Shown: positions 1 through 64,000 of the stretch, piece after piece
Layout: the number at the start of each line of letters is the position of its first letter
How positions within the stretch are numbered: position 1 is the first letter of the stretch
Assembly (NCBI GenBank): GCA_003168375.1
Contig: PMSI01000001.1
Coordinates: 496,001-560,000, forward strand
Direction of reading: 5' to 3'
Length of the DNA: 64,000 nucleotides
Origin: Vulcanimicrobiota bacterium
Lineage (GTDB): Bacteria; Vulcanimicrobiota; Vulcanimicrobiia; Vulcanimicrobiales; Vulcanimicrobiaceae
Translations under genes and position numbers: made by a program
Notes under the pieces: model-generated
Databases searched by the model: none
What the model was told of the DNA's origin: nothing
The model's input: only the letters and a program-made list of their open reading frames with translations

Positions 1-432
1 GAGTGCACGATCCCCTCGGCGGTCGACTCGACGGTCGCGCCGCCGGGACGGCACCTCATGTCGATGTTCTGCCAGTACGCGCCGTACCACCTCAAGGGCG
101 CCAGCTGGGACGACGCGGCCAAAAGCGCGTTCGCCGACCGCTGCTTCGACGTCGTCGAGGAGTACGCGCCGGGATTCAAAGCATCGGTGCTCGACCGCCA
201 GGTGCTGACCCCGGTCGATATCGAGGCGACGTTCGGTCTGACCGGCGGCAACATCTTCCAGGGTTCGATGAGCCTGAACAAACTGTTCATGTTCCGTCCC
301 GCACCGGGCTACGCGAACTACCGCACGCCGGTCAAGCAGCTCTTCCTGTGCGGTTCGGCGGCGCATCCGGGCGGCGGCGTGATGGGCGCCCCGGGGATGA
401 ACGCCGCCCGCGAGATGCTCAGAGCGCGCTAA
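1..432 (+). CDS. Phytoene dehydrogenase-like FAD oxidoreductase, C-terminal part
   Basis: This is the 3' part of a gene whose start lies before the window; frame 1 is open from base 1 to a TAA stop. The visible ~143 residues (IPSAVDSTVAPPGRHLMSMF near the start, SAAHPGGGVMGAPGMNAAR at the end) match the C-terminal region of the NAD(P)/FAD-dependent oxidoreductases related to phytoene dehydrogenase and PYROXD2. In this family the terminal GGGV.G.PG.NAA motif belongs to the FAD-binding fold. The N-terminal GxGxxG dinucleotide-binding motif would lie upstream and cannot be seen. The substrate cannot be inferred, since family members act on carotenoids and other hydrophobic compounds. No neighbouring carotenoid gene is visible. 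Confidence 0.8.
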   Translation, partial: ECTIPSAVDSTVAPPGRHLMSMFCQYAPYHLKGASWDDAAKSAFADRCFDVVEEYAPGFKASVLDRQVLTPVDIEATFGLTGGNIFQGSMSLNKLFMFRPAPGYANYRTPVKQLFLCGSAAHPGGGVMGAPGMNAAREMLRAR

Positions 433-526
433 CGGTGATGAAGGAAGTCTGAACGGCCCGACCGGAGGCGATGCAGGCCGCCGCGCGAAAGGCCGCTACC
501 TCGACCGCCAAGGGAGGCATCATCCG

Positions 527-982
527 GTGAAACTCGTCCTTTCCGCGACCGCGCTCAGTGCGGCCCTCGTGCTCGCGGCGACCGCGCCGATCTGGGCGCA
601 AGGCACCACCGGTTCGTCGGGGCACATGGGACGCACGGGCGGCATGATGATGATGAAAGCGCCGCTCACCGTCCCGATGAAGGCACTGGGCGGCTCCGGA
701 GAGACCGGATCCGCGGTGCTCAGGGATACGGCGAAGGGTCTGGTCGTCACGATCCACATCAAGAACGCCAAGGGCCCGCAGCCCGCGCACATCCACAAGG
801 GCAGTTGCGCGAAGCTCGATCCCAAGCCGGAGTATCCGCTGCACAACGTCGTCAACGGCATGTCGGTGACGACCGTACCCGGCGTCACGATCGGCGAGCT
901 GATCGGCAAGTCCGCAATCAACGTCCACAAGTCGCTGACCGACATTCCGACCTACGTGTCGTGCGGCGACGTCGCGAAGTAG
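527..982 (+). CDS. Secreted HIHKG-motif protein, copy 1
   Basis: Small exported protein of 151 residues with an N-terminal signal peptide (hydrophobic residues about 4-22, likely cut after IWA). It has a Met-rich stretch (GGMMMMK) and a conserved core PAHIHKGSCAKLDPKPEYPL followed by INVHKS and a terminal YVSCGD. The two conserved His residues, and the two Cys that could form a disulfide, suggest a small beta-barrel or CHRD-like fold or a metal-binding role, but I do not recognise a characterised family. The ATG follows a short purine-rich stretch. The next gene is a paralogue starting 8 bases after this stop, so the two look like a tandem duplication in one transcript. Confidence 0.75.
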   Translation: MKLVLSATALSAALVLAATAPIWAQGTTGSSGHMGRTGGMMMMKAPLTVPMKALGGSGETGSAVLRDTAKGLVVTIHIKNAKGPQPAHIHKGSCAKLDPKPEYPLHNVVNGMSVTTVPGVTIGELIGKSAINVHKSLTDIPTYVSCGDVAK

Positions 983-990
983 GAGAACGC

Positions 991-1413
991 ATGACGAAAA
1001 CGATCCTATCGTCGCTCGCGCTCGGCACGGCCGTCGTGTTTGCGGCGACCGCGCAGACGATGGCGCCGATGGCGTCGAAGAAGCCGATCCACTTCCGGCT
1101 CCTTGCGCAGAACAACTCTGGCGAGAAAGGGACCGCGACGCTGTTCGACGGCGCCAAAGGTTTGATCGTCAAGCTGCGCATGGACGGCTCAGAGGTCGAC
1201 CAGCCCGCGCACATTCACAAAGGGACGTGCGACAAGCTCGATCCGAAGCCGACGTACCCGCTACACACCATACACGACGGTGAGTCCGAGACGACGGTCG
1301 AAGGCGTCACGATCGCCCAGCTCGAGAAGGCACCGTTCGCGATCAACGTCCACAAGTCGACGAAGGAGATCCCGATCTATGTCTCCTGCGGGAACCTCGT
1401 CGCGCCCAAGTAG
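991..1413 (+). CDS. Secreted HIHKG-motif protein, copy 2
   Basis: Paralogue of the preceding gene, 140 residues, with a signal peptide (residues about 1-22). It shares PAHIHKGTCDKLDPKPTYPL, the VEGVTIAQL segment, INVHKS and the terminal YVSCGN motif with copy 1, but lacks the Met-rich run. The start at 991 is chosen because a GGAGAA ribosome-binding site lies just upstream; the open frame extends further 5' only by running through copy 1. The last 35 bases overlap the proposed start of the following peroxidase-like gene in another frame, suggesting translational coupling. Function is unknown. The conserved His and Cys residues suggest metal binding or a stabilised periplasmic beta fold. Confidence 0.75.
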   Translation: MTKTILSSLALGTAVVFAATAQTMAPMASKKPIHFRLLAQNNSGEKGTATLFDGAKGLIVKLRMDGSEVDQPAHIHKGTCDKLDPKPTYPLHTIHDGESETTVEGVTIAQLEKAPFAINVHKSTKEIPIYVSCGNLVAPK

Positions 1414-2023
1414 CCACCCGCCGTTCAACGAGGGCGCCGCGCACAACGCGGCGCCCTCGCGCTTCGGCGCCCCCACGCTCGACGAGATGCCGGACGACGT
1501 GCGGGCCGTCATCGAGGAGTCGCGTTCGAAGCTCGGGTTCGTGCCGAACGTCTTCCTCGCGTACGCGAAGCGCCCGGAGCACTTCCGCGCGTTCATGCAC
1601 TATCACGACCTGATCATGAAGGGCCCGAGCGGGCTCTCGCGCGCCGAGCGCGAGGCGATCGTCGTCGCCGTTTCGGCCGAGAACGAGTGTCTGTACTGCG
1701 TCACCGCCCACGGTGCCGCGCTGCGGATCATCGGCAAGGACGCGGTCGTCGCCGACCAGATCGCGACCAATTGGCGCACGGCGGATCTCGCGCCGCGTTT
1801 GCGCGCGATCCTGACCTTCGCCTCGCGGGTGAACGAGCCGGGCTTCGCGGCGAGCGACAAAGAGCTGGCCGAGCTCAAGGCCGTCGGCCTGACCGATCAG
1901 GACGCCTGGGACATCGCCACCGTCGCCGGCTTCTTCGGCTTCTCGAACCGAATGGCCGGCTTCATGGACATGCGCCCCAACCCGCAATTCTACGAGTTGG
2001 GCAGGCCCGGTCACGCGCGATAA
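1379..2023 (+). CDS. AhpD-like peroxidase-related enzyme (carboxymuconolactone decarboxylase fold)
   Basis: Alkylhydroperoxidase-like protein of the all-helical AhpD/CMD superfamily. The signature ENECLYCVTAHGAAL holds the two redox Cys (CxxC) and the following His used by AhpD-type proteins to reduce peroxides or disulfides. Downstream DAWDIATVAGFFGFSNRMA is typical of the peroxidase-related subfamily. The open frame reaches further upstream, but the Arg/Ser-rich N-terminus there is a shadow of the preceding gene. I chose the ATG at 1379, which overlaps that gene by 35 bases; an ATG at 1487 is also possible. The length of about 214 residues fits the family. Placement after secreted proteins gives no clear partner. 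Confidence 0.85.
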   Translation: MSPAGTSSRPSSHPPFNEGAAHNAAPSRFGAPTLDEMPDDVRAVIEESRSKLGFVPNVFLAYAKRPEHFRAFMHYHDLIMKGPSGLSRAEREAIVVAVSAENECLYCVTAHGAALRIIGKDAVVADQIATNWRTADLAPRLRAILTFASRVNEPGFAASDKELAELKAVGLTDQDAWDIATVAGFFGFSNRMAGFMDMRPNPQFYELGRPGHAR

Positions 2024-2046
2024 ACGCCGGCGCTACGAAAAGACGA

Positions 2047-2077
2047 CGGGCACCGCGCTTCAGGAGCGCGATGCCCG
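2047..2077. terminator. Stem-loop between convergent genes
   Basis: An interrupted inverted repeat, CGGGCA..GCGCT-(tcagg)-AGCGC..TGCCCG, lies between the stop of the AhpD-like gene and the convergent stop at 2157. It has no U-rich tail on either strand, so it may be a weak, Rho-assisted or bidirectional transcription end rather than a classical intrinsic terminator. The remaining bases up to 2156 show nothing else recognisable. Confidence 0.4.
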
Positions 2078-2156
2078 CGGTGGTGTGACCGAGGAGTCCC
2101 GGTGCGCTCAACGACACTCAAACCGTAGTCGCGCGGACTGGTCGCTATGGGCAGAT

Positions 2157-2960
2157 TTAGTCGACGAGCCCATCGATCGTTCGGATCGGGGTGAAGCTGA
2201 GGCCGTTCTGCACGGCATCGCCACGTTCGTTGAAGACGATCACTTGCTCGGCTCGTAGGTCGACGGCTTGGCGTCCGTGGTCCTCGTCTCCGCCCGTGAA
2301 TTGAATCGAGAACGCCAGCGTCCGACTGCGGCTTCGACCTTGTTCGCGGTTGTGCCGGCGTTCCTCGGCCGCCGCACCGTCGGGCCCAGGTTCGGCGTCC
2401 TCCAAGTAAAACGATGTCGCCGGCGCATCGACGAACATCATCTCGGTATACGTCTCGGTCTGTGCTTCATAGGGACCGAACATGTCCGCGTTGTTCGGAT
2501 GCGCGGCCCGCATGTCCGTCCATTCGTTCGGTGCCATCGCGGCGTCGTACGGCTTATTCGTTCGTTCAAGCCATCTGAATCCGCCCGGCAGCGGGTCAGG
2601 GTTAAAGAGCGAAACCGTAAACTGGAATTGGTGGCCGGCCGTCTTCACGTTGTTGTGCACCTCTTCCGTCGGTACTTTGCGGATTCCGGTCACCTTCGGC
2701 CGCTCCGTTACGAACTTGACTTCCTCCGCGCTTCCTTTTTCGTACCGCAAGCGCTGCAGTACGCCGGTCGCGGTGTTGCTTGCACGGGACTCTAATGATA
2801 TGCGATCGAGGCGATGCAGCGCGCCTACGGCCGGAAGGATCGCACGCGGCGTCCGTACGTCCGCTACGGCGGGGTCGAGTGGCTTCGCCACAGGTCTGTC
2901 GGCGTACGCCCGCATGAACGCTCCCGGGCAGGAGACGGGATGCTCAACGTTCGACGGCAT
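2157..2960 (-). CDS. Hypothetical protein in low-GC pair with HNH endonuclease
   Basis: Unrecognised protein of about 267 residues. It is acidic to neutral and rich in aromatic and charged residues across the middle (for example PGGFRWLERTNKPYDAA and EAQTETYTEMMFVDAP), with a low-complexity Glu/Arg segment near residues 200-215 and a C-terminus ending TIDGLVD. There is no signal peptide or membrane segment. The start was set at the ATG (2960) downstream of a GGGAGG sequence; a TTG eight codons earlier is possible. G+C is visibly lower than in flanking genes. It lies directly downstream of an HNH endonuclease on the same strand, so the pair may have been acquired together. The link to the nuclease is inference from position only. 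Confidence 0.5.
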   Translation of the reverse strand: MPSNVEHPVSCPGAFMRAYADRPVAKPLDPAVADVRTPRAILPAVGALHRLDRISLESRASNTATGVLQRLRYEKGSAEEVKFVTERPKVTGIRKVPTEEVHNNVKTAGHQFQFTVSLFNPDPLPGGFRWLERTNKPYDAAMAPNEWTDMRAAHPNNADMFGPYEAQTETYTEMMFVDAPATSFYLEDAEPGPDGAAAEERRHNREQGRSRSRTLAFSIQFTGGDEDHGRQAVDLRAEQVIVFNERGDAVQNGLSFTPIRTIDGLVD

Positions 2961-3007
2961 CGCAGGAATTAGCCTCCCTGGCAAGGCAACGCGAGGGGGC
3001 GCTCGGG

Positions 3008-3433
3008 CTATCGAGGCGACCCGGTCCTTTGAGGCCCGCGAAAATCCTTCTCGCCCAACTCGTCCCGAGACGAGTTTGCGGAATTGGGGTGCCCCGAGGG
3101 CCTCTTGCTACGCAACTGCCGAGGAATCGACGGTACCGACAACTGCTTTCCGCTTGCCCGTCGCCGGTTGCAGATGTCATGCACGAGGCGGAGGTTTTCA
3201 ATGTCGCTCGACCCGCCGGACGTGTAAGCCACGATATGGTCGAACGTGGGCCCGTAGGACTTTCGGAGCGCTTCGTTCATGTCGTCGGACGCGAATTTGT
3301 GCTGGCATAGCGCGCACCGCCCGTCCTGTGCCCGGAGAAGGCGCGTTGCCCATTCACGGCGGGTCTGCGGATCGCGGATGACATACCAGCCGCGGTCGTT
3401 CTTCGCGCAGCGGGCGTATTTTCGATGCAGCAT
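3008..3433 (-). CDS. HNH endonuclease
   Basis: Predicted small DNA endonuclease of the HNH family, 141 residues. The motif runs CALC (first Cys pair), then PTFDHIVAYTSGG with the catalytic Asp-His, then DIENLRLVHDICNRRR supplying the Asn, the metal-binding His and the last Cys. The zinc ribbon and beta-beta-alpha-metal site therefore look intact. Residues after about 100 are basic and low in complexity. A GTG one codon upstream is an alternative start. It precedes an unknown gene 47 bases downstream in the same direction. Stand-alone HNH genes can belong to restriction systems, phage packaging or mobile DNA; no methylase, terminase or integrase is nearby, so the role stays open. Confidence 0.85.
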   Translation of the reverse strand: MLHRKYARCAKNDRGWYVIRDPQTRREWATRLLRAQDGRCALCQHKFASDDMNEALRKSYGPTFDHIVAYTSGGSSDIENLRLVHDICNRRRASGKQLSVPSIPRQLRSKRPSGHPNSANSSRDELGEKDFRGPQRTGSPR

Positions 3434-3472
3434 CACTGCTGATAACCGGTGGGAGTCCGTTGACGGTTTCCG

Positions 3473-3520
3473 CCCTTCGACAAGCTCAGGATGACGACGT
3501 TACGGCAAGCGCAGGATGAC
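3473..3520. repeat. CTTCGAC..GCTCAGGA dispersed repeat, copy A
   Basis: Intergenic copy of a short dispersed repeat. It carries the core CTTCGACAAGCTCAGGA followed by tgac, then a degenerate second unit (gcaagcgcaggatgac). Related copies in this window lie at about 5133-5159, 19386-19457 and 21408-21429. This copy sits between the HNH gene and threonine dehydratase. No other feature is visible in this intergenic stretch. Confidence 0.8.
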
Positions 3521-3543
3521 GGAGGTTTTCGACGCTTCGGACC

Positions 3544-4515
3544 CTACACGCCGATGCAAGCCGCGAACGTCACCGGGTCGACATTGCCGCCGCTGAGGAC
3601 GATGCCGACTCGTGTGCCGCGCACTTCGGCTTTGGCGGAGAGGAGTGCGGCGAGGGCTGAGGCGCCGCTCGGTTCGAGGACGAGTTTCAGCCGCTCGAAC
3701 GCGAAGCGCATCGCGCCGCGGATCTCGTCGTCGCTCACGGTGACGATTCCGGCGGCGAGGCGCCGAACGATCGGCCACGTCAACGCGCCGGGGCTCTGCG
3801 TCTGCTGTCCGTCGGCGATCGTTTTCGGGACGGGGATGGAGACGATGCGGTTCTCGCGCCACGAGCGGACCCAGTCGTCGCCGGCCTCCGGCTCGACGCC
3901 GTAGATGCGGGCCGACGGCGCGAGCTCGGATGCGGCGAGACACGATCCGGCGAGCAGTCCGCCGCCGCCGAGCGGCACGAGGATCGCGTCGAGCGCGCCG
4001 GCGTCTTCGAGCAGTTCCAGCACGGCGGTGCCCGCTCCAGCGATGATCCCCGGATCATCGTACGGCGGCACGAGCGTGGCGCCGCGTTCGGCCGCGATCG
4101 AAGCGGCCAGCTCGGCGCGGTTCATGCGCTCGCGGTCGTACGTCACGACCTCGGCGCCGTAGCCGCGGGTCGCGGCGAACTTCGCGGCCGGTGCGTCGGA
4201 GGGCATCACGATGACGGCCGGCACGTCGAGCAGTTTCGCGGCGAGCGCGACGCCTTGCGCGTGGTTGCCGCTCGAGAACGCGACGACGCCGCCGCGCTTC
4301 CGTTCCGTCGAGAGTTGCGCGATCGTGTTGTACGCGCCACGGAACTTGAATGCGCCGATCCGCTGGAGGTTCTCCGCCTTCAGGAACACGTGCGCCGCGA
4401 CGCGTTCGTCGAGCGTCGCGGAGGTGACCACCGGCGTGCGGTGCGCGACGCCGTCCAGCCGGTCCGCCGCCGCGCGCACGTCGGCGAACGTGGCGGCGAA
4501 GCCGGCGTCGATCAC
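3544..4515 (-). CDS. Threonine/serine dehydratase, catabolic type (PLP-dependent)
   Basis: Fold-type II PLP enzyme predicted to deaminate threonine (or serine) to 2-oxobutyrate (or pyruvate). Visible motifs are the PLP lysine context IGAFKFRGA, the cofactor-phosphate loop FSSGNHAQGVA, the VPLGGGGLLAG glycine loop and a terminal VLSGGNVD. At 323 residues it lacks the C-terminal ACT regulatory domain of biosynthetic IlvA, so it resembles TdcB-type or racemase-like enzymes. I placed the start at a GTG (4515) forming a GTGA overlap with the preceding gene; the open frame upstream is a shadow. It is third in a prfC operon. Serine racemase or threo-3-hydroxyaspartate dehydratase activity cannot be excluded from sequence alone. 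Confidence 0.88.
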   Translation of the reverse strand: MIDAGFAATFADVRAAADRLDGVAHRTPVVTSATLDERVAAHVFLKAENLQRIGAFKFRGAYNTIAQLSTERKRGGVVAFSSGNHAQGVALAAKLLDVPAVIVMPSDAPAAKFAATRGYGAEVVTYDRERMNRAELAASIAAERGATLVPPYDDPGIIAGAGTAVLELLEDAGALDAILVPLGGGGLLAGSCLAASELAPSARIYGVEPEAGDDWVRSWRENRIVSIPVPKTIADGQQTQSPGALTWPIVRRLAAGIVTVSDDEIRGAMRFAFERLKLVLEPSGASALAALLSAKAEVRGTRVGIVLSGGNVDPVTFAACIGV

Positions 4516-4964
4516 TTCTTGCGCGTCACGTGGTCGTAGGCGAACTTGAAGATCTTGCCCTGCGGGTCGAAGAGGATCTTCTCGTGGACCGAACCGTTCT
4601 CGAACGTCACGTCGAACTCGTGGACGCGATCGCCGTCGCCGGTCGGTGTGTTCTCTTTCACCGACTTGATCTTGCCGAGCGGCGCGAGCCGGTCGGCCGC
4701 GGTTCCGAGTCGCCCGTGCCCCATCTCGGCGGCCGTCTCGGTATTCTCGAGCTTCGCGACCGCGGCATAGTCGTTGTTCTGCACCGCCTGCGTCAGGTCG
4801 TGCGCCATCCGTTCGTTCGCGTTCTCGCGGCCGGAGCACGCTCTCACCAGCAGCACCATGACGATGACGAAGACTGCCAGGATCACGATTTGATTGCGGC
4901 GCGAACTCGCGTTCGGTGTCGTCACCGGCCGCGGGCCGGCGACCGGCGGGGTCACGTTCTTCAC
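4512..4964 (-). CDS. Hypothetical single-pass membrane protein
   Basis: Protein of about 150 residues with a Pro/Arg/Ser-rich N-terminal tail, one membrane segment (IVILAVFVIVMVLLVRACSG, residues about 20-39) and a soluble domain of about 110 residues ending VHEKILFDPQGKIFKFAYDH. The C-terminal part resembles small extracytoplasmic DUF4878-like or lumazine-type folds in which a helix precedes a beta sheet, but this is only an impression. The start is a GTG at 4964 forming a GTGA overlap with the prfC stop, and its own stop overlaps the GTG of the dehydratase gene. It is therefore translationally coupled on both sides. Function unknown. Confidence 0.65.
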   Translation of the reverse strand: MKNVTPPVAGPRPVTTPNASSRRNQIVILAVFVIVMVLLVRACSGRENANERMAHDLTQAVQNNDYAAVAKLENTETAAEMGHGRLGTAADRLAPLGKIKSVKENTPTGDGDRVHEFDVTFENGSVHEKILFDPQGKIFKFAYDHVTRKK

Positions 4965-6586
4965 GCCGGTACCTCGCGGGCCAGATCGCTCGCACCGAAC
5001 GGCTCGAACGTCAGCCCGGGATTCCATTGCTGGACGAGATTGATGCTCCACGCGCTCTCGAAGAGCGCCAGCGCGTTCCCATCCCAGTCCTCGACCAGGC
5101 GCGCGCTCGAGCCGAGCGTCGCCGTTCCGACCTCAGCCTGTCCTGAGCCTGTCGAAGGGCCGCGAACGCGGCGCGCGGTTGTGTACGGGAGCGTCTGGAA
5201 GACCGTCTTCACGTTGTACTCCGACTCCAAGCGGTACTTCACGACCTCGAACTGGAGCGCACCCACCGCCGCCAAGATCGGCTCGATCCGGGTCTGCCCA
5301 TAGGGGTAGAACACCTGGATCGCTCCCTCCTCGCGAAGCTGCGCGATCCCTTTCTGGAACGATTTGTACGTCGCCGTGTCGGTACTGCGGACCAGTGAGA
5401 AATGTTCCAGCTCGAAGGCGGGGATCGGCTCGAACCGGATCCCCTCGCCGTCGGCCAGCGTGTCCCCGATCGCGAAGACCCCGGGGTTCGCCAGCCCCAC
5501 CACGTCCCCGGCGAAGGCGACGTCGACCGACTCGCGGTCGGAGGCGAAGAGCTTCATCGCGCGCGTCAGCCGCACGTCCTTCCCGGTGCGCACGTTGCGC
5601 ACGGTCATGTCGCGTTCGAACTTTCCGCTGCACACCCGCACGAAGGCGATCCGGTCGCGGTGGCGCGGATCCATATTGGCCTGGATCTTGAACACGAACC
5701 CGCTGAAGCGCTCGTCGGTCGGCTCGATGCGGTGCTGCTCCGCATCGACGTGCGGCGCCGGCGGCGGACCCATCTTGACGAACGCGTCGAGGAACAGCTC
5801 GACGCCGAAGTTCGTCACGGCGCTGCCGAAGAACACGGGCGTCACGTCGCCGCGCAGCATCGCGCCGTGGTCGAAATCCGCGCCCGCGCCCTCGAGCAGC
5901 TCGAGCTGGTCGATGAACTCACGGTACGTGCGCTCGTCGACCAACGCGGCGATCTGTGGATCGCTGCGGTCGCTGGTCGTCACCGGAGCGCGCTTCGCGC
6001 CGTGATGCGTGCGCTCGAAGACGTGTACTTCGTGACTGTTGCGGTCGTACACGCCGCGGAACGTCTCGCCGTTGCCGAGCGGCCAGTTCATCGGATACGC
6101 GCCGATCCCGAGCACGTTCTCGAGTTCGTCGAGCAGCTCGAGCGGATCGCGCGACGGGCGGTCCATCTTGTTGATGAAGGTGAACAGCGGGATGCGCCGC
6201 GCGCGGCAGATCGCAAACAGCTTCTTCGTCTGCGGCTCGACACCGCGCGCCGCGTCGATCAGCATCACCGCCGCGTCGGCGGCGAGCAGCGTGCGATAGG
6301 TGTCCTCGCCGAAGTCCTGGTGACCCGGCGTGTCGAGCAGGTTCATCGTGTAGCCTTGGTATGGGAACTGCAGGACCGTCGAGGTGATCGAGATCCCGCG
6401 CTCGCGTTCGAGCTCCATCCAGTCCGAGGTCGCGGCCCGCGCGCGGCGGCGCGCCGCAACCTGACCGGCCGTAACGATCGCCCCGCCGTAGAGTAGGAGC
6501 TTCTCGGTGAGGGTCGTCTTGCCGGCGTCGGGGTGCGAAATGATCGCAAACGTGCGCCGCTTGGCGACTTCCTCGCGGAGTTCCAT
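4961..6586 (-). CDS. prfC: Peptide chain release factor 3
   Basis: Translational GTPase that recycles RF1/RF2 from the ribosome after peptide release. G1 is SHPDAGKTT (residues 17-25), followed by SDWMELERERGISITST (G2 region), DTPGHQDF (G3) and NKMD (G4). The length (541) and domain order fit RF3. The ATG at 6586 places the P-loop close to the N-terminus as usual. Unusually, residues about 476-483 (GPSTGSGQA) are encoded by a copy of the dispersed CTTCGAC repeat, inserted in frame between a conserved RRVRG and the C-terminal part of domain III. It heads an operon with a membrane protein and threonine dehydratase. Whether the insert affects activity is unknown. Confidence 0.93.
   Translation of the reverse strand: MELREEVAKRRTFAIISHPDAGKTTLTEKLLLYGGAIVTAGQVAARRRARAATSDWMELERERGISITSTVLQFPYQGYTMNLLDTPGHQDFGEDTYRTLLAADAAVMLIDAARGVEPQTKKLFAICRARRIPLFTFINKMDRPSRDPLELLDELENVLGIGAYPMNWPLGNGETFRGVYDRNSHEVHVFERTHHGAKRAPVTTSDRSDPQIAALVDERTYREFIDQLELLEGAGADFDHGAMLRGDVTPVFFGSAVTNFGVELFLDAFVKMGPPPAPHVDAEQHRIEPTDERFSGFVFKIQANMDPRHRDRIAFVRVCSGKFERDMTVRNVRTGKDVRLTRAMKLFASDRESVDVAFAGDVVGLANPGVFAIGDTLADGEGIRFEPIPAFELEHFSLVRSTDTATYKSFQKGIAQLREEGAIQVFYPYGQTRIEPILAAVGALQFEVVKYRLESEYNVKTVFQTLPYTTARRVRGPSTGSGQAEVGTATLGSSARLVEDWDGNALALFESAWSINLVQQWNPGLTFEPFGASDLAREVPA
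5133..5159. repeat. CTTCGAC..GCTCAGGA dispersed repeat, copy B, inside prfC
   Basis: Copy of the dispersed repeat (core TCCTGAGCCTGTCGAAGG on the plus strand, 5141-5158, plus a partial second unit tcagcctg upstream). It lies wholly inside the prfC reading frame and adds GPSTGSGQA to the protein without shifting the frame. Orientation relative to the plus strand is opposite to copies A, C and D. Confidence 0.85.
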
Positions 6587-6644
6587 GACCTAAGCCCCTT
6601 CGACACGGAGGCGCCGTGCCACTCGCGCAGGGGGGGTCTCGCTC

Positions 6645-7100
6645 GTGCGGGGTACGAAGCTGACGATGTACTTGACGGGAAATCCCAACCGAAATTTCGG
6701 ACCGCCCAGGTGGGTGACCTCGATCCTGGTCGTCTTGGGCCTTTTCATCCTGGTGATCTTCATCGTCGACAAGCTCGTCTTTGTGCCGTCGCCGGAGAAG
6801 ACGACCGATGTCACCGCGATGGTCGCCCACCTCGACCGGCACGATGTGCGCCGCGTGACGATCCCGGCGCGCACCGTGACGCTCGAATTGAACGATGGCC
6901 AGCGGCTCAGCGCGAACGTTCCCGCCGATCGCGATCTCGGTCCGCTGATTCGCCGCAGCGGCGCCGACGTCGCGCTCACGAACGCCGGACCGCCCTACGA
7001 GAGACCGGTCTCCAGCTATCTCTTCCAGTTCGTTCCGTTCGCCATCATGGCGCTGCTGGTGGTCTTCATCCTGCGCACCGTGCGTCGTCGATCAGGGTAA
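6645..7100 (+). CDS. Stand-alone FtsH-extracellular-domain-like membrane protein
   Basis: Protein of 151 residues with two membrane segments (about 25-45, SILVVLGLFILVIFIVDK; and about 125-145, FVPFAIMALLVVFIL) flanking an extracytoplasmic domain of about 80 residues. The arrangement and the sequence (VTIPARTVTLELNDGQRL, then SSYLFQFVPF) resemble the N-terminal FtsH_ext module of the FtsH protease. The AAA+ ATPase and HExxH protease domains are absent, and the protein ends in RRRSG directly after the second helix. It could modulate FtsH or be a remnant of it. A GTG at 6645 follows a strong AGGGGGGG ribosome-binding site; an ATG at 6666 is the alternative. It is divergent from prfC. Confidence 0.65.
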   Translation: MRGTKLTMYLTGNPNRNFGPPRWVTSILVVLGLFILVIFIVDKLVFVPSPEKTTDVTAMVAHLDRHDVRRVTIPARTVTLELNDGQRLSANVPADRDLGPLIRRSGADVALTNAGPPYERPVSSYLFQFVPFAIMALLVVFILRTVRRRSG

Positions 7101-7119
7101 ACACGCGCGCGATTTCCGC

Positions 7120-7599
7120 TTACAGGCGCCGGTAGATGCGCACTTGCGTTCGGCCGGCGTGATCGTAGACCAGCGTGAGGCCGTCCTTGGTGCCGTAGAG
7201 CCGCGCCTCGGACGGTACGCGCACGCGGTCGCCGCCGCGGTAGATCCACACGTCGTGATCGCGCACCAAGATCGTGCAGTTACCGCTGCGCAGCGACGTC
7301 CCCGGTAGGATGCGTTCGCGAGCGGGCGGGATGTGGAACGTCAGCGCGAGCGAGGGCCCTTCGATCGACGAGAGCTGTTCGAAGCAGCCCGGGAGCGCGC
7401 TCAGTACCCAGCCGCCTTGGCCGCTGAAGTTCGGCTCGGGCGTCGTCACGAACCCCTCGTTCGGCCCGGGATGCGCCGGCGGCGGCGACCCAGGGGTCTG
7501 CGCGTTGAGCTTCCAGCCGTTCGAGGCGAGCCGGTTTGCGAACAGCACGCTCCCCACTGCGAGGACGATCAGCGCCGCGATCAGGTAGTAGCGCCACAT
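7120..7599 (-). CDS. Hypothetical membrane-anchored protein
   Basis: Unrecognised 159-residue protein. One N-terminal membrane segment (residues about 4-22, YLIAALIVLAVGSVLFANR) is followed by a Pro/Gly-rich linker (about residues 35-65) and a soluble domain predicted to lie outside the cytoplasm. It contains two Cys (PGCFEQL and SGNCTIL) that could pair, and ends in TQVRIYRRL. The ATG start and length are unambiguous. It sits 11 bases downstream of a GH130 enzyme on the same strand and is probably cotranscribed with it. Function unknown. Confidence 0.6.
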   Translation of the reverse strand: MWRYYLIAALIVLAVGSVLFANRLASNGWKLNAQTPGSPPPAHPGPNEGFVTTPEPNFSGQGGWVLSALPGCFEQLSSIEGPSLALTFHIPPARERILPGTSLRSGNCTILVRDHDVWIYRGGDRVRVPSEARLYGTKDGLTLVYDHAGRTQVRIYRRL

Positions 7600-7610
7600 G
7601 TCGCGCTGTA

Positions 7611-8702
7611 TTATGCTGCGGGTTCCTCCGCGGCGGCGAACGGGGCGGCGAGCTGGAGCCGCGCGCGCCCGATCCGCGCGTCGGCCATCCCGTAGTAGAA
7701 TTCGTAGTCGCGCTCGCCTCGTTGGTCGATCGCGGTCGGGAACACGACGTTGCTCACGATCCCGTGCGTCTCGTCCACACCCTCGGGGACCATGACGGGA
7801 TTCTGCGATCGATAGCGGACGATGTGAGGCCGTTCGGCGTCGTGGACCACGAAGCCGGCGCTGTACTGCATCGCGTACGAACCGTCACCGATCTCGCGCG
7901 CGTTCACGCCGTGGAAGATCGAGAACCAGCCTTCGGCGATGCGCACCGGCGGCGTTCCGGCACCGGTCTTGATCTGACACCACGACGCATCGGGCACGAT
8001 CGCCAGCGCGCTCTCACGCGCATCGAGCACGTTGCGCACGTCGCGCAGCACCGGCTCGAGCGGGACGTATGCGATGCGCGTGCACTCGCGCTCGGCCGGC
8101 GGCAGGTCGAGCAGGGTCGGGATCGCACCGCGTCCGTCCATCGTCGAGAGCCGCAGCATCGGGCGGTGGTAGAACGCGATCGACCGCACGCCGTCGGGCG
8201 AGAGCACGGGCTCGGGGAAGAACACGCCGTCCTTGTCGTCGCCTTGATGCAGGCCCTCAGCGAAGCGCACGAGTCCTAAGCGTTCCCAGTGCACGGCGTC
8301 ATCGGAGAGCGCGATCGCGATGCGCGGACCGTCCGGACCGAACGCCGTGTACGCCATCACGTACCGGTCGAGTGCAGGGATGAACGTGACGCGCGGATCT
8401 TCGCAGCCCATCCCGCCGGGGGTGCTGCGCACTTCGTACGGCGCCTCGGGCTCGAGCGCGAAGCCGGTTCGCTCGAACCGCAGGTCGTCTCCCGCACGGA
8501 TTCCGCGGCACGTCTCGACGCGCGAAACGTTGCCCTCGGCGACCGCGCGCGGATAGAGCAGAAAGGTTCCGTCGCGCGCGGTGGCGCTCGCCGGATTGAG
8601 GACGCCCTCGCGTTCGAAGGGGGAACCGTCGGGGCTCAGGACGATCCCCAAGCGGGTGATCGTACCGTCGAAGCGCGTCAGCGCGTCGACCGCAGGCGTC
8701 AT
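7611..8702 (-). CDS. Glycoside hydrolase/phosphorylase family GH130
   Basis: Five-bladed beta-propeller enzyme of the GH130 type, which includes beta-1,4- and beta-1,2-mannoside phosphorylases and hydrolases. Typical landmarks are LNPASA near residue 35, the GGMGCEDPRVTFI motif (E-D-P-R), YVMAYTAFGPDGPRIAIA, and KDGVFFPEPV followed by FYHRP. The length (363) is normal. The ATG at 8702 overlaps the preceding stop as ATGA; a TTG two codons upstream is possible. No phosphomannomutase or sugar transporter adjoins, so phosphorylase versus hydrolase cannot be decided here. It is probably a cytoplasmic enzyme acting on mannose-containing oligosaccharides, with the exact substrate unknown. Confidence 0.85.
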   Translation of the reverse strand: MTPAVDALTRFDGTITRLGIVLSPDGSPFEREGVLNPASATARDGTFLLYPRAVAEGNVSRVETCRGIRAGDDLRFERTGFALEPEAPYEVRSTPGGMGCEDPRVTFIPALDRYVMAYTAFGPDGPRIAIALSDDAVHWERLGLVRFAEGLHQGDDKDGVFFPEPVLSPDGVRSIAFYHRPMLRLSTMDGRGAIPTLLDLPPAERECTRIAYVPLEPVLRDVRNVLDARESALAIVPDASWCQIKTGAGTPPVRIAEGWFSIFHGVNAREIGDGSYAMQYSAGFVVHDAERPHIVRYRSQNPVMVPEGVDETHGIVSNVVFPTAIDQRGERDYEFYYGMADARIGRARLQLAAPFAAAEEPAA

Positions 8703-9034
8703 CTCCAAGCCAACCCTACTACGAGCTCGTGCGACGTCATCCCGGCCTGCGCGGCGAACTCGTCCACGTCGTCCGACGCGCCGACCAGCACCCGCGGGTC
8801 GGTTCCGTCGTGCTCAACGCGCGCCGTGAACTGCATCCCAACAGAGAGAATATCGGCACCATCGGCCAATGCCTTCGGAAATCCATCGCCATGGACCCCG
8901 ACGCGGACGCTGAGCCCGCCGCGGCGCGCGGCTTCTGCGGGCGCCTCGGCGAGCGCGGTTCGGCTCGAGACGTTCGGGATGCCGCCCCGGTCGAGGACCC
9001 GCGCCAGGTCCCCCGGCGGCGCATCGGCGAGCAC
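8699..9034 (-). CDS. Small hypothetical protein
   Basis: Unrecognised 111-residue protein between a lipoprotein gene and the GH130 gene. Its GTG start at 9034 shares one base with the upstream TAG stop (TAGTG), and its TGA stop overlaps the GH130 ATG (ATGA), which argues that it is a real, coupled gene rather than a chance frame. It is moderately acidic and rich in Ala, Asp and Gly, with no signal peptide. A central MQFTARVEHDGTDPRVLV could be a beta hairpin, followed by a helix DDVDEFAAQAG. The longer open frame upstream is a shadow. Function unknown. Confidence 0.55.
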   Translation of the reverse strand: MLADAPPGDLARVLDRGGIPNVSSRTALAEAPAEAARRGGLSVRVGVHGDGFPKALADGADILSVGMQFTARVEHDGTDPRVLVGASDDVDEFAAQAGMTSHELVVGLAWR

Positions 9035-9471
9035 TACCTCAGCGTCGTCGAGGCGATCGGCTCGCCCGATGGAGAGACCACCTCGACGCGCGAGCCGGCC
9101 CGGTAGGCGACGTTCGGGACGAGCCAGATGGTGTAGGTCCGGTACTCCCGCGGTGCCGGCTCGCCGCCGTCGAGCGCGGCGCGTTCGAAGGCGACGATCC
9201 GGATCCGGTCGGTGTTCGGCCGGATCGACTCGACGATCTGGGTCCAACCTGTTTCCTTGTGCGGACCCATCAGCAGCACGACGGCGAACTCGTGGCGGAA
9301 GTCGGCGGAGACTGCAACGCCAAGCGAGTCGAGCGTCCGCCGGTCGCGCACGACGACGATCTCCCGGGGTCCCACGACAGGGGTGGTCCCGGTGCGAACC
9401 GTGTTGACCCGCACCTCGCGGCAGCCGGCGAGGACGACGGCCGTCACGAGGGCGGCAAGGACGCGCCGCAT
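9034..9471 (-). CDS. Lipoprotein, possibly PrcB-like
   Basis: Exported lipoprotein of 145 residues. The signal (MRRVLAALVTAVVLAGC) carries a lipobox LAGC with Cys at residue 17. The mature part contains DFRHEFAVVLLMGPHKETGW, then a strand-rich region ending YTIWLVPN. This weakly resembles the PrcB C-terminal domain, in which a DF..E.vvl...G....tGw core precedes beta strands. I chose the ATG at 9471 because it starts the signal peptide; the very long open frame upstream runs antisense to the next gene. Its stop is coupled to the small gene downstream. The family assignment is tentative. Confidence 0.6.
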   Translation of the reverse strand: MRRVLAALVTAVVLAGCREVRVNTVRTGTTPVVGPREIVVVRDRRTLDSLGVAVSADFRHEFAVVLLMGPHKETGWTQIVESIRPNTDRIRIVAFERAALDGGEPAPREYRTYTIWLVPNVAYRAGSRVEVVSPSGEPIASTTLR

Positions 9472-9555
9472 CGGCGTCGGTCGTTCGACAGTTCGCACCG
9501 AGGATACCCCGCGGTCGCGACGGAAGTCGGCTACCTCCATTTGGGGAGTTCCGCC

Positions 9556-10308
9556 ATGCTGATGCTTCTGCCGATCGTCCTCGCCCTTGCCGCGAGCGAG
9601 CCTGCGCCCGCAGCCAGCGCGGCGCCGGCAACCGGCACCGCACCGGCGACCAGCAATGCGGCGCGGCCGACGCCGCTGACCGAGATCGGTCGCGTCAGGG
9701 CGCTCCCCGCCTGCGTACCGATCGTCGCCCACGCGAACGGTGCGATCACGAACGCGCTCGACAACGATCGTACGCTCGCGATCATCTCGACGAACTTGCA
9801 CAACACCGACTACGACAAGCTGAACTTCCTGCAGCGCCGCAATGCCATCGACGCGTTGATGAAGCAGGCCGAAGCGATGCGCGTCGCATCGTCCGCGGGC
9901 GACGGCGAAGTGAAGAAGCTGCGCGAGTATGCCAAGACGTCGCCCGACCCGAAGCGCCAGGAGGAACTCAAGACCTTCGCCGACGCGCTGGGCGGCGCGC
10001 TCGGCCGGCAGAAGAAGGCGGCGGTCGAATTCATGCGCGACATCACGATCATGCGGGGTCGCGAAGAGGCGACGGAGGCGCGCGACCTCATGCAGCAGGC
10101 AAACCCCGTGCCGCCCGGCGCCGCCCGTGTCTTGGCAGGCTCGCAGCAGCAGCAGCAGATAAGCGCGGCGCCGACGATCCCGCCGCTCCCGAACTACAAC
10201 AAGCAGCTCCAGTATCTCGGCGACACGTTGGACGGTCTGACGCACGGCATTCAGACCGACGAAGGGCTGGCCGCGGACCACAGCATCGCGGCAACCTCGG
10301 GCTGTTGA
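9556..10308 (+). CDS. Secreted hypothetical protein with helical core
   Basis: Protein of 250 residues with an N-terminal signal peptide (LMLLPIVLALAAS) and an Ala/Pro/Thr-rich linker to about residue 40. A mostly helical domain follows: conserved-looking stretches include VPIVAHANGAITNALDN and TDYDKLNFLQRRNAIDALM, then Lys/Glu-rich helices. Near the end come a QQQQQ run and a terminal ...TSGC. The ATG at 9556 follows TTGGGGAG, a good ribosome-binding site; the longer open frame is a shadow of the divergent lipoprotein. Function unknown. It precedes heme A synthase by about 50 bases but there is no evidence of a shared role. Confidence 0.6.
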   Translation: MLMLLPIVLALAASEPAPAASAAPATGTAPATSNAARPTPLTEIGRVRALPACVPIVAHANGAITNALDNDRTLAIISTNLHNTDYDKLNFLQRRNAIDALMKQAEAMRVASSAGDGEVKKLREYAKTSPDPKRQEELKTFADALGGALGRQKKAAVEFMRDITIMRGREEATEARDLMQQANPVPPGAARVLAGSQQQQQISAAPTIPPLPNYNKQLQYLGDTLDGLTHGIQTDEGLAADHSIAATSGC

Positions 10309-10328
10309 CGACCTGAGTCGTTTCGCGC

Positions 10329-10343
10329 CCGCCCTTCGGGCGG
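10329..10343. terminator. GC-rich stem-loop before heme A synthase
   Basis: A perfect six-base-pair hairpin, CCGCCC-TTC-GGGCGG, lies between the upstream secreted-protein gene and ctaA. No U-tract follows (the next bases are tacgg), so it is at best a weak or Rho-aided terminator, or an mRNA-end stabiliser. It ends 13 bases before the ctaA start codon. Confidence 0.35.
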
Positions 10344-10356
10344 TACGGTACTAGGG

Positions 10357-11289
10357 ATGTTCCGCGCCTTTTCGCTGGCGGCTGCCGTTTCGGCGTTCCT
10401 GCTCGCCGTGCTGGGGAGCTGGGTGCGAATCAACGGCGCCGGGATGACCTGTCCCGACTGGCCGCTCTGCCGGCACGCGCTGGTCCCGGCGCTCGACGGT
10501 GCGGTGGCACTGGAGTGGTCGCATCGGCTGGTCGCCCTGGTCGTCGGAATCCTCGCGCTGGGCGCATTGTGGACCGGTTGGCGGGCGCGCCGCCGGATCG
10601 GCGGCGTTCCGCTCGTCCTCGCCTACATCGGCGCGGTCTTTATCGTGCAGGTCGCGCTGGGCGGCTTGACCGTGGCGCTCTCGAACACTCCGTGGTCGGT
10701 GGTCGTCCACTGGGGCACCGCGATGCTGCTGCTCGCCGGTCTCACCGCGCTCGCTCTCCTGGCGATCGTCGCGCCGGGCCCCGTCGTCGTCCGCGGTTCC
10801 GTCATGGGCGCCGTCCTCGCCGTCTGCGCCGGGCTTGCATTCTTGACGATGCTGGCCGGATCGTACGTCAGCTCGAGCGGTGCAGGGCTGGCGTGCTCGA
10901 CGCTCCCGGCGTGCGACAGTGGGTCGTGGATCGGTTCGGATCCGGCGCAGCTGGCCCAGATGGCGCACCGCTGGATCGCGGCCGGCTTCTTCGGGCTGGC
11001 CACCGTCGCCGCGTACATGGCGGCGTTCGGCACGACGGCGCGCGTCCGCGTCGCGACCCTCATCGCCTACGCGCTGGTCGTGCTGCAGGTGATGCTCGGG
11101 ATCGCGAACGTCGCCTGGCAGTTGCCGACGCTGCTGCGCGAGGCGCACGCCGCGAACGCCTGCGCAGCCTTCGTCGCGTTCGTCGCCGCGCTGGTCTTCG
11201 CTGCGGTCGACGGCACCGTCGCCGTCGCCGTTGCTCCGCGCCGGGTGAGCGCGCTGCCGCCGGACGCCGCTGAACGGTCGCCCGGATGA
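10357..11289 (+). CDS. ctaA: Heme A synthase
   Basis: Integral membrane enzyme (COX15/CtaA family) that oxidises the C8 methyl of heme O to a formyl group, giving heme A for the cytochrome oxidase encoded nearby. At 310 residues with about eight membrane helices it fits the bacterial form. Conserved His contexts include [29 protein letters not shown] and REAHAANAC, in both halves of the internally duplicated protein. Cys pairs occur in the extracytoplasmic loops ([18 protein letters not shown]). The stop overlaps the ctaB start (ATGA), so the two heme-modifying enzymes are coupled. The upstream hairpin at 10329 separates it from the preceding gene. Confidence 0.93.
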
Positions 11290-12230
11290 GCTCGACGCTC
11301 TCGCGCATCGACGGCGCACCGCTCCCGCGCCTGCCCGGACCCAAGAGCCGTCTGCGCGGCGCGATCGAGAACTACTACGAGCTCACCAAGCCGCGCATCA
11401 TCTACCTGCTGCTCATCACCACGCTCGCGGCGATGGTGATGGCGGCGCGCGGTGTTCCGCCGCTGCTGCTCACGGTCTGGACGCTGCTCGGCGGCGCGCT
11501 CTCGGCGGCGTCGGCGGGCGCGCTGAACTGCGTGTGGGACCGCGACATCGACCGTCTGATGAACCGTACCAAGCTGCGCCCCGTTGCGCGCGGGGCGATC
11601 TCGGCGCGCGACGCGCTGATCTTCGCGGCACTCGCGCAAAGCGCGGGCTTCGCGATGCTCTACGCGTTCGTCAACCCGCTGGCGGCGTGGCTCTCGCTGG
11701 CCGGAAACGCGTACTACGTCGTGATCTACACGATGTGGCTGAAGCGCGTGACGCCGCTGAACATCGTGATCGGCGGTGCCGCCGGCGCGGTTCCGCCGCT
11801 CGTCGGCTGGGCCGCCGTGACCGGCCATCTCGGCTCGCCCGCGTTCGCGCTCTTCGCGGTGATCTTCTTGTGGACGCCGCCGCACTTCTGGGCGCTCGCG
11901 CTGATGACGAACGTCGACTACGACAAAGCCGGGATCCCGATGATGCCCAACGTCAAGGGCATCGCCCACACCAAACGCGAGATCGTGATCTACTCGCTGG
12001 TGTTGGTCGGTGTCTCGCTGGCGTTCTTCCCGCTCCACGTCCTGGGCCCGTGCTACGGCGGCTGCGCGCTGATCCTCGGCGCCGTGTTCCTGTGGGATGC
12101 GTGGAAGGTCAGCGGCGATCCGACGAAGCGCTACGCGCGGGTGCTGTTCAAATACTCGCTGCTGTATCTCGCCCTCATGTGCGCGGCGATGGTACTCGAC
12201 CGCGTGATCCAGCTTCCGCACGTGACCTGA
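11286..12230 (+). CDS. ctaB: Protoheme IX farnesyltransferase (heme O synthase)
   Basis: UbiA-type prenyltransferase that adds a farnesyl group to heme B, giving heme O, the substrate of CtaA. The first Asp-rich motif is [15 protein letters not shown] with KLRPVARG downstream, and the second is [15 protein letters not shown]; both are diagnostic for CtaB/COX10. It has about nine predicted membrane helices and 314 residues. Translation is coupled to ctaA through a 4-base ATGA overlap. Together with CtaA it supplies heme A to the divergent oxidase operon 4-7 kb downstream. Confidence 0.95.
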
Positions 12231-12241
12231 GCGCCGCCGCG

Positions 12242-13651
12242 ATGGCAACTACCGCCCAAACCACGGTCGCCGGTCACCAGCTCGATCGCAGCACCGTTCC
12301 GCTGCTCGTCACGCTCGGGCTCGGCGTGTTCGCCGGAGCGCTCGACCTGGGCGTGCTCTCACCGGCGCTCCCAGCGCTCGGCGCGGCGTTCGGGATCGGA
12401 CCGCGCGATCTGGCGTGGGTGTTCACGCTCTACCTGCTGGCGAACGTCGTCGCGATCCCGGTGATGTCGAAGCTCGCGGATCAGTACGGCCGGCGTCCGG
12501 TCTACATCGCCTGCGTCGCGATCTTTGCGGCCGGGAGCGTGCTCGCGATCGCCGCGCCGAGCTACGGCATCTTTCTCGCCGCGCGGGCGATCCAGGCGGC
12601 CGGTGCCGGCGGGATCTTCCCGGTCGCGACGGCGGCGATCGCCGACCGCATCCCGCTCGAGCGGCGCGGCGCGGCGCTCGGGCTGATCGCGGCGACGTGG
12701 GGTGTGGCCGCCGTGATCGGCCCCGTGATCGGCGGCGCGATCACGCACTTCATCTCGTGGCACTGGATCTTCGCGCTCAACGTACCGCTTGCGATCGTGG
12801 TGATCGTGATGGCGCGCACGACGGTGCCGGCGAACGCCGCGAACGCCCGCGGCCCGCTCGACGTCGCCGGCGTCGTCACGCTCGCGGTCGGCCTGCTCGC
12901 AACGATGGGCCTGTTGACGCGGCTGTACGCGGTCGGCGGATCGGTCGACCCGCTGCGCGCCTGGGCGCTGGTTGCGATCGCGGTGATCGCGTTCGCGCTG
13001 TTCGCGCTCGCCGAACGGCGCGCCGCGCAGCCGGTGCTTCCGCCGGCGTTCCTTGCCGACCGCCAGTTGCTCGTCACCTACGCGCTCGAGATTCTGATCG
13101 GGATGCTGGAAGGCGCGCTCTTCTTCATCCCGGCGGCGCTGGTTGCGGGCGAGCACCTCGGCTATGCCGCCGCGGGGATGGTGGCAGCGCTCGGCGCGCT
13201 CTGCTTCGTCGCGGTGATCCCGCTCTCGGGCCGGCTGCTCGACGTCGTCGGGAGCCGCGCGGTGCTCGCCGCCGGGAGCACGCTGACGGCGCTCGGGATG
13301 CTGATCTTCGCGCTCGGCTTTGCGCGGTTGCCGCTCGCGCTGCTGGCGATGGTCGTCGCGGGATGTGGGTTCGGCGCGCTGCTCGGGGCGCCGACGCGCT
13401 ACATCATCAGCAACCGGGTGGGCGCGAACCAGCGCGCGAGCGCGGTCGGCATGCTCTCGATCATGCTGATCGTCGGGCAGATCATCGGCGGATCGCTCGG
13501 CGGCGGCGTCGCGAGTTCGCACGGCGACGTGGTGAACGGCTATCGCGTCGCGTACTTCGTCTTCGCCGCGATCGCGGTCGTCGCGGCACTGCTCACCGGC
13601 GTGCTCGCATCGCGGCGCGCCGAACTCGACCACGCGCGCAAAGCTGCATGA
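12242..13651 (+). CDS. MFS drug/solute exporter (DHA2-like)
   Basis: Major facilitator superfamily permease, 469 residues. The size and spacing of hydrophobic segments suggest 14 membrane helices, as in the DHA2 (14-TMS) drug:H+ antiporters. Motif A between helices 2 and 3 is clear ([13 protein letters not shown]). A motif C-like [14 protein letters not shown] lies in helix 5. It starts 11 bases after ctaB and probably shares its transcript. Substrate cannot be read from sequence; linkage to heme biosynthesis does not by itself imply heme export. Confidence 0.85.
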
Positions 13652-13679
13652 CGCATGCGCGATCGCCGGCCAGCTCCGG

Positions 13680-14663
13680 TCAGGGGCTCTCGACGAAGAT
13701 CTTTCGCGCCAGGCGGTAGACGAGATAGGCGAGCGACGCGAAGAGCGCGAGGACCACGGCGAGGTCAGCCAAGCCGCTGAAGCCGGCGACGCTGTTGCCG
13801 CACAGTGCGACCGCGGTCGACGAGAGCCACAGGTTCAACCGGGCGAGCGGATTGCTCGCGACGCCGTGGCTCGCGTCGACCTGCGCGAGGATCTCGGCGG
13901 GCAACCACGACGTGTCGCTCATCATCGACCGCACTCGCCCGTCCGCTCCGATCAGCACGGTGTTCTCGGCGTGGATGATCCCGATGTTCGGGTCGGGGAA
14001 CGCCGTGACGTGGAACTGCGCTGCGAAGTCGAGCGTCGGCTCGGCGTCGCCGACGACCAAGCTCCAGCGCCGCGGGTCGGCCTTGTACGCGCCGGCGTAG
14101 CGCGCGAGTACCGGCGGCCGGTCGTAGGTCGGATCGAGCGTCACCTCGACCAGATGCAGATCGCGCTTCCCGGCGAGTTCTTGGAGCTTCGCGAACTTCG
14201 CGCTGATCAGCGGGCACATCCGCGCGTCGGCACAGCGCGTGTAGATGAACGAGAGAACGACGTCCTTGCCGCGCAGCTGGGAGAAGCGGAACGGCTTTGC
14301 CGTCTGGTCGAGAAACGGGGTGTCGGGCACGACGTCGCCGATCTTGAGCGGCGTCACCCGTCTCAGCGGCGAGGTCTCGCTGGTGAGCGCCTGCGCGCTC
14401 GAGCTGGTCACGTTGGAGAGGGTCCAGGGCTCGGTCTTCGTGCTGACGTCGGCTTCGATCGTCGCCCCGGGCAGCAGTTGTGCGGCCCGCTCGCGGGGAA
14501 CGATACGGAACGGCATCGTCATCGCCGGCATCGTGCCGAACGCATCGTGGCGCACGATGACCTCACCGGTCTTCGGCGTCACGGCCAGGACGACGCCGTG
14601 CAGGCGCACAGCGGCGCTCGCGTATCCAGGGAACAGCAGCATGATCGACACGACGAAGATCAT
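13680..14663 (-). CDS. SCO1/SenC-like copper protein with N-terminal CusF-like domain
   Basis: Thioredoxin-fold copper chaperone for assembly of the CuA site of cytochrome oxidase. A signal peptide (about 1-17) precedes a CusF-like domain (GTMPAMTMPFRIV supplies copper-binding Met residues). The SCO domain follows, with TRCADARMCP (a C-x5-C variant of the usual C-x3-C) and a downstream His in IGIIHAENTVL. A C-terminal membrane helix (LAVVLALFASLAYLVYRLA) would anchor it. Proposed start ATG 14663 overlaps the divergent gene by 23 bases; ATG 14642 is an alternative but would shorten the signal peptide. It lies beside the oxidase genes, as expected. Confidence 0.88.
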   Translation of the reverse strand: MIFVVSIMLLFPGYASAAVRLHGVVLAVTPKTGEVIVRHDAFGTMPAMTMPFRIVPRERAAQLLPGATIEADVSTKTEPWTLSNVTSSSAQALTSETSPLRRVTPLKIGDVVPDTPFLDQTAKPFRFSQLRGKDVVLSFIYTRCADARMCPLISAKFAKLQELAGKRDLHLVEVTLDPTYDRPPVLARYAGAYKADPRRWSLVVGDAEPTLDFAAQFHVTAFPDPNIGIIHAENTVLIGADGRVRSMMSDTSWLPAEILAQVDASHGVASNPLARLNLWLSSTAVALCGNSVAGFSGLADLAVVLALFASLAYLVYRLARKIFVESP

Positions 14664-15270
14664 CCACGGCGTGCGGCCCAGCCGGCTCAGCGCGGACGAC
14701 CGCGCGCAGACGCTGATCCGGCGGCCGTGGACGCGCGCCGAGCGCCGCGTCGTGCTGACGGGCTTTTTCGGGCGGCTCACCATCGCCGTCGAACCGCTGC
14801 TGTGCGGGCTGGTGTTCGCGGCCATCACGATCGGCGTGTTCTGGGCTCCTAAGCTCTCGGGCGGAAAGGTTCTTTCGGACATCGTCGTCATCGCCCCGGT
14901 CTTCGGGCTAGGCGTCCTCGCGTGCGTGGCGTGGATGCTGGGCGTCATGCTCGCGCCGGCTCGCGCCCTCGCCCACACGCTGCGACCGATCTACATCGTC
15001 GACGGTTACATCCGCTACCGCCCGCGCGACCGAGAGTCGGCCGAGGACTGCAACGGCTACGTCGCCGTGCTGACCGAGAAAGAGATCGTCGCCTGCGAGT
15101 GGCCGACGCTCGGCGAGATCGAGCTACCCGCCATCACACGCCCCGCGCTGTGCGAGTTCAGCGAGTACGGGGGCGTCCATCACGTCGACGGCCGGCCGAC
15201 CGGCGTGCTGCCGGCCCGCATCTCGCCGCTCGGCGTCGGGATCCACGGCCGCAAGGAAGAGATCGTCTGA
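14641..15270 (+). CDS. Hypothetical membrane protein beside oxidase operon
   Basis: Unrecognised protein of 209 residues. It has a basic N-terminal tail (about 45 residues), two membrane segments (about 55-75, VEPLLCGLVFAAITIGVFW; about 85-110, IVVIAPVFGLGVLACVAWMLG) and a cytoplasmic-looking C-terminal domain of about 95 residues beginning LRPIYIVDGYIRYRPRD and containing SEYGGVHHVDGRP. The ATG at 14641 is preceded by AGGGA at a good distance. It starts inside the first codons of the divergent SCO gene. It is convergent with the small oxidase-operon genes. A role in oxidase biogenesis is possible from location only. Confidence 0.55.
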   Translation: MIDTTKIIHGVRPSRLSADDRAQTLIRRPWTRAERRVVLTGFFGRLTIAVEPLLCGLVFAAITIGVFWAPKLSGGKVLSDIVVIAPVFGLGVLACVAWMLGVMLAPARALAHTLRPIYIVDGYIRYRPRDRESAEDCNGYVAVLTEKEIVACEWPTLGEIELPAITRPALCEFSEYGGVHHVDGRPTGVLPARISPLGVGIHGRKEEIV

Positions 15271-15282
15271 CCCGTTCGGCTC

Positions 15283-15459
15283 CTACAGTTTGATCGTCAG
15301 GGTGTTACCGGCGGGCCAGACGTGGTTGTTCCCGGACGTCCCGACGACCATCCCCGCGATCACGAAGATCAGCACCACGCCCGCGATGCCGGCCCACATC
15401 ACGAGCGGCGGGATGCCGCTCGAGATCGGAACACCGCGTTCGTCCTCCACGTCGTGCAT
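15283..15459 (-). CDS. Small membrane protein at end of oxidase operon
   Basis: Predicted 58-residue single-pass membrane protein. A charged N-terminus (MHDVEDERGVPISSG) is followed by one hydrophobic helix (about 20-42, MWAGIAGVVLIFVIAGMVVG) and a short polar tail. The ATG shares one base with the stop of the upstream small gene (TGATG), and a purine-rich AGGTG precedes it. Small single-helix proteins often occur as accessory subunits in heme-copper oxidase operons. I cannot assign it to a named subunit. Confidence 0.6.
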   Translation of the reverse strand: MHDVEDERGVPISSGIPPLVMWAGIAGVVLIFVIAGMVVGTSGNNHVWPAGNTLTIKL

Positions 15460-15668
15460 CAGGCACCTCCTCCGCCGTGCGGAAGCACGCCGAAACACGC
15501 GAGAACGACCAAGACGCACCCGAACGCCATCAGGCCCAGCAGCACTTTGGTGACGTTGTCGTCGAGCCCGTTCTTCGGCCACTCGCCGCGCAGGCCGACC
15601 AAGGCGAACGCGAACACGATCAGCGCCCCCACGAATGCAACGACCTTCTCAATGGTGGCTAGATCCAT
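15459..15668 (-). CDS. Small two-helix membrane protein in oxidase operon
   Basis: Protein of 69 residues with two membrane segments (about 8-25, VVAFVGALIVFAFALVGL; about 42-62, VLLGLMAFGCVLVVLACFG) and a Gly-rich C-terminus (HGGGGA). Its size and topology resemble small accessory or subunit IV-like proteins of heme-copper oxidases, but similarity to a specific family is not evident. It lies downstream of subunit III on the same strand, separated by 125 bases containing a hairpin, and is coupled to the next small gene by a one-base overlap. Confidence 0.6.
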   Translation of the reverse strand: MDLATIEKVVAFVGALIVFAFALVGLRGEWPKNGLDDNVTKVLLGLMAFGCVLVVLACFGVLPHGGGGA

Positions 15669-15699
15669 TTAACGGCGCTCCGCCCCGGGCTGCGCGCCC

Positions 15700-15716
15700 C
15701 CCACGCGTTGCGTGGG
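15700..15716. terminator. Stem-loop between oxidase subunit III and small genes
   Basis: Perfect seven-base-pair hairpin CCCACGC-GTT-GCGTGGG in the 125-base gap downstream of subunit III. Flanking GC-rich bases (gggctgcgcgcccc) could form a second stem. There is no U-tract, so it may be a partial terminator, an attenuator or a stabiliser setting lower expression of the two small downstream genes. Confidence 0.4.
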
Positions 15717-15793
15717 CCCCCCGGTCCGAGCTCGCAACAAACCTGGCGGCATGGCGGGATTCTGCTGCGCTCGCTCCATCATCACTTTCGCTT

Positions 15794-16432
15794 TCACCAC
15801 AGATAAAACAGGAAGAAGAGCACGACCCAGATCACGTCGACGAAGTGCCAGTACAGCGTTCCGGCGGTGAGTCCGAAGAAGCGGTGCTCGGTGTAGACCC
15901 CGCGCTGGGTCTGGAGCCAGAGCGCGAACAAGAAGCACACGCCCAGGAAGACGTGGATCCCGTGCATTCCGGTCAGCGTGAAGAACGAGGCGCCGAAGAT
16001 GTTTCCGCTCCAGCCGCCGATCTGCGCGTGGGCGTACTCGTAGCCCTGACCGCCGAGGAAGTCCAGGCCGAGGAAGATCGTGAGCCACATGAACAGGTTG
16101 AAGCGGCCTTTGTTCGCGTGCTTCCAGCTCTCCAGTGCGTAGTGCATCGTGACGCCCGATCCGAACAGCACGACCGAGTTGAACGCGGCGAACGCCGTGT
16201 CGAGCCGCGGCAGCTGGTGGCCGTCTACGATCGGCGGCCAGTTCGGCTGGATCGAGTTGCGCAGATAGATATACGCGAAGATGTACGAGGAGAAAAGCAC
16301 CACGTCCGAGACGAGGAACAGGACGAACCCCATGAGACGCATGTCGCGCGTCTCTTGATAGATGATGTCGTCGTCGTGCCCGCCGTGATCGTCGTGGGCG
16401 TCGTGGCCGTGAGTAGCCACCGATACAGCCAT
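15794..16432 (-). CDS. ctaE: Cytochrome c oxidase subunit III
   Basis: Membrane subunit III of the heme-copper oxidase, 212 residues, with about five helices (the short bacterial form lacking the first two helices of mitochondrial COX3). A His-rich N-terminus (HGHDAHDDHGGHDDD) precedes the first helix. Conserved landmarks are NSVVLFGSGVTMHYALESW, FFTLTGMHGIHVFLG and LYWHFVDVIWVVLFFLFYLW. It follows subunit I by 15 bases in the order II-I-III. Subunit III contains no redox centre; in the family it binds lipid and stabilises proton uptake through subunit I. Confidence 0.94.
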   Translation of the reverse strand: MAVSVATHGHDAHDDHGGHDDDIIYQETRDMRLMGFVLFLVSDVVLFSSYIFAYIYLRNSIQPNWPPIVDGHQLPRLDTAFAAFNSVVLFGSGVTMHYALESWKHANKGRFNLFMWLTIFLGLDFLGGQGYEYAHAQIGGWSGNIFGASFFTLTGMHGIHVFLGVCFLFALWLQTQRGVYTEHRFFGLTAGTLYWHFVDVIWVVLFFLFYLW

Positions 16433-16447
16433 TACGCTCGCCGTCTC

Positions 16448-18154
16448 CTAGTACGTCGGGACCGGGTGCGACGCCGACGTCGGGGTCGCTTCGGTCGCGC
16501 CGGGCGCGGCCTCGAGGCCGAGGTACGGGAGCGGGTTGCCGAAGTCGTACGGCGCCGCGAGGACGGCCGGAATCTTCTTGAAGTTGTAGTACGGCGGCGG
16601 CGAGGAGACCATCCACTCGAGCGTCCGTGCGCCCCACGGGTTGGGTCCTGACTTCTTGCCGTTCCGGATGCTATCGAAGAGGATGTAGAAGAACAGCACC
16701 GTCCCGAGCGCCATCACGTACGACGAGATCGACGCGAACTGGTTCCAGAACTGGAACTGCGGGTCGTAGGTCGCGACGCGCCGCGGCATTCCGAGCAGCC
16801 CCAGCCAGTGCATCGGCGTGAACGTCGCGTTGAAACCGATGAAGGTCAGCCAGAACTGCAGCTGGCCGAGCTTCTCGTTGTACATCCGCCCGGTCATCTT
16901 CGGCCACCAATAGTAGATGCCCGCGAACAGCGACATGATCGAGCCGCCGTAGAGCACGTAGTGGAAGTGCGCGACGACGAAGTACGTACCGTGCTCGTGG
17001 TAGTCGAGCGGAACGGCGGCAAGGAAGAACCCGGTGAGGCCCCCGTAGGTGAACGTGATCAAGAAGCCGGTCGCGTACAGCAGCGGGGTCTTCCAGTTGA
17101 TCGAGCCGCCCCAGAGCGTCGCCATCCAGGAGAAGATCTTCACGCCGGTCGGGATCGCGATCACCATCGTGATGATCATGAACGGCAGTTGCAGCCACGG
17201 CACCATCCCGGAGGTGAACATATGGTGCGCCCAGACCGAGAAGCTGAGCAGCGAGATCGCGACCGAGCTGAACGCGATCATCTTGTAGCCGAAGATCGGC
17301 TTCCGCGCGAAGGTCGGCAGCACTTCGGAGATGATCCCGAAGCCCGGGATGATCATGATGTAGACCGCGGGGTGCGAGTAGAACCAGAACATGTGCTGCC
17401 ACAAGACCGGTGAGCCGCCGCGCTTGGGGTCGTAGAACGGGACGCCGAAGACACGCTCGATGAACAGCGCGGCCAGCGCGGCGCCGAGCGCCGTCGTGGC
17501 GATGAACAGCAGCGGCGTGGTCGCGAACTGCGCCCATACGAAGAGCGGCATGCGGGTGAACGTCATCCCCGGCGCGCGCATCTTGTAGATGGTGACCAGG
17601 AAGTTGATCCCGGTCATCGTCGAGCTGATCCCGATCAGGAAGACCGCGATGCACCACAGGTTCGTCCCGGGCGGCCCTTGGAGCGAGATCGGCGGGTACT
17701 CGGTCCAGCCGGCGTCCGGCGCCCCGACCAGGAACGAGCTGAACAGGATCACGCCGGCGACCGGGAAGATCCAGAACGCGACCAGGTTCAGCCACGGGAA
17801 GGCGACGTCGCGGGCGCCGATCTGCATCGGCATCACGAAGTTGCCGAAGGCGCCCGTCAGCAGCGGGATGACGACGAACCAGACCATCGCCGAACCGTGC
17901 ATCGAGTAGACCGAATTGTAGGTCGCGGCACTCAGGATCGCGCCGTGCGGCGAGAGCAGCTGCGTGCGGATGATCTCGGCCAGCAGCCCCGCGATCACGA
18001 AGAAGATCCCACCCGTGATCATGTACTGGATCCCGATGACCTTGGCGTCGATCGAGAAGACGTACTTGCGGATGAAGCTCGTCGGCTCGGGGTGGATGTG
18101 GTCGAGAACCGCGTGATACGGGCCCGTCGGCACCCCGGGTGCAACCGTCGCCAT
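16448..18154 (-). CDS. ctaD: Cytochrome c oxidase subunit I (A2-type)
   Basis: Catalytic subunit with heme a, heme a3 and CuB, 568 residues and about 12 helices. Ligands visible by motif: H86 (SMHGSAMV, heme a), H261 and Y265 (SHPAVY, CuB and the cross-linked Tyr), H310/H311 (WAHHMF, CuB), H396 (heme a3) and H398 (heme a) in AHFHYVLYGG. The helix VI Glu of A1 oxidases is replaced by A263, and the preceding residues are Y259-S260. This YS motif defines the A2 class, in which it is thought to take the Glu's role in proton delivery. The ATG at 18154 follows GGAGAGA; a TTG one codon upstream is less likely. Confidence 0.96.
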   Translation of the reverse strand: MATVAPGVPTGPYHAVLDHIHPEPTSFIRKYVFSIDAKVIGIQYMITGGIFFVIAGLLAEIIRTQLLSPHGAILSAATYNSVYSMHGSAMVWFVVIPLLTGAFGNFVMPMQIGARDVAFPWLNLVAFWIFPVAGVILFSSFLVGAPDAGWTEYPPISLQGPPGTNLWCIAVFLIGISSTMTGINFLVTIYKMRAPGMTFTRMPLFVWAQFATTPLLFIATTALGAALAALFIERVFGVPFYDPKRGGSPVLWQHMFWFYSHPAVYIMIIPGFGIISEVLPTFARKPIFGYKMIAFSSVAISLLSFSVWAHHMFTSGMVPWLQLPFMIITMVIAIPTGVKIFSWMATLWGGSINWKTPLLYATGFLITFTYGGLTGFFLAAVPLDYHEHGTYFVVAHFHYVLYGGSIMSLFAGIYYWWPKMTGRMYNEKLGQLQFWLTFIGFNATFTPMHWLGLLGMPRRVATYDPQFQFWNQFASISSYVMALGTVLFFYILFDSIRNGKKSGPNPWGARTLEWMVSSPPPYYNFKKIPAVLAAPYDFGNPLPYLGLEAAPGATEATPTSASHPVPTY

Positions 18155-18167
18155 CAAATCTCTCCGT

Positions 18168-19250
18168 TTACTTCTTCGAAAGGCTCGCGAGGTACGCGAC
18201 CAGGTTCGCGATGTCGGGGTTCGACAGCTGGTTCACCTGCGCACTCGGCATCACGCCCATGTCACCTTGGAAACCGCTCTGGATGATCTTCGCCACGTTC
18301 TGGGGCGTCGGAGCATCTCCGTTCACGAGCTTGGGATGCGCGGGATCGTTGAAGATCTTGCCCAGCCCCGGACCGACCTGCTTCTGGTCGAACGGGCCGA
18401 CCGAATGGCACGCGCTGCACTTCTGGCCGAACAGCTTCTGACCGGCGTCGGCGTGGCCCTTATCGATCGCGATCGCCGTCCCGCCGCCGCCGCTCGATCC
18501 CGAGCCGCCGGCCTGGCGCGCGAACCACTTCGCGAAGGCTTGCTGGCTCTCGATCACCATTTTTTGGTCCATCGCGCTGTGCGCGACGCCGCAGAACTCG
18601 CTGCAGATGATGTGGTAGGTTCCCGGCACGGTCGGCGTCACGCGAATCGTGTTGATCAGACCCGGCACCATGTCGGCTTTCATCCGCAGCTCGGGGATCC
18701 AGAAGCCGTGGATCACGTCGCGCGAGGTGACGTGGATCGTCGTCGGCGTGTTCAGCGGGAGGTGCATCTCGTTCACCAGCCCCTTCACCTTGGGGTAGCG
18801 GAACTGGAAACCGAACTGATAGCCGATCGCCTCGACCGTCAGCACGTCGCCCTGCGAGTTCTGCAGGTCGGCCCAGATCTTCACCGAGTAGATCGAGAGG
18901 ATGACGACCAGGATCGTCGGGATCGCGGTCCACCAGAACTCGAGCACGGGAGCGTCGTGGATCTGCACCCCGATCGTGTTCGGCGGCGCGCCTTTCGGGC
19001 GGGCGAACACGATCCCGAAGTAGATCGTGTAGATCACGACGATGTTGAAGATCACCGCGGCGACCGCGCCGAGGAACCGGAAGAGCGCGTCGATGGAGTC
19101 GGCCGGCGCCCCGGCCTGGATCAGGCCGATCGGGAGCGGGCTGGTCTCCACGAGGTACACCATGACCGCGGAGAGGACCGCGATGAAGGCCGTGACGGGC
19201 CAGAACCCCGGCCCGAGGTTCGTCTTCGGCTTGACGACGCGCTGTGCCAA
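18168..19250 (-). CDS. ctaC: Cytochrome c oxidase subunit II with fused cytochrome c (caa3-type)
   Basis: Subunit II, 360 residues. Two N-terminal membrane helices (about 18-35 and 60-82) precede a CuA domain with ligands H181, C216, C220, H224 and M227 (CSEFCGVAHSAM). A Gly/Ser linker (about 247-257) joins a C-terminal cytochrome c domain with CSACH (278-282) and a distal Met in GVMPSAQ. The fusion makes this a caa3-type enzyme. The conserved aromatic QW of the CuA domain is Q145-F146 here, and the following W is F148, which may alter electron entry. The start is a TTG at 19250, supported by GAGAGGATC upstream. It is the first gene of the oxidase operon. Confidence 0.95.
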   Translation of the reverse strand: MAQRVVKPKTNLGPGFWPVTAFIAVLSAVMVYLVETSPLPIGLIQAGAPADSIDALFRFLGAVAAVIFNIVVIYTIYFGIVFARPKGAPPNTIGVQIHDAPVLEFWWTAIPTILVVILSIYSVKIWADLQNSQGDVLTVEAIGYQFGFQFRYPKVKGLVNEMHLPLNTPTTIHVTSRDVIHGFWIPELRMKADMVPGLINTIRVTPTVPGTYHIICSEFCGVAHSAMDQKMVIESQQAFAKWFARQAGGSGSSGGGGTAIAIDKGHADAGQKLFGQKCSACHSVGPFDQKQVGPGLGKIFNDPAHPKLVNGDAPTPQNVAKIIQSGFQGDMGVMPSAQVNQLSNPDIANLVAYLASLSKK

Positions 19251-19385
19251 CTGATCCTCTCTGGTGCTCTCCCCAGCGGGGTTCGATCCGCCGCTTTCTC
19301 CACCCGAGCCTCGACGACTTCCTACTATGAAGAACTTCCCAACGGCCGGCGAGGACTTCTATCGGATGCGCGCGCTCGGTCGCTC

Positions 19386-19457
19386 GGCCCTTCGCCCTTC
19401 GCCCTTCGCCCTTCGACAGGCTCAGGATGACAGGCTCAGGATGACCGGCTCGGGATG
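19386..19457. repeat. CTTCGAC..GCTCAGGA dispersed repeat, copy C with tandem 7-mers
   Basis: The 224-base gap between the subunit II gene and nanE holds a tandem run of the heptamer CCCTTCG (about four units), then the repeat core CTTCGACAGGCTCAGGA with tgac, followed by two degraded units (aggctcaggatgac, cggctcgggatg). No gene is visible in this gap. It should contain the promoter of the oxidase operon on the minus strand, but I could not pick a convincing -35/-10 pair. Confidence 0.8.
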
Positions 19458-19474
19458 CCGCACGACCCTCGGGG

Positions 19475-20185
19475 TCATGGATGCGGGCCGTGCGGCGCGG
19501 CGGCGGAAAACCGCCGGACGAGCACGTCGATGTTGGTGATCGCGGTGCCGACGACGACCGCGTGCGCACCGGCGGCGAAGGCCGCACGCACGTCGCCCGG
19601 CGACGCGATCCCGCCTTCGCAGATCGCGAACGCACCGCTCTCGGCGCAGACGCGCACGAGCTCGAGCGCGGGCAGCGGCGTCCCGTCGGTCTCCTCCGTG
19701 TAGCCGCAGAGCGTCGTCCCGACGATCTCGGCGCCGGCATCGGCGGCGCGGCGCACGTTGGCGGCGCTCGCGCAGTCCGCCATCGCGAGCGCACCGCGCG
19801 CGTGGATCGCGGCGATCACCGCCGCGACGTCGCGGTGGTCGGGACGCGCGCGAGAGGTCGCGTCGAACGCGACGATCTCCGCTCCGGTCGCGACGACCTC
19901 GGCGATCTCGCGGTCGCTCGGCGTGATGTAGGGCGCGAAACCGGGATAGGCGCGTTTCACGATCCCGATGATCGGTACCGTCACCGCGCGGCGTACCGCG
20001 CCCAACCGCGCGAGCCCCTCGGCGCGGACGCCGACCGCTCCGTTCGCGACGACCGCGCGGCTGATTAGCGCGATCTCGTCGGGTGCGTTGAGCGGCGAGC
20101 CGGCTTCGGCTTGCACCGAGACGATCAAGCCTCCCCGCAGGCGGGCCAGGAGGAGATCGGCGGCGGGACGCCCGGCGGAGGTCAT
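19475..20185 (-). CDS. nanE: N-acetylmannosamine-6-phosphate 2-epimerase
   Basis: TIM-barrel epimerase converting N-acetylmannosamine-6-P to N-acetylglucosamine-6-P. The 236 residues match NanE: GGLIVSVQAEAGSPL at the N-terminus, VGVRAEGL, IGIVKRAYPG with the conserved catalytic Lys, IVAFDAT, MADCAS, VGTTLCGYTEET, and the phosphate-binding ICEGGIASP and AVVVGTAITN. It is coupled by ATGA to the upstream BadF/NagK-type kinase. With that kinase it would channel amino sugars into glycolysis through GlcNAc-6-P. No neuraminate lyase or sialidase is nearby, so ManNAc may come from another source. Confidence 0.93.
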   Translation of the reverse strand: MTSAGRPAADLLLARLRGGLIVSVQAEAGSPLNAPDEIALISRAVVANGAVGVRAEGLARLGAVRRAVTVPIIGIVKRAYPGFAPYITPSDREIAEVVATGAEIVAFDATSRARPDHRDVAAVIAAIHARGALAMADCASAANVRRAADAGAEIVGTTLCGYTEETDGTPLPALELVRVCAESGAFAICEGGIASPGDVRAAFAAGAHAVVVGTAITNIDVLVRRFSAAAPHGPHP

Positions 20186-21114
20186 TCGACGATTCGTTCC
20201 GGAACGGGCAGCTCCGCGTCGGCGAACGCGAGCAGCGCTGCACCGATCGCCGGGTCGTAGCGTGGCGTCACCGCGGTAGCATTCGGCACCAGGGCGGCGA
20301 GCCGTGCCCTCGTGCGGACGAGAAACGCGTCGCTGCGAAACGCCCCGCCGCTGAACGCGACCCGCACCTGCCGCTCGCCGAGCCGGAGCCGCGCGATCGT
20401 GTCGGCCGCAAGTTCGGCGAGCGCCGCCGCCGCGCGATCGACGATCCCGTCCGCCCCTGCGTCGCCGAGCCGGGCCGCGTCGTGCACGACGCGAGCGAAC
20501 CCGGCGAGGCCTCCGCGCGAGATGCGGCCTTGCAACGCCGCGGTCGCGAGCTCGCGCAGATCGCGGCGATCGAAAAACGCGAGCGCGGCCTCGCCGAGCG
20601 GGCTCGCGTTGCCCCGATCCTCCTCGCTCATCGCAAGCGCCAGCGCGTCGCGCGCAACGGCGAACGCACTCCCCGCGTCGCCGAACAGAAATCCCCAGCC
20701 GCCGATCCGCACCGACGCGCCGGCGCCGTCCTCGCCGTAGGCGACGGAGCCGGTTCCGGCGATCACCACGATCGCGGGACGGCTCGGCAACGCGCCGGCG
20801 AGCGCGATCGGGGCGTCGTGCTGCAGCCGCACCGTCGCGGCGGCGAACGCGGGCCGGGCGCCGTCGAACCCGTCGTCGTAGCCGGAGAGGCCGATCCGCA
20901 CCGCTTCGAAGCGCGTCTCGCGCGGCAACCCGGCGGCGTCGGTCGCCGCCGTCAGCGCCGCCGTGCAGGCGTCGGCCGCTTTCGTCGATCCGGGCGGCTC
21001 GTCGACGTGATCCGCCGGGCCGGCGACGCCGCGCCCGCGAACGATGCCCTTCCGATCGACGACGACGGCGGTCGTCGAGGACTGCCCTCCGTCGATCCCC
21101 GCAACGTACGTCAC
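20182..21114 (-). CDS. BadF/BadG-type ATPase, probable N-acetylglucosamine kinase
   Basis: ASKHA-fold sugar kinase of the BadF/BadG/BcrA/BcrD family that includes N-acetylglucosamine kinases. Motifs are phosphate-1 YVAGIDGGQSSTTAVV (residues 3-18), adenosine/phosphate-2 VVIAGTGSVAYG, GGWGFLFGDAGSAFAV typical of NagK-like proteins, and VAFSGGAFRSDAF near the C-terminus. At 310 residues it fits the single-domain kinases. It is coupled to nanE by a 4-base overlap and follows a small HExxH gene (overlap 4 bases). The likely reaction is ATP-dependent phosphorylation of GlcNAc or ManNAc. The gene pair supports amino-sugar salvage, possibly from cell-wall turnover. Confidence 0.85.
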   Translation of the reverse strand: MTYVAGIDGGQSSTTAVVVDRKGIVRGRGVAGPADHVDEPPGSTKAADACTAALTAATDAAGLPRETRFEAVRIGLSGYDDGFDGARPAFAAATVRLQHDAPIALAGALPSRPAIVVIAGTGSVAYGEDGAGASVRIGGWGFLFGDAGSAFAVARDALALAMSEEDRGNASPLGEAALAFFDRRDLRELATAALQGRISRGGLAGFARVVHDAARLGDAGADGIVDRAAAALAELAADTIARLRLGERQVRVAFSGGAFRSDAFLVRTRARLAALVPNATAVTPRYDPAIGAALLAFADAELPVPERIVE

Positions 21115-21407
21115 GCGCGCGCGCCGATCAGACGTTCGGCGAACGCATCGGCCGCCGCTTCGCGGGCGTGGCGCCCGGCGATTCGCTTCACCACGCCGAT
21201 CGCTTCACGATGATGGTACAGCTCGTGCGCAATCGCCCGATCGATCGCCTCACGATCACCCTGCGGCGAGAGCGTGCGCGTGTTGACGCGGATGATGGGC
21301 CCGTCGGGATCGTACTCGGCGATCAGGCGCACGGAGCCCCAGTCCCCGAGCGGGGCGAACTCCACGCGGACGCCGTACGCCGTGGCGAGCGCCCGAACGT
21401 CAGGCAT
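21111..21407 (-). CDS. Small HExxH protein (ImmA/IrrE-like)
   Basis: Protein of 98 residues containing AIAHELYHHREAIG, a canonical zinc-binding HExxH motif, followed by a Glu-containing helix (AREAAADAFAERLIG) that could supply the third ligand. The N-terminal half is short beta-strand-like sequence. The arrangement resembles the ImmA/IrrE metallopeptidase fold reduced to its core. Such proteins usually pair with an XRE repressor, which is absent here. It overlaps the flavoprotein gene upstream by 8 bases, where that gene's C-terminus has been extended by a dispersed repeat, and is coupled to the sugar kinase downstream. Role unknown. Confidence 0.65.
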   Translation of the reverse strand: MPDVRALATAYGVRVEFAPLGDWGSVRLIAEYDPDGPIIRVNTRTLSPQGDREAIDRAIAHELYHHREAIGVVKRIAGRHAREAAADAFAERLIGARA

Positions 21408-22779
21408 CCTTCGACGAGCTCAGGACAGGTTGTGCGGGGCGGCGCAGGTCGACGCCGTCGCGGATCAAGCGCTCGCGCAAGACCGCCGGGTCGAGCTCGC
21501 GTGGCGACACGTTCCGCTGCAGCGAGAGCGCGGCGGCGGTGCCCGCGGCCTGACCGAGCGTCATCACCGTCGGGGTCAAGCGTGTCGACGCGAGCGCCTC
21601 GTGCGTCGTCGAGATGCAGCGCCCGGCGACCAGCAGGTCGTCGACGTTCTTCGGGACGAGGCAGCGATACGGAATCTCGTACGATGCGCCCGGCGCGAGC
21701 CGGTGCGTCGTCGTCCCGCTCCCGGTGGGGTTGTGGATGTCGATCGGGTACGCGCTGCGGGCGACGGCATCGTCGAACGTCCGCGCGTGCAGCACGTCGT
21801 CGGCGGTCAGCGTGTACTCACCCTCGATGCGGCGCGATTCGCGCACGCCGATCTGCGTCGCGGTCGCCGCGATGCGCGCGTTCGCGAAGCCGGGGACGTC
21901 CTTGCGGAAGAAGTCCAGCAGCTGCATCACCTGCGCGCGCGCTTCGACCTCCGCGCGGGTGAGGTCGTCGGGGTCGAGCGGATCGATGTCGAGCACGCGC
22001 GTCATGTTGACCGTCACTTCGTCGGCATAGGGCGTCGCGAAGAACGAGACCAGCTCGCGCGGCACCGTGACGGCGCCGCGCTCGCGCGCCGCATCCCAGA
22101 GCTGGTACAATCCGGCGACCGCCGTCAGCGCATCCGGGGTGCGCTCGTGCGTCTTGAGCGAGCTGCGCATTTGATCGGGGTGCTGCCGCAGGTACTGTGC
22201 GAGCACGGCGAGATCGACGTGCGAGAGCCTGAACATCAGCGAGGCGGGCTGCACCCGCCCGCGCGCGTCGCCCTGCTGCGTCGGGACGCCGGCGCTCGCG
22301 GCGACGTACGCGTCGGCCGTCGCGTCGATCGTCCGATGGGCGACCAGCTCGCGAACGCCGCCGACGGTCGCGCAACGCGCGCCGGCGACGCGCCGTCCGT
22401 CGCGCAGGGCATCGAGGAACCATGCGTGCAGGAGCAGCGAGACGCCGCTCTCGCGCATCATCTCGAACAAGAGCGCCTTGTGGATCTCGGGATCGAACGG
22501 CGTGATCGTCGGGACGTAGTCGGACGCGTCGTGCAGGTGGCCCGGCGAGCCGCCGAGCGCGACGAGCCGCTCGACGATCTCCTGCGCGATTCCGCCGACG
22601 ATGCGGTCCTCGCCCGAATGAAAGGTCATCCACGGGCCGACCATCGACGCCGTCGCCGTTCCGCCTAGGAAGCCGTAGCGTTCGGCGAGCAGGACGCGCG
22701 AGCCCGACCGCGCCGCGGCGAGCGCAGCGGCGCAACCCGCGTTCCCGCCGCCGACGACCAGGACGTCGTATTCGCGCAT
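21400..22779 (-). CDS. FAD-dependent oxidoreductase (FAD_oxidored family)
   Basis: Flavoprotein of 459 residues. The N-terminus YDVLVVGGGNAGCAAALAAA is a Rossmann dinucleotide-binding motif with GGGNAGC, followed by FLGGTATASMVG typical of the FAD-dependent oxidoreductase (pfam FAD_oxidored) family. The second FAD contact DDLLVAGRCISTTHEA and PTVMTLGQAAGTAAAL are near the C-terminus. Family members often sit beside carbohydrate-degrading genes, and this one precedes a kinase/NanE pair, hinting at sugar oxidation; that is inference. The last eight residues derive from a dispersed repeat that also overlaps the next start. The ATG at 22779 is clear. Confidence 0.82.
   Translation of the reverse strand: MREYDVLVVGGGNAGCAAALAAARSGSRVLLAERYGFLGGTATASMVGPWMTFHSGEDRIVGGIAQEIVERLVALGGSPGHLHDASDYVPTITPFDPEIHKALLFEMMRESGVSLLLHAWFLDALRDGRRVAGARCATVGGVRELVAHRTIDATADAYVAASAGVPTQQGDARGRVQPASLMFRLSHVDLAVLAQYLRQHPDQMRSSLKTHERTPDALTAVAGLYQLWDAARERGAVTVPRELVSFFATPYADEVTVNMTRVLDIDPLDPDDLTRAEVEARAQVMQLLDFFRKDVPGFANARIAATATQIGVRESRRIEGEYTLTADDVLHARTFDDAVARSAYPIDIHNPTGSGTTTHRLAPGASYEIPYRCLVPKNVDDLLVAGRCISTTHEALASTRLTPTVMTLGQAAGTAAALSLQRNVSPRELDPAVLRERLIRDGVDLRRPAQPVLSSSKDA
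21408..21429. repeat. CTTCGAC..GCTCAGGA dispersed repeat, copy D, at 3' end of flavoprotein gene
   Basis: Copy of the dispersed repeat with core CTTCGACGAGCTCAGGA followed by cagg. It lies inside the 3' end of the flavoprotein gene on the minus strand and encodes its last residues (VLSSSKDA). It ends one base before the start codon of the small HExxH gene. Insertion here appears to have supplied a new C-terminus and stop codon. Confidence 0.8.
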
Positions 22780-22919
22780 GGCGACCCCGTTCGGCCAGCG
22801 GCGAGGCTCGTCCGCCCCTTCCGCGCCGAACCCTCGCTCAACCGGACCGTAGGACAGGTGGGCCAGGTCACGGAAGCGGCCCAGGGCACGACGCCTCGCG
22901 CCTCTTCGAGCGGTACCCG

Positions 22920-24434
22920 ATGCCTTCGATCACGATCTCCTACCGGCGCGAAGACGCCGCAGCGGACGCCGGGCGCATCTACGACCGCCTGGTGCGTCAC
23001 TACGGCAAAGCGTCGGTGTTCATGGACGTCACCGCGATCCCGTACGCGATGAACTATCGCACCTCGATCGACGATGCGCTTCGCGACACCGACGTCGTGA
23101 TCGCGATCGTCGGCCCGCGCTGGCGCGGCGGCGACGGGACCCAGTCGCGCATCATGCAGGCGAACGACCCCGTCCGCATCGAGATCGAGACGGCGATGGC
23201 GATGGGGAAGATCGTTCTCCCCGTGCTCGTCAACGGCGCGACGATGCCGGAACCGACCGATCTGCCGCCGAGCATGGAGGCGTTCCACTTCCTCAACGCC
23301 GCGCCCGTCGATTCCGGGCGCGATTTCGACGTGCACCTGACCCGCCTGATCGAATTCATCGACGGCGCGCTGCGCGGTTTGGGCCGTCGCGTGCGTCTCG
23401 AGGACGACGAGAGCGCGGGCTCGCGGACCGCCTCGAAGCGTCCGCGCTGGGGCCGTACGGCGGCCCTCGTCCTGCGCGTCGCCGCCGGGCCGATCGTCGC
23501 CGTCAATCTGGCGTTCGCGGCGTTCGGTCTTATCGCGCTCCACGACAACGCGATCGCGTTTTGGTTGCAGGCCGCGGCGGCGATCGCGATCCTCGTCGCC
23601 GGCGCGGGGATGCTGCTGCTCGCGGCCTGGTTCAGCGGCGCCGCGGCGGTGCGCGCCGGACCGTTCGGCTCACCCGACAGCTTGCAGGCCGGCGCGGCCG
23701 CGACGGCGCTCGGCTGCGCCGCGTTCGCATTCGCCGTCCTCACCTCGGTGCACGTCGCCGCGACGACCTTCGACGGCGCGCTCCTCGATTCGACGCCGTT
23801 CCGGCAGTGGACCGCGCTCCTTCCGCCGCCGCAGCGCACCGAGGTCCAGCTCGCGGTCATCAACCGCCTCCACACGGAATACAACCGGGTGATAAAGTAC
23901 CGGGGTGCGTTCACGGAGCCGGACTTCGCGTTCGCGCGCCGGATGGTCGCGTTCATCGGCTCCTTCGATCCTTCCGACGGACACGTGCTGTATTACGACG
24001 GCCAGATCAACCACGCGGTAAACGCGCGCAAAACGCGCGTCATCAAGCTGCAGGAGAACGTCTATCAGCCCTGGACCACGTATCTCGACAACCTGCGCTC
24101 GACGCCCGAGATCGACGATTACAAATATCCGGGTGAGTGTTATCGCACGATTACCGGATATTGCCGCGAGCGCTCGGCGTTCATCCGATACGTCCTCGCG
24201 TTCACGCACTATTGCGCCAGCCTGGAGCTGACCGCACCGGGCGACCTCGCGCAGCGCTCGGCGAACCTGAACGAGGCACGGGAGCTGCTCAAAGCGAGCA
24301 TCGCCGGCTGGCCCAAACCCTTCACGATCGACGGCGAGAGCAATGCGATGCTGTCGCTCATCCAGCACGACGCAAACGAGATCGCCCACGGCCGCATCCC
24401 GCCGAAGAACCCCGACAAGAAAGCCTGTCCGTGA
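22920..24434 (+). CDS. Membrane TIR-domain protein
   Basis: Protein of 504 residues with an N-terminal TIR domain (about 1-150): ITISYRREDA, RIYDRLVRHYGKASVFMDV, DDALRDTDVVIAIVGPRW and VRIEIETAMAMGKIVLPVLV, the pattern of bacterial TIR proteins of the ISYRRxD class. Three hydrophobic helices follow (about 178-203, 208-232, 250-272), then an extracytoplasmic-looking domain of about 230 residues with several Cys. TIR domains can hydrolyse NAD+ or act as adaptors; whether the acidic residue of VRIEIE serves as catalytic Glu cannot be decided by eye. Its stop overlaps the flavoprotein oxidase start (GTGA), implying coexpression. No other defence gene is adjacent. Confidence 0.85.
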   Translation: MPSITISYRREDAAADAGRIYDRLVRHYGKASVFMDVTAIPYAMNYRTSIDDALRDTDVVIAIVGPRWRGGDGTQSRIMQANDPVRIEIETAMAMGKIVLPVLVNGATMPEPTDLPPSMEAFHFLNAAPVDSGRDFDVHLTRLIEFIDGALRGLGRRVRLEDDESAGSRTASKRPRWGRTAALVLRVAAGPIVAVNLAFAAFGLIALHDNAIAFWLQAAAAIAILVAGAGMLLLAAWFSGAAAVRAGPFGSPDSLQAGAAATALGCAAFAFAVLTSVHVAATTFDGALLDSTPFRQWTALLPPPQRTEVQLAVINRLHTEYNRVIKYRGAFTEPDFAFARRMVAFIGSFDPSDGHVLYYDGQINHAVNARKTRVIKLQENVYQPWTTYLDNLRSTPEIDDYKYPGECYRTITGYCRERSAFIRYVLAFTHYCASLELTAPGDLAQRSANLNEARELLKASIAGWPKPFTIDGESNAMLSLIQHDANEIAHGRIPPKNPDKKACP

Positions 24435-25834
24435 CGATCTCGCGCGGCGGCTTCGTCTCCGCTGCGGGCGCCGCGTTCGCCTCGATCGCGGCGATCCCGG
24501 GGCGCGCTTCCGCACCGCCGGCGAGGACGTTCGTGCGCGGCTCCCGCGGGTACGACGCGGCGCGCCGGAACGAGAACGCGCGCCTGGACCTGCATCCGCG
24601 CGCGATCGTCTTCTGCAAGGATCAGAACGAGGTCGCCCGCGCGATTCGCTGGGCGAACGAAGGCGGCGGCCCGATCGCGATCCGCAGCGGCGGACACGAC
24701 TACGAGGGCTTCTCGCTGACCGACGGCGGCGTTGTGATCGACGTCGGCGGCCTGCGGGGTGTCGAGGTGAGCAGCGACGGAACGCGCGCGCGGGTCGGCG
24801 CGGGCACCGACGCCGGCACGATGTACCACCGGCTCAACGAGGTGGGCAGGACGCTGCCGGCCGGGACGTGTCACTCGGTCGCCCTCGCCGGCCTCACGAC
24901 CGGCGGCGGGTTCGGCCTCATCGGCCGGCGCCACGGACTGATGGCCGATCGGCTCGAGCGCGTCCGGCTGATCGACGCCGACGGACGGCTGCGCGACTCG
25001 GCGCACGATCCGGACGGCGAGGAGATCCTGTGGGCGTCGCGCGGCGGCGGCGGCGGCAATTTCGGCGTCGTCACCGACCTGTTCTTCTCGCTGGTCGAGC
25101 AGCCGGCGAACGTCGTCCTCTTCTCGCTCGAATGGGATCTCGCGCACGCCGAGGACGTGCTGCAACGGTGGATGGCGTGGGCGCCCGCCCAGCCGCGTGA
25201 GCTGGTCGCGATCTGCCTGCTGCAGAACATCCCGGCGCAACGTGCCCGCGTCATCGGCGAGTACCTCGGCAGCCAGGCAGCGCTCGAGGCCAACCTCGAA
25301 CGCGCCTTCGCGCGCGCCGATGCGCTCGACTTCTCGGTCGAAACGATGCCCTTCATCGCGGCCGTCGACCGGTACGCCGGCTACGGCGCCGCACGAACGA
25401 GCTGGAAGATGAAGTCGAGCTACGGCGCGGTGCCGCTCGGTGCGGCGGAGATCGCCGCGGCGGCGGCGCTGGTCCGGCGCGCGCCGAGCGAAGCGCGCTG
25501 CATCCTCCAGTTCGACGGCTTCGGCGGCGCCGTCAACGATCTCGCACCCGGCGCGACCGCGTTTCCGCACCGGACGATGTCGTACTCACTGCAGTACCGC
25601 ACGTACTGGAACGACGTGCACCTTGCTGCACCGGCCTACGCCTGGGCGCGCGACGCGTTCGCGGTGCTCGACCCGCATACGGCGATGAAGAGCTATCGCA
25701 ACTATTGCGACCTCGACCTCACCGACTGGCGGGAGCGCTATCACGGCGAGAACTACGCGCGCCTGCGCCGCGTCAAGACGTTGCTCGATCCGTCGAACCG
25801 GTTCAGGTTCCCGCAAGGGATCGAACCGGCCTGA
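24431..25834 (+). CDS. BBE-type FAD-linked oxidase, probably exported
   Basis: Flavoprotein oxidase of the berberine-bridge/p-cresol methylhydroxylase fold, 467 residues. It shows RSGGHDYEGFS (His for 8-alpha-histidyl FAD linkage) and AGTCHSVALAGLTTGGGFG (Cys position used for the second, 6-S-cysteinyl bond), then RGGGGGNFGVVT. The C-terminal BBE motif YHGENYARLRRVKTLLDPSNRF is intact. Bicovalent FAD is therefore likely. The N-terminus (SRGGFVSAAGAAFASIAAIPGRASA) resembles a Tat signal whose second Arg is replaced by Gly. The GTG start makes a GTGA overlap with the TIR gene. Substrates in the family are sugars, alcohols or alkaloids; here unknown. Confidence 0.9.
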   Translation: MTISRGGFVSAAGAAFASIAAIPGRASAPPARTFVRGSRGYDAARRNENARLDLHPRAIVFCKDQNEVARAIRWANEGGGPIAIRSGGHDYEGFSLTDGGVVIDVGGLRGVEVSSDGTRARVGAGTDAGTMYHRLNEVGRTLPAGTCHSVALAGLTTGGGFGLIGRRHGLMADRLERVRLIDADGRLRDSAHDPDGEEILWASRGGGGGNFGVVTDLFFSLVEQPANVVLFSLEWDLAHAEDVLQRWMAWAPAQPRELVAICLLQNIPAQRARVIGEYLGSQAALEANLERAFARADALDFSVETMPFIAAVDRYAGYGAARTSWKMKSSYGAVPLGAAEIAAAAALVRRAPSEARCILQFDGFGGAVNDLAPGATAFPHRTMSYSLQYRTYWNDVHLAAPAYAWARDAFAVLDPHTAMKSYRNYCDLDLTDWRERYHGENYARLRRVKTLLDPSNRFRFPQGIEPA

Positions 25835-25843
25835 GCCGCGCGC

Positions 25844-27904
25844 TCAGGCGCGCTTGGGAACGGTGATGATGACGACGCGTTCGTCCGCGCCGACGCCGGC
25901 GAGCTCGTCCAGGGCCAGCGCGACGATCTGCGCGGCTTCGGCCATTCCGGCGAACTCGCCGATGCGCGCACCACGCAGCACGAAGACGTCGGGGAGCGCG
26001 CGGCCGACGTCGCCGAATGTCGTATCGTCGTCGATCGCCCGTTCGAGCGCGGCCGTCACGTCGCCGCAGCGCGCGACGCGCGCGTGCGCGTCGACGAGGA
26101 TGAGGCGCACGACCCCGCGGCCGTCGACGACGGCGCTCTCGCGCGCGGCGGCGATCACCGCAAACACCCCCGCCGCGGCGACGATCCGCAGCTCGCCCGG
26201 CGTGGCGCGAAGGTGCGCTGCGGCGGCCGCGACGCGCTCGGCGTCGCCGACGTCGACCGCTTCACGCGACCCCTCGACGAGGGCCGTCGCTCCCGAGGCG
26301 GTTGCGCGCACGCGGTTGCGCGCGGTGTCGACCTCGACCACGACCTCGACGCGATCGGGCGCCGCGCCCGACGCGACGGCGGCGTCGATCGCCTCGCGGC
26401 GCACGCGCGCGAGGTCGGCCGGCGTCGGGTCGACGATCGTGCGCTCGACGACGTCGCGCACGAGCGCGAGCGCGACGCCGAGCGGCGAGATCACCTGTGC
26501 GTCGCGCGCGATCCGGTGCGCGAACCCCAGCCGCTGCGCCGCGTACGGTACGAGCGCGGCGGCACCGCCGCCACCGCCGACGAGCACGACCGTCGCGCGG
26601 TCGAGCCCGTAGTCGGCGATCAGCTCGTCGACCGTCGCGCGCAAACGCTCCGTCGCGCGGTCCAGGATCGCATGCGCCAGCGCGTCGGCGTCGAGACCGA
26701 GCGCGACGCCCGCGATCTCGCACGCGGTCCGCGCCGCTGCGGCGTCGCCGCGCGCGAAGGCGCCGGCCGGCACAGCGCCGACGACGTTGGCCGCGCAGGT
26801 CGGCGTGATCGCGATCCGCGTCCCGTCGGCCGCGACGACGGCGGCGAAGCCGTCCGCGAGGTCGGCGCGTGCGCCGTCGAGCAGCGCGCGGTCGGTGAAC
26901 GCCGCGTAACGGTAGCCGGCGATGTGCGCCGAGCGCGGCCCGACGTCGACGACGCGGTTGCCCGCGATGCGCGCCAGCGAGCCGCCGGCGACGGCGATCG
27001 TGCGCACGTCGAGCGTGCGCAGCAGCGTACGGTGACCGCCGACGCGCGCGGGCCGCATCTGCGGGCGGCCACGCACGATCGCGGAGCAATCGGCGCTGGT
27101 GCCGCCGACCTCGATGAAGATCCCGTCGGTGACGTTCTCGTGGAACAGCGCGCCCGCGATCCCGGCCGCCGGCCCCGAAAGCATCGTGAGGATCGGGCGA
27201 CGCTCGACCTCGGCGACGTCCATCACCCCGCCGTCGCTGCGCATGATCATCAGCGGTGCCGGGATGCGTGCGTCGGCGACCGCCCGCGCGGTGAGGCGCG
27301 AGGTGCGCAGCATGCGCGGGAGGATCGCGGCGTTGAGCGCCGCGGTGCGCGTGCGCGCGCGCAGCCCGTACTGCGTCGAGACCTCCGCACCGCTGGTCGC
27401 CGCGAGACCGCTCGCGCGCGCGGCGGCGACGAGCGCGTTCTCGCGCTGCGGCCGGTCGACGGCGAACGGCTCGCTGACCGCGAGCGCTTCGACGCCGGCG
27501 GCGCGCGCCGTCTCGAGCACGTGCGGGTCGCGCCCGTCGAGCCACGCCGGCGTGAAGCGGATCCCCTCGGCGAGCGCGAACGGCGCGAAGCGCGCGAAAG
27601 CGCGCCCCACCGGCCCGCCGAGCGCGACGATCCCGACCTTCGCGACATCGCCCTCGAGCAGCGCGTTCGTCGCCTGCGTCGTCGAGTGCGCGATGAAGGC
27701 GATCGACGCTGGGTCGACGTTGTGCTCGCCGAGCAGCCGCTCCAAGCCCGCGACGATCCCCGCCGCGACCCCGTCGGGATGGTCGTGCGTCGTCGGCACT
27801 TTGATCGAGGCGATCATCTCGCGCGTCGTAGCGTCGACGGCGACCACGTCGGTGAACGTACCGCCGACGTCGATCCCGATCCTGAGCCGCGCCGCGGAGC
27901 TCAG
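25844..27904 (-). CDS. Hydantoinase/oxoprolinase A subunit (HyuA-like), apparent CTG start
   Basis: ATP-dependent hydantoinase/5-oxoprolinase A subunit. The first canonical start (GTG 27847) would remove the conserved phosphate-binding N-terminus RIGIDVGGTFTDV, which is encoded upstream in the same frame. No ATG, GTG or TTG occurs in that stretch, but a CTG at 27904 overlaps the preceding stop as CTGA, matching the NTGA overlaps used throughout the window. I therefore extend the gene to 27904 (686 residues). Other motifs: HSTTQATNALLEG, LSGPAAGIAGALFHE, IFIEVGGTSADCS and VLVGGGGGAAALV. The usual partner HyuB is not present. It is the last gene of a five-gene operon. Reaction: hydantoin, 5-oxoproline or acetone-type substrates, undetermined. 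Confidence 0.85.
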   Translation of the reverse strand: MSSAARLRIGIDVGGTFTDVVAVDATTREMIASIKVPTTHDHPDGVAAGIVAGLERLLGEHNVDPASIAFIAHSTTQATNALLEGDVAKVGIVALGGPVGRAFARFAPFALAEGIRFTPAWLDGRDPHVLETARAAGVEALAVSEPFAVDRPQRENALVAAARASGLAATSGAEVSTQYGLRARTRTAALNAAILPRMLRTSRLTARAVADARIPAPLMIMRSDGGVMDVAEVERRPILTMLSGPAAGIAGALFHENVTDGIFIEVGGTSADCSAIVRGRPQMRPARVGGHRTLLRTLDVRTIAVAGGSLARIAGNRVVDVGPRSAHIAGYRYAAFTDRALLDGARADLADGFAAVVAADGTRIAITPTCAANVVGAVPAGAFARGDAAAARTACEIAGVALGLDADALAHAILDRATERLRATVDELIADYGLDRATVVLVGGGGGAAALVPYAAQRLGFAHRIARDAQVISPLGVALALVRDVVERTIVDPTPADLARVRREAIDAAVASGAAPDRVEVVVEVDTARNRVRATASGATALVEGSREAVDVGDAERVAAAAAHLRATPGELRIVAAAGVFAVIAAARESAVVDGRGVVRLILVDAHARVARCGDVTAALERAIDDDTTFGDVGRALPDVFVLRGARIGEFAGMAEAAQIVALALDELAGVGADERVVIITVPKRA

Positions 27905-28482
27905 CCGAGCAACTCGTCGACGGAAAACACGACGTCCGGAAATGCCCGGAACGAGACAGTACCGCCGCGATGCGCCAGGCGTTGCGTGGCGTAGCGCCGG
28001 CCGCGCGGTTCGGCGTACAGGTGGAGCCGCTGCTTCGCGACGTCGACGATCCAGTACTCGGGGATCCCTGCCTCGGCGTAGACTCGGAGTTTCTTTCCGC
28101 GATCGTACCAGAGCGAAGAATCGGCCACTTCGATCACCGCATGTACGTCGGTCACATGTGGGAGCTTCTCCTTATAGAAATGGCCGCTGTCGACGAGGAT
28201 GGCAATGTCGGGTTCGAGCTCGGTCCGGTCCGAAAGGACGACCGGAAGCTGGATCCAGAGGACGACCCGGCGGCCGAGACGTTCGCCGAGGAATCGCGTG
28301 AGACACGCCGTCGTACCGGCGTGCGGGGGATTGTGCGGCGGAGCGTGGCTGACGAGGATGCCTTCGATGAGATCGACGCGCTCGTCGGGGCCGAAAAAAC
28401 CGGTGTTGACCAGGCGATCGAATTCGTCGACCGTGATGGGCCGACGCGCATGCTGCGCTGCGACGTCGACCGACGCCCTCAT
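27901..28482 (-). CDS. Uma2-family (DUF820) restriction-endonuclease-fold protein, copy 2
   Basis: Putative PD-(D/E)XK-fold protein of the Uma2 family, 193 residues. Motifs are ITVDEFDRLV, ERVDLIEGILVSHAPP (N-terminal Glu), ELEPDIAILVD (catalytic Asp), HAVIEVADSSLWYDRGKKLRVYAEAGIPEYWIVD (Glu and Lys of the core) and a terminal FPDVVFSVDELLG identical to that of the neighbouring paralogue. Uma2 proteins are abundant in cyanobacteria and other phyla, with no settled function. The start overlaps the upstream paralogue's stop (ATGA) and its stop overlaps the proposed CTG of hydantoinase A. The pair looks like a tandem duplication. Confidence 0.88.
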   Translation of the reverse strand: MRASVDVAAQHARRPITVDEFDRLVNTGFFGPDERVDLIEGILVSHAPPHNPPHAGTTACLTRFLGERLGRRVVLWIQLPVVLSDRTELEPDIAILVDSGHFYKEKLPHVTDVHAVIEVADSSLWYDRGKKLRVYAEAGIPEYWIVDVAKQRLHLYAEPRGRRYATQRLAHRGGTVSFRAFPDVVFSVDELLG

Positions 28483-29096
28483 CCGAGCAGCTCGTCGACG
28501 GAGAACACGACGTCCGGAAACGCTTCGAACGCGATTGAGTCGCCGCCGGCAACCGCGCGCGGGACAGCGTACGCAGCGCCGGCGGGCTGCCGGAACGTCT
28601 CGATTCGCCGGCCGAGGACGTCGACGACCCAGTACTCCGGGATCCCCGACTCCGCGTACAACCCTAGCTTCTGGGAACGGTCGCGTGCCAAGGACGACAC
28701 CCCGATCTCGACGACCGCGAGCACGTCGGCGGGGACCGGGCGGCGGCGGTACCGATCTTCACGCGGGCGAAGCACCGTGAGGTCCGGCTCGAGGACGGTA
28801 ATCTTCGAGACGATCACGGGGCTCTGCGCTCGAAGGATCGCCCGAGCGCCGAGGCGTTCCCGGATCGCCTCCGGGAACCGCCATACCGCGTACGCATGTT
28901 CATCGCCCTGCGGCGGCGCGTAGCTGACGAAAGCGCCTTCGACGAGCTCAATCCGCTCATCCTCGTCGAAAATGTCGGCCGCGATCATCCTGTCGAAATC
29001 CTCAACCGTGATCAAACGGGGTGCACCGTCGACGGTCGTCATACTTTTGAAATCTACCATATCGTCATGATTGCCGTATTGCCGGGTCGTGTCCAT
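28479..29096 (-). CDS. Uma2-family (DUF820) restriction-endonuclease-fold protein, copy 1
   Basis: Paralogue of the next gene, 205 residues, with the same order of motifs: ITVEDFDRMI, ERIELVEGAFVSYAPP, VLEPDLTVLRP, LAVVEIGVSSLARDRSQKLGLYAESGIPEYWVVDV and a terminal FPDVVFSVDELLG. The 13-residue identical C-terminus and shared spacing point to a fairly recent duplication. The first 20 codons are AT-richer than the rest and contain alternative ATGs. The start at 29096 lies 3 bases after the methyltransferase stop. A PD-(D/E)XK nuclease activity is predicted from the fold but function is unknown. Confidence 0.88.
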   Translation of the reverse strand: MDTTRQYGNHDDMVDFKSMTTVDGAPRLITVEDFDRMIAADIFDEDERIELVEGAFVSYAPPQGDEHAYAVWRFPEAIRERLGARAILRAQSPVIVSKITVLEPDLTVLRPREDRYRRRPVPADVLAVVEIGVSSLARDRSQKLGLYAESGIPEYWVVDVLGRRIETFRQPAGAAYAVPRAVAGGDSIAFEAFPDVVFSVDELLG

Positions 29097-29099
29097 ACC

Positions 29100-29843
29100 T
29101 CAACCGGCGCCGACGTCGGCGCTTGCCACGATCGTGCGCATCGCCATCACGACGTGGCCGTCGCGCGCGAAGCGTGCGACCAATGAGCGGATATCGCGGT
29201 GCAGGTCGTCGGCGACCGGTCCCGCCTTCGGGAGATAGGAGGTGCTGCGCGCACGCGCGAGCACTCCCTCGACGTCGAGCGCGTACTCGTTGCGCACCTC
29301 GACGCGGTGCTTCGCGACCCATGCATGGAACGCGAGAAACACCTCGATCCCGTCGGCACGGCGGCGCTCGGTGTCGTCGGTCGCGTACTTCCGGACGACA
29401 TCACCGTATGCCGCCGTGAACGGATCGCTCTCGTCGCGCTCGTTGTAGACCAGCGCCGCTCGTCCGCCCGGACGCAAGATGCGCACCATCTCGTCCAGCG
29501 CCTGCGGCTGATCGAACCAGTGGAAGGCCTGGAACGCGGCGGCGAGGTCGACGCTCGCTTCGGCGAGCCCGGTGTGTTCCGCGCTCGCCGCGATCCACTC
29601 CACGCGCGGATGCGCTTCGGCCGCCTCGCGCATCGCTTGGTTTGGCTCTATCGCGAGCACCAACGCGCCGCGCGCGGCGAGCTGCCGCGACGAGATTCCG
29701 GTTCCCGCGCCGAGATCGGCGACCGTCACCTCGCCCGAATCGCCCAGCCCGTCGAAGAGCACGTCGAGCGCCGCGTCCGGGTACGGCGGGCGAGCGGCGG
29801 CGTAGTCGTTCGCGCGACCGGAGAACCGCTCGGTGAAGCTCAC
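29100..29843 (-). CDS. SAM-dependent methyltransferase (UbiE/Methyltransf_11 type)
   Basis: Class I methyltransferase of 247 residues. Motif I is VTVADLGAGTGISSRQLAA; an acidic residue closes strand 2 (VLAIEPNQAMREAA); FQAFHWFDQPQALDEMVRILRPGGRAALVYNE covers motifs II-III. The N-terminus FTERFSGRANDYAAARPPYP is typical of a subgroup in which FxxRAxxYxxxRPxYP precedes the SAM domain. The GTG start at 29843 gives a GTGA overlap with the peptidase stop; the longer open frame upstream is a shadow. The substrate is unknown. It sits in an operon between an M20 peptidase and two Uma2 genes. Confidence 0.88.
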   Translation of the reverse strand: MSFTERFSGRANDYAAARPPYPDAALDVLFDGLGDSGEVTVADLGAGTGISSRQLAARGALVLAIEPNQAMREAAEAHPRVEWIAASAEHTGLAEASVDLAAAFQAFHWFDQPQALDEMVRILRPGGRAALVYNERDESDPFTAAYGDVVRKYATDDTERRRADGIEVFLAFHAWVAKHRVEVRNEYALDVEGVLARARSTSYLPKAGPVADDLHRDIRSLVARFARDGHVVMAMRTIVASADVGAG

Positions 29844-31228
29844 TTCAGCGCGCGAGCGAGCTCGTCGTAGAGATACGTCATCGTCTCGATCCCGCTGAAG
29901 AACTGGCCAAGGTCGAACTTCTCGTTCGGCGCGTGGATCGCGTCGTCGGGCAGGCCGACGCCGATCAGCACCTGCGGCAGGTGCAGGATGCGGTCGAACG
30001 ACGACACCGGCCCGATCGTTCCGCCCGTGCCGATGAACACCGGCGCCTTGCCGAAGCCGAGCTCCATCGCGCGCGCGGCCGCGGCGACCGCCGGATGATC
30101 GCGCGAGGTCTCGACCGCGCGCACGTCGCCGTGCGCCTCGACCTCGACGCGCACGCCTTTCGGCGCGACGCGCTGCACGAACGTCGTCACCGCGTGCTTC
30201 ACCCGCGCGGGATCCTGATGCGGCACCAGCCGCGCCGAAACTTTCGCGACCGCGAACGACGGGATGATCGTTTTCTGGCCGGCACCTTGATAGCCGCCGT
30301 ACATCCCGTTGACCTCGAGCGTCGGCCGGAACCACATCCGCTCGAGCGGGAGCCGCGCGCTCTCCCCGGCGAGCTCGGGGACGCCGAGCTCGTTCGCGAG
30401 CTTCGCCGGATCGAGCGGGAGCGTGGCGACCTCGGCGCGCTCATGCGGCGAGAGCTCGCTCACGTCGTCGTAGAACCCGGGGACGACGATGCGCCCGTGT
30501 GCGTCTTTGAGCGCGGCGAGAATCTGCGCTAGCGCCTCGAGCGGGTTCTTCACGATCCCGCCATAGTAGCCCGAGTGCAGGTCGTTCGCCGGCCCGCGCA
30601 CGGTGATCTCCCAGTGCACCAGACCGCGCAGCGAGGTCGTCAGCGACGGGACGTCCTCGGCGAAGACCGCGGTGTCCGAGACGACGACCACGTCGCACGC
30701 GAGCCGCTTCTTCTCGCGCGCGAGGAACGCCTCGAAGTGCTCGGATCCGATCTCTTCCTCGCCTTCGATCACGACCTTGACGTTGAGGGGCAGCTTTCCG
30801 TTCACACGCAGGTGCGCTTCGATCGCCGCGAGGTGCATCAGGCACTGGCCCTTGTCGTCGACCGAGCCGCGCCCGTAGATCTTCCCGTTGCGCACCTCCG
30901 CCGCGAACGGCGGTGACGTCCAGAGGTCGAGCGGGTCGGCCGGCTGCACGTCGTGGTGGCCGTAGATCAGGATCGTCGGCTTGCCCTTGGCGCCGAGCCA
31001 CGCGCCGTACGCGACCGGATGGCCGCCGGTTTCGAGGACGACGGCTTCGGTGAGCCCGGCCAGCCGCATTCGCTCGGCCGCGTATTCCGCCGAGCGGCGG
31101 ACGTCGGCGGCGTGATCCGGCTGCGCGGAGATCGACGGGACGGCGATCCAGGCCTTCAGCTCGTCGAGATACCGGTCACGATTGGCACGAACGTGACCGA
31201 TGAGGGCGTCGGCGTGAGGAGCGACCAT
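29840..31228 (-). CDS. M20-family dipeptidase/peptidase
   Basis: Cocatalytic zinc peptidase of the M20 (M20A/dipeptidase) family, 462 residues. Metal ligands and catalytic residues appear in ILIYGHHDVQPAD (His, Asp), IYGRGSVDDKGQCLMHLAA (bridging Asp), VVIEGEEEIGSEH (catalytic Glu and ligand Glu), VVSDTAVF (Asp) and a C-terminal DDAIHAPNEKFDL (His). The lid/dimerisation domain lies about 200-315, with DLHSGYYGG. It probably hydrolyses dipeptides or acyl-amino acids in the cytoplasm, as no signal peptide is seen. It is the first gene of the operon that continues into the methyltransferase, Uma2 pair and hydantoinase A, a set compatible with amide or amino-acid catabolism. Confidence 0.93.
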   Translation of the reverse strand: MVAPHADALIGHVRANRDRYLDELKAWIAVPSISAQPDHAADVRRSAEYAAERMRLAGLTEAVVLETGGHPVAYGAWLGAKGKPTILIYGHHDVQPADPLDLWTSPPFAAEVRNGKIYGRGSVDDKGQCLMHLAAIEAHLRVNGKLPLNVKVVIEGEEEIGSEHFEAFLAREKKRLACDVVVVSDTAVFAEDVPSLTTSLRGLVHWEITVRGPANDLHSGYYGGIVKNPLEALAQILAALKDAHGRIVVPGFYDDVSELSPHERAEVATLPLDPAKLANELGVPELAGESARLPLERMWFRPTLEVNGMYGGYQGAGQKTIIPSFAVAKVSARLVPHQDPARVKHAVTTFVQRVAPKGVRVEVEAHGDVRAVETSRDHPAVAAAARAMELGFGKAPVFIGTGGTIGPVSSFDRILHLPQVLIGVGLPDDAIHAPNEKFDLGQFFSGIETMTYLYDELARALK

Positions 31229-31247
31229 GATCGCCCCTTCGCCGCGA

Positions 31248-31427
31248 TCAGCCGCGGCCCCAGGTCGCGATTTGCGGAAAGACGGGGTGCGTGGCCGGGG
31301 CGACGGCCTGCGCTTGCGGCGCGGGGTCGTCCTTCAGCTCGGATTCACGCGGCTCGTCCAGATCGATGCGAACGCGCAGCCGCCAAGCGCCGAGCACGAT
31401 CGCGAAGTGGGTCGCCATGATCGTCAT
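31248..31427 (-). CDS. 59-residue protein at end of GntR/ABC operon
   Basis: Small protein of 59 residues: a hydrophobic N-terminal start (MTIMATHFAIVLGAW), a basic-acidic middle (RLRVRIDLDEPRESELKDD) and a Pro/Gln/Ala tail ending VFPQIATWGRG. Its ATG overlaps the permease stop as ATGA, which supports it being real. The longer open frame upstream is antisense shadow. The tail PQ..AP..FPQ..WG loosely resembles the end of the 38-residue ORF at the head of the same operon. I know no family for it. It might be a modulator of, or a cargo for, the ABC transporter; that is speculation. Confidence 0.5.
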   Translation of the reverse strand: MTIMATHFAIVLGAWRLRVRIDLDEPRESELKDDPAPQAQAVAPATHPVFPQIATWGRG

Positions 31428-32173
31428 GCCGGAACCTCCCGCTTCGTCCAAATCTGGGTTGCGATCGCGACCGCCGCGAGGCCGATCAGCCATACTGCGA
31501 TGACGTGCTGCTCGCCGCTGCCGGCGATGAGTTCGCGCGCGCTGGAGCCCTGGCCGAGGTACGCCATCGGGTTGAGATAGTTCAGCGCCACCATCACCTG
31601 GTGCAGCAGCGGCGGGAAGGGGATATGCGCCAGGCCCGGCACGATCAGCGCGTAGCCCCAACTGCCGCCGGCGATCGCGGCTCCGCGGCCGGGCAGCAGC
31701 GTCGTCACGAGCACGACCAAGCCGTACCACATCACCGCGACTCCAAAAACGAGCAGCACGGACAAGGCGACGTGGTCGCCAAAGGTCAGGTACTTCCCGA
31801 TGCCGATCGCGAAGATCGTGATGAAGACCGCCGCCAGCGTCAGCACCCACGCGGCAAGGAGTGCGCCACCGTCGACGGCGACGTAGCGAAGCGCGATCGC
31901 GAGCCGCGGAATCGGACGCGTCCAGGTGATCGCGACGGTCTTGAACTCGGCGTCGAGCCCGACCGCCAGAAACGCCGCGAGGATGAGCGGTCCGATCGCG
32001 GCCCCGGCGATCAAGAACTCGACCGGAATCGACGGGTTCGACCCGTGCGACATCTGGAACTTGGGCGGACCGTCTTTGAACGCGAGCGCCAAGCCCAAGG
32101 CGACGCACGAGAACAGGATCGCACCGTACCAGATCAGGGCGCGCCGCGCGCGCAGCAGTTCGACGTAGTGCAC
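31424..32173 (-). CDS. ABC transporter permease (ABC-2-like)
   Basis: Integral membrane permease of 249 residues with about six helices, beginning VHYVELLRARRALIWYGAILFSCVALGLALAF. Content and size resemble ABC-2-type permeases that pair with single-domain ATPases under YtrA-type regulators. A loop after the first helix (KDGPPKFQMSHGSNPSIP) would lie outside. The GTG start at 32173 shares one base with the ATPase stop (TAGTG). It is coupled to the 59-residue gene downstream. The substrate is unknown; related operons respond to cell-wall-active compounds or export lipids or peptides. Confidence 0.8.
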   Translation of the reverse strand: MHYVELLRARRALIWYGAILFSCVALGLALAFKDGPPKFQMSHGSNPSIPVEFLIAGAAIGPLILAAFLAVGLDAEFKTVAITWTRPIPRLAIALRYVAVDGGALLAAWVLTLAAVFITIFAIGIGKYLTFGDHVALSVLLVFGVAVMWYGLVVLVTTLLPGRGAAIAGGSWGYALIVPGLAHIPFPPLLHQVMVALNYLNPMAYLGQGSSARELIAGSGEQHVIAVWLIGLAAVAIATQIWTKREVPA

Positions 32174-33042
32174 TAGAGCGTTCCCCCGTCCGAGACGGCG
32201 TCGAGAAACAAGTCTTCCAAATTGCGATCGAGCACGCGCACGCCGCGGCCGCCGAGCTCGCCCAAGTGCCGGGCGACCGCATCGGTCTCGCCGTTGGCGA
32301 ACGCGCGGACCGTCAGGCCGGCGCGTTCGAAACGTGAGACGCCGGTGAAACCGTCGAGCGCGGGGATCGCGCCTTCGAACGTCGCTTCGACGATCTTCGA
32401 GCCGGCGCGCAGGTCGTCGAGCTCGCCGGCGAGCACGAGCTTGCCGTCCCGCATGATCGCGACGTGATCGGCGGCGCGTTCGATCTGGCCGATCTGGTGC
32501 GAGGAGATCAGGATCGTCGCCCCGCCGGTCGCCGCATCGATCAGCAAGTCGAGAACCGCGCGCTGCATGACGGGATCGAGACCGCTCGCCGGTTCGTCGA
32601 GGATCAACAGCGAGGGCCGGTGGGCGATCGCGACGATCAGCGAGAGCGCGGTTTGTTGGCCCTTCGAGAGCCGCTTCGCCTTCTTGCGCATGTCGAGCCG
32701 GAACGTTCCGATCAATTCTTTCGCGCGGGCAGCGTCGTAACCGGGCTGCGTGCGGCGCACGATCTCCAGGTGCTGCGCCACGGTGAGCCAGCCGTACAGC
32801 TGCGGGCGTTCGGGACAGTAGCCGAGTTTCAAGAACGTCGCCGGCGTGAGCGGCTCGCCGTCGAAACGGATCTGGCCCGCGTCCGGCCGCGTGAAGCCGA
32901 GCAGACACTTGAACGCGGTCGTCTTGCCGGCGCCGTTGCGCCCGAGCAGACCGCACACTGAGCCCGACGGAATCTCGAGCGACATCTCGTCGACCGCAAG
33001 CACGTCCTTGTAGCGCTTCGTCAAACCGCTGATCGCGATCAC
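32173..33042 (-). CDS. ABC transporter ATP-binding protein
   Basis: ATPase subunit of 289 residues. Walker A is GLLGRNGAGKTTAFK (about 32-46), the Q-loop region is LGYCPERPQLYGWLTV, the signature is RLSKGQQTALSLI, Walker B is LLILDEPASGLDP and the H-loop is ISSHQIGQIER. A C-terminal domain of about 70 residues follows, as in CcmA/YtrB-type exporters. The start overlaps the GntR stop (ATGA) and the stop is coupled to the permease. The signature has Lys-Gly (LSKGQ), common in this group. It probably energises the adjacent permease in export or in moving a substrate within the membrane. Confidence 0.93.
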   Translation of the reverse strand: MIAISGLTKRYKDVLAVDEMSLEIPSGSVCGLLGRNGAGKTTAFKCLLGFTRPDAGQIRFDGEPLTPATFLKLGYCPERPQLYGWLTVAQHLEIVRRTQPGYDAARAKELIGTFRLDMRKKAKRLSKGQQTALSLIVAIAHRPSLLILDEPASGLDPVMQRAVLDLLIDAATGGATILISSHQIGQIERAADHVAIMRDGKLVLAGELDDLRAGSKIVEATFEGAIPALDGFTGVSRFERAGLTVRAFANGETDAVARHLGELGGRGVRVLDRNLEDLFLDAVSDGGTL

Positions 33043-33443
33043 TTCTCTTCTCCTGAATACGAGCGCGCGATCGAGGCGTCTGCGATGGCTCGAATCTCGC
33101 TGTTGGTGATGCCGAGCGAACGCGCTTCCCGCACGGCATGGTCGACGCCACGCGACACGACGTCGAGCGCGATCTTGCGCGCGTTGTCGAGCGCGCCGTT
33201 CTGGCTGACGAATGAGCCGCGCCCCGTCGCCGTTGCGATGACGCCTTCACGTTCCAGGTCGCGATAGACCCGTGCAACCGTATTGGCGTTCAGCTTCAAA
33301 TCATGAGCCAGCCCCTTCACGGTCGGAAGGCGTTCACCGGGCGAGAGCGCGCCGATCGCGATCGCGCGCTTGATCTGTTCGGTGAGCTGCTGGTAGAGCG
33401 GAGCTCCACCATGCGGGTCGACCGAGAAGAAGGCGGGAGGCAA
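33039..33443 (-). CDS. GntR-family regulator, YtrA subfamily
   Basis: Transcription regulator of 134 residues. A winged-helix DNA-binding domain spans about 10-80: APLYQQLTEQIKRAIAIGALSPGERLPTVKGLAHDLKLNANTVARVYRDLEREG is the classic GntR pattern. It is followed only by a short helical dimerisation tail (about 45 residues), the hallmark of the YtrA subfamily. YtrA regulators normally repress their own operon with ABC genes, as is the layout here. The start is a TTG at 33443, 9 bases after the 38-codon ORF; no better start lies nearby. The inverted repeat over the promoter at 33620-33642 is the likely operator. Confidence 0.9.
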   Translation of the reverse strand: MPPAFFSVDPHGGAPLYQQLTEQIKRAIAIGALSPGERLPTVKGLAHDLKLNANTVARVYRDLEREGVIATATGRGSFVSQNGALDNARKIALDVVSRGVDHAVREARSLGITNSEIRAIADASIARSYSGEEK

Positions 33444-33452
33444 GGCGGTCGC

Positions 33453-33569
33453 TTAGAGCGTGACGCCCCAGCCACGGAACAGCGAGGTGTTCTGGGGGAA
33501 GCGGACCAGGGTGGGGGCAGCCGAAGCCGGCTGGGGGCGGCGGACCGGGCGGGTGGTGTTATCGATCAT
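33453..33569 (-). CDS. 38-codon ORF heading the GntR/ABC operon
   Basis: Short ORF between the operon promoter and the gntR gene. It starts with ATG at 33569 preceded by GGAGAA at ideal spacing, and ends at TAA 33453-33455, 9 bases before gntR. It encodes 38 residues, starting MIDNTTRPVRRPQPA, then SAAPTLVRFPQ, and ending FRGWGVTL. It is basic and Pro-rich, with no signal peptide or membrane helix. The strong ribosome-binding site and position just downstream of an excellent promoter argue that it is translated. It may be a leader peptide controlling gntR translation, a small effector sensed by the regulator, or a peptide exported by the transporter. Nothing establishes which. Confidence 0.55.
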   Translation of the reverse strand: MIDNTTRPVRRPQPASAAPTLVRFPQNTSLFRGWGVTL

Positions 33570-33611
33570 GAGGGTTCTCCGGACGGCTGAGCTTGTGTGG
33601 CTTGTATCGGT

Positions 33612-33647
33612 TTTTCTGGTTATACCCGTTCATGTGGTATAAGTCAA
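33612..33647 (-). promoter_or_regulatory. Sigma70-type promoter with overlapping inverted repeat (GntR operator)
   Basis: On the minus strand, -35 TTGACT (33642-33647) and -10 TATAAC (33619-33624) are separated by exactly 17 bases; transcription should start near 33612, about 43 bases before the 38-codon ORF. A perfect inverted repeat TTATACC-N9-GGTATAA (33620-33626 and 33636-33642) covers the spacer and most of the -10, where a bound YtrA-type GntR dimer would block polymerase. Such repeats are typical of GntR operators. Confidence 0.75.
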
Positions 33648-33678
33648 GCCTCCCGCAGAAGATTTCTTGGGGCCGCCG

Positions 33679-35673
33679 TCAGCCCGCGAAAGGCGACCCC
33701 AGCTGGATATGGCCCGGGGGGCCGCCGACTTTGCCGCGCTGGACGTCGAAATCGTGGGGTTTGCCGTCGTAGGCGCGCAGCTGGGTTTGGTAGGTGCCGT
33801 ACTCCCACCAGAAGCGGCCGTCGAGCTTGTCGATCACGTCGCCGGTGCGTAGTCCCGCCTCGTATGCCGGGCCGCCGGGGCGCACCAGCGCCCGCATGTA
33901 GCCGTCGGCCGGCTTGAAGAGCACGTAGAAGTAGGTCGGGCTCGGACTCGACGGATCGAAGGCGAGCCCGCGCTCGAACACCTCGGCGGCGAGGGCCGGA
34001 TGCTCGCGTGACCAGACGCGCACGCGGAACAGCGTGTCGAGCGCCGCGGCGCGCACGTCCTTTTGCGCGTGCCATTCGTCGACGCTCCAGCCGGCGCAGT
34101 CGAGTAGCTCGAGGCCGACGTCGCGGCCGTCGCGCCCGAGCGGTGTCACGCTCAGTTTCATCACCGCAGCGTAGGGTTTCGCGCGACAATCGCTCGCCGC
34201 CGGATCGTTCGGCGCCGCAACGACGCGATAGCCCTGCCAGCCGCGCGCGACCGCTTCGGCGACTTCGTGCGCGGCGCGCGCACCGTCCGGCGTGCCGTCG
34301 TCGATCACCGCGATCGTGCGGGCCGACGAGGCGGGCGCGTACAGGCCGCCCGCGTCGAGCGTCGCGGCGGCGGCGGCGCGCGGCGGGAACGGCGGCGTAC
34401 CGAACAGCGCGCTGCCGAAGACGACGACCGCGAGCGCGGCGAGCGTCGCGACGCCGACCTGCCACGGCAGCAGCAGGCGCGTGATGCGCTCGACGCCGGT
34501 CCCGGTAAAGTTCGCGACCCACACGTTTTGCGTGTTCGTCGGATCGCAGACGTTCTGCACCTGCACCACCGCCATCACCGCGCCGACCAGCGCGACCGCC
34601 GGCAGCACGTGCAGCGTCAACAGCACGGTGTAGACGCCGATCCCGACGCCGTAGGGGTTCAGCGGGCCGCGGTAGAGCGCGAGCGGTGAGAGCAGCCCGA
34701 ACAGCACGACGTAGGCGACCGGCGAACGCGGCGCGACCGCCGCGACCAGCGGCGTCACCGCGGCCTGCACCTGCGGCGTGTTCGCCGCGACGAGCAGCAT
34801 CCCGATCCCGATCATCAGAATCGTCGCCGGCGCGACGTCCTCGATCCCGCGGATCCACGCGGCCATCAGCGTCTTCACGGCGGCGCGCGGGCGCGTCACG
34901 AGCACGGCATAGACCGCGGCGAGCGCAAAACCTACGATCGCGTCGACACCGAACCCGCGCAGCAGCACGAGCGGCAGGATCGGTGCGATCAGCGCCAGCG
35001 GGCCGACGCGCTTGCGCGGCTGCTCGCCGGGTTCCACCTTCGTCGCGTAACCGCGCGCCGCGCGCGCGCGGACCAGCGCGTACACGACGAGCACCGCGGC
35101 CTGGATCCCGAAGATCACGAAGGCGTAGCTCTGGAACGCGGTGCGGTCGACGCCGAAGATCGTGCCGTAGAACTTCCACTGCGCGATGTTGAGGATGTAC
35201 CCGAGCCCGAATGCGAGCAGGAAGAGCGTCGCCGAGGTCGCGCGCGGGACACCGACCGTCATCAGCACCGGCAGCACGATCGTGCCGATCATGATGATCG
35301 CGCCGAGCCCGGTGACCGTCGTGAACAGCACCGCGACGACGGCGCACATCAGCAGCGAGAGCACCAGCGGGCGATCGCCGCCGAACTCCGCCGCATAGGT
35401 CACGAGCGTCTCGGCGATCCCGGTCGAGAGCACGACGCGGCTGAGCAGCGCGCCGAAGAACAGCGTCGCGTAAACCGGCGCCAGCTTCACCGCACCGAGC
35501 GTGACGATCGAGGCGAGATCGGGAACGCCGGCGAGCGCCGCGGTCGCCAGCGCCATCAGCGGGACTGCGAGCAGCGCCGGCAGCTTGCGCGCGATCATAA
35601 GCGCCGCGAGCGCGAGGAAGACGAGGACGATCGCGATTCCGCTCAGCGGGCCGATGACATCACCTCGTCCCAC
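33679..35673 (-). CDS. Multi-helix ion transporter fused to C-terminal PDZ-like domain
   Basis: Large protein of about 660 residues. The first ~440 form a 10-12-helix permease of the ion-transporter/GntP-CitMHS kind (VTGLGAIIMIGTIVLPVLMTVG, FGLGYILNIAQWKFYG, QVQNVCDPTNTQNVWVANF). A linker with one further helix leads to an extracytoplasmic region of about 200 residues ending in a PDZ-like domain (LVRPGGPAYEAGLRTGDVIDKLDGR). The GTG at 35673 is the nearest canonical start; a CTG at 35646 overlapping the upstream stop as CTGA fits the first helix equally well. It follows a GH20 gene in the same operon, so it may import organic acids or sugar-derived compounds. The PDZ fusion is unusual. Confidence 0.75.
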   Translation of the reverse strand: MGRGDVIGPLSGIAIVLVFLALAALMIARKLPALLAVPLMALATAALAGVPDLASIVTLGAVKLAPVYATLFFGALLSRVVLSTGIAETLVTYAAEFGGDRPLVLSLLMCAVVAVLFTTVTGLGAIIMIGTIVLPVLMTVGVPRATSATLFLLAFGLGYILNIAQWKFYGTIFGVDRTAFQSYAFVIFGIQAAVLVVYALVRARAARGYATKVEPGEQPRKRVGPLALIAPILPLVLLRGFGVDAIVGFALAAVYAVLVTRPRAAVKTLMAAWIRGIEDVAPATILMIGIGMLLVAANTPQVQAAVTPLVAAVAPRSPVAYVVLFGLLSPLALYRGPLNPYGVGIGVYTVLLTLHVLPAVALVGAVMAVVQVQNVCDPTNTQNVWVANFTGTGVERITRLLLPWQVGVATLAALAVVVFGSALFGTPPFPPRAAAAATLDAGGLYAPASSARTIAVIDDGTPDGARAAHEVAEAVARGWQGYRVVAAPNDPAASDCRAKPYAAVMKLSVTPLGRDGRDVGLELLDCAGWSVDEWHAQKDVRAAALDTLFRVRVWSREHPALAAEVFERGLAFDPSSPSPTYFYVLFKPADGYMRALVRPGGPAYEAGLRTGDVIDKLDGRFWWEYGTYQTQLRAYDGKPHDFDVQRGKVGGPPGHIQLGSPFAG

Positions 35674-37664
35674 GGCGGGACGGTGCCTTTGCGCAGGTAG
35701 TCCTCGCGCATCACGCCGTCGATCCGGTCGGCGCAGCGCTGGGCGTCGTTCTCGCCGATGCGGTAGTGCGCGAGCATGTGGTCGAGCCCGGGCTGCGTGC
35801 TCTCGTGCCGCCAAGCGGCCGCGTACAGCGGCTCGATGTTGGCGAGCCCGTCGCGCAGCTCCCAGCATAGGTACTTCGCGACGGCGAGACTGCGGTAGGC
35901 CTGCGACGTGCCGAGCACCGTCGCGTGCGAGCGCGCATCGTCGTAATAATCGCGCGCCTCTTTCCCGATCTGCAGGCGGCGCGCAAGCTGATCGTAGCGC
36001 AGCGCGCCGAGCTTCATCACCGCGGCAGCCTCGGGATGCAGCGGCGGGCTCGCGTTCCACAAGTGAGCGAGGACTGCTTCCGCCCGCGTGCGTACACCGG
36101 CGAGATCGAGCGGACGCGCGCGGGACTGCACGCGCGGATCGAAGGGATCGCGCCAGAAGAGGTAGTCGGGCGGATCGGACGGCGTCGTGCGGAGCATCGG
36201 GCGGATCGCCTGCAGCGCATCGAGATCGCTCGCGTACCGAGCGTCGCCGGTGCCGAAGAACGCGCGCGCGAAGGTGCGATGCCAAGTCGCATCATCCACC
36301 GGTCCCTGTTGCCAGGCAGTCGCGGCCGCGTAGGCGACGGACGGCCAAGTGGCCTCGAAAAGCGTCTCGCCGTCGTCGTGCCACACGGTCATGAACATGC
36401 CGAGCATCCCGCGCACACCCTTCGCTTCGCCGACGAACCCGCCGACGTTCGCATATGCGGTACCCAGATCGGGATAGATCTCGTTCCAGTTCGCGGCGCC
36501 CGGCGAGACCATCTGAGCGAAGCCCGCGCTCGCGATCGTGTCGATGTACGGCTTGTACGTCTTCTCGGCACCATAGTGGAACGTGACGACGACGGTATTC
36601 TTCGGGATGAGCTCGAGTATCGAGCGGTCTTGCTGGATCGCGTCGTCCCAGATCATCGGCCGCGTCCGTCCGGGCGGCAAGAAGGACGCGACCCGCTTGA
36701 CGTGGTCGGCGAACACCTGCGCGGTCCGCGGCGTGCGTCCGCGGCCCAAATCGATCGGTTCGTCCGAACCGAGGTGGACGAACGGCACCGGCTGCGTCGC
36801 AGCGACGACGCTCTTCACCAGGGGCTCGAGATACTGGTAGGTCGCCGGATCACTCTCCGCGAGGAGATAGCCGTGCGGCAACTCCGCCTGCGGGGCGAGC
36901 TGCTCCCACTTGAGCGTCTCGTGCATGTGCGCGAACGTCTGCTGCTCCGGTATCAGCGTGACGTGGAACCGCCGAGCGTAGACAGCCAGCTCGTGCAATT
37001 GCGCCGGCGTCCAGCCGTTGGGCCACGCGACGAACGGGTACCGCGGATCGACGACCACCTGCTCCATGTACGGCGACCAGCCGTTGATCTTCAGCGTCGC
37101 GAGCGTGCGGATGCGCTCCTTCGCGTACCGCATCGTCGGGAACGGGCCGCGCGAGACGTCGTCGGAGACGATCCGCCACCGAAGCTTCGGCGTGTCGACG
37201 ATCTCGACGCACGGCAGCACCCAGTGCCCGCCGCGGCGCTCGGGGAGCTGCGCGAGCGTCATCATCGCATCGAAGCTCGCTTCGGCGTCGCCGGGGAAGA
37301 TGCTGATCAGATTGCTGCGGACGCTGAGCCGATAACCGTGCGGATCAGGAAACGAGAGTTTCCCTGGATTCGTGTACACGAAGACGTCGAGCGCGCTTGC
37401 GACCGGCGACGCGTACGCCGGCGCGGGGATGCCGAGCGCGACCCAGCGTTCGCGCAGCAGTTCGAACCCGGCATGGTCGGCGCTCCCGTGGAAGCGCAGC
37501 GGCCGGTCGAGCGATCGCGGCGCTTCGCAGGCCGCCGGCTCGACGCTGGCCGGCCGCGGAACGAGCGCCGGTGGCTGCGGGTCGGCCGTAGCCGCGGCGA
37601 CCGGGATCGCACCGGCGGCGACTCCGGCGAGCAGGACGAAGACCGCGACGAGGAACGATCGCAC
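35643..37664 (-). CDS. Secreted GH20 beta-N-acetylhexosaminidase
   Basis: Family 20 glycosidase of 673 residues with an N-terminal signal peptide (about 1-25). A GH20b-like domain (about 35-150) precedes the TIM barrel. The catalytic Asp-Glu pair of GH20 is in PFVHLGSDEPIDLGRG; active-site neighbours include MIWDDAIQQD and FMTVWHDDGETLFEATWP. The reaction is release of terminal GlcNAc or GalNAc through substrate-assisted catalysis. A C-terminal helical region of about 200 residues follows the barrel. The gene probably feeds the NanE/kinase pathway encoded elsewhere in the window. Its stop overlaps the transporter gene downstream. Confidence 0.9.
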   Translation of the reverse strand: MRSFLVAVFVLLAGVAAGAIPVAAATADPQPPALVPRPASVEPAACEAPRSLDRPLRFHGSADHAGFELLRERWVALGIPAPAYASPVASALDVFVYTNPGKLSFPDPHGYRLSVRSNLISIFPGDAEASFDAMMTLAQLPERRGGHWVLPCVEIVDTPKLRWRIVSDDVSRGPFPTMRYAKERIRTLATLKINGWSPYMEQVVVDPRYPFVAWPNGWTPAQLHELAVYARRFHVTLIPEQQTFAHMHETLKWEQLAPQAELPHGYLLAESDPATYQYLEPLVKSVVAATQPVPFVHLGSDEPIDLGRGRTPRTAQVFADHVKRVASFLPPGRTRPMIWDDAIQQDRSILELIPKNTVVVTFHYGAEKTYKPYIDTIASAGFAQMVSPGAANWNEIYPDLGTAYANVGGFVGEAKGVRGMLGMFMTVWHDDGETLFEATWPSVAYAAATAWQQGPVDDATWHRTFARAFFGTGDARYASDLDALQAIRPMLRTTPSDPPDYLFWRDPFDPRVQSRARPLDLAGVRTRAEAVLAHLWNASPPLHPEAAAVMKLGALRYDQLARRLQIGKEARDYYDDARSHATVLGTSQAYRSLAVAKYLCWELRDGLANIEPLYAAAWRHESTQPGLDHMLAHYRIGENDAQRCADRIDGVMREDYLRKGTVPPWDEVMSSAR

Positions 37665-37684
37665 GTCCCGCGCTACACCAGCGC

Positions 37685-38629
37685 GTGCGCCGTCTCCTCG
37701 CCCTCGTCTGCTTTGCAGCGTTTGTCGCGACGCTCGCCCCGGCCGCAGACGCCGACGGAGGGGCGAATCGCAGCCTCGCGATCGCGACCACCCTGCCCTC
37801 GAACGCGACGGCCGCGATCGACCGGCTCGTCGAGGACGGGATCCGCGCCGGCGACTTCCCGGGCGCCGTCGTCGTCGTCGCCTCGTCGCAGCGCATCCTC
37901 TACCGAAAGGCGTATGGTGCGCGCAGCCTCGACCCGCGCGTCCCGAACGACCCCTCGACGATCTACGAGTTCGCCTCGGTGACGAAGCCCGCGGTCACCG
38001 CCACCGCCGTCATGACGCTGGTCGAGCGCGGCGTGCTGCGCACCTCCGACCGGGTCGCCCGCTGGATCCCAGAGTTCGCCGCGAACGGCAAGCACAACGT
38101 CACCATCGCGCAAATGCTCACGCACACCGCTGGGATGCCGCCGGTCTTCAAGGAGTCCGACTACGGCGCCGACCGCGCGACGATTCTGCGGCACGCCTAC
38201 GAAGCGCCGCTCCGCTTCGCACCGGGCTCCGGGAACGAGTACAGCAACCTCGCGTTCATCGTGCTGACCGAAGTGATCGCGCGCGCGAGCGGGACGTCGT
38301 ACGAGCGGTTCGCGCGCGAGGCGATCTTCGCGCCGCTCGACATGCGCGACGCAGCGTTCGACGTCACGATCGACGCCGCGCATCGCGCTCGGCTCGCGCC
38401 GCAGCTGCGCGGCGAGAGCGAGGAGCTGCTGCGGAAACGCTTCGGGACGGTCCCCGGGGTGAACGGACATGCCGGGCTGCTCGCGACCGCGGACGACGTG
38501 ACGAAGCTCGCGGTGGGATACTTGCGCGCCGCACGCGGCCTGTCCGCGCCGGGCTTTCCGCTCGCGCCGACGCGGCGTCCGTCACCGGCAGCGGCGGCGC
38601 CGTCGCCGAGCCCTTCGAACTCGCCTTGA
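37685..38629 (+). CDS. Beta-lactamase-fold serine hydrolase (CubicO/class C group)
   Basis: Exported serine hydrolase of 314 residues with a signal peptide (about 1-23). The nucleophile motif SxxK is in YEFASVTKPAVTATAV, the YxN motif in GNEYSNLAFIVLTEV, and GHAGLLATADDVTKLA represents the third motif region. This is the class C/CubicO family of penicillin-binding-protein-like esterases and peptidases. The last 30 residues are Pro/Ser/Ala-rich and replace the usual C-terminal helix, so the protein may be shortened. Its stop overlaps the TTG start of the next gene (TTGA). It is probably a cell-wall peptidase or esterase rather than a true beta-lactamase. Confidence 0.85.
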   Translation: MRRLLALVCFAAFVATLAPAADADGGANRSLAIATTLPSNATAAIDRLVEDGIRAGDFPGAVVVVASSQRILYRKAYGARSLDPRVPNDPSTIYEFASVTKPAVTATAVMTLVERGVLRTSDRVARWIPEFAANGKHNVTIAQMLTHTAGMPPVFKESDYGADRATILRHAYEAPLRFAPGSGNEYSNLAFIVLTEVIARASGTSYERFAREAIFAPLDMRDAAFDVTIDAAHRARLAPQLRGESEELLRKRFGTVPGVNGHAGLLATADDVTKLAVGYLRAARGLSAPGFPLAPTRRPSPAAAAPSPSPSNSP

Positions 38630-39201
38630 CGCTGTTCCTCGGCGCGCTGCTCGCGATCGCGTTCGCACCGGGCACCGACGAGGAGGTCGTGCAGCGCGCC
38701 CACGTGCGCTTCAGTACCGCGGAGCTCGTCGGCGCGTCGTGCCGCGATGTGATCGCGGGCGCGCCCGAACCCGGCGAGGCGAACATCGTCTTCGAGTTCA
38801 CAATCGTCGGAGGGCGGCGCGCCGCGGCCGGGCGCTATACCGGCAAGGTGGCGTTCGCGCTCAACGACGTCGTCATCACGATGCCGAAGTCGATCTCGTG
38901 GCCGCACATGACGCAAGCCGACCACGAGCGGGCCGACGCGCTGCGCCGCGCCATCTATCACCACGAAATCGGCCACGTGCGCGTCGCGGAAGCCGTCCGC
39001 GACGCGCTGAACGAGCACGACGCCCTCGTCGCCCCCGACCCGTTCGCGCTGCGCGCCGTCGCCGACGCGCTCGGGCGCGAGGGCTTCGACCGTTTCAAGC
39101 GCGAGGAGCGCAGCTACGACGAGATGACGAGTCACGGCCGCCGGCAGCGTCTCGCGCCCGGCGACCTGGCCGGCCCCGACACGATCATCCGCTGCTCGTA
39201 G
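38626..39201 (+). CDS. Secreted HExxH protease, DUF922-like
   Basis: Protein of 191 residues starting at a TTG that overlaps the previous stop (TTGA). The N-terminus (TLFLGALLAIAFAPG) is a signal peptide or anchor. The core has VAFALNDVVITMPKSISWP, then ALRRAIYHHEIGHVRVAEAVRDALN, with HEIGH as the zinc-binding motif, as in DUF922 (Savinase-related Zn protease) proteins. There are two Cys (SCRDV and the terminal IIRCS) that may pair. The long open frame upstream is a shadow of the hydrolase gene, so the TTG is the most economical start. Substrate unknown; coupling to a cell-wall-type hydrolase suggests an envelope role. Confidence 0.7.
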   Translation: MTLFLGALLAIAFAPGTDEEVVQRAHVRFSTAELVGASCRDVIAGAPEPGEANIVFEFTIVGGRRAAAGRYTGKVAFALNDVVITMPKSISWPHMTQADHERADALRRAIYHHEIGHVRVAEAVRDALNEHDALVAPDPFALRAVADALGREGFDRFKREERSYDEMTSHGRRQRLAPGDLAGPDTIIRCS

Positions 39202-39237
39202 CGGGGGGACCGCCCCCTAACGGACGAACGGACCGCC

Positions 39238-41730
39238 ATGGCGCTCAGCCCTCTGGACATCGCGGTCATCGTCGCGTTCTTCGCGATCAACCTCGGGATC
39301 GGGCTGTGGTTCGCGCGCGGCAGCGGCAAGAATATCGGCGAGTACTTTCTGTCGGGCCGCAGCGCGCCGTGGTGGCTCACCGGGACGTCGATGGTCGCGA
39401 CGACGTTCGCCGTCGACACGCCGCTCGCGGTGACCGGGTTCGTCGCGCAGAACGGGATCGCCGGCAACTGGCTGTGGTGGAACATGGCGGCGAGCGGGAT
39501 GCTGACGGTGTTCTTCTTCGCGGCGCTGTGGCGGCGGTCGGGGGTGCTGACCGACGTCGAGTTCATCGAGCTGCGCTACGGCGGGAAGCCCGCATCGTGG
39601 CTGCGCGGCGTGCGCGCCGTGTACCAGGGCGTGATCGTCAACACGATCATCATGGGCTGGGTCAACCTGGCGATGGTGAAGATCCTCACGCTGACGCTCC
39701 ACGTGCCGACGCTCCCCGCGCTCTACGTCTGCCTGGCGCTGACCGCGCTCTACGTCACGATCGGCGGTTTCTGGTCGGTGCTGGTCACCGACTTTCTGCA
39801 GTTCATCGTCAAGATGACGATGGCGGTCGTGCTCGCCGTCGCGGCCGTCGCCGCAGTCGGAGGGATCGCGGCGCTCAAAGCGGGCCTCGCCACGGTCGAC
39901 GCGCAGCACCGCGCGAGCGGCGGCGGTTCGATCCTCGCCTTCGTGCCGTCCGGCGGCGATGCGAGTTGGATGCCGCTGACGACGTTCCTCGTCTTCATCG
40001 GCGTCGCGTGGTGGGCGTCGTCGTACCCCGGTGCGGAGCCGGGCGGGGGGTCGTACATCGCGCAGCGGATCTTCGCCTCGCGCAGTGAGAAGGACGCCGT
40101 CTTCGCCACGCTCTTCTTCAACGTCGCGCACTACGCGCTGCGGCCGTGGCCGTGGATCCTGGTCGCGCTCGCCGCGCTCGTGCTCTACCCGCACGGCGTG
40201 ATCGGTGCGAACGGACAGCCCGATCCCGAGCTCGGCTACGTGCAGACGCTGGTCGATCACCTTCCGGTCGCGCTTCGGGGCCTGATGATGGCCGGCTTCC
40301 TGGCGGCGTATATGTCGACGATCGGGACGCAGCTGAACCTCGGCGCGTCGTACCTCACCAACGACCTATACCGCCGGTTCGTGAAGCAAAACGCGAGCGA
40401 CGCGCACTACGTCGTGATCTCGCGCTGGATGACGGTCGTCGCGATGGTGCTCGCAGCGGTCGTCACCCTCTTCATGACCTCGGTCGGCGATGCGTGGAAG
40501 TACATGCTCACGCTGACCGCCGGCGTCGGCCTGGTGATGATCCTGCGCTGGTACTGGTGGCGGATCAGCGCGTGGAGCGAGATCTCCGCGCTTGCCGCGT
40601 CGGCGATCGTCGGCAGCTTGTGCTACATGCCGTGGACGGGAATCGCTGGCGGCGACCCGAACGCGACCGGAAAACGCCTGCTGGTGACCGTCGTGGCGAC
40701 GACGGTCGTGTGGCTCGTCGTCACGTTTGTGACGAAACCCGAGAGTGAGGCTACCTTGAAGCGATTCTACGAACGCGTGCGGCCGGCCGGGAGCGGCTGG
40801 GGTCCCATTGCGCGGCTCGTGCCGGGCGGCTCGGAAGACAAGCTCGGGATCGCGCTCGTCGACTGGGTTGCCGGGCTCGGCCTCGTCTACGGCGTGCTCT
40901 TCGGGATCGGGCGGATCGTGCTGGGCGAGCTCGGCCAGGGCCTCGCGTGGCTGGCGCTCGCGGCGGTGTGCGGCGCGGTGATCGCGCGCTCGCTGAGCCG
41001 GCCCACGACCAAGGTCGCGGTCACGGCGATGCTCGTGTTGGTTGCGGTGCTGCTACCGCAGCACGGCTTTGCCGCCGACACCGACAAGACGCTGACCAAC
41101 GTGAAAGGGAACGTCACGTACGAACGCAGCGGCAAGCAGAAGCCGCTGGTCTCCGCCGCCTCGATCGCGTTGGCGAGTCAAGACTGGGCGACGACCGGCG
41201 ACGCCTCGCAGGCCCGCGTGCTGCTCCCCGACTCCTCGCGCGTGCTGATCGCCAGCGCGACGCGCGTCCAGATGACCCGCTTCGACCAGTCCGACGTCGC
41301 GCACGCGCAGTTCATCGTCGATCACGGACGCGTTCGCTTCCAAGTCGAGCATCCGCAAGGCGCGAAGGCCGATTACACGTTCAAGACGACGACCGCGAAC
41401 ATCGCCGTACGCGGCACCGAAGGCGACATCGGCGTCGACGGCGATCAGTTGACCGTGAACGTCTACAACACGCTGTCGCCGGACGCGCCGGTCGAGGTGA
41501 CGTTCACCGCCGGTGACCACCCCGGCACGGTGCTCAAGCTGTACGCCGGCCAGTCACTGGTCGCGCGGCTGGTGAACGGGATCATTCAGACGCAGGTCGA
41601 CAAAGTCACCCAAGCCGCGCTGGCACAGTTCTCGGAGCTCGGCGTGCCGACCAGCATCGCCGACTTCAAAGGCCGCGCCATCGACGAGGTCAAGAAGCGG
41701 CTACCGGGGATCCCCGGCTTCCCGCACTAG
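39238..41730 (+). CDS. Sodium:solute symporter fused to FecR-like domain
   Basis: One continuous 830-codon frame. Residues about 1-590 form a 13-14-helix SSS-family symporter (start LDIAVIVAFFAINLGIGLWFARG; RSAPWWLTGTSMVATTFAVDTPLAV; MMAGFLAAYMSTIGTQLNLGASYLTNDLY). A hydrophobic stretch that looks like a signal peptide (AVTAMLVLVAVLLPQHGFA, about 595-613) then leads to a FecR-like domain (TLTNVKGNVTYERSG, then TANIAVRGTEGDIGVDG) and a helical tail. FecR domains usually sit outside the cytoplasm and bind or sense. Fusion to a symporter is unusual and may have arisen by joining a secreted-protein gene in frame. The ATG at 39238 is clear. The transported solute is unknown. Confidence 0.85.
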   Translation: MALSPLDIAVIVAFFAINLGIGLWFARGSGKNIGEYFLSGRSAPWWLTGTSMVATTFAVDTPLAVTGFVAQNGIAGNWLWWNMAASGMLTVFFFAALWRRSGVLTDVEFIELRYGGKPASWLRGVRAVYQGVIVNTIIMGWVNLAMVKILTLTLHVPTLPALYVCLALTALYVTIGGFWSVLVTDFLQFIVKMTMAVVLAVAAVAAVGGIAALKAGLATVDAQHRASGGGSILAFVPSGGDASWMPLTTFLVFIGVAWWASSYPGAEPGGGSYIAQRIFASRSEKDAVFATLFFNVAHYALRPWPWILVALAALVLYPHGVIGANGQPDPELGYVQTLVDHLPVALRGLMMAGFLAAYMSTIGTQLNLGASYLTNDLYRRFVKQNASDAHYVVISRWMTVVAMVLAAVVTLFMTSVGDAWKYMLTLTAGVGLVMILRWYWWRISAWSEISALAASAIVGSLCYMPWTGIAGGDPNATGKRLLVTVVATTVVWLVVTFVTKPESEATLKRFYERVRPAGSGWGPIARLVPGGSEDKLGIALVDWVAGLGLVYGVLFGIGRIVLGELGQGLAWLALAAVCGAVIARSLSRPTTKVAVTAMLVLVAVLLPQHGFAADTDKTLTNVKGNVTYERSGKQKPLVSAASIALASQDWATTGDASQARVLLPDSSRVLIASATRVQMTRFDQSDVAHAQFIVDHGRVRFQVEHPQGAKADYTFKTTTANIAVRGTEGDIGVDGDQLTVNVYNTLSPDAPVEVTFTAGDHPGTVLKLYAGQSLVARLVNGIIQTQVDKVTQAALAQFSELGVPTSIADFKGRAIDEVKKRLPGIPGFPH

Positions 41731-41736
41731 CGTCGC

Positions 41737-42138
41737 CTACTCCGACGGCGCCTCGATGATCGCCCCGAACCGTTCGTCCAGGTAGCGCGCCGCGTCGTCG
41801 AGCTGCGCGGCGAGCTCGTCCAGCGTGGTTGCCGCGCGGATGCCGTCCGCGCACTCGACGATCTCGCGGTCGAGCTGGTGGACCCGGTCGACCAGCGTCG
41901 CGTCGAAGCGCGCGTGATCGGCGGCCTTGATCACGCGCTGGTCGGAGAACTCGCAGCGCGTCATCAGCCCGTCGAGCCGCTCGACCAACGCCTCGGTCGG
42001 CTTCAGCCGCTCGCGCGCCTCGGAGAGCGCCTCCCCGAGGATGGCCCGGATCTGCTTGTCGACTTGGTGGCGGGCGTCCATGTTGGCGTAATCGGCGTAG
42101 CCCGCGATTCGCTGCTGGAGGTACTCGAGGTCGGTCAT
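41737..42138 (-). CDS. Hypothetical helical protein
   Basis: Unrecognised protein of 133 residues. It is acidic, lacks signal peptide or membrane segment, and consists mostly of predicted helices with heptad-like spacing (for example EYLQQRIAGYADY, EARERLKPTEALVERLDGLM, LAAQLDDAARYLDERFG), so a helical bundle or coiled coil is likely. The ATG start is unambiguous. It converges with the symporter-FecR gene and diverges from the cyclase-like gene 38 bases away, but no functional link is evident. Confidence 0.6.
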   Translation of the reverse strand: MTDLEYLQQRIAGYADYANMDARHQVDKQIRAILGEALSEARERLKPTEALVERLDGLMTRCEFSDQRVIKAADHARFDATLVDRVHQLDREIVECADGIRAATTLDELAAQLDDAARYLDERFGAIIEAPSE

Positions 42139-42176
42139 CCCGCGGGTTACGGCACGTTCCGGCCGAAAACCCCGGT

Positions 42177-43235
42177 ATGCCGGTGCTCGGGTGGCTGATC
42201 GTCCTGGCAGCGCTCGGCGCAGTCGTCGGGTGCGTGGCGGCGTGGCGCCGCTGGCGGGCCGAGGAGCGGGAGCTGGCCCGGGTGCGCGCGACCTTCGCCC
42301 GCTACGTCGCTCCCTCGGTCGTCGATCATCTGCTCGCGCGCAAGGACGAACGCATGTTCACCGGGCAGGCGGTGCGCGCGACCGTCCTGGTGTGCCGGGT
42401 CCGCAACTTCGCGCATTTCATCGAGCCGCTCTCGCCGGAAGAGACGCTGCGCTACCTCAACGAGTTCTATGCGCTGGCCGGGACGGCGGTCCAGCGGCAT
42501 CGCGGGATCATCGAATCGTTCCTCGGCGACGGGATCGTCGGCGTGTTCGGCGTCCCGCTCGAAAACCCGACCCAGGAGGACGACGCGCTGCAAGCCGCGC
42601 TCGACATCGTGCGTAACGTCGTCGCAATGCGAAAGCGGTGGGCGAACCAGAACCGCAAAGCGCTCACGATCGGCATCGGGATCAACACCGGCGAGATGAT
42701 CGCCGGCGACGCGGGCTTCCGCGACCGGCGCGAGTTCACCGTCGTCGGCAGCGAAGCGATGTTCGCGCACCGATTGCAAGAGGCGGCGTTCGTGCTCAAT
42801 GCGTTCATCGTCGCGTCGCGCGCTACGTGCGAGACGCTGGCGGCCGAATACAAGCTCGTGCCCGTTAGCGGCGTCCCGCTCGCCGGCGTGCGGCGGATTC
42901 TCGATGCGTTCGTCGTGCGCGCACGGCTGGGCGGCGCCGAGCGCTTCACGGTGCCCGACGGCGCGATGGTCGAGACGACGATCGAGCGGCCCGAGCCGCG
43001 CGCACCCGTCGCCGCCGCCGCCCCGGTCTCCGCGCCGGCCAGGGCGCAAGCGGCACCCGAACCCCCGCTCGCGCGGCCGCGGCCGCGGCCGGCGCCGCCG
43101 CCGGCGAACGACGTCGACCTGCACGATCTGAGCCGCGGCTGGACGTTCCCGCGCGAAGACGCGAAGCCGATCGTCCCGGACCCGCCGCCGCCACGCGCGA
43201 CCTACCAGGGTCCCGGAGGCTCGGTCGACCTGTAG
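42177..43235 (+). CDS. Degenerate class III nucleotide cyclase-like protein
   Basis: Protein of 352 residues: one N-terminal membrane helix (about 3-23), a class III cyclase homology domain (about 50-235) and a Pro/Ala/Arg-rich tail. Conserved structural parts are present (LSPEETLRYLNEFYALAGTAVQRHRGIIESFLGDGIVGVFG; IGIGINTGEMIAGDAG). However, the first metal-binding Asp position (normally in a FxDIRGF motif) reads CRVRNF, and the adenine/ribose-binding region (normally YTVIGDxVNxAxRL) reads FTVVGSEAMFAHRL. The second metal Asp (GDGI) is intact. It is probably catalytically weak or inactive and may act as a regulatory or ligand-binding pseudo-cyclase. Confidence 0.8.
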   Translation: MPVLGWLIVLAALGAVVGCVAAWRRWRAEERELARVRATFARYVAPSVVDHLLARKDERMFTGQAVRATVLVCRVRNFAHFIEPLSPEETLRYLNEFYALAGTAVQRHRGIIESFLGDGIVGVFGVPLENPTQEDDALQAALDIVRNVVAMRKRWANQNRKALTIGIGINTGEMIAGDAGFRDRREFTVVGSEAMFAHRLQEAAFVLNAFIVASRATCETLAAEYKLVPVSGVPLAGVRRILDAFVVRARLGGAERFTVPDGAMVETTIERPEPRAPVAAAAPVSAPARAQAAPEPPLARPRPRPAPPPANDVDLHDLSRGWTFPREDAKPIVPDPPPPRATYQGPGGSVDL

Positions 43236-43242
43236 CGGCGCG

Positions 43243-43635
43243 CTACTCGCGCGCGACCGCGATCGCGGTCAGTTCGAAGCGGCAGCCGAACAGCAGCGGC
43301 CCCGAGCCGATGAACGCGCGCGCCGGCAGCGGGCCGTCGAAATACTGCACGTAGACCGCGTTGAACGTGGCGAAGTGGGCGACGTCGGACGCGAAGATCG
43401 TCACCATCACGAGATCGTTCGTCGTCATCTCCGCGGCAGCGAGCACCGCGCGCACGTCGTCCAAGAGGAGCCGCGCCTCGTCGGCCGGATCCTGGGGTGG
43501 CCTCCGCGTCGCCGGATCGAGGCCGAGCCGGCCCGACACGTAGAGCGTATCGCCCGCCCGCACGGCGTCGCTGAACGGAAGCTGCGTCACGCCGGGCGGC
43601 AGTTGACGCGGAAGGACGATGTGTTGGCGCTGCAT
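43243..43635 (-). CDS. RidA/YjgF-family deaminase-like protein
   Basis: Small trimeric enimine/imine deaminase family protein, 130 residues. It contains FSDAVRAGDTLYVSGRLGLDP, a helix DEARLLLDDVRAVLAAAEM, VTIFASDVAHFATFNAVYVQYFDG and PARAFIGSGPLLFGCRFELTAIAVA. The conserved Arg of the active site (in PxR) is present, as is the C-terminal Glu position (FELTAIA). The ATG at 43635 was chosen; the long open frame upstream is shadow. RidA proteins remove reactive 2-aminoacrylate formed by PLP dehydratases such as the threonine dehydratase elsewhere in this window. It lies 8 bases downstream of the antiporter gene. Confidence 0.9.
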   Translation of the reverse strand: MQRQHIVLPRQLPPGVTQLPFSDAVRAGDTLYVSGRLGLDPATRRPPQDPADEARLLLDDVRAVLAAAEMTTNDLVMVTIFASDVAHFATFNAVYVQYFDGPLPARAFIGSGPLLFGCRFELTAIAVARE

Positions 43636-43643
43636 CGCGTGTT

Positions 43644-44813
43644 CTAAGACGTGCGAGCTCCATCTCCCCGCCCGCCGTACATCCGCTTGAGCAACACCTC
43701 CAGGGGCGCCCCCTGCACCACGATCGTCACCAGCACGACGGCGAAGGTCGCGTCGATGATCTGCGGGCGGAACGGTACCGTGTCGGGGAGCGAGAGCGCC
43801 AGGGCGAGCGGCAGCGCCCCGCGCATCCCGGCAAGAAAGACCGTGATCCGTCCCGCGCGATCGCGCGTCGCGACGAGCGCGAGCAGAACGCGAGCCAGCC
43901 ACACCACCGCGATCGCGGCGAGGACGAGCAACGGCTCGTGAACGATGCGATCGGGCTGGATCAGCAGCCCCGTCGCGATGAAGACGACGGCGTTCGCAAC
44001 GAACGCCAGGGAGCTCCACACGCGATCGACCTCCTCGGTGTTGCTGATCGCCTCGGGGTTGTGCGCGATCGTGGCCCGCAGCGCGATCGCGCCGGCGGCG
44101 GTTGCGAAGATCCCGGAACAATGGATCCCGGTCGCGGCGAGATAGGCGACGTACGCGAGGACGATCGTCACCGTCACCTCGTATTCGGCGGCGCTCGTCG
44201 CGCGCAGCACCGCGGCGCACAGCACGCCCGCCAGCGCTCCGATCAGCACGCCGCCGCCGATCTGGATCACCGCGGCGAGCACCTCGGCAGCGGGCGAGAC
44301 CGGCTGACCGGCGGCGAGCGCGAGCGCGAATCCGAACAAGACGAGGGCGACGCCGTCGTTGCTGAGCGACTCGCCCTCGATCAGCGTGCGCAGATCCACC
44401 GGCACGGGGACGCGCCGAAACGCTGCAACGACGGCGACCGGATCGGTCGCCGCCACGATCGCGCCGAAGAGCAGCGCCGCGCCGAACGGCAGCACACCGA
44501 GCAGCGCGAGGCCGCCGGCGACGATCCCCGCGGTGACGAGCGTGCCCGGCACCGCGAGGACGGCGATCCGCCAGCCGAGACGCCGCAGCGCCTCGAGATC
44601 GAGGTTCCACGCCGCTTCAAAGATCAGCGGCGGCAGGAACACGAACAGCACGGTGTCGCCGAACGCGAACGGCAGCGCGATCGGGAACAGCGTTCCGACG
44701 CCGACCATCGCGACGGCGGCGGGTACCCGAACGCGCTCGGCGAGAATCGCGACCAGCACCCCGGCGCCGAGCAGCGCGGTGAACGCGCCGACGCTGTGCG
44801 CGACCTCGTTCAT
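43644..44813 (-). CDS. Na+/H+ antiporter, CPA1 family
   Basis: Cation/proton antiporter of 389 residues with about 12 helices. Diagnostic motifs are FLPPLIFEAAWNLDL, FGAIVAATDPVAVVAAF (the Asp of the transport site), LIEGESLSNDGVALVLFGFAL and GMRGALPLALALSLP, all features of NhaP/NHE-type CPA1 carriers. There is no large cytoplasmic tail. The ATG at 44813 overlaps the sir2 stop (ATGA). It likely extrudes Na+ (or K+) in exchange for protons. It sits in an operon order sir2, antiporter, ridA. Confidence 0.92.
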   Translation of the reverse strand: MNEVAHSVGAFTALLGAGVLVAILAERVRVPAAVAMVGVGTLFPIALPFAFGDTVLFVFLPPLIFEAAWNLDLEALRRLGWRIAVLAVPGTLVTAGIVAGGLALLGVLPFGAALLFGAIVAATDPVAVVAAFRRVPVPVDLRTLIEGESLSNDGVALVLFGFALALAAGQPVSPAAEVLAAVIQIGGGVLIGALAGVLCAAVLRATSAAEYEVTVTIVLAYVAYLAATGIHCSGIFATAAGAIALRATIAHNPEAISNTEEVDRVWSSLAFVANAVVFIATGLLIQPDRIVHEPLLVLAAIAVVWLARVLLALVATRDRAGRITVFLAGMRGALPLALALSLPDTVPFRPQIIDATFAVVLVTIVVQGAPLEVLLKRMYGGRGDGARTS

Positions 44814-45532
44814 GCGAGCCCCGGAAGGACGTCGGAGGCGCGCGCGCGGATCGACTGGTCGACCTGCGCCGTCAGCGCCGTCTCCTCGGGATTGATTTCG
44901 ACGACGTAGGCGCGCGTCACGCGCTTGGTCGCGAGCGACGCCGCCGGGTGAACGATCCCCGAGGTGCCGACCACCAGCATCAGCTCGGCGCGGCGCGCGG
45001 CGTCGAATGCCGCGGCGAGCACCTCGGCGGGCAGTGATTCGCCGAACCACACAATGTCGGGCCGCCACATCCCGCCGCACTCGTGCTCGAGCGCCTCGAT
45101 GTCGAAAGCGTCGTCGAACGGCCGCCGCGCGTCGCAGCGCGTGCACTTCGCCTCGCGCAGGTTGCCGTGGAGTTCCAGCACGTTCCGCGAGCCGGCGCGC
45201 AGGTGGAGCGAGTCGACGTTCTGCGTCGCGAGCGTGAAGTCGGGGACGCGCTTCTCGATCGCTGCCAGCGCGACGTGCGCCGGCGACGGCTCGACCGACT
45301 TGTGGGCGTTGCGGCGTTCGTTGTACCACGTCCACACCAGGCGAGGATCGCGCGCGAAACCTTGCGGCGAGGCAAGCTCTTCGACCCGATGCGTGCGCCA
45401 CAGACCGCCGACGCCGCGAAAGGTCGGGAGCCCGCTCTCGGCCGAGATGCCGGAGCCGGTGAGGACGGTGACGGAGCGCGCGGCATCGAGCCGCTCGCGC
45501 AGGTCGCCGAGCTCGGGAACCGTGTCTCGCAT
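44810..45532 (-). CDS. Sir2-family NAD-dependent protein deacylase
   Basis: Sirtuin of about 240 residues. NAD-binding motifs: VTVLTGSGISAESGLPTFRG, LATQNVDSLH and ELHGNL (catalytic His), VVGTSGIVHPAA. The class III WYNERR segment (tyrosine and arginine three residues apart) suggests desuccinylase/demalonylase capability in addition to deacetylation. The zinc site is reduced: CTRC is intact, but the second pair has Glu-His-Glu before its single Cys (EHECGG), so one Cys is missing and a nearby His may replace it. I chose ATG 45532; a GTG seven codons upstream is possible. It is coupled to the antiporter by ATGA. Confidence 0.9.
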   Translation of the reverse strand: MRDTVPELGDLRERLDAARSVTVLTGSGISAESGLPTFRGVGGLWRTHRVEELASPQGFARDPRLVWTWYNERRNAHKSVEPSPAHVALAAIEKRVPDFTLATQNVDSLHLRAGSRNVLELHGNLREAKCTRCDARRPFDDAFDIEALEHECGGMWRPDIVWFGESLPAEVLAAAFDAARRAELMLVVGTSGIVHPAASLATKRVTRAYVVEINPEETALTAQVDQSIRARASDVLPGLA

Positions 45533-45625
45533 CGCCAGTCGGTTCGACCGCACGGCCCATCCGTCCGTCGTGCGGCGGCGTTACCCCGGCGAGGTGACCG
45601 CCACAGCGACGCGAAGGCCCGCCCA

Positions 45626-46159
45626 ATGGATCCCGGGGTCCGCCTGATGGAGCGGGTTGCGGCGCGCGACGTCCGTGCATTCGAGGCGCTCTATGACGGC
45701 TACCACCGGCTGGTCTTCGGGATCGGGCTGCGTATGCTCGGCGATCCGGCCCTGGCCGAAGACCTCACCCAAACGGTGTTCATGAAGATTTGGACGGCGC
45801 CGGAGGCGTTCCGCGGCGGCTCGTTCGTCGCGTGGGTCTCGCGCGTCGCGCGCAACCGCGCGCTCGACGTGCTGCGCTCCAAGGCGGTCCACCCGGAGAG
45901 CGAGATCCCGGCCGACCTCCCGCTCGAGGGCGCGCTCGACGACGACGTGTTCAGCCGCTTGGACGCGCAGCGCGTGCGCGATGCGCTCTCGGCGCTGCCG
46001 CCCGAGCAGCGCGCGCTGATCGAGCTCGGGTTCTTCGGCGGCGTGACGCACCAAGAGCTCGCGCGCCGTACCGACACGCCGCTCGGCACGGTGAAGACGC
46101 GCATTCGCAGCGGACTGCGCCGGATGCGGGAAACGCTCGGGGAGCGGGTGTCGCGATGA
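45626..46159 (+). CDS. ECF RNA polymerase sigma factor
   Basis: Extracytoplasmic-function sigma factor of 177 residues. Region 2 is recognisable (FEALYDGYHRLVFGIGLRMLGDPALAEDLTQTVFMKIW, then FVAWVSRVARNRALDVLRS), and region 4 covers LPPEQRALIELGFFGGVTHQELARRTDTPLGTVKTRIRSGLRRMR, its helix-turn-helix intact. Between them is an acidic linker. The ATG at 45626 starts region 2 at the expected distance; the upstream extension is a shadow of the divergent sir2 gene. Its stop overlaps the anti-sigma start (ATGA), the usual arrangement for ECF/RskA pairs in which the anti-sigma binds and silences the sigma factor at the membrane. Confidence 0.95.
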   Translation: MDPGVRLMERVAARDVRAFEALYDGYHRLVFGIGLRMLGDPALAEDLTQTVFMKIWTAPEAFRGGSFVAWVSRVARNRALDVLRSKAVHPESEIPADLPLEGALDDDVFSRLDAQRVRDALSALPPEQRALIELGFFGGVTHQELARRTDTPLGTVKTRIRSGLRRMRETLGERVSR

Positions 46160-46941
46160 ACGAGCCCGCGAACCGCGAGGAGATGATGGAGTCGGTCGCG
46201 CTCTACGCGCTCGGCGTGTTGCCGCGCGAGGAAGCCGCGCTGATCGCGGCGTTCATCGCGAACGACCTCGAAGCGCGCCGCGAGTACCTCGACCTGCGCG
46301 CGGCGGCGGACGCGATCGCCCACAGCGCGGACGAGCCGGTCGATTCGGCAACCTCGTCGCGGATGAAAGAGCGCCTGATGGCGCGCGTCCGCGCCGCGGC
46401 GTCCGGACAGACGGCGGCGCGGAGCCGCGTCCAGGCCGCCTACCCGGCGTGGATCTGGGGGACGGGGCTCGCCACGGCGGCGGCGGTCGTCTTCTCGGTG
46501 GTGACCGTCGCGCAGGACGTGAACCTGCGCGGGAATCTCGCCGCGGCGCAGCGCCGGATCCAGGTGCTGGCGGCGCAGAACAGCCAGATCGAACGGGTCG
46601 CGGCTCAGGACCGCCGCACCCTGACCGACCTGCTCGCCCCGGACGCCAAACGCTACGAGGTCGCCGCCGGCACCGTGGTGGTACGCCGCGACCGCATCTA
46701 CTTTGCGTTCTCGAAGCTGCCGCCGCCCCCGAAGGGGCACGTCTACCAGGCCTGGACGGCGCCCAAGGGCTCGACGACGGTCGCGCCCAGCGTCACCTTC
46801 TCGCCGAACGCCGACGGCGTCGCGGTCGTCGCCCTGCCGGTCGATGCGACGCGGGTCGGGGCCGTGGCGGTCAGCGTCGAACCGGAGGGCGGGAGCAAAG
46901 CTCCCACGACCACCCCCACGTTCGTCAAACCGCTGACCTAA
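46156..46941 (+). CDS. Anti-sigma factor, RskA-like
   Basis: Membrane anti-sigma factor of 261 residues. A cytoplasmic sigma-binding domain (about 1-85, MMESVALYALGVLPREEAALIAAFIANDLEARREYLDL) precedes a single membrane helix (about 98-116, PAWIWGTGLATAAAVVFSVVTV). A short coiled stretch (about 120-150) and an extracytoplasmic RskA domain (VVVRRDRIYFAFSKLPPPPKGHVYQAW...) follow. The zinc-binding HxxxCxxC of ZAS-type anti-sigma factors is absent, so control is probably by regulated proteolysis. It is coupled to the sigma gene. Confidence 0.92.
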   Translation: MNEPANREEMMESVALYALGVLPREEAALIAAFIANDLEARREYLDLRAAADAIAHSADEPVDSATSSRMKERLMARVRAAASGQTAARSRVQAAYPAWIWGTGLATAAAVVFSVVTVAQDVNLRGNLAAAQRRIQVLAAQNSQIERVAAQDRRTLTDLLAPDAKRYEVAAGTVVVRRDRIYFAFSKLPPPPKGHVYQAWTAPKGSTTVAPSVTFSPNADGVAVVALPVDATRVGAVAVSVEPEGGSKAPTTTPTFVKPLT

Positions 46942-46976
46942 AGAACCGCCGCCATAGAGCGAGAAACAGCCGCCCG

Positions 46977-47798
46977 CTGCTCGAGCCCGTAACCCGCGCG
47001 ACACGCCGCGATGCGATCCGCTTCGCCGCGCGCCGACCGTACGAGAACGTCTTCCTCCAATGGGTGCTCGAGGGCGGCCACGGCCCCGCCGTGCCCGACG
47101 AGCTCGTGCTGAACCGCGACTTCCGCGGCCGGACGACGGGGCTCATCTTCTACGGCGCCCAGCTCGTGATCGCCGCCGACGACGAGAGCGCGATCGATGC
47201 GTTCGGCGTCGAGACGCGCAAGCACCGCGGGCTGCGCAGCTTCGTCGGCCCGAAACACGCCGTCGACGGCGTGTGGGCGCGCGTGCACGGCTGGCACCCG
47301 CAGCCGGTGATCGTGCGGCCGGAGCAGCCCTTGTACGCGCTCGTCCCCGAGGCGCTGCGCGCCGCGAGCCCGGAGGTCGAGGTGCGGCCGGCGCGCGACG
47401 ACGAGGCCGAACTCGTCGCCTACCACAGCGGAGCGATGATCCTGGGCGAGCTCGGCTACGACCCGCGCGCGAACCGCGGCGCCTTCACCGGCGCGGTGCG
47501 GCGTGCGATCGCGCAGGGACTGTGGTGGGTGTGGATCGTCGACGGAGAGCTACGGTTCCAGCTGAACATCGGACCGCGCACCTCGGCGACGACGCAGTTG
47601 CAAGGCGTCTGGACGCCGCCCGCACAACGCGCAAAGGGATACGCGACGCTCGGCTTGGCCGCGGTCGCTCGCTGCCTGCTCGCCAAGGAGACTACGCTCT
47701 CGCTCTACGTCAACGACTTCAATACTTCGGCGATCGCGCTCTACGAACGCGTCGGGTTCAGCCGCGTCGGCACCTTCGCGACGTACGTCTTCCCGTGA
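46977..47798 (+). CDS. GNAT N-acetyltransferase, apparent non-ATG (CTG) start
   Basis: Acetyltransferase with a C-terminal GNAT fold (about 150-273): VWIVDGELRFQLNIGP, QLQGVWTPPAQRAKGYATLGLAAVARCLL (the acetyl-CoA binding region) and LYVNDFNTSAIALYERVGFSRVG. An N-terminal domain of about 130 residues resembles the DUF4081-type module (RRPYENVFLQWVLEGG). The first canonical start after the upstream stop is GTG 47064, which would cut into that conserved segment. The frame is open upstream and contains only a CTG (46977) as a near-cognate start, giving LEPVTRATRRDAIRFAARRPYENVF. I use 46977. Acyl acceptor unknown. Its stop overlaps the next gene (GTGA). Confidence 0.75.
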   Translation: MLEPVTRATRRDAIRFAARRPYENVFLQWVLEGGHGPAVPDELVLNRDFRGRTTGLIFYGAQLVIAADDESAIDAFGVETRKHRGLRSFVGPKHAVDGVWARVHGWHPQPVIVRPEQPLYALVPEALRAASPEVEVRPARDDEAELVAYHSGAMILGELGYDPRANRGAFTGAVRRAIAQGLWWVWIVDGELRFQLNIGPRTSATTQLQGVWTPPAQRAKGYATLGLAAVARCLLAKETTLSLYVNDFNTSAIALYERVGFSRVGTFATYVFP

Positions 47799-48847
47799 GA
47801 CGCGCGCTCGCGCTCGACGCGCTCGCGTTCCTCCTCGCCTGGGCCGCCACGTCGGCGCCGCTTTCGCGTGACTGGATCGAGTTCGGCTACGCGAACGGGA
47901 TCTTTGCGGCGATGAACCGGACGTTCGTCCCGCTCAGCGAGATCGTCCCGTTCGCCGTCGGCGATCTCGAAGCGATCGTCGTGCTCGCCCTGCTGGTCTG
48001 GTGGTGGACGCGCGCGATCCGCCGCGCGACCCGCGGTCGCAAGCTCCTCACCGTACTCGCGCTGCTCGTGCACACCGCCGGTTTCGTCGCGATCGGGATC
48101 GTGGCGTTCGAGCTGCTGTGGGGGCTGAACTACCGGCGCGCGACCGTCTCGGCACGGGTCGACTTCAGCGAAGCGCGGGTTACCGACGCCGCGGTCGCGC
48201 GCTTCAGCGAACGCATCGTCGACACGCTGAACGCGAACGTCGCCGCGGCGCACGCCGAGTCGCTCGATCGCGCCAAGCTGCGCGCAGCGTTCGAGCCGCT
48301 GATCCAGCGGCTCGGCGACGACTGGCAGGTCGCGGTCACGGCGCCCAAGCCGACGCTGCTCGACCCGTATTACGAGGCGGCTGGGATCGGCGGCCAATAC
48401 CAGCCGTTCGCGTTCGAGACGCTGCTCAACGGGTCGTTCCTGCCGTTCGAAGTCCCGCGCGCGCTCGCCCACGAGTGGGCCCACGTCGGCGGCTTCACCG
48501 ACGAAGGCGACGCGAACTACATCGGAACGCTCGCGTGCCTGCGCTCGGACGACCCGCTGATCCGCTACTCCGGTGCGTTCTGGACGTACGGCGATCTCCC
48601 GGAATCGCAGCGTAAGCGGCTGCACCTCGACCCGCGCGTCATCGCCGACTTTCAAGCCAGCCGCGAGCGCTTCTTCCGCCACTACAAGCCGCAGATCTTC
48701 GCGTTCCAGTGGCGGTTCTACGATCGCTTCCTGCGCAGCAACGGCGTCCGGCGCGGCGTCGCATCGTACGGCTTCTTCCTCAAGCTGCTGGTCGGGACGC
48801 CGCTGGACGCGGACGGCCTCCCGCAGGTCCGCGCACCGCACGGATAG
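47795..48847 (+). CDS. DUF3810-like membrane metalloprotein
   Basis: Protein of 350 residues with three N-terminal membrane segments (about 5-20, 45-68, 85-108) followed by a large extracytoplasmic domain. LAHEWAHVGGFTDEGDANYIGTLAC holds an HExxH zinc motif with a downstream Glu, as in the DUF3810 family of putative membrane-associated peptidases. The region GQYQPFAFETLLNGSFLPFEVPRALAHEWAH is well conserved in that group. The GTG start gives a GTGA overlap with the acetyltransferase. It ends 17 bases before a convergent gene. The substrate is unknown. Confidence 0.8.
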   Translation: MRRALALDALAFLLAWAATSAPLSRDWIEFGYANGIFAAMNRTFVPLSEIVPFAVGDLEAIVVLALLVWWWTRAIRRATRGRKLLTVLALLVHTAGFVAIGIVAFELLWGLNYRRATVSARVDFSEARVTDAAVARFSERIVDTLNANVAAAHAESLDRAKLRAAFEPLIQRLGDDWQVAVTAPKPTLLDPYYEAAGIGGQYQPFAFETLLNGSFLPFEVPRALAHEWAHVGGFTDEGDANYIGTLACLRSDDPLIRYSGAFWTYGDLPESQRKRLHLDPRVIADFQASRERFFRHYKPQIFAFQWRFYDRFLRSNGVRRGVASYGFFLKLLVGTPLDADGLPQVRAPHG

Positions 48848-48864
48848 CGCTGCCCGCGCCGCCG

Positions 48865-49674
48865 CTACGCGAAGGCGGGGGTCAGGCGGCGCGCGTTCTC
48901 CGTGGTGATCGCGCGCAGCGTCGCCTCGCCGAGGCCGAGCGCGCGCAAGCCGTGCAGCTCGCCGTCGTACGGATGCGGCGTGTTCGGGAAGTCGGTGCCG
49001 TAGACGATCTGCCGCGCACCCCGCTCGACGTCCTCGCGCGTGACGGTCACCCGCATCGGCGAGTCGAGCGCGAACGCCATCGTCGTGTCGAGGAAAAGAC
49101 GCGGCTCGTGCTGCACGAGCTCGATGTAGCGCAGCTGATCCGGTATCCCGAAGTGCGCGACGACGATGCGAAGCGAGGGATGGCGTTCGAGCACGCGCGC
49201 GATCCGCGCCGGGCCGTTGTTGGTCTCGTACGACCACGGGATCGCGCCGACGTGGACGAGGACGAAGCCCTCGTGCTCGGCGACCGCCTCGAGCACCGGG
49301 CCGAACCGCGGATCGTCGAGCGCCAGGTGCTGCACGTTCTCGTGCACTTTGAGTCCGGCGCAGCCTCCGCGCAGCGCCTCGCGCATGTCGCCCGCCGCAT
49401 CGGGATCGTCGAGGTGGACGGTCGCGAGCGGCACCGCGCCGGCGCCCAGCTCGCGCGCCGTCTCGTTCAGCCACGCGTTCAGATCGCGCGCGATCCCGGT
49501 CTTGTGCGCGTACGAGCAGAACGCGAACTTCTCCACGCCGTGCTCGCGCATGATGCGCGCGACCTCGCGCGGTTCGGTCGGGTGCTCGAGCACCCACGGA
49601 CTGCGCTCGGCGAACCAGCGCCGGATCGCGGCGAACAGCCGCGGCGGGTGGAGGTGCGTATGGACGTCGATCAC
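48865..49674 (-). CDS. Amidohydrolase 2-family metal-dependent hydrolase
   Basis: TIM-barrel hydrolase of 269 residues. The N-terminal MIDVHTHLHPP supplies the HxH metal ligands. Other landmarks are KVHENVQHLALDDPRFGPVLEAV, FVLVHVGAIP (His), IVVAHFGIPD (His) and VYGTDFPNTPHPYDG (catalytic Asp), with NARRLTPAF at the end as in the ACMSD-like amidohydrolase 2 family. Members hydrolyse or decarboxylate small cyclic acids; the substrate here is unknown. The start lies at the conserved Met-Ile-Asp, leaving 152 bases to the divergent desaturase gene, where no clear promoter could be chosen. Confidence 0.88.
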   Translation of the reverse strand: MIDVHTHLHPPRLFAAIRRWFAERSPWVLEHPTEPREVARIMREHGVEKFAFCSYAHKTGIARDLNAWLNETARELGAGAVPLATVHLDDPDAAGDMREALRGGCAGLKVHENVQHLALDDPRFGPVLEAVAEHEGFVLVHVGAIPWSYETNNGPARIARVLERHPSLRIVVAHFGIPDQLRYIELVQHEPRLFLDTTMAFALDSPMRVTVTREDVERGARQIVYGTDFPNTPHPYDGELHGLRALGLGEATLRAITTENARRLTPAFA

Positions 49675-49826
49675 CGCCGCGCATGAGCCCGCACGCGACC
49701 GACCGGGTTGCAGTCCGAACCCGGCGCGGCGAACACACCCGAGCGCTCGGCAACCGTCGAATCCTTAACCTTCGGCTTGCTTTGCCCGCCAGGACTCGGC
49801 GGTCGGAGGTCGCACCTCTTCGGGTC

Positions 49827-50708
49827 ATGCAAATCGCAGCCGCCAAGCAGCGGCGAACGCCCGCCTGGGCTAACCTGGCCGGCCTCTCCGTCATCCATCT
49901 CGGCGCCCTCGCCGTCTTCATCCCGGGCACGTTCCACTGGAGCGCCCTCATCGTGCTCTTGGTGCTCTACTATACGACCGGCGCCTGGGGGATCTGCCTC
50001 GGGTATCATCGCGTGCTCACGCATCGCAGCGTGAAGCTCGCGCAGCCGCTCGAATGGGCGACGACGATTCTCGGCGTGCTGGCGCTGCAAGGCGGTCCGA
50101 TCGACTGGATCTCGACGCATCGCGCGCATCACGCGCACACCGACAAGGAAGGCGATCCGCACGACATCCACAAGGGCGTCCTGTGGAGCCACATGGAGTG
50201 GCTCTACAAGCGGAACGAGGCGATGCTCTCGCCCGAGGAGCAGGCGCGGCTCGCGCCCGACCTCGCGAACGACAAGTTCTACCGCTTCATGGAAGCGACC
50301 AACGTGTGGTGGACGATCGCGCTGGGCGTCGCGCTGTTCCTGATCGGCGGCTGGTCGTGGCTCGTCTGGGGCATGTTCGTGCGCATCGTGGTGACGTACC
50401 ACATCACGTGGCTGGTCAATAGCGCCGCGCACTACAGCGGCTACCAGAGCTTCCGCACCGGCGACAAATCGACCAACAACTGGTGGGTCGCGTTCCTCGC
50501 CTGGGGCGAGGGCTGGCACAACAACCACCACGCGTTCCCGTTCAGCGCGCGCCACGGCCTGCGCTGGTTCGAGTTCGATTTCACCTGGTGGACGATCAAG
50601 GCGCTCGCCTGGATGAAACTCGCGCGCGACATCAAGCTGCCGACGCCGGCGATGGTGCAGCGAATGCGGATCCCACGCGTCCGCCGCGTGCAGCGCGAGC
50701 GCGCATAG
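49827..50708 (+). CDS. Acyl-CoA/fatty-acid desaturase (delta-9 type)
   Basis: Membrane di-iron desaturase of 293 residues. The three His boxes are present: GYHRVLTHRSVKL (HxxxxH), STHRAHHAHTDKEGDPHD (HxxHH) and WGEGWHNNHHAFPFSARHG (HxxHH). Four helices are predicted (about 15-55 and 165-215). The family inserts a cis double bond at C9 of saturated acyl-CoA or acyl lipids, adjusting membrane fluidity. The ATG at 49827 was chosen because the upstream extension is a shadow of non-coding sequence. Its stop is followed almost immediately by a broken methyltransferase, so the two may once have formed an operon. Confidence 0.92.
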   Translation: MQIAAAKQRRTPAWANLAGLSVIHLGALAVFIPGTFHWSALIVLLVLYYTTGAWGICLGYHRVLTHRSVKLAQPLEWATTILGVLALQGGPIDWISTHRAHHAHTDKEGDPHDIHKGVLWSHMEWLYKRNEAMLSPEEQARLAPDLANDKFYRFMEATNVWWTIALGVALFLIGGWSWLVWGMFVRIVVTYHITWLVNSAAHYSGYQSFRTGDKSTNNWWVAFLAWGEGWHNNHHAFPFSARHGLRWFEFDFTWWTIKALAWMKLARDIKLPTPAMVQRMRIPRVRRVQRERA

Positions 50709-50709
50709 C

Positions 50710-51097
50710 CTGGACCTGACCGGTCACGCGCGCAAGAATCGCGCGCACTGGGACGCCGAGAGCGACGACTACGAGGCGCACCACGCCGAGCAGCTCGGCC
50801 GCTCCCCGCTCGCATGGGGCGTGTGGTCGATTCCGGAAGCGGAACTGCGCGTGCTCGGCGACGTGCGCGGCAAAGATATCCTCGAGTTCGGCTGCGGCGC
50901 GGCGCGGTGGTCGATCGCGTTTTCGAGGCCGTACGGCGAGTGGGATCCGACTGTTCCGCGCCCATGGCTTCGTGATCGAAGACCTGATCGAGCTGCGCCC
51001 GCCCACCGGCGCCTCGTCGACGTATAAAGACTTCGTGTCCTACGAATGGGCACGCCGCTGGCCTGCGGAACAGATCTGGCGCGTCCGGCGGACCTGA
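50710..51097 (+). pseudogene. Broken SAM-dependent methyltransferase
   Basis: Remnant of a class I methyltransferase. The first part (starting CTG GAC CTG ACC, DLTGHARKNRAHWDAESDDYEAHHAEQ, then the SAM motif ILEFGCGAARWSIAF) ends abruptly. It joins at about 50930 to PYGEW, which belongs near the C-terminus of such proteins, and after one extra base the frame changes to IRLFRAHGFVIEDLIELRPP... ending WARRWPAEQIWRVRRT. The middle (SAM-domain strands 2-7, about 130 residues by comparison with the usual length) is missing and a +1 frameshift follows. It cannot encode a working enzyme. A possible original CTG start would be two bases after the desaturase stop. Confidence 0.8.
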
Positions 51098-51152
51098 CCG
51101 AGCAGGGGCGAACATCCGGACGACGCTCACGAAACGACACGGAGGATATCGG

Positions 51153-51335
51153 GTGGAGGACCGCCGCAAGGGAGATCGCCGCAAGCTCTACGGCAAGCCG
51201 TTTCTGGCGATGCTGCTCGGCGGGCTCCCCGAAGACCGCCGCAAGGGCGAACGCCGCCAAGCCGATCGGCGCGTCCGCCAAGTGCCCTGGCCTCCGACGG
51301 GCGGCGAGTTCGTCGAACGCCGCGCGACCGGCTAG
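51153..51335 (+). CDS. Small basic protein with DRRKG repeats
   Basis: Protein of 60 residues starting at GTG 51153 with a strong GGAGG seven bases upstream. It has two copies of an EDRRKGxRR unit (residues 2-10 and 28-36) followed by QADRRVRQ, a hydrophobic segment between them (FLAMLLGGL) and a C-terminus ending FVERRATG. The composition is highly basic. DRRxxxRR motifs are common in short bacterial proteins of unknown role, possibly nucleic-acid- or membrane-binding. The excellent ribosome-binding site is the main evidence that it is real. Confidence 0.55.
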   Translation: MEDRRKGDRRKLYGKPFLAMLLGGLPEDRRKGERRQADRRVRQVPWPPTGGEFVERRATG

Positions 51336-51353
51336 GGCGCGCAGCCTTCTCTG

Positions 51354-51728
51354 GTGGCACGCCGGTCCGGGCTCACGATCACGCAGTTGCAAGAGCAGAT
51401 CTTTGCGCGCGAGGGCTTCCGCGTCTCGTTCGAGCGGCTCGGCGCGGCGAAGGAAGAGCTGCCGCCGTACGACTTTCCGGTGATGGCGCCGCAGGGCTGG
51501 AAGGTCAGCGATTGGCAGCGCATCCGGCTCGGTGCGTACGTGCTGCTCTTCCGCAGCGTCAGCGTCTACCGCGGCGACGACCAGCCGCTGCCGCGCGACA
51601 TGAAGCTCGGCAACCTGCGCGATACTTACTACGCGGCGAAGTACGGCTCGCTCACCGCCGACGAGCCACCCGACAACGTCGTCTCGATCCAGACGGCGAC
51701 CGGAAAGCGCGGAACCCGCAAGCACTGA
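51354..51728 (+). CDS. Hypothetical protein
   Basis: Unrecognised protein of 124 residues, GTG start at 51354, on the same strand and 18 bases after the small basic gene. The N-terminus LTITQLQEQIFAREGFRVSF looks like a helix and strand. The centre contains VSDWQRIRLGAYVLLFRSVSVYRGDDQPLP and the C-terminus is polar and basic (ATGKRGTRKH). There is no signal peptide or membrane helix. Function unknown. Confidence 0.6.
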   Translation: MARRSGLTITQLQEQIFAREGFRVSFERLGAAKEELPPYDFPVMAPQGWKVSDWQRIRLGAYVLLFRSVSVYRGDDQPLPRDMKLGNLRDTYYAAKYGSLTADEPPDNVVSIQTATGKRGTRKH

Positions 51729-51744
51729 GCAGCGAGGAGTCGTC

Positions 51745-52377
51745 GTGCGCCTGTACCGAATTTGCATCATCGTCGCGCTGATCGTTGCCGGCTCGCTGTC
51801 GGCCGCATCCCGCACGTCGGCCGCGGTCAACTGCGGCCCCTTCGAGCCGACGGCATACGGCCCGATGCAGACGTGCGACGCCGGGATTCCATCGCAGCTC
51901 CTCGACGTCACGGCGCAAGTCGAGCCCGACGTCCAGCTGCAGTCGCAATGGTGTTGGGCGGCGTCGATCTCGGGCGTCTTCGCGTACTACGGACATCCGG
52001 TGAGTCAAGCACGTATCGTGCAACAAGCGTACGGCGGGGTGGTGAACATGCCGGGAACTCCGCGCGCGATCATGGCCTCTCTGAATCGGCCGTGGGTCGA
52101 CGATGAGGGCCGTTCGTTCAGCGTAACAGCCAACATCTATACGGCGAATTGGGTCAGCGCAGCGCAAGACTTGGCGCAAGGCCGGCCACTCATCGTCGGT
52201 TCGCTCGGACACGCGATGGTCGTCAGCGCGACTGAATACCGGCGCTTTCAGAACGGCATCGGTCAAACGCAATCCGTGACCGTCCGCGACCCCTGGCCGA
52301 CGAATCCGAGGCGGCGGCTCTTAACGGCTCGCGAGGCGAACGGCGTCCAGATGCTGATCCGGATCCGCGTCATCTGA
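51745..52377 (+). CDS. Secreted papain-like cysteine protease (C70/C39-like)
   Basis: Exported protein of 210 residues; signal peptide about 1-27 (IVALIVAGSLSAASRTSA). Papain-like motifs: QSQWCWAASISGVFAYYG (catalytic Cys with the preceding Gln as oxyanion residue), GHAMVVSATEYRR (catalytic His) and VRDPWPTNPRRR (Asp/Asn position). This matches the papain-like cysteine peptidase group often annotated peptidase_C70 or C39_2. The GTG start follows GAGGAG. It probably cleaves proteins or transpeptide bonds outside the cell. The next feature downstream is the selenocysteine tRNA on the other strand. Confidence 0.82.
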   Translation: MRLYRICIIVALIVAGSLSAASRTSAAVNCGPFEPTAYGPMQTCDAGIPSQLLDVTAQVEPDVQLQSQWCWAASISGVFAYYGHPVSQARIVQQAYGGVVNMPGTPRAIMASLNRPWVDDEGRSFSVTANIYTANWVSAAQDLAQGRPLIVGSLGHAMVVSATEYRRFQNGIGQTQSVTVRDPWPTNPRRRLLTAREANGVQMLIRIRVI

Positions 52378-52419
52378 CGAAGATGCCGGCGGCCTAGGCA
52401 CCATCGTCGCGGCGCACGT

Positions 52420-52512
52420 GGCGGGAGCGTGTCGGAATCGAACCGACCAGCCGCCTTGCGACGGCCTCACCAGTTTTGAAGACTGGGCGAGCCACCAGAC
52501 CCGTACGCTCCC
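52420..52512 (-). tRNA. selC: Selenocysteine tRNA (anticodon UCA)
   Basis: Reading the minus strand: an 8-bp acceptor stem (GGGAGCGT pairing with ACGCTCCC), anticodon stem CCAGT/ACTGG with a seven-base loop CTTCAAA giving anticodon TCA, a long variable arm with a six-bp stem capped by GCAA, and a five-bp T stem (GTCGG/CCGAC) with loop TTCGATT. The 8+5 acceptor-T arrangement and UCA anticodon are diagnostic of bacterial tRNA-Sec. The discriminator G and CCA are encoded (52420-52423). No selA, selB or selD gene is in the window. Confidence 0.95.
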
Positions 52513-52626
52513 ACGGCGCCGAGGAACCGCTTCCGCGCCGGTCGAGCGAGCCCCCGCGTCACCGATCGGGGCTCGAGAGTCGATCGTCGAGAAGCGCCCG
52601 GGTTCAGATACGTCGAAACCGCCCAA

Positions 52627-52857
52627 ATGACCGGACCGAACGTCTACACGCGCGACCAACTTGCCCAACTCCTCGGTCAGCCGTTTCGCGAGTTGACGCA
52701 AACCAAGATGAAGACGGCCGCGCGCCGGAAGATCACTGCGACGTATATGCCGGTTCACAACGGATATGCGTACCGATGCGGCTGCAAGGCCGTGCTCTCC
52801 GGGACCGGGGGATCATACATCTTGCGACCCTGCGGGGCTCATCGAGACCTGGCCTAG
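52627..52857 (+). CDS. Small Cys-rich hypothetical protein
   Basis: Protein of 76 residues. The N-terminus (TRDQLAQLLGQPFRELTQTKMK) is helical and basic. The C-terminal half holds YRCGCKAVLSGTGGSYILRPCGAH, a CxC...CxxH arrangement that could bind zinc. It lies 114 bases beyond the selenocysteine tRNA on the opposite strand, and its base composition is a little lower in G+C than neighbouring genes. No family is recognised. Confidence 0.55.
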   Translation: MTGPNVYTRDQLAQLLGQPFRELTQTKMKTAARRKITATYMPVHNGYAYRCGCKAVLSGTGGSYILRPCGAHRDLA

Positions 52858-52872
52858 GTTTCACCCGCTGCG

Positions 52873-53409
52873 TCAGTGCATGTGCTTGGCGGAATCGCCG
52901 TTGACGTCGTAACCGCGCATCGTGTCGTACATCGCGATCTGGTCCGCCTCGAGGGCGGAGCGGGTATGGATGTGCGCGAGCAGGTGGGCGGCGCGCAGGC
53001 GGCCTTCGAGATCGGCGATGTGCGCCGTCGCCGCGCGCAACGTCTTTTCGTCGATCGTGCCGGCGGCGAAGCGGCCGTCGAGGTCGGCCTCTGCGTCGAC
53101 GATCGCGCGGCCGAGCGGGATCGCGGTCGCGCTCATCGCTTTCTCGGCGGCTTCGATGCGCGCGCGCTGCGCCGGCGTCAAACCGAGGTGGTCGGCCATC
53201 TCGAGAATGTGCTTCGGGCCGGGATAGTGGTTCAGCTCGCCGGCCTTCGCGAGGCCCATCCCCTCGCCGGCGAGATACGCTTTCACCTCGTCCGGCGAGA
53301 GTGCTTTGATCGAGCGCTGCTGCTGGCCGCTGTACGGCGACACGGTCTGCGCGAAGGCGCCCAGCGGCACGAGCGCGGCCAGCACGATGAGCGCGACGGT
53401 TTTGTTCAT
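52873..53409 (-). CDS. Periplasmic Spy/CpxP-like protein
   Basis: Secreted protein of 178 residues with a signal peptide (about 1-20, LIVLAALVPLGAFA). The mature helical part contains LGLTPAQRARIEAAEKAM, a typical LTxxQ motif, and a second helix pair rich in Ala, Arg and Asp (LRAATAHIADLEGRLRAAHLLAHIHTRSAL), the pattern of Spy/CpxP-type chaperones and metal-responsive proteins. The C-terminus has His-rich AKHMH. The ATG at 53409 overlaps the stop of the dehydrogenase (ATGA). It may protect envelope proteins or bind metals; the substrate is unknown. Confidence 0.78.
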   Translation of the reverse strand: MNKTVALIVLAALVPLGAFAQTVSPYSGQQQRSIKALSPDEVKAYLAGEGMGLAKAGELNHYPGPKHILEMADHLGLTPAQRARIEAAEKAMSATAIPLGRAIVDAEADLDGRFAAGTIDEKTLRAATAHIADLEGRLRAAHLLAHIHTRSALEADQIAMYDTMRGYDVNGDSAKHMH

Positions 53410-54515
53410 GGGGTCCTTCCGTTCCAAGGGGTAATGCTGACGTGGATCGCACCGTCCTCGATTTCGCCGCCGGCGAGCCGCAGCGCGCGATCGACCTCGT
53501 CGAGGCCGAACGTGTGAGTCGACATCGCTTCGAGGTCGACGGTCTTGCGCGCCATGAGCGCCAGCGCCATCTCGACCGAGCGGAACGAATGTCCGCGCAC
53601 GCCGCGCACCGCGATCTGCCGGCGAATCACGGTATCGATCGCAAAGCCGTCGAGGGGCGCCTGTTTGTACGCCGCGAGCAGCAGCGTGCCGCGCTTGCGG
53701 ATCAGCTCCAGCGCGCCGTTCACCACCTGCGCCCCACCGCCGGACGACACGTCGATCACGAGATCGGCGAGCGCGCCGCCCGTCGCCTCGCGCACGATCG
53801 CGTCCAGCGATTCGACGTCGACCTGCACCGTGATGTCGGCGCCGAGACGCCGCGCGACGTCGAGCCTGTGCGCGTCGCGCGCGAGGCCGGTCGCGATCAC
53901 GGTCCGCGCGCCGGCGGCCTTGGCGGCGATCACGCACGCCAAACCTTGCTGCCCGGGACCTTGCACGACCACCGTTTGCCCGGGTCGCGCCCGACCGTCG
54001 ATGCAGGCCCACTGAAAGCCGTTGCCGAGCGGAAGCGCCAGCGCGGCGATCCGCGGCGCGACGCCGGCCGGGACGCGGTGCAACACCGCGCGCGGGTGCA
54101 GGTACTGGAACTGGCTGAAGCCGCCCCAAAGGCCCGGATCGACGCCGAGCGGCGTCCAGCCGTAGCGCAGCGCGCCGGCACGCGTGTCGGTCTGCGAGCA
54201 CGAACGGTACTCGCCCGAGCGACAGTCCTCGCAATACCCGCATGGCAGGTACTCTTCGAGCGCGACGAGATCGCCTTCGGCGACGCCCCAGCGCTCGCGC
54301 GCGACCGCACCGATCCGCTCGATCGTACCGACGTTCTCGTGCCCCAGAATGCGCGGCCCGTGGCTGCCGTCGGCGTAATACGGGACGTCGCTGCCGCAGA
54401 TCCCCGCCGCAACCACGCGCATCAGCCCGCCGTCGGGCGGGATCTCCGGCAGCGGCAGCTCGCGTATCTCGGTTCGCTTCGACGCGACCTGCACGGCCGC
54501 GCGGGCATGCGTCAC
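53406..54515 (-). CDS. Zinc-dependent alcohol dehydrogenase (MDR family)
   Basis: Medium-chain dehydrogenase of 369 residues. The catalytic zinc ligands lie in AAGICGSDVPYY (Cys) and ILGHENVGTI (His); the structural zinc site is LPCGYCEDCRSGEYRSC. The Rossmann motif is VVVQGPGQQGLACVIAAKAAG. Thus both zinc sites and the NAD(P) site look intact. The start GTG 54515 gives a GTGA overlap with ubiX; a Met at residue about 34 is too internal. The substrate is probably an alcohol or polyol; it may act on a ubiquinone or aromatic intermediate given the ubiX neighbour, but this is weak inference. Confidence 0.9.
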   Translation of the reverse strand: MTHARAAVQVASKRTEIRELPLPEIPPDGGLMRVVAAGICGSDVPYYADGSHGPRILGHENVGTIERIGAVARERWGVAEGDLVALEEYLPCGYCEDCRSGEYRSCSQTDTRAGALRYGWTPLGVDPGLWGGFSQFQYLHPRAVLHRVPAGVAPRIAALALPLGNGFQWACIDGRARPGQTVVVQGPGQQGLACVIAAKAAGARTVIATGLARDAHRLDVARRLGADITVQVDVESLDAIVREATGGALADLVIDVSSGGGAQVVNGALELIRKRGTLLLAAYKQAPLDGFAIDTVIRRQIAVRGVRGHSFRSVEMALALMARKTVDLEAMSTHTFGLDEVDRALRLAGGEIEDGAIHVSITPWNGRTP

Positions 54516-55096
54516 CCGCCGCTCCAGCGCTCGAACAGCGCGTTCTCGATTCCGAACTGATCGAGCGCCTTCCCGACCGTGTGGGCGACCACGTCCTCGA
54601 TCGTCTTCGGGCGCGAGTACATGCCCGGGACCGGCGGCAAGATCACCGCACCCATCTCCGCCAGCTGCACCAGCATGCGCAGATGCCCGACGTGCAGGGG
54701 CGTCTCGCGGACGACCATCACCAGCGTGCGGCGCTCTTTCAAACAGACGTCGGCGGCGCGCGCGAGCAGGTTGTCGTTGAACGAGTGCGCGACGGCGGAC
54801 GCGGTCTTGATCGAGCACGGGATGATGAGCATCCCCGCGGTGCGAAACGATCCGCTCGAGATCGGTGCGGCCAGGTCGCCGTCGCGGTGAACCGCGTCCG
54901 CGAGCGCTTCAAAATCCGCCGCCATATAAGGCGTCTCGAGCTCGATCGTCTGCCGCGCCTGCGCCGAGAGGACCAGGTGCACCTCGATGTCGTCGACCGA
55001 GCGCAGGACCTTGAGCGCCGCGTACGCGTAGAGTGAACCGCTCGCCCCCGAGACGCCGACGATCAGGCGGCGGCGAGCGCTCTTCGACGAGGTCAT
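54512..55096 (-). CDS. ubiX: Flavin prenyltransferase (UbiX/Pad1 family)
   Basis: Enzyme making prenylated FMN, the cofactor of UbiD-type decarboxylases. The 194 residues show LIVGVSGASGSLYAYAALKVL (FMN-binding), SSGSFRTAGMLIIPCSIKTAS, LLARAADVCLKERRTLVMVVRETPLHVGHLRML and GAVILPPVPGMYSRPKTIEDVV, all standard for the family. The ATG at 55096 follows from the start of this alignment; the longer frame upstream is a shadow of the divergent gene. A UbiD partner is not in the window. It is first in an operon with an alcohol dehydrogenase and a CpxP-like gene. Confidence 0.94.
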   Translation of the reverse strand: MTSSKSARRRLIVGVSGASGSLYAYAALKVLRSVDDIEVHLVLSAQARQTIELETPYMAADFEALADAVHRDGDLAAPISSGSFRTAGMLIIPCSIKTASAVAHSFNDNLLARAADVCLKERRTLVMVVRETPLHVGHLRMLVQLAEMGAVILPPVPGMYSRPKTIEDVVAHTVGKALDQFGIENALFERWSGG

Positions 55097-56753
55097 GGTG
55101 CGTATCTTGAATCCCCGGGAGGGAGACCCTTGCCGCGCGGCCGTTCTCGCGCTCGTCCTCACCGCCTCGCTCGCGGCGTGCGCCCGGCAGCCGCAGGGCG
55201 GCGGCACCGCGCCGGCGACCGGCGCGACGCTGATCGTTGCGCAGCAGCGCGAGCCCGCTTCGCTGAACCCGGCGCTCGAGAACGGGACTTCTTCGACCGA
55301 GTGGGGCGAGCTGCTGTTCCAGTACCTGGTGAAGTACGACGATCGCGGGACGCTGATCGGCGACGCGGCGACCGAGGTGCCGACGCCGCAGAACGGCGGG
55401 ATCAGCCGCGACGGCCGCACGATCACCTACCATCTCCGCCGCGGCCTGCGCTTCGCCGACGGTGCGCCGCTGACGGCGCGCGACTGCGTGTACTCGATCG
55501 ACGCGATCAACGATCCGGCGAACCGGCCGCAGACGCGCTTTGGTTACGATGTCGTGCGCAAGGCCGAGGCACCCGACGACGGCACGCTCGTGCTTCACCT
55601 CAAGCGCCCGTTCGCGCCGCTGATCGTCCTGGTGCTCGCGCCGCAAGGGTTCCCGATTCTGCCCGCCCACCTGCTCGCGAAGCTGCCGAACTTCAACGAG
55701 GTTCCGTTCGACTCGGCGCCGATCGGTTCGGGGCCGTACGTGGTGACGAAGTGGACGCGCGGCGACCGCGTCGCGCTGCGCGCGAACCCGTACTATTACC
55801 GCGGCAAGCCGAAGATCGAGCGGATCGACATCCGCTTCGTCCCCGACCCGAACACCGCGATGAACCTGCTGCGCACGAAAGAGGCCGGCGGCTACTTCTC
55901 CGACCAGGATTTCGGAGACTATCCGCTCCTGCGGCGGATCGAGGGGATGCGCACGACCAGCACGCCGATGAACGCGGTCGGCGCGATCATCTTCAACACA
56001 CAGGATCCCGTGACGCGCGACGCGCGCGTCCGCCGTGCGCTCGCCGCCGCGCTCGACATCCCGTCGATGATGGCGAAGGCGTACCGCGGCGCGGTCGGCA
56101 CGCGCGAGGCCGGTCGCGGCCTCTTCATCTGGGCGTACGATCCGAAGGCGTACCCGGACGTGCGCTACGATCCGCCGCGAGCGCGCGCGCTGCTCGACGC
56201 CGCCGGCTGGAAACCCGGCGCCGACGGCGTGCGCAGCAAGGACGGCCGGGCGCTGGAGGTGCTGCTGATCATCCAGGCCGCGACGCCGGGCGACGCGCTC
56301 ATCGGGAACGCGATCGCGCAGTACGAGAAGGCCGTCGGGGCGCTGGTAACGCTCAAGGCGTTCAACGTCACGCAGTTCGTCGCGCCGGTGGACCAGGGCG
56401 GTCCGGTGTACGGCGGTAAGTTTGGGATGGCACTCTACTCGTTCGTCAACGGAGACGATCCGGACACGACCGATCAGTTCAGCTGCGCGAACGTGCCGCC
56501 GCACGGCTACAACAAGTCACGGTTCTGCGATCCGCGCGTCGATGCGCTGCTCGCGCGCGGCCAGCGCAGCTACGACACCGCGCAACGGAAAGCGGCCTAC
56601 GCGCAGCTGCAGGCGATCCTGTACGCGCAGATGCCGATCGTGCTGATGTACCAGCGCCCCGAACTCGACACGTTCACCGAGCGACTGCGGCACCAGACGA
56701 CGTCGCTCTCGACCGCGTGGTGGAACGCCGGCGCGTGGGAACTGGCTCCCTAG
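55095..56753 (+). CDS. Peptide/nickel-type ABC substrate-binding lipoprotein (SBP_bac_5)
   Basis: Extracytoplasmic binding protein of about 552 residues. The signal ends in a lipobox LAAC (Cys about residue 29). Cluster-C SBP landmarks include REPASLNPALENG, GGISRDGRTITYHLRRGLRFADGAPLTARDCVYSI, FDSAPIGSGPYVVTKW, RALAAALDIPSMM and YAQLQAILYAQMPIVLMYQRPELD. It would deliver peptides or similar oligomers to an ABC permease, none of which is in the window. The ATG overlaps the divergent ubiX start by 2 bases; GTG one codon later is equally possible. Confidence 0.9.
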   Translation: MVRILNPREGDPCRAAVLALVLTASLAACARQPQGGGTAPATGATLIVAQQREPASLNPALENGTSSTEWGELLFQYLVKYDDRGTLIGDAATEVPTPQNGGISRDGRTITYHLRRGLRFADGAPLTARDCVYSIDAINDPANRPQTRFGYDVVRKAEAPDDGTLVLHLKRPFAPLIVLVLAPQGFPILPAHLLAKLPNFNEVPFDSAPIGSGPYVVTKWTRGDRVALRANPYYYRGKPKIERIDIRFVPDPNTAMNLLRTKEAGGYFSDQDFGDYPLLRRIEGMRTTSTPMNAVGAIIFNTQDPVTRDARVRRALAAALDIPSMMAKAYRGAVGTREAGRGLFIWAYDPKAYPDVRYDPPRARALLDAAGWKPGADGVRSKDGRALEVLLIIQAATPGDALIGNAIAQYEKAVGALVTLKAFNVTQFVAPVDQGGPVYGGKFGMALYSFVNGDDPDTTDQFSCANVPPHGYNKSRFCDPRVDALLARGQRSYDTAQRKAAYAQLQAILYAQMPIVLMYQRPELDTFTERLRHQTTSLSTAWWNAGAWELAP

Positions 56754-56759
56754 CGCGCG

Positions 56760-57128
56760 CTACGCGTCGCCTTCGTGTTCCGGCGGATCCTCGAGCGTGA
56801 TGGGACCCTCGAACACTTCGAGGATCTCGCTGCCGGCGATTACAACCGCATCGCGTTCCTTGTCGACGATCGCTTCGCTCACTTCGAGCCATGCGATCGG
56901 ACCGTCGTCCTCTTCCCTCTCGCCCGGCGCGAGGTACGCGAACTCGAGCAGCCCGACGGCGGCTAGCGCGTCAACGATCGCCGCCGCGGGACCGAGCGCC
57001 TCGCCGCGCGCCGATTCGTCGCCCTCGTCGACCTTGCGGAGAATCGAGCGGAGCTCTTCCGAGAGGTGCTTCGCCACCTCAGCGTGGTCGAGCGGATCGG
57101 CTTGCGTCTGGGTATCGTCGTGGTTCAC
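56760..57128 (-). CDS. Acidic hypothetical protein
   Basis: Small acidic protein of 122 residues, GTG start at 57128. It begins with a polar segment (NHDDTQTQADPLDHAEVAKHL), a charged helix (EELRSILRKVDEGDESARGE) and an Ala-rich helix (AAAIVDALAAVGLLEFAYLAPGER), then ends in an acidic strand-rich tail (VIAGSEILEVFEGPITLEDPPEHEGD). No signal peptide or metal motif is visible. It converges with the SBP gene. I do not recognise a family. Confidence 0.55.
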   Translation of the reverse strand: MNHDDTQTQADPLDHAEVAKHLSEELRSILRKVDEGDESARGEALGPAAAIVDALAAVGLLEFAYLAPGEREEDDGPIAWLEVSEAIVDKERDAVVIAGSEILEVFEGPITLEDPPEHEGDA

Positions 57129-57273
57129 GCAGCCCGCCTTCGAGGCCGTATGCGGAAAAGCATCGCCACGGCAAGCCCTCGCTCGCTCGCCCCTTTTTGC
57201 CCGGCCGTGAGTTTGGCAGGGGATTCTTTGCGGCACAGAGTACGGGGCGTCAATCCCTCTGATCGGAGCACCC

Positions 57274-57885
57274 GTGGACGTCACCCGCGCGATCGCCGAC
57301 CTCGACGAAGTCCGCTCCCGCCTCGCCTCCGTCCAGCGCTTCCGCGGCCTCTCCGGCCCCGCCGCGCTTGCCAGCGGCGTCGGAGCGCTCGGCACCGGGC
57401 TGGTGCAGCTTGCAATCGTCCCCGCTCCGCACGGGAGCGAGGACGCCGGCCGGTATGTCGCGATCTGGATCGCCTGCCTGGGCTTCGCGCTGGCATTGAA
57501 CTACGGCGCCGTCGCGGTGTGGCTGGTCCGGAACTGGTCGTCGCGGACCCGGACCGAGCTGCGGACCGCCGCGATCTCGATCGTCCCCTCGATCTCGGCC
57601 GGCGGCGCGTTCACCGCGGCACTGCTGGTGCGGGGCGAGATCGGCCTGCTGCCGGGTACGTGGGGCCTGTGCTACGGTCTGGGCCTGGTCTCGGCGCGGT
57701 CGATGCTCCCGCGCGGCGTAATTCCGATCGCGATCGCCTTCGCGGCGACCGGCGCGACGCTGCTGTTCGCTCCGGCGACGAACGCGCTGGCATGGTGGGT
57801 CATGCCGCTCACCTTCGGCTTCGGGCAGATCGCGATCGGACTGCTCATCGTGCGCGACCAGGGCGCGCGAGCGGCGCGCCCGTGA
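57274..57885 (+). CDS. Hypothetical multi-pass membrane protein
   Basis: Protein of 203 residues, GTG start at 57274. An N-terminal helix (VTRAIADLDEVRSRLASVQRF) precedes about five membrane segments between residues 30 and 195, each separated by short loops. The family is unknown to me. Its stop overlaps the GTG start of a small winged-helix regulator (GTGA), an arrangement common for membrane proteins paired with a regulator in streptomycete and related genomes. Upstream, about 145 bases carry no gene and no promoter I would call. Confidence 0.6.
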   Translation: MDVTRAIADLDEVRSRLASVQRFRGLSGPAALASGVGALGTGLVQLAIVPAPHGSEDAGRYVAIWIACLGFALALNYGAVAVWLVRNWSSRTRTELRTAAISIVPSISAGGAFTAALLVRGEIGLLPGTWGLCYGLGLVSARSMLPRGVIPIAIAFAATGATLLFAPATNALAWWVMPLTFGFGQIAIGLLIVRDQGARAARP

Positions 57886-58247
57886 ACGCGAACCACGATG
57901 CGCCGTACGCCTTCCCCGGGCTCGAACGGATCTTCCACGAACGCGGCCGGCTCGCCGTGTGCGCGTGCCTCGTCGCCAACCCCGACGGGATGCGCTTCAC
58001 CGATCTGCAGGACGCGTGCGGTTTGACCGACGGTAACTTGAACCGCCATCTCCACGCGCTGGCCGAGGTCGGCGTAGTCACCAGCGAACGCGTGCGCGGC
58101 CACGGGCGGCCGACGACGATCGTGCGCATCACCGAAGACGGTCGGACGCGTTTCCTCTCGTACGTCGACGAGCTCGAAGCAGTGGTGCGCGGCGTCCAAC
58201 AGCGCACCGACTCGCCGTCGTCGTCGCGTCTGGCTCAGCAGTCATGA
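57882..58247 (+). CDS. Small winged-helix transcription regulator
   Basis: Protein of 121 residues with a winged-helix fold: LERIFHERGRLAVCACLVANPDGMRFTDLQDACGLTDGNLNRHLHALAEVGVVTSERVRGHGRPTTIVRITEDGRTRF. This is the MarR/PadR-like HTH pattern of short transcription regulators often annotated winged helix DNA-binding protein. The GTG start overlaps the membrane-protein stop, and its own stop overlaps the uppS start (ATGA), so all three are coupled. It may control the membrane protein or its own operon; no operator could be identified. Confidence 0.85.
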   Translation: MNANHDAPYAFPGLERIFHERGRLAVCACLVANPDGMRFTDLQDACGLTDGNLNRHLHALAEVGVVTSERVRGHGRPTTIVRITEDGRTRFLSYVDELEAVVRGVQQRTDSPSSSRLAQQS

Positions 58248-58963
58248 TCGAACGCGCACCGGTTACGACGGGCAGACCGCGCCACATCGCGATCATCATG
58301 GACGGCAACCGCCGTTGGGCCCGCACGCACGGGCTGCCGGCACTCGAAGGCCATCGGCGCGGCATCGCGGCGCTGGAACGCGCGGTCGACGCCGGGCTGC
58401 GCACCGGGATCGCGATGCTGACCGTCTACGCGTTCAGCGAGGAGAACTGGAGCCGCGAGCGCGGCGAGGTGTTCGGCCTGTTCGGGCTCGCCGAGTCGTT
58501 CGCGCGCGAGAAGGCGGCGGAGCTTGCGGCGCGCGGCGTGCGCGTGCGCATCATCGGGCGGCGCGACCGGCTGCCGCGCGGCGTCGTCGAGGCGTTTCGC
58601 ACGCTCGAAACGCGCACCGCCGGCGGAACCGCGATGCTGCTCACCATCGCCGTCGACTACGGCGCGCGCACCGAGCTGCGCGACGCATGCCGCGCGCTCG
58701 CGCGCGAGGTCGCGGACGGCCGCATCGCTCCGGAACAGATCGACGAAGCCGCGATCGCGGCGAAGTTGTGGACCGCCGGCCTGCCCGATCCCGATCTCGT
58801 CGTGCGCACCGGTGGCGAGCTGCGGCTATCGAACTTCCTGCTGTACCAAAGCGCGTACGCGGAGCTGTGGTCGACGCCCGAGCCCTGGCCCGAGTTCGAC
58901 GGCGCGACGCTCGACCGCGCGGTCGACGCGTTCACGTCGCGCGAACGCCGGTACGGCCGCTAG
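58244..58963 (+). CDS. uppS: Undecaprenyl diphosphate synthase
   Basis: Cis-prenyltransferase making the C55 carrier lipid for peptidoglycan and other surface polymers. The 239 residues carry HIAIIMDGNRRWARTHG (catalytic Asp and Arg), GHRRGIAALERAVDAG, LTVYAFSEENWSR, TIAVDYGARTEL and LVVRTGGELRLSNFLLYQSAYAELWST with a terminal RERRYGR. All signature motifs are intact. The start forms an ATGA overlap with the small regulator gene. Such coupling of uppS with a regulator and a membrane protein is unusual but needs no special interpretation. Confidence 0.95.
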   Translation: MIERAPVTTGRPRHIAIIMDGNRRWARTHGLPALEGHRRGIAALERAVDAGLRTGIAMLTVYAFSEENWSRERGEVFGLFGLAESFAREKAAELAARGVRVRIIGRRDRLPRGVVEAFRTLETRTAGGTAMLLTIAVDYGARTELRDACRALAREVADGRIAPEQIDEAAIAAKLWTAGLPDPDLVVRTGGELRLSNFLLYQSAYAELWSTPEPWPEFDGATLDRAVDAFTSRERRYGR

Positions 58964-58987
58964 CGCAAGCCGCCGAGGCGCCGCGGA

Positions 58988-61018
58988 TCAGTCGTAGAAC
59001 AGCAGCGCTTCGCCGTCGTCGACGACGAACGGAACGGCGCGCGCCGGCGTCACCGCGATCGCGGTGCCGGACGCGCGGACGCGCGACCACGATCCGGCGA
59101 AACGCCAGACGGACTCGCGCTCCGCGCCGATCGCGTATGCGACGTTGCCGTCCGCCGCACCGATGTCGCTGAAGCAGCAGCCGGTCACGGTCCAGCCCGA
59201 GCCGGACCATTGCGACGCGTTGCCGCGACGGTCGACGATCCAGATCCCGCCGTCTGCCGACGCCGCGATCCGCTGCGCCGATCCAGGCTGCGCGACCCAG
59301 CCGCCGCCGTTGTTCTCGAGAATTCCGCCGGCCGGCGTGACGACCCAGACGTCATCGCCGGCGCCGGGGAAGGCGCTGCCTGCGGCGATGTCCGACGCGC
59401 AGCAGCCCAGCGACGTCCACCCGTTCGAGGGGTCGTACGTCCACAGCTTGCCCTCGCGGGTGACGGCGTACGGCGCTCCGTTCGGTGAGAGCGCGAGGCG
59501 CGCAGGTCGCCCGGGTACGCTGACCGGCAGCCACGATCCAAAGGCGTAGCGCAAGACGCGGCCGTCGTCGTTCACGACCCAGAGCGCGGTATCGTTGACG
59601 GCGACTTCGACCGCGCTCTTCGCGAGCGAGCGCCACTGTGTCGCAGTGCCGCCGAAGGCGCGCGTCCCGTTCGGTGTGCCCATCCCGGTCGGACCGTCGT
59701 ATCCCGGGCCGGCGGTGCAGAAGTAAACCGGCGTACACGTGCCGGTCGCGGGTCCCTGCGTGATGTCGTTCAAAGCGTGCGGGTGCGCGTACACCGACGC
59801 CGCGCCGGTCATCGACGAAGGGTTGCCGCCGAGCGCGAAGAGCCCGGCGATGATCGGCGTCGAGGCACTGGTGCCGCCGACGACGCCCCAGCCGCCGGCC
59901 GGGATATCGGCCGAGTCGTACACCGCCAGTCCGTCGGCGGTAGCGGAGACGTCGCTGCTCAAGCGATGCCGGCACGCGCCGCTCTGCCATGACGGTTTGT
60001 CGAACAGCACACTACAACCGCCACCCGATCCGCTCCACGCGATCTCGTCCCATCCGCGCGCGTTCGATGTCGAGAAGCCGAGTTGCGTTCCGCCGACCGC
60101 GACGACATCGGGAATGCCGGCTGGGAATGGTGCACCGGCGTCCGGCGGCGCCAGCTGCAACTCGTCGAAACCGAAATCACCGGTCGCCGCGGTGATGACG
60201 ATTCCGGGGTGCCGGTAGGCGGGTGCGAACGCGGTCATCGGCGGATCGCCGGGGCTTGCAAACGGGTCGACTTCCGGACCGTAGTAGCTGTTGCTGATCG
60301 CCTGCGCGCCCGTCGACGCCGCGGTATTCTCGGCGACCGCGAGATCGCTGAAGAAATCAGAGTTCGACTCGACGAGGACGATCTTGCAGTTCGGACAGGT
60401 CGCCGAAACCGCTTCGACGTCGAGCGCCTCCTCGAGCGTCCAGCCGGTGCCGGCGCCGGACGTCGGGTAGTTGCGCTGCTGCCCCCGCGCGTTGACCTTC
60501 TTGAAGCAGCCGTTCTGCGTCGTGCACGGCGGTAGCCCGAAGAACGCACGATAGACCGCGAGATCGGCCTCGACGGTCGGCGAGTCGAAGGCGTCGACGA
60601 TCGCGATCGTCATCCCGGCGCCGACGGCAGGGTCGAACGGAAGGCCGTACGCGGAGACCAGATCGATCGGCCAATAGCCGAAGTTCGGCGCCGTGTCGGC
60701 CGGCAGCGAGCTTGTCCGCCGCACGCCGTTCGCGCTGCGCGTGGCGTGGACCGGCGCGCCGCTGAGCGGCACGACCGCGGCACACGAAGCACGCCCGCCG
60801 CCCGGCGGCGCGCAGACCTGCTGATAGGAGGCGCCGTTGATCGTTAGCGTTTTGCGCGCGCCGGCGGCCGGGCCGGTCGCGCCGGGCACCCCGCCGGCAG
60901 ACGGGACAACCGAATGACGGCCTCCGCCGCCGGAACATCCGGCGAGGAGCGCGACGAGAAGTCCAGCTCCGAAGAGCGCGCCGCACCGCATGCTGCGGTT
61001 CATCGCGATCGTGGTCAT
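58988..61018 (-). CDS. Sedolisin-type (S53) peptidase lipoprotein with C-terminal propeller-like repeats
   Basis: Exported protein of 676 residues with a lipobox LLAGC (Cys at about 28). The catalytic dyad-plus-Ser of sedolisins is present: E196 and D200 in LEEALDVE, the oxyanion Asp in ATGDFG and S384 in VVGGTSASTP. The usual long N-terminal propeptide is short or missing (about 80 residues between signal and domain). After about residue 470, repeats such as TSLGCCASDIAAGSAFPGAGDDVWVV and TVTGCCFSDIGAADGNVAYAIG suggest a tectonin-like beta-propeller. It probably digests proteins at low pH outside the cell, with the propeller binding a surface ligand. Confidence 0.85.
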   Translation of the reverse strand: MTTIAMNRSMRCGALFGAGLLVALLAGCSGGGGRHSVVPSAGGVPGATGPAAGARKTLTINGASYQQVCAPPGGGRASCAAVVPLSGAPVHATRSANGVRRTSSLPADTAPNFGYWPIDLVSAYGLPFDPAVGAGMTIAIVDAFDSPTVEADLAVYRAFFGLPPCTTQNGCFKKVNARGQQRNYPTSGAGTGWTLEEALDVEAVSATCPNCKIVLVESNSDFFSDLAVAENTAASTGAQAISNSYYGPEVDPFASPGDPPMTAFAPAYRHPGIVITAATGDFGFDELQLAPPDAGAPFPAGIPDVVAVGGTQLGFSTSNARGWDEIAWSGSGGGCSVLFDKPSWQSGACRHRLSSDVSATADGLAVYDSADIPAGGWGVVGGTSASTPIIAGLFALGGNPSSMTGAASVYAHPHALNDITQGPATGTCTPVYFCTAGPGYDGPTGMGTPNGTRAFGGTATQWRSLAKSAVEVAVNDTALWVVNDDGRVLRYAFGSWLPVSVPGRPARLALSPNGAPYAVTREGKLWTYDPSNGWTSLGCCASDIAAGSAFPGAGDDVWVVTPAGGILENNGGGWVAQPGSAQRIAASADGGIWIVDRRGNASQWSGSGWTVTGCCFSDIGAADGNVAYAIGAERESVWRFAGSWSRVRASGTAIAVTPARAVPFVVDDGEALLFYD

Positions 61019-61073
61019 GAGCCACCACCAAACCAGCGCTATTCGGCGAATCGCAAGGCGATCGCCGGGATGG

Positions 61074-61089
61074 GGGTTCGACCGAACCC
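61074..61089. promoter_or_regulatory. Palindrome upstream of sedolisin gene
   Basis: A 16-base near-perfect palindrome, GGGTTCG-AC-CGAACCC, lies 56 bases before the sedolisin start and 62 bases after the RES gene's stop. It could be an operator for the peptidase gene or a transcription-end hairpin for the toxin-antitoxin operon. No U-tract follows. The rest of this 132-base gap shows nothing else. Confidence 0.3.
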
Positions 61090-61150
61090 TCCCCTTGCTG
61101 CGTTTGTGCCGCCGCCGCCCGCTCGATTCCTTGGGTCAAAAGTCCTTGGG

Positions 61151-61810
61151 TTACAGGTGGTGTCGCGTCACGACTGCGTACGACGGGATTTCCGTGCCGT
61201 CCCACTCGAGCGACAGCTCCGTTGCATCGTCCCGAACCGTGCGGATACTCCGAGGGCGAAAGACGGCATAGCACACGCCGGCCGGATGCCGGACGCTGTC
61301 GTACACGACGACATCCTTGCCGGCCGCGCGCAGCTTCTCTCCGACGGCTTGCCCTGCCCGATAGTCGGCAGGATGGTAGATCATCGGATCGACACCGGGC
61401 GCGGAGCGGCGCTGATCGACGTGCCCCTCGTGTCTCAGCTCGAGCACGACCGCCACGCGCGGAACAGCCTGTGCCCCTGCGCCGGAGGCGCGAAGCTTCG
61501 CGGCAGCGTGATACGCGGACTCGCGCACTGCCGTCTCCAAGGCGTTCGCGACGTACAAGACTCCGAACGTTCCGGGTGAAAACCGGCTCGGACTCAGCCA
61601 AAAGAACGGGGCCATCACGACCGCGGCATGTGCACCCAAGTAGCGATCGCTTTCCGGAACGAGCACGATCGCGCGCGCCGCCTCACGTGCAATCGGGTCG
61701 GTCATCCCGCGAAGGGCGATCAACTCTTCAAGATCAGCTGGGTCATCCACGAGTTCTGCGAGAGCGGACAAACCCGGGCGTGGGTCGGCGACCACACGAT
61801 GGACCGTCAC
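61151..61810 (-). CDS. RES-domain toxin
   Basis: Probable NAD+-degrading toxin of the RES family, 219 residues. Characteristic parts are VHRVV near the N-terminus, SRFSPGTFGVLYVANALETAVRESAYH (R, Y, E of the active site), and PRVAVVLELRHEGHVDQR. RES toxins (as MbcT in Mycobacterium) break down NAD+ and are neutralised by Xre/DUF2384 antitoxins. The GTG start forms a GTGA overlap with the antitoxin stop. The longer reading frame upstream is antisense shadow. The toxin is therefore translationally coupled to its antitoxin. Confidence 0.9.
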   Translation of the reverse strand: MTVHRVVADPRPGLSALAELVDDPADLEELIALRGMTDPIAREAARAIVLVPESDRYLGAHAAVVMAPFFWLSPSRFSPGTFGVLYVANALETAVRESAYHAAAKLRASGAGAQAVPRVAVVLELRHEGHVDQRRSAPGVDPMIYHPADYRAGQAVGEKLRAAGKDVVVYDSVRHPAGVCYAVFRPRSIRTVRDDATELSLEWDGTEIPSYAVVTRHHL

Positions 61811-62193
61811 AAACCCTGTCGCGCAGCACCGAGATAGCGACGCACGTCGACGATATCTCCGACATTTCCAGCGAGAAGGCGACGCAGCGGAGGGTCTCCG
61901 CCGAAATCCGCATTGGGCCGCCGGATCCACTCGTCCGCCGCCGGTCCCGCGCCGAAGAAGGCCCGAATGTCCTCATAGATACCGATCAGCAGCGAGATGC
62001 GTTCGAGCGTGTCGCGCTGGATCGGCCGGGTCTCTTCGCCCGCGCCGCCGGACTTTGCCCAACGGTACACGGTCCGCTCAGAGCGCCCGAGCAGCAGCGC
62101 CCGTTGTGGCATGTCCAGCACCCAACGGTCCGCGATGCGATTGAAGGCGGTGATCGCCACCCGCGCCGACGGAGGTGCAAGAAGGGTTGACAT
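61807..62193 (-). CDS. Xre/MbcA/ParS-family antitoxin
   Basis: Antitoxin of 128 residues. An N-terminal helix-turn-helix (about 12-55, ITAFNRIADRWVLDMPQRALLLGRSERTVYRWAKSG) precedes the DUF2384-type toxin-binding domain, which ends RRPNADFGGDPPLRRLLAGNVGDIVDVRRYLGAARQG, the classic MbcA/ParS signature. The first codon lies where transcription is predicted to begin, so the mRNA may be leaderless. It probably represses its own promoter, shown by an inverted repeat over the -35. Confidence 0.92.
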   Translation of the reverse strand: MSTLLAPPSARVAITAFNRIADRWVLDMPQRALLLGRSERTVYRWAKSGGAGEETRPIQRDTLERISLLIGIYEDIRAFFGAGPAADEWIRRPNADFGGDPPLRRLLAGNVGDIVDVRRYLGAARQGL

Positions 62194-62229
62194 ATGACGA
62201 TAATAAGCCAATTTAATGACACTAGTCAA
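62193..62229 (-). promoter_or_regulatory. Toxin-antitoxin promoter, probably leaderless
   Basis: On the minus strand, -35 TTGACT (62224-62229) and -10 TATTAT (62200-62205) are 18 bases apart. The first base expected to be transcribed is at about 62193, the A of the antitoxin ATG, so the transcript would have no 5' leader. An inverted repeat TGAC-TAGT-GTCA overlaps the -35 and could bind the Xre antitoxin. The region is clearly AT-richer than its surroundings. Confidence 0.65.
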
Positions 62230-62290
62230 CCCCGGCTCGGACGACGGAAGCAGGTGCGTCCTGGCCCGTGGCGTGGTATGATTGGTCCTT

Positions 62291-64000
62291 ATGGCCCAGA
62301 TTCGGACGCGGTCCGATATCCGCAATGTCGCGATCATCGCCCACGTCGACCACGGGAAGACGACGCTGGTCGATGCCATGTTCCGCCAGAGCGGGATCTA
62401 TCGCGAAGGGCAGCACACTGAAGCGCGGGCGATGGATTCGAACCCGCTCGAGCGCGAGCGCGGGATCACGATCCTCGCCAAGAACACCGCGATCGACCAC
62501 GCGGGGGTCAAGTTCAACATCGTCGACACGCCGGGTCACGCCGATTTCGGCGGCGAGGTCGAGCGCGTGCTCCAGATGGTGCAGGGCGTCGTGCTGCTGG
62601 TCGACGCGGCGGAAGGCGTCATGCCGCAGACCCGCTTCGTGCTGCGCAAGGCGCTCGAGCTCGACCTGCGCGCGATCGTCGTCATCAACAAGATCGACCG
62701 CAGGGACGCGCGGCCCGTGGAAGTGGTCGACGAAGTCTTCGACCTGTTCATCGAGCTGGGTGCGTCGGACCAGCAGGCCGACTTCCCGGTGGTGTACGCG
62801 AACGGCAAAGCGGGTCTCGCGAAATACGAGCTCACCGACGAGTCGACTACGCTCGAGCCGCTGTTCGAGACGATCATCAAGGCCGTCCCCGAGGCCCCGG
62901 CCGAGGAGGGCGGGTTCCAGATGCTCGTCTCGGCGATCGACCACAACCGGTACGTGGGCCGCATCGGTATCGGCCGCATCTTCCGCGGCAGCTCGAAGGT
63001 CAATGCGCCGATCGTGAAGGTCGCCCGCGACGGTGCCGTCACCACCGGTTTGCGCCTGACGAAGATGCTCGCGTTCCACGGGCTGGAGCGCATCGACGTC
63101 GAGGAAGCCTCGGCCGGCGACATCATCTGCGTCTCCGGGATCGAAGGCTTGAATATCGGCGACACGATCGCGGATGCGGCGTTCCCCGAGGGGATCGCGG
63201 CGACGGCGGTCGACGAGCCGACGGTCTCGATGTACTTCATGGTCAACGCGTCGCCGTTTGCGGGCCGCGAAGGAAAGTATCTCACCTCGCGTCAGATCCG
63301 CGACCGTCTGATGCGCGAGCTCGAATCGAACGTCGCGCTGCGCGTCGAGGACACGGAATCGGCCGACACGTTCGAAGTGCGCGGCCGCGGCGAGCTCCAT
63401 CTTTCGATCCTGATCGAGACGATGCGCCGCGAAGGGTTCGAGATGGCGGTCAGCAAGCCGCGCGTCATCATCACCGAGCGCGACGGCGTGAAGATGGAAC
63501 CGGTCGAGTACGTCGTGATCGACGTGCGCGAAGAGCACGCCGGCGCGGTGATCGAGTCGGTCGGTCGCCGCCGCGCGATCATGTCGAACATGCTCACCGT
63601 CGGCGAGACGCGCCGGCTAGAGTACACGATGCCGACGCGGGCGATCTTCGGACTGCGCGGCGAGCTGATGACGCTCTCGCGCGGCACCGCCGTGATGTCG
63701 CACGTCTACTACACGCATCAGCCGCTGGCCGGCGATATCCCGGGCCGCAGCAACGGCGCGCTCGTCACGAGCGACTCCGGCACGGTCACCGCCTACGCGC
63801 TGATGGGACTCGAGCAGCGCGGCCGCTTCTTCGTCGACCCGGGCACCGAAGTGTACGAAGGGATGATCGTCGGCCGGGCCAACGACGATCGCGACGTTGC
63901 GCTCAACGCCGTGCGAGCGAAGAAACTGACCAACATGCGCGCCGCCGGCACCGACGAGAATTTCAAGATGCCGCCCGCCGAAGCGATGTCGCTCGAACGC
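62291..64000 (+). CDS. typA: GTP-binding protein TypA/BipA, 3' end beyond window
   Basis: Ribosome-associated translational GTPase; the frame is open at the right edge after 570 codons, close to the family's ~605. G1 AHVDHGKTT (residues about 17-25), G2 region ERERGITILAKNTAI, G3 DTPGHADFGGE, G4 INKIDR, and later domains with RGRGELHLSILIETMRREGFE and MPTRAIFGLRGELMTLSRGTAVMSHVY. TypA acts in stress and cold response and in 50S assembly. The ATG at 62291 precedes MAQIRTRSDIRNVAII. It is divergent from the toxin-antitoxin operon; a promoter in the 97-base gap was not clear. Confidence 0.96.
   Translation, partial: MAQIRTRSDIRNVAIIAHVDHGKTTLVDAMFRQSGIYREGQHTEARAMDSNPLERERGITILAKNTAIDHAGVKFNIVDTPGHADFGGEVERVLQMVQGVVLLVDAAEGVMPQTRFVLRKALELDLRAIVVINKIDRRDARPVEVVDEVFDLFIELGASDQQADFPVVYANGKAGLAKYELTDESTTLEPLFETIIKAVPEAPAEEGGFQMLVSAIDHNRYVGRIGIGRIFRGSSKVNAPIVKVARDGAVTTGLRLTKMLAFHGLERIDVEEASAGDIICVSGIEGLNIGDTIADAAFPEGIAATAVDEPTVSMYFMVNASPFAGREGKYLTSRQIRDRLMRELESNVALRVEDTESADTFEVRGRGELHLSILIETMRREGFEMAVSKPRVIITERDGVKMEPVEYVVIDVREEHAGAVIESVGRRRAIMSNMLTVGETRRLEYTMPTRAIFGLRGELMTLSRGTAVMSHVYYTHQPLAGDIPGRSNGALVTSDSGTVTAYALMGLEQRGRFFVDPGTEVYEGMIVGRANDDRDVALNAVRAKKLTNMRAAGTDENFKMPPAEAMSLER

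Follow-up and report, generated by a model that had tools for sequence, protein, structure and literature searches.

Polypeptides in which an SSS/SLC5 symporter is followed by additional C-terminal domains are known from the SLC5/STAC transporter-kinases CbrA, CrbS and RpuS, which carry STAC and histidine kinase domains there (PMC7918813, PMC7096432). FecR genes are found beside membrane CHASE2 cyclases or kinases in Campylobacterota (PMC9239204) and Burkholderia (PMC5192318), and FecR occurs near CyaD1 in Sinorhizobium (PMC5498481). Here we describe a gene in which a complete symporter and a FecR domain share one open frame, located in a window of 64,000 nucleotides (the whole stretch of DNA that was analyzed). 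The encoded protein resembles CbrA, CrbS and RpuS in joining extra C-terminal domains to an SSS/SLC5 symporter but differs in what is joined, namely a single, predicted periplasmic FecR domain behind a putative internal signal peptide; no STAC or kinase domain follows the symporter (no Pfam match at E up to 1). With the FecR/PupR anti-sigma regulators, it has in common the FecR domain and a fold match (6ovk, 4m0n) but not the cytoplasmic N-terminal anti-sigma domain, SSF and FecR being its only Pfam matches, and the nearest ECF sigma factor has an RskA-type partner of its own. As in the FecR-CHASE2 operons, FecR is encoded next to a membrane cyclase or kinase-type protein, and such pairs are also present at two other loci analyzed here (L050 and L145); the window FecR, however, is fused to a symporter, and its cyclase-like neighbor lacks a CHASE2 match and is missing catalytic residues. 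The LeuT-fold SSS core is common to the window protein and the sodium symporters vSGLT, SGLT and SiaT, with 17-21% identity in structure alignments, which is too low to read the substrate, whereas the added C-terminal helices and the FecR part set the window protein apart. A membrane protein and a periplasmic-domain protein are likewise combined in FbcH of Bradyrhizobium, a cytochrome b/c1 polyprotein whose single chain is split at an internal signal peptide; FbcH, however, gives rise to respiratory subunits and its cleavage has been shown experimentally, whereas that of the window protein is predicted from the junction. No description of a symporter-FecR fusion was found in the literature searched. 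The combination is real, conserved and unusual, and most likely represents a gene fusion from which two proteins are still produced.

Domains and folds of the fused protein

The fused gene (39238..41730, + strand) is open over 830 codons without a stop and encodes a product of 830 aa. Pfam identifies the SSF domain (PF00474) at residues 36-444 (profile positions 1-395 of 406, E value 1e-34, above the curated cut-off) and the FecR domain (PF04773) at residues 652-743 (1e-12, 48.8 bits against a cut-off of 24). The symporter superfamily is also indicated by NCBIfam, with a score under that model's own cut-off, and by matches to vSGLT and SGLT1/2 in a sequence search against the PDB; the FecR part had no match in this search but was matched by fold. 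In an AlphaFold2 model of the whole protein, built on a 52-row alignment, the two parts fold separately, into a helical transporter (residues 1-589) and a beta domain plus C-terminal helix (residues 615-821). Foldseek comparison of the whole model with the PDB retrieved SGLT1/2, vSGLT and SiaT (probability 1.00), and the FecR part alone, modeled with a pLDDT of 87, retrieved BDI_1681 (4m0n, E value 4.9e-8) and PupR (6ovk, 8.5e-6).

The symporter part (residues 1-590; 39238..41007, +) extends past the Pfam core by two modeled helices, at about 536-561 and 565-587, and homologues without FecR stop at about 583-632 aa. The FecR part, with predicted mature residues 613-830, occupies 41074..41727 (+) and includes the beta domain and the C-terminal helix. 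Profile and fold agree on membership of the PF00474 family, and the protein is a putative sodium-coupled transporter. In the genome from which the window derives, one SSF protein was found, the fused one, along with five FecR domains.

Distribution, precursor states and losses of the fusion

The full fusion is present in 11 of the 99 genomes of the family, which belong to four genera of Eremiobacterota: six genomes of the window genus (G000, G001, G003, G004, G007 and G009), G028 and G111, G015 and G107, and G035. A phylum-wide search (149 genomes, E values up to 1e-60) revealed no further fusion outside the family. In the top 80 symporter loci from an 84,980-species collection, FecR stands alongside the symporter only in Eremiobacterota, and the loci from outside this phylum contained no FecR match. 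The bearers of the fusion are a few related soil bacteria within Eremiobacterota. The other ten fused proteins, all from separately assembled genomes, share 62-96% identity with the window protein.

The preliminary description of this locus, made from the DNA letters, had proposed that a complete SSS symporter and FecR are encoded in one uninterrupted frame and that a secreted FecR gene had been joined in frame; the Pfam matches and the separately folding parts agree with the former, and the adjacent, overlapping and fused gene states detailed below bear out the latter. It had also named two findings that would speak against it. One of these, absence of the fusion from all close relatives, does not hold, given that 6 of the 11 members of the window genus have it (the other five are without FecR). 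The other, a frameshift or assembly join at the junction, is ruled out by the recurrence of the fusion, with diverged sequence, in 11 separately assembled genomes; we found nothing in favor of such an artefact and consider its probability negligible.

States that can be read as precursors of the fusion persist in other genomes. In many genera, the FecR gene is found alone at its syntenic place; in G043, a separate FecR gene starts 125 bp downstream of the symporter stop; in G041, the symporter stop and the FecR start overlap as ATGA; and in G014, a single stop parts two otherwise continuous frames. The symporter of G035 has one FecR fused to it and a second one behind, linked by an ATGA overlap, so that this locus (L044, 5518-8783, +) presents tandem FecR genes in mid-fusion. 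At loci without the symporter, the orthologous FecR gene is located between a divergent GH20-type gene with a membrane-protein neighbor, on one side, and the downstream genes of the window, on the other. Because FecR thus holds its place without the symporter, the symporter is apparently the newcomer, having arrived upstream of FecR. In the window, the divergent GH20-type glycosidase (35643..37664, -) has the counterpart that adjoins FecR in genomes lacking the symporter. Between it and the fusion are encoded a serine beta-lactamase-fold protein (PF00144; 37685..38629, +), which is also found near the symporter in L037, L039 and L046, and a DUF922 protein (PF06037; 38485..39201, +, start approximate) that ends 36 bp before the fusion. 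Another neighbor (33679-36285, -) encodes a membrane protein with a C-terminal PDZ-like domain and a hydrophobic part without a Pfam match, a further transporter-like protein whose tail is probably periplasmic.

In five congeners (G002, G005, G006, G008 and G010), the symporter, 84-90% identical, has no FecR behind it. The G006 symporter ends in ARTLRTPSVKVAVATMIAFAVCLSAAG*, a shortened version of the junction that is recognizable in the DNA as well, and G010 retains a shorter junction stump; these stumps indicate that FecR was fused and then lost in some lines. In the FecR tree, 10 of the 11 fused domains form one clade (support 95/95), with G035 apart, and in the symporter tree, G035 groups with the two adjacent-gene cases. 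This placement points to a possible second fusion event, although a single origin is not rejected (p-AU 0.27).

Anatomy of the junction

In the fused proteins, the FecR signal peptide sits after the last symporter helices. The window junction consists of the residues RSLSRPTTK, an uncharged hydrophobic core of 14 residues (593-606; 41014..41055, +) and a c-region that includes Pro607, PQHGFA|AD (41056..41079, +), with the predicted signal peptidase I site GFA612|A613 (41073/41074). The same anatomy recurs in all 11 fused proteins: K or R precedes a stretch of 14-15 uncharged residues, Pro comes next, and a -3/-1 site lies exactly six residues past the core, where -1 is small and -3 is either small or aliphatic (GFA, GFA, AFA, GFS, ALA, LNA, VRA, ARS, VRA, VRA and ARA). 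Position -2 may be F, L, N or R, a freedom that signal peptidase I would be expected to allow. Hence the features of a signal-peptidase-processed polyprotein, namely an internal signal peptide, a -3/-1 site and a short core, are found in 11 of 11 junctions, under a permissive cleavage-site rule and with 10 of the 11 junctions related to each other. In standalone FecR proteins, the corresponding place is occupied by an ordinary signal peptide.

Estimates of dN/dS are 0.24-1.6 in the junction compared to 0.07-0.16 in SSF and about 0.06-0.29 in FecR, that is, both domains are under purifying selection. The fast nonsynonymous change of the junction between two slowly changing domains suggests that its anatomy is maintained rather than its letters.

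We consider it moderately likely that this is a genuine gene fusion that acts as a two-protein polyprotein, with FecR serving in envelope signaling and not in the gating of transport. Under this scenario, an SSS symporter gene came to stand just upstream of a FecR gene, and the two would have passed through translational coupling to a single frame. The cytoplasmic tail of the symporter would now function as the n-region of the FecR signal peptide, and membrane insertion would place the FecR part on the periplasmic side. Cleavage by signal peptidase I, probably between residues 612 and 613, would separate the symporter (about 612 residues) from a FecR protein that is free in the periplasm (about 218 residues), the two being supplied 1:1; the latter most likely participates in envelope signaling with the cyclase-like membrane protein encoded downstream. 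Work on model proteins in yeast showed signal peptidase cleavage when VPSAQA|A came after a membrane segment of 14 Leu, and reduced or no cleavage with longer segments (PMC8277137). These observations, together with the 14-15-residue core, the proline and the -3/-1 site, make cleavage likely. Long N-terminal parts and high hydrophobicity reduce signal peptidase cleavage in yeast (PMC8277137), so the long part ahead of the junction and the strongly hydrophobic window core (mean KD 3.06) speak against the polyprotein, as do the permissive site rule, the relatedness of the junctions and the L151 junction, where the best site, ARS|D, is less typical.

The preliminary description had correctly pointed to a signal-peptide-like segment at about 595-613 but took it to have become the last membrane helix. 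An uncleaved protein of this kind, in which the attached periplasmic FecR senses solute or envelope state and gates transport or signaling in a transceptor-like manner, appears unlikely. The topology would permit it, with the positively charged residues 584-592 inside and FecR outside; SSS proteins fused to signaling domains exist (CbrA, CrbS); and purifying selection on FecR fits as well. However, a tether has no need of the signal-peptide features, the 14-15-residue core followed by Pro and the -3/-1 site at +6, that are found in 11 of 11 junctions, and AlphaFold2 predicts no confident helix at residues 590-614 (a single eight-residue helix, pLDDT below 50).

Somewhat less probable still is neutral loss of a stop codon, whereby the fusion would have no function of its own, both products would work as before, cut or uncut, and the state would come and go. 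The coexistence of adjacent, overlapping, fused and lost states is compatible with such a course, as is the absence of FecR from 5 of 11 congeners; against it are the occurrence of the fused state in four genera, purifying selection on both halves and the preserved spacing of the site. Given that conserved halves and spacing fit conserved products without necessarily implying a benefit of fusion, this explanation overlaps with the polyprotein. Very unlikely, finally, is an internal start codon as an additional or main source of FecR, which would render the fusion only apparent. G009 and G007 do have an internal ATG, from which the products would begin with MKTAVAAMLVIAALGAPSTLNA and MRRTPTAK..., respectively, but G003 has no ATG, GTG or TTG in the scanned stretch, and G015, G107 and G035 have only GTG or TTG, far upstream. 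We reject internal initiation as a general route to FecR because start codons are not conserved among the fused genes.

The cyclase-like neighbor and the role of FecR

Downstream of the fusion, the window encodes a cyclase-fold membrane protein (PF00211; 42177..43235, +). Inspection of 17 orthologues showed that the first metal-binding Asp is replaced by Arg in all of them and that other substrate and transition-state residues are missing in nearly all, suggestive of a conserved, FecR-syntenic family of apparent pseudo-cyclases. Of the 45 genomes with the cyclase-like orthologue, 28 by hand count carry a co-directional FecR gene upstream of it at a distance of up to about 3.3 kb, in some of them with a gap of 70-80 bp, and this synteny holds with or without the symporter. 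The cyclase-like gene persists after FecR loss in G002, G005, G008 and G010. A small coiled-coil-type gene on the opposite strand (41737..42138, -), whose place is conserved in tblastn synteny, separates the fused and cyclase-like genes, which are therefore probably not one transcript in the window. Both this intervening gene and the persistence of the cyclase-like gene after FecR loss speak against our preferred explanation.

Two other loci combine FecR with CHASE2 cyclases that, in contrast to the window neighbor, keep all catalytic residues or all but one. In L050 (G034:C1, 2119-6259, -), the genes for an MFS-like transporter, FecR and a CHASE2 cyclase follow one another at distances of 3 and 16 bp, a different transporter here being directly upstream of FecR. 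The other locus, L145 (5860-8486, -), belongs to the genome from which the window derives and couples a paralogue of FecR to a CHASE2 cyclase whose catalytic residues are mostly intact. Further downstream in the window are a sodium/proton antiporter (43644-45680, -) and a Sir2-family protein (44810-45553, -). We also considered FecR as the anti-sigma partner of the nearest ECF sigma factor (45653-46159) and rejected this assignment, the sigma gene being directly followed by that of its own RskA-type partner (46054-46941).

The synteny of FecR with a cyclase-like protein that is missing catalytic residues makes a role in signaling more probable than one in transport. The older tie of FecR appears to be with envelope signaling, the symporter being a later neighbor; this speaks against gating of transport, yet is compatible with a tethered sensor. 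The proposal in the preliminary description that FecR might gate transport is hard to reconcile with the independence of the FecR-cyclase-like synteny from the symporter and with the five congeners that have the symporter without FecR, which count against the tether, too. That the attached FecR constitutes a new type of transceptor, in which a periplasmic readout of transport state is passed to the apparently catalytically dead cyclase-like protein, seems quite improbable. The two-protein polyprotein remains our preferred explanation.

The symporter-FecR locus offers a worked example of how a gene for a membrane protein and a neighboring one for a secreted protein can merge while two products are probably kept, and sister genera still carry the intermediate states. 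From its domain architecture, the product would be annotated as a FecR-regulated transporter; if the predicted cleavage is true, the real product may be two proteins, and caution would be advisable before a functional link between domains is deduced from a fusion that contains an internal signal peptide.
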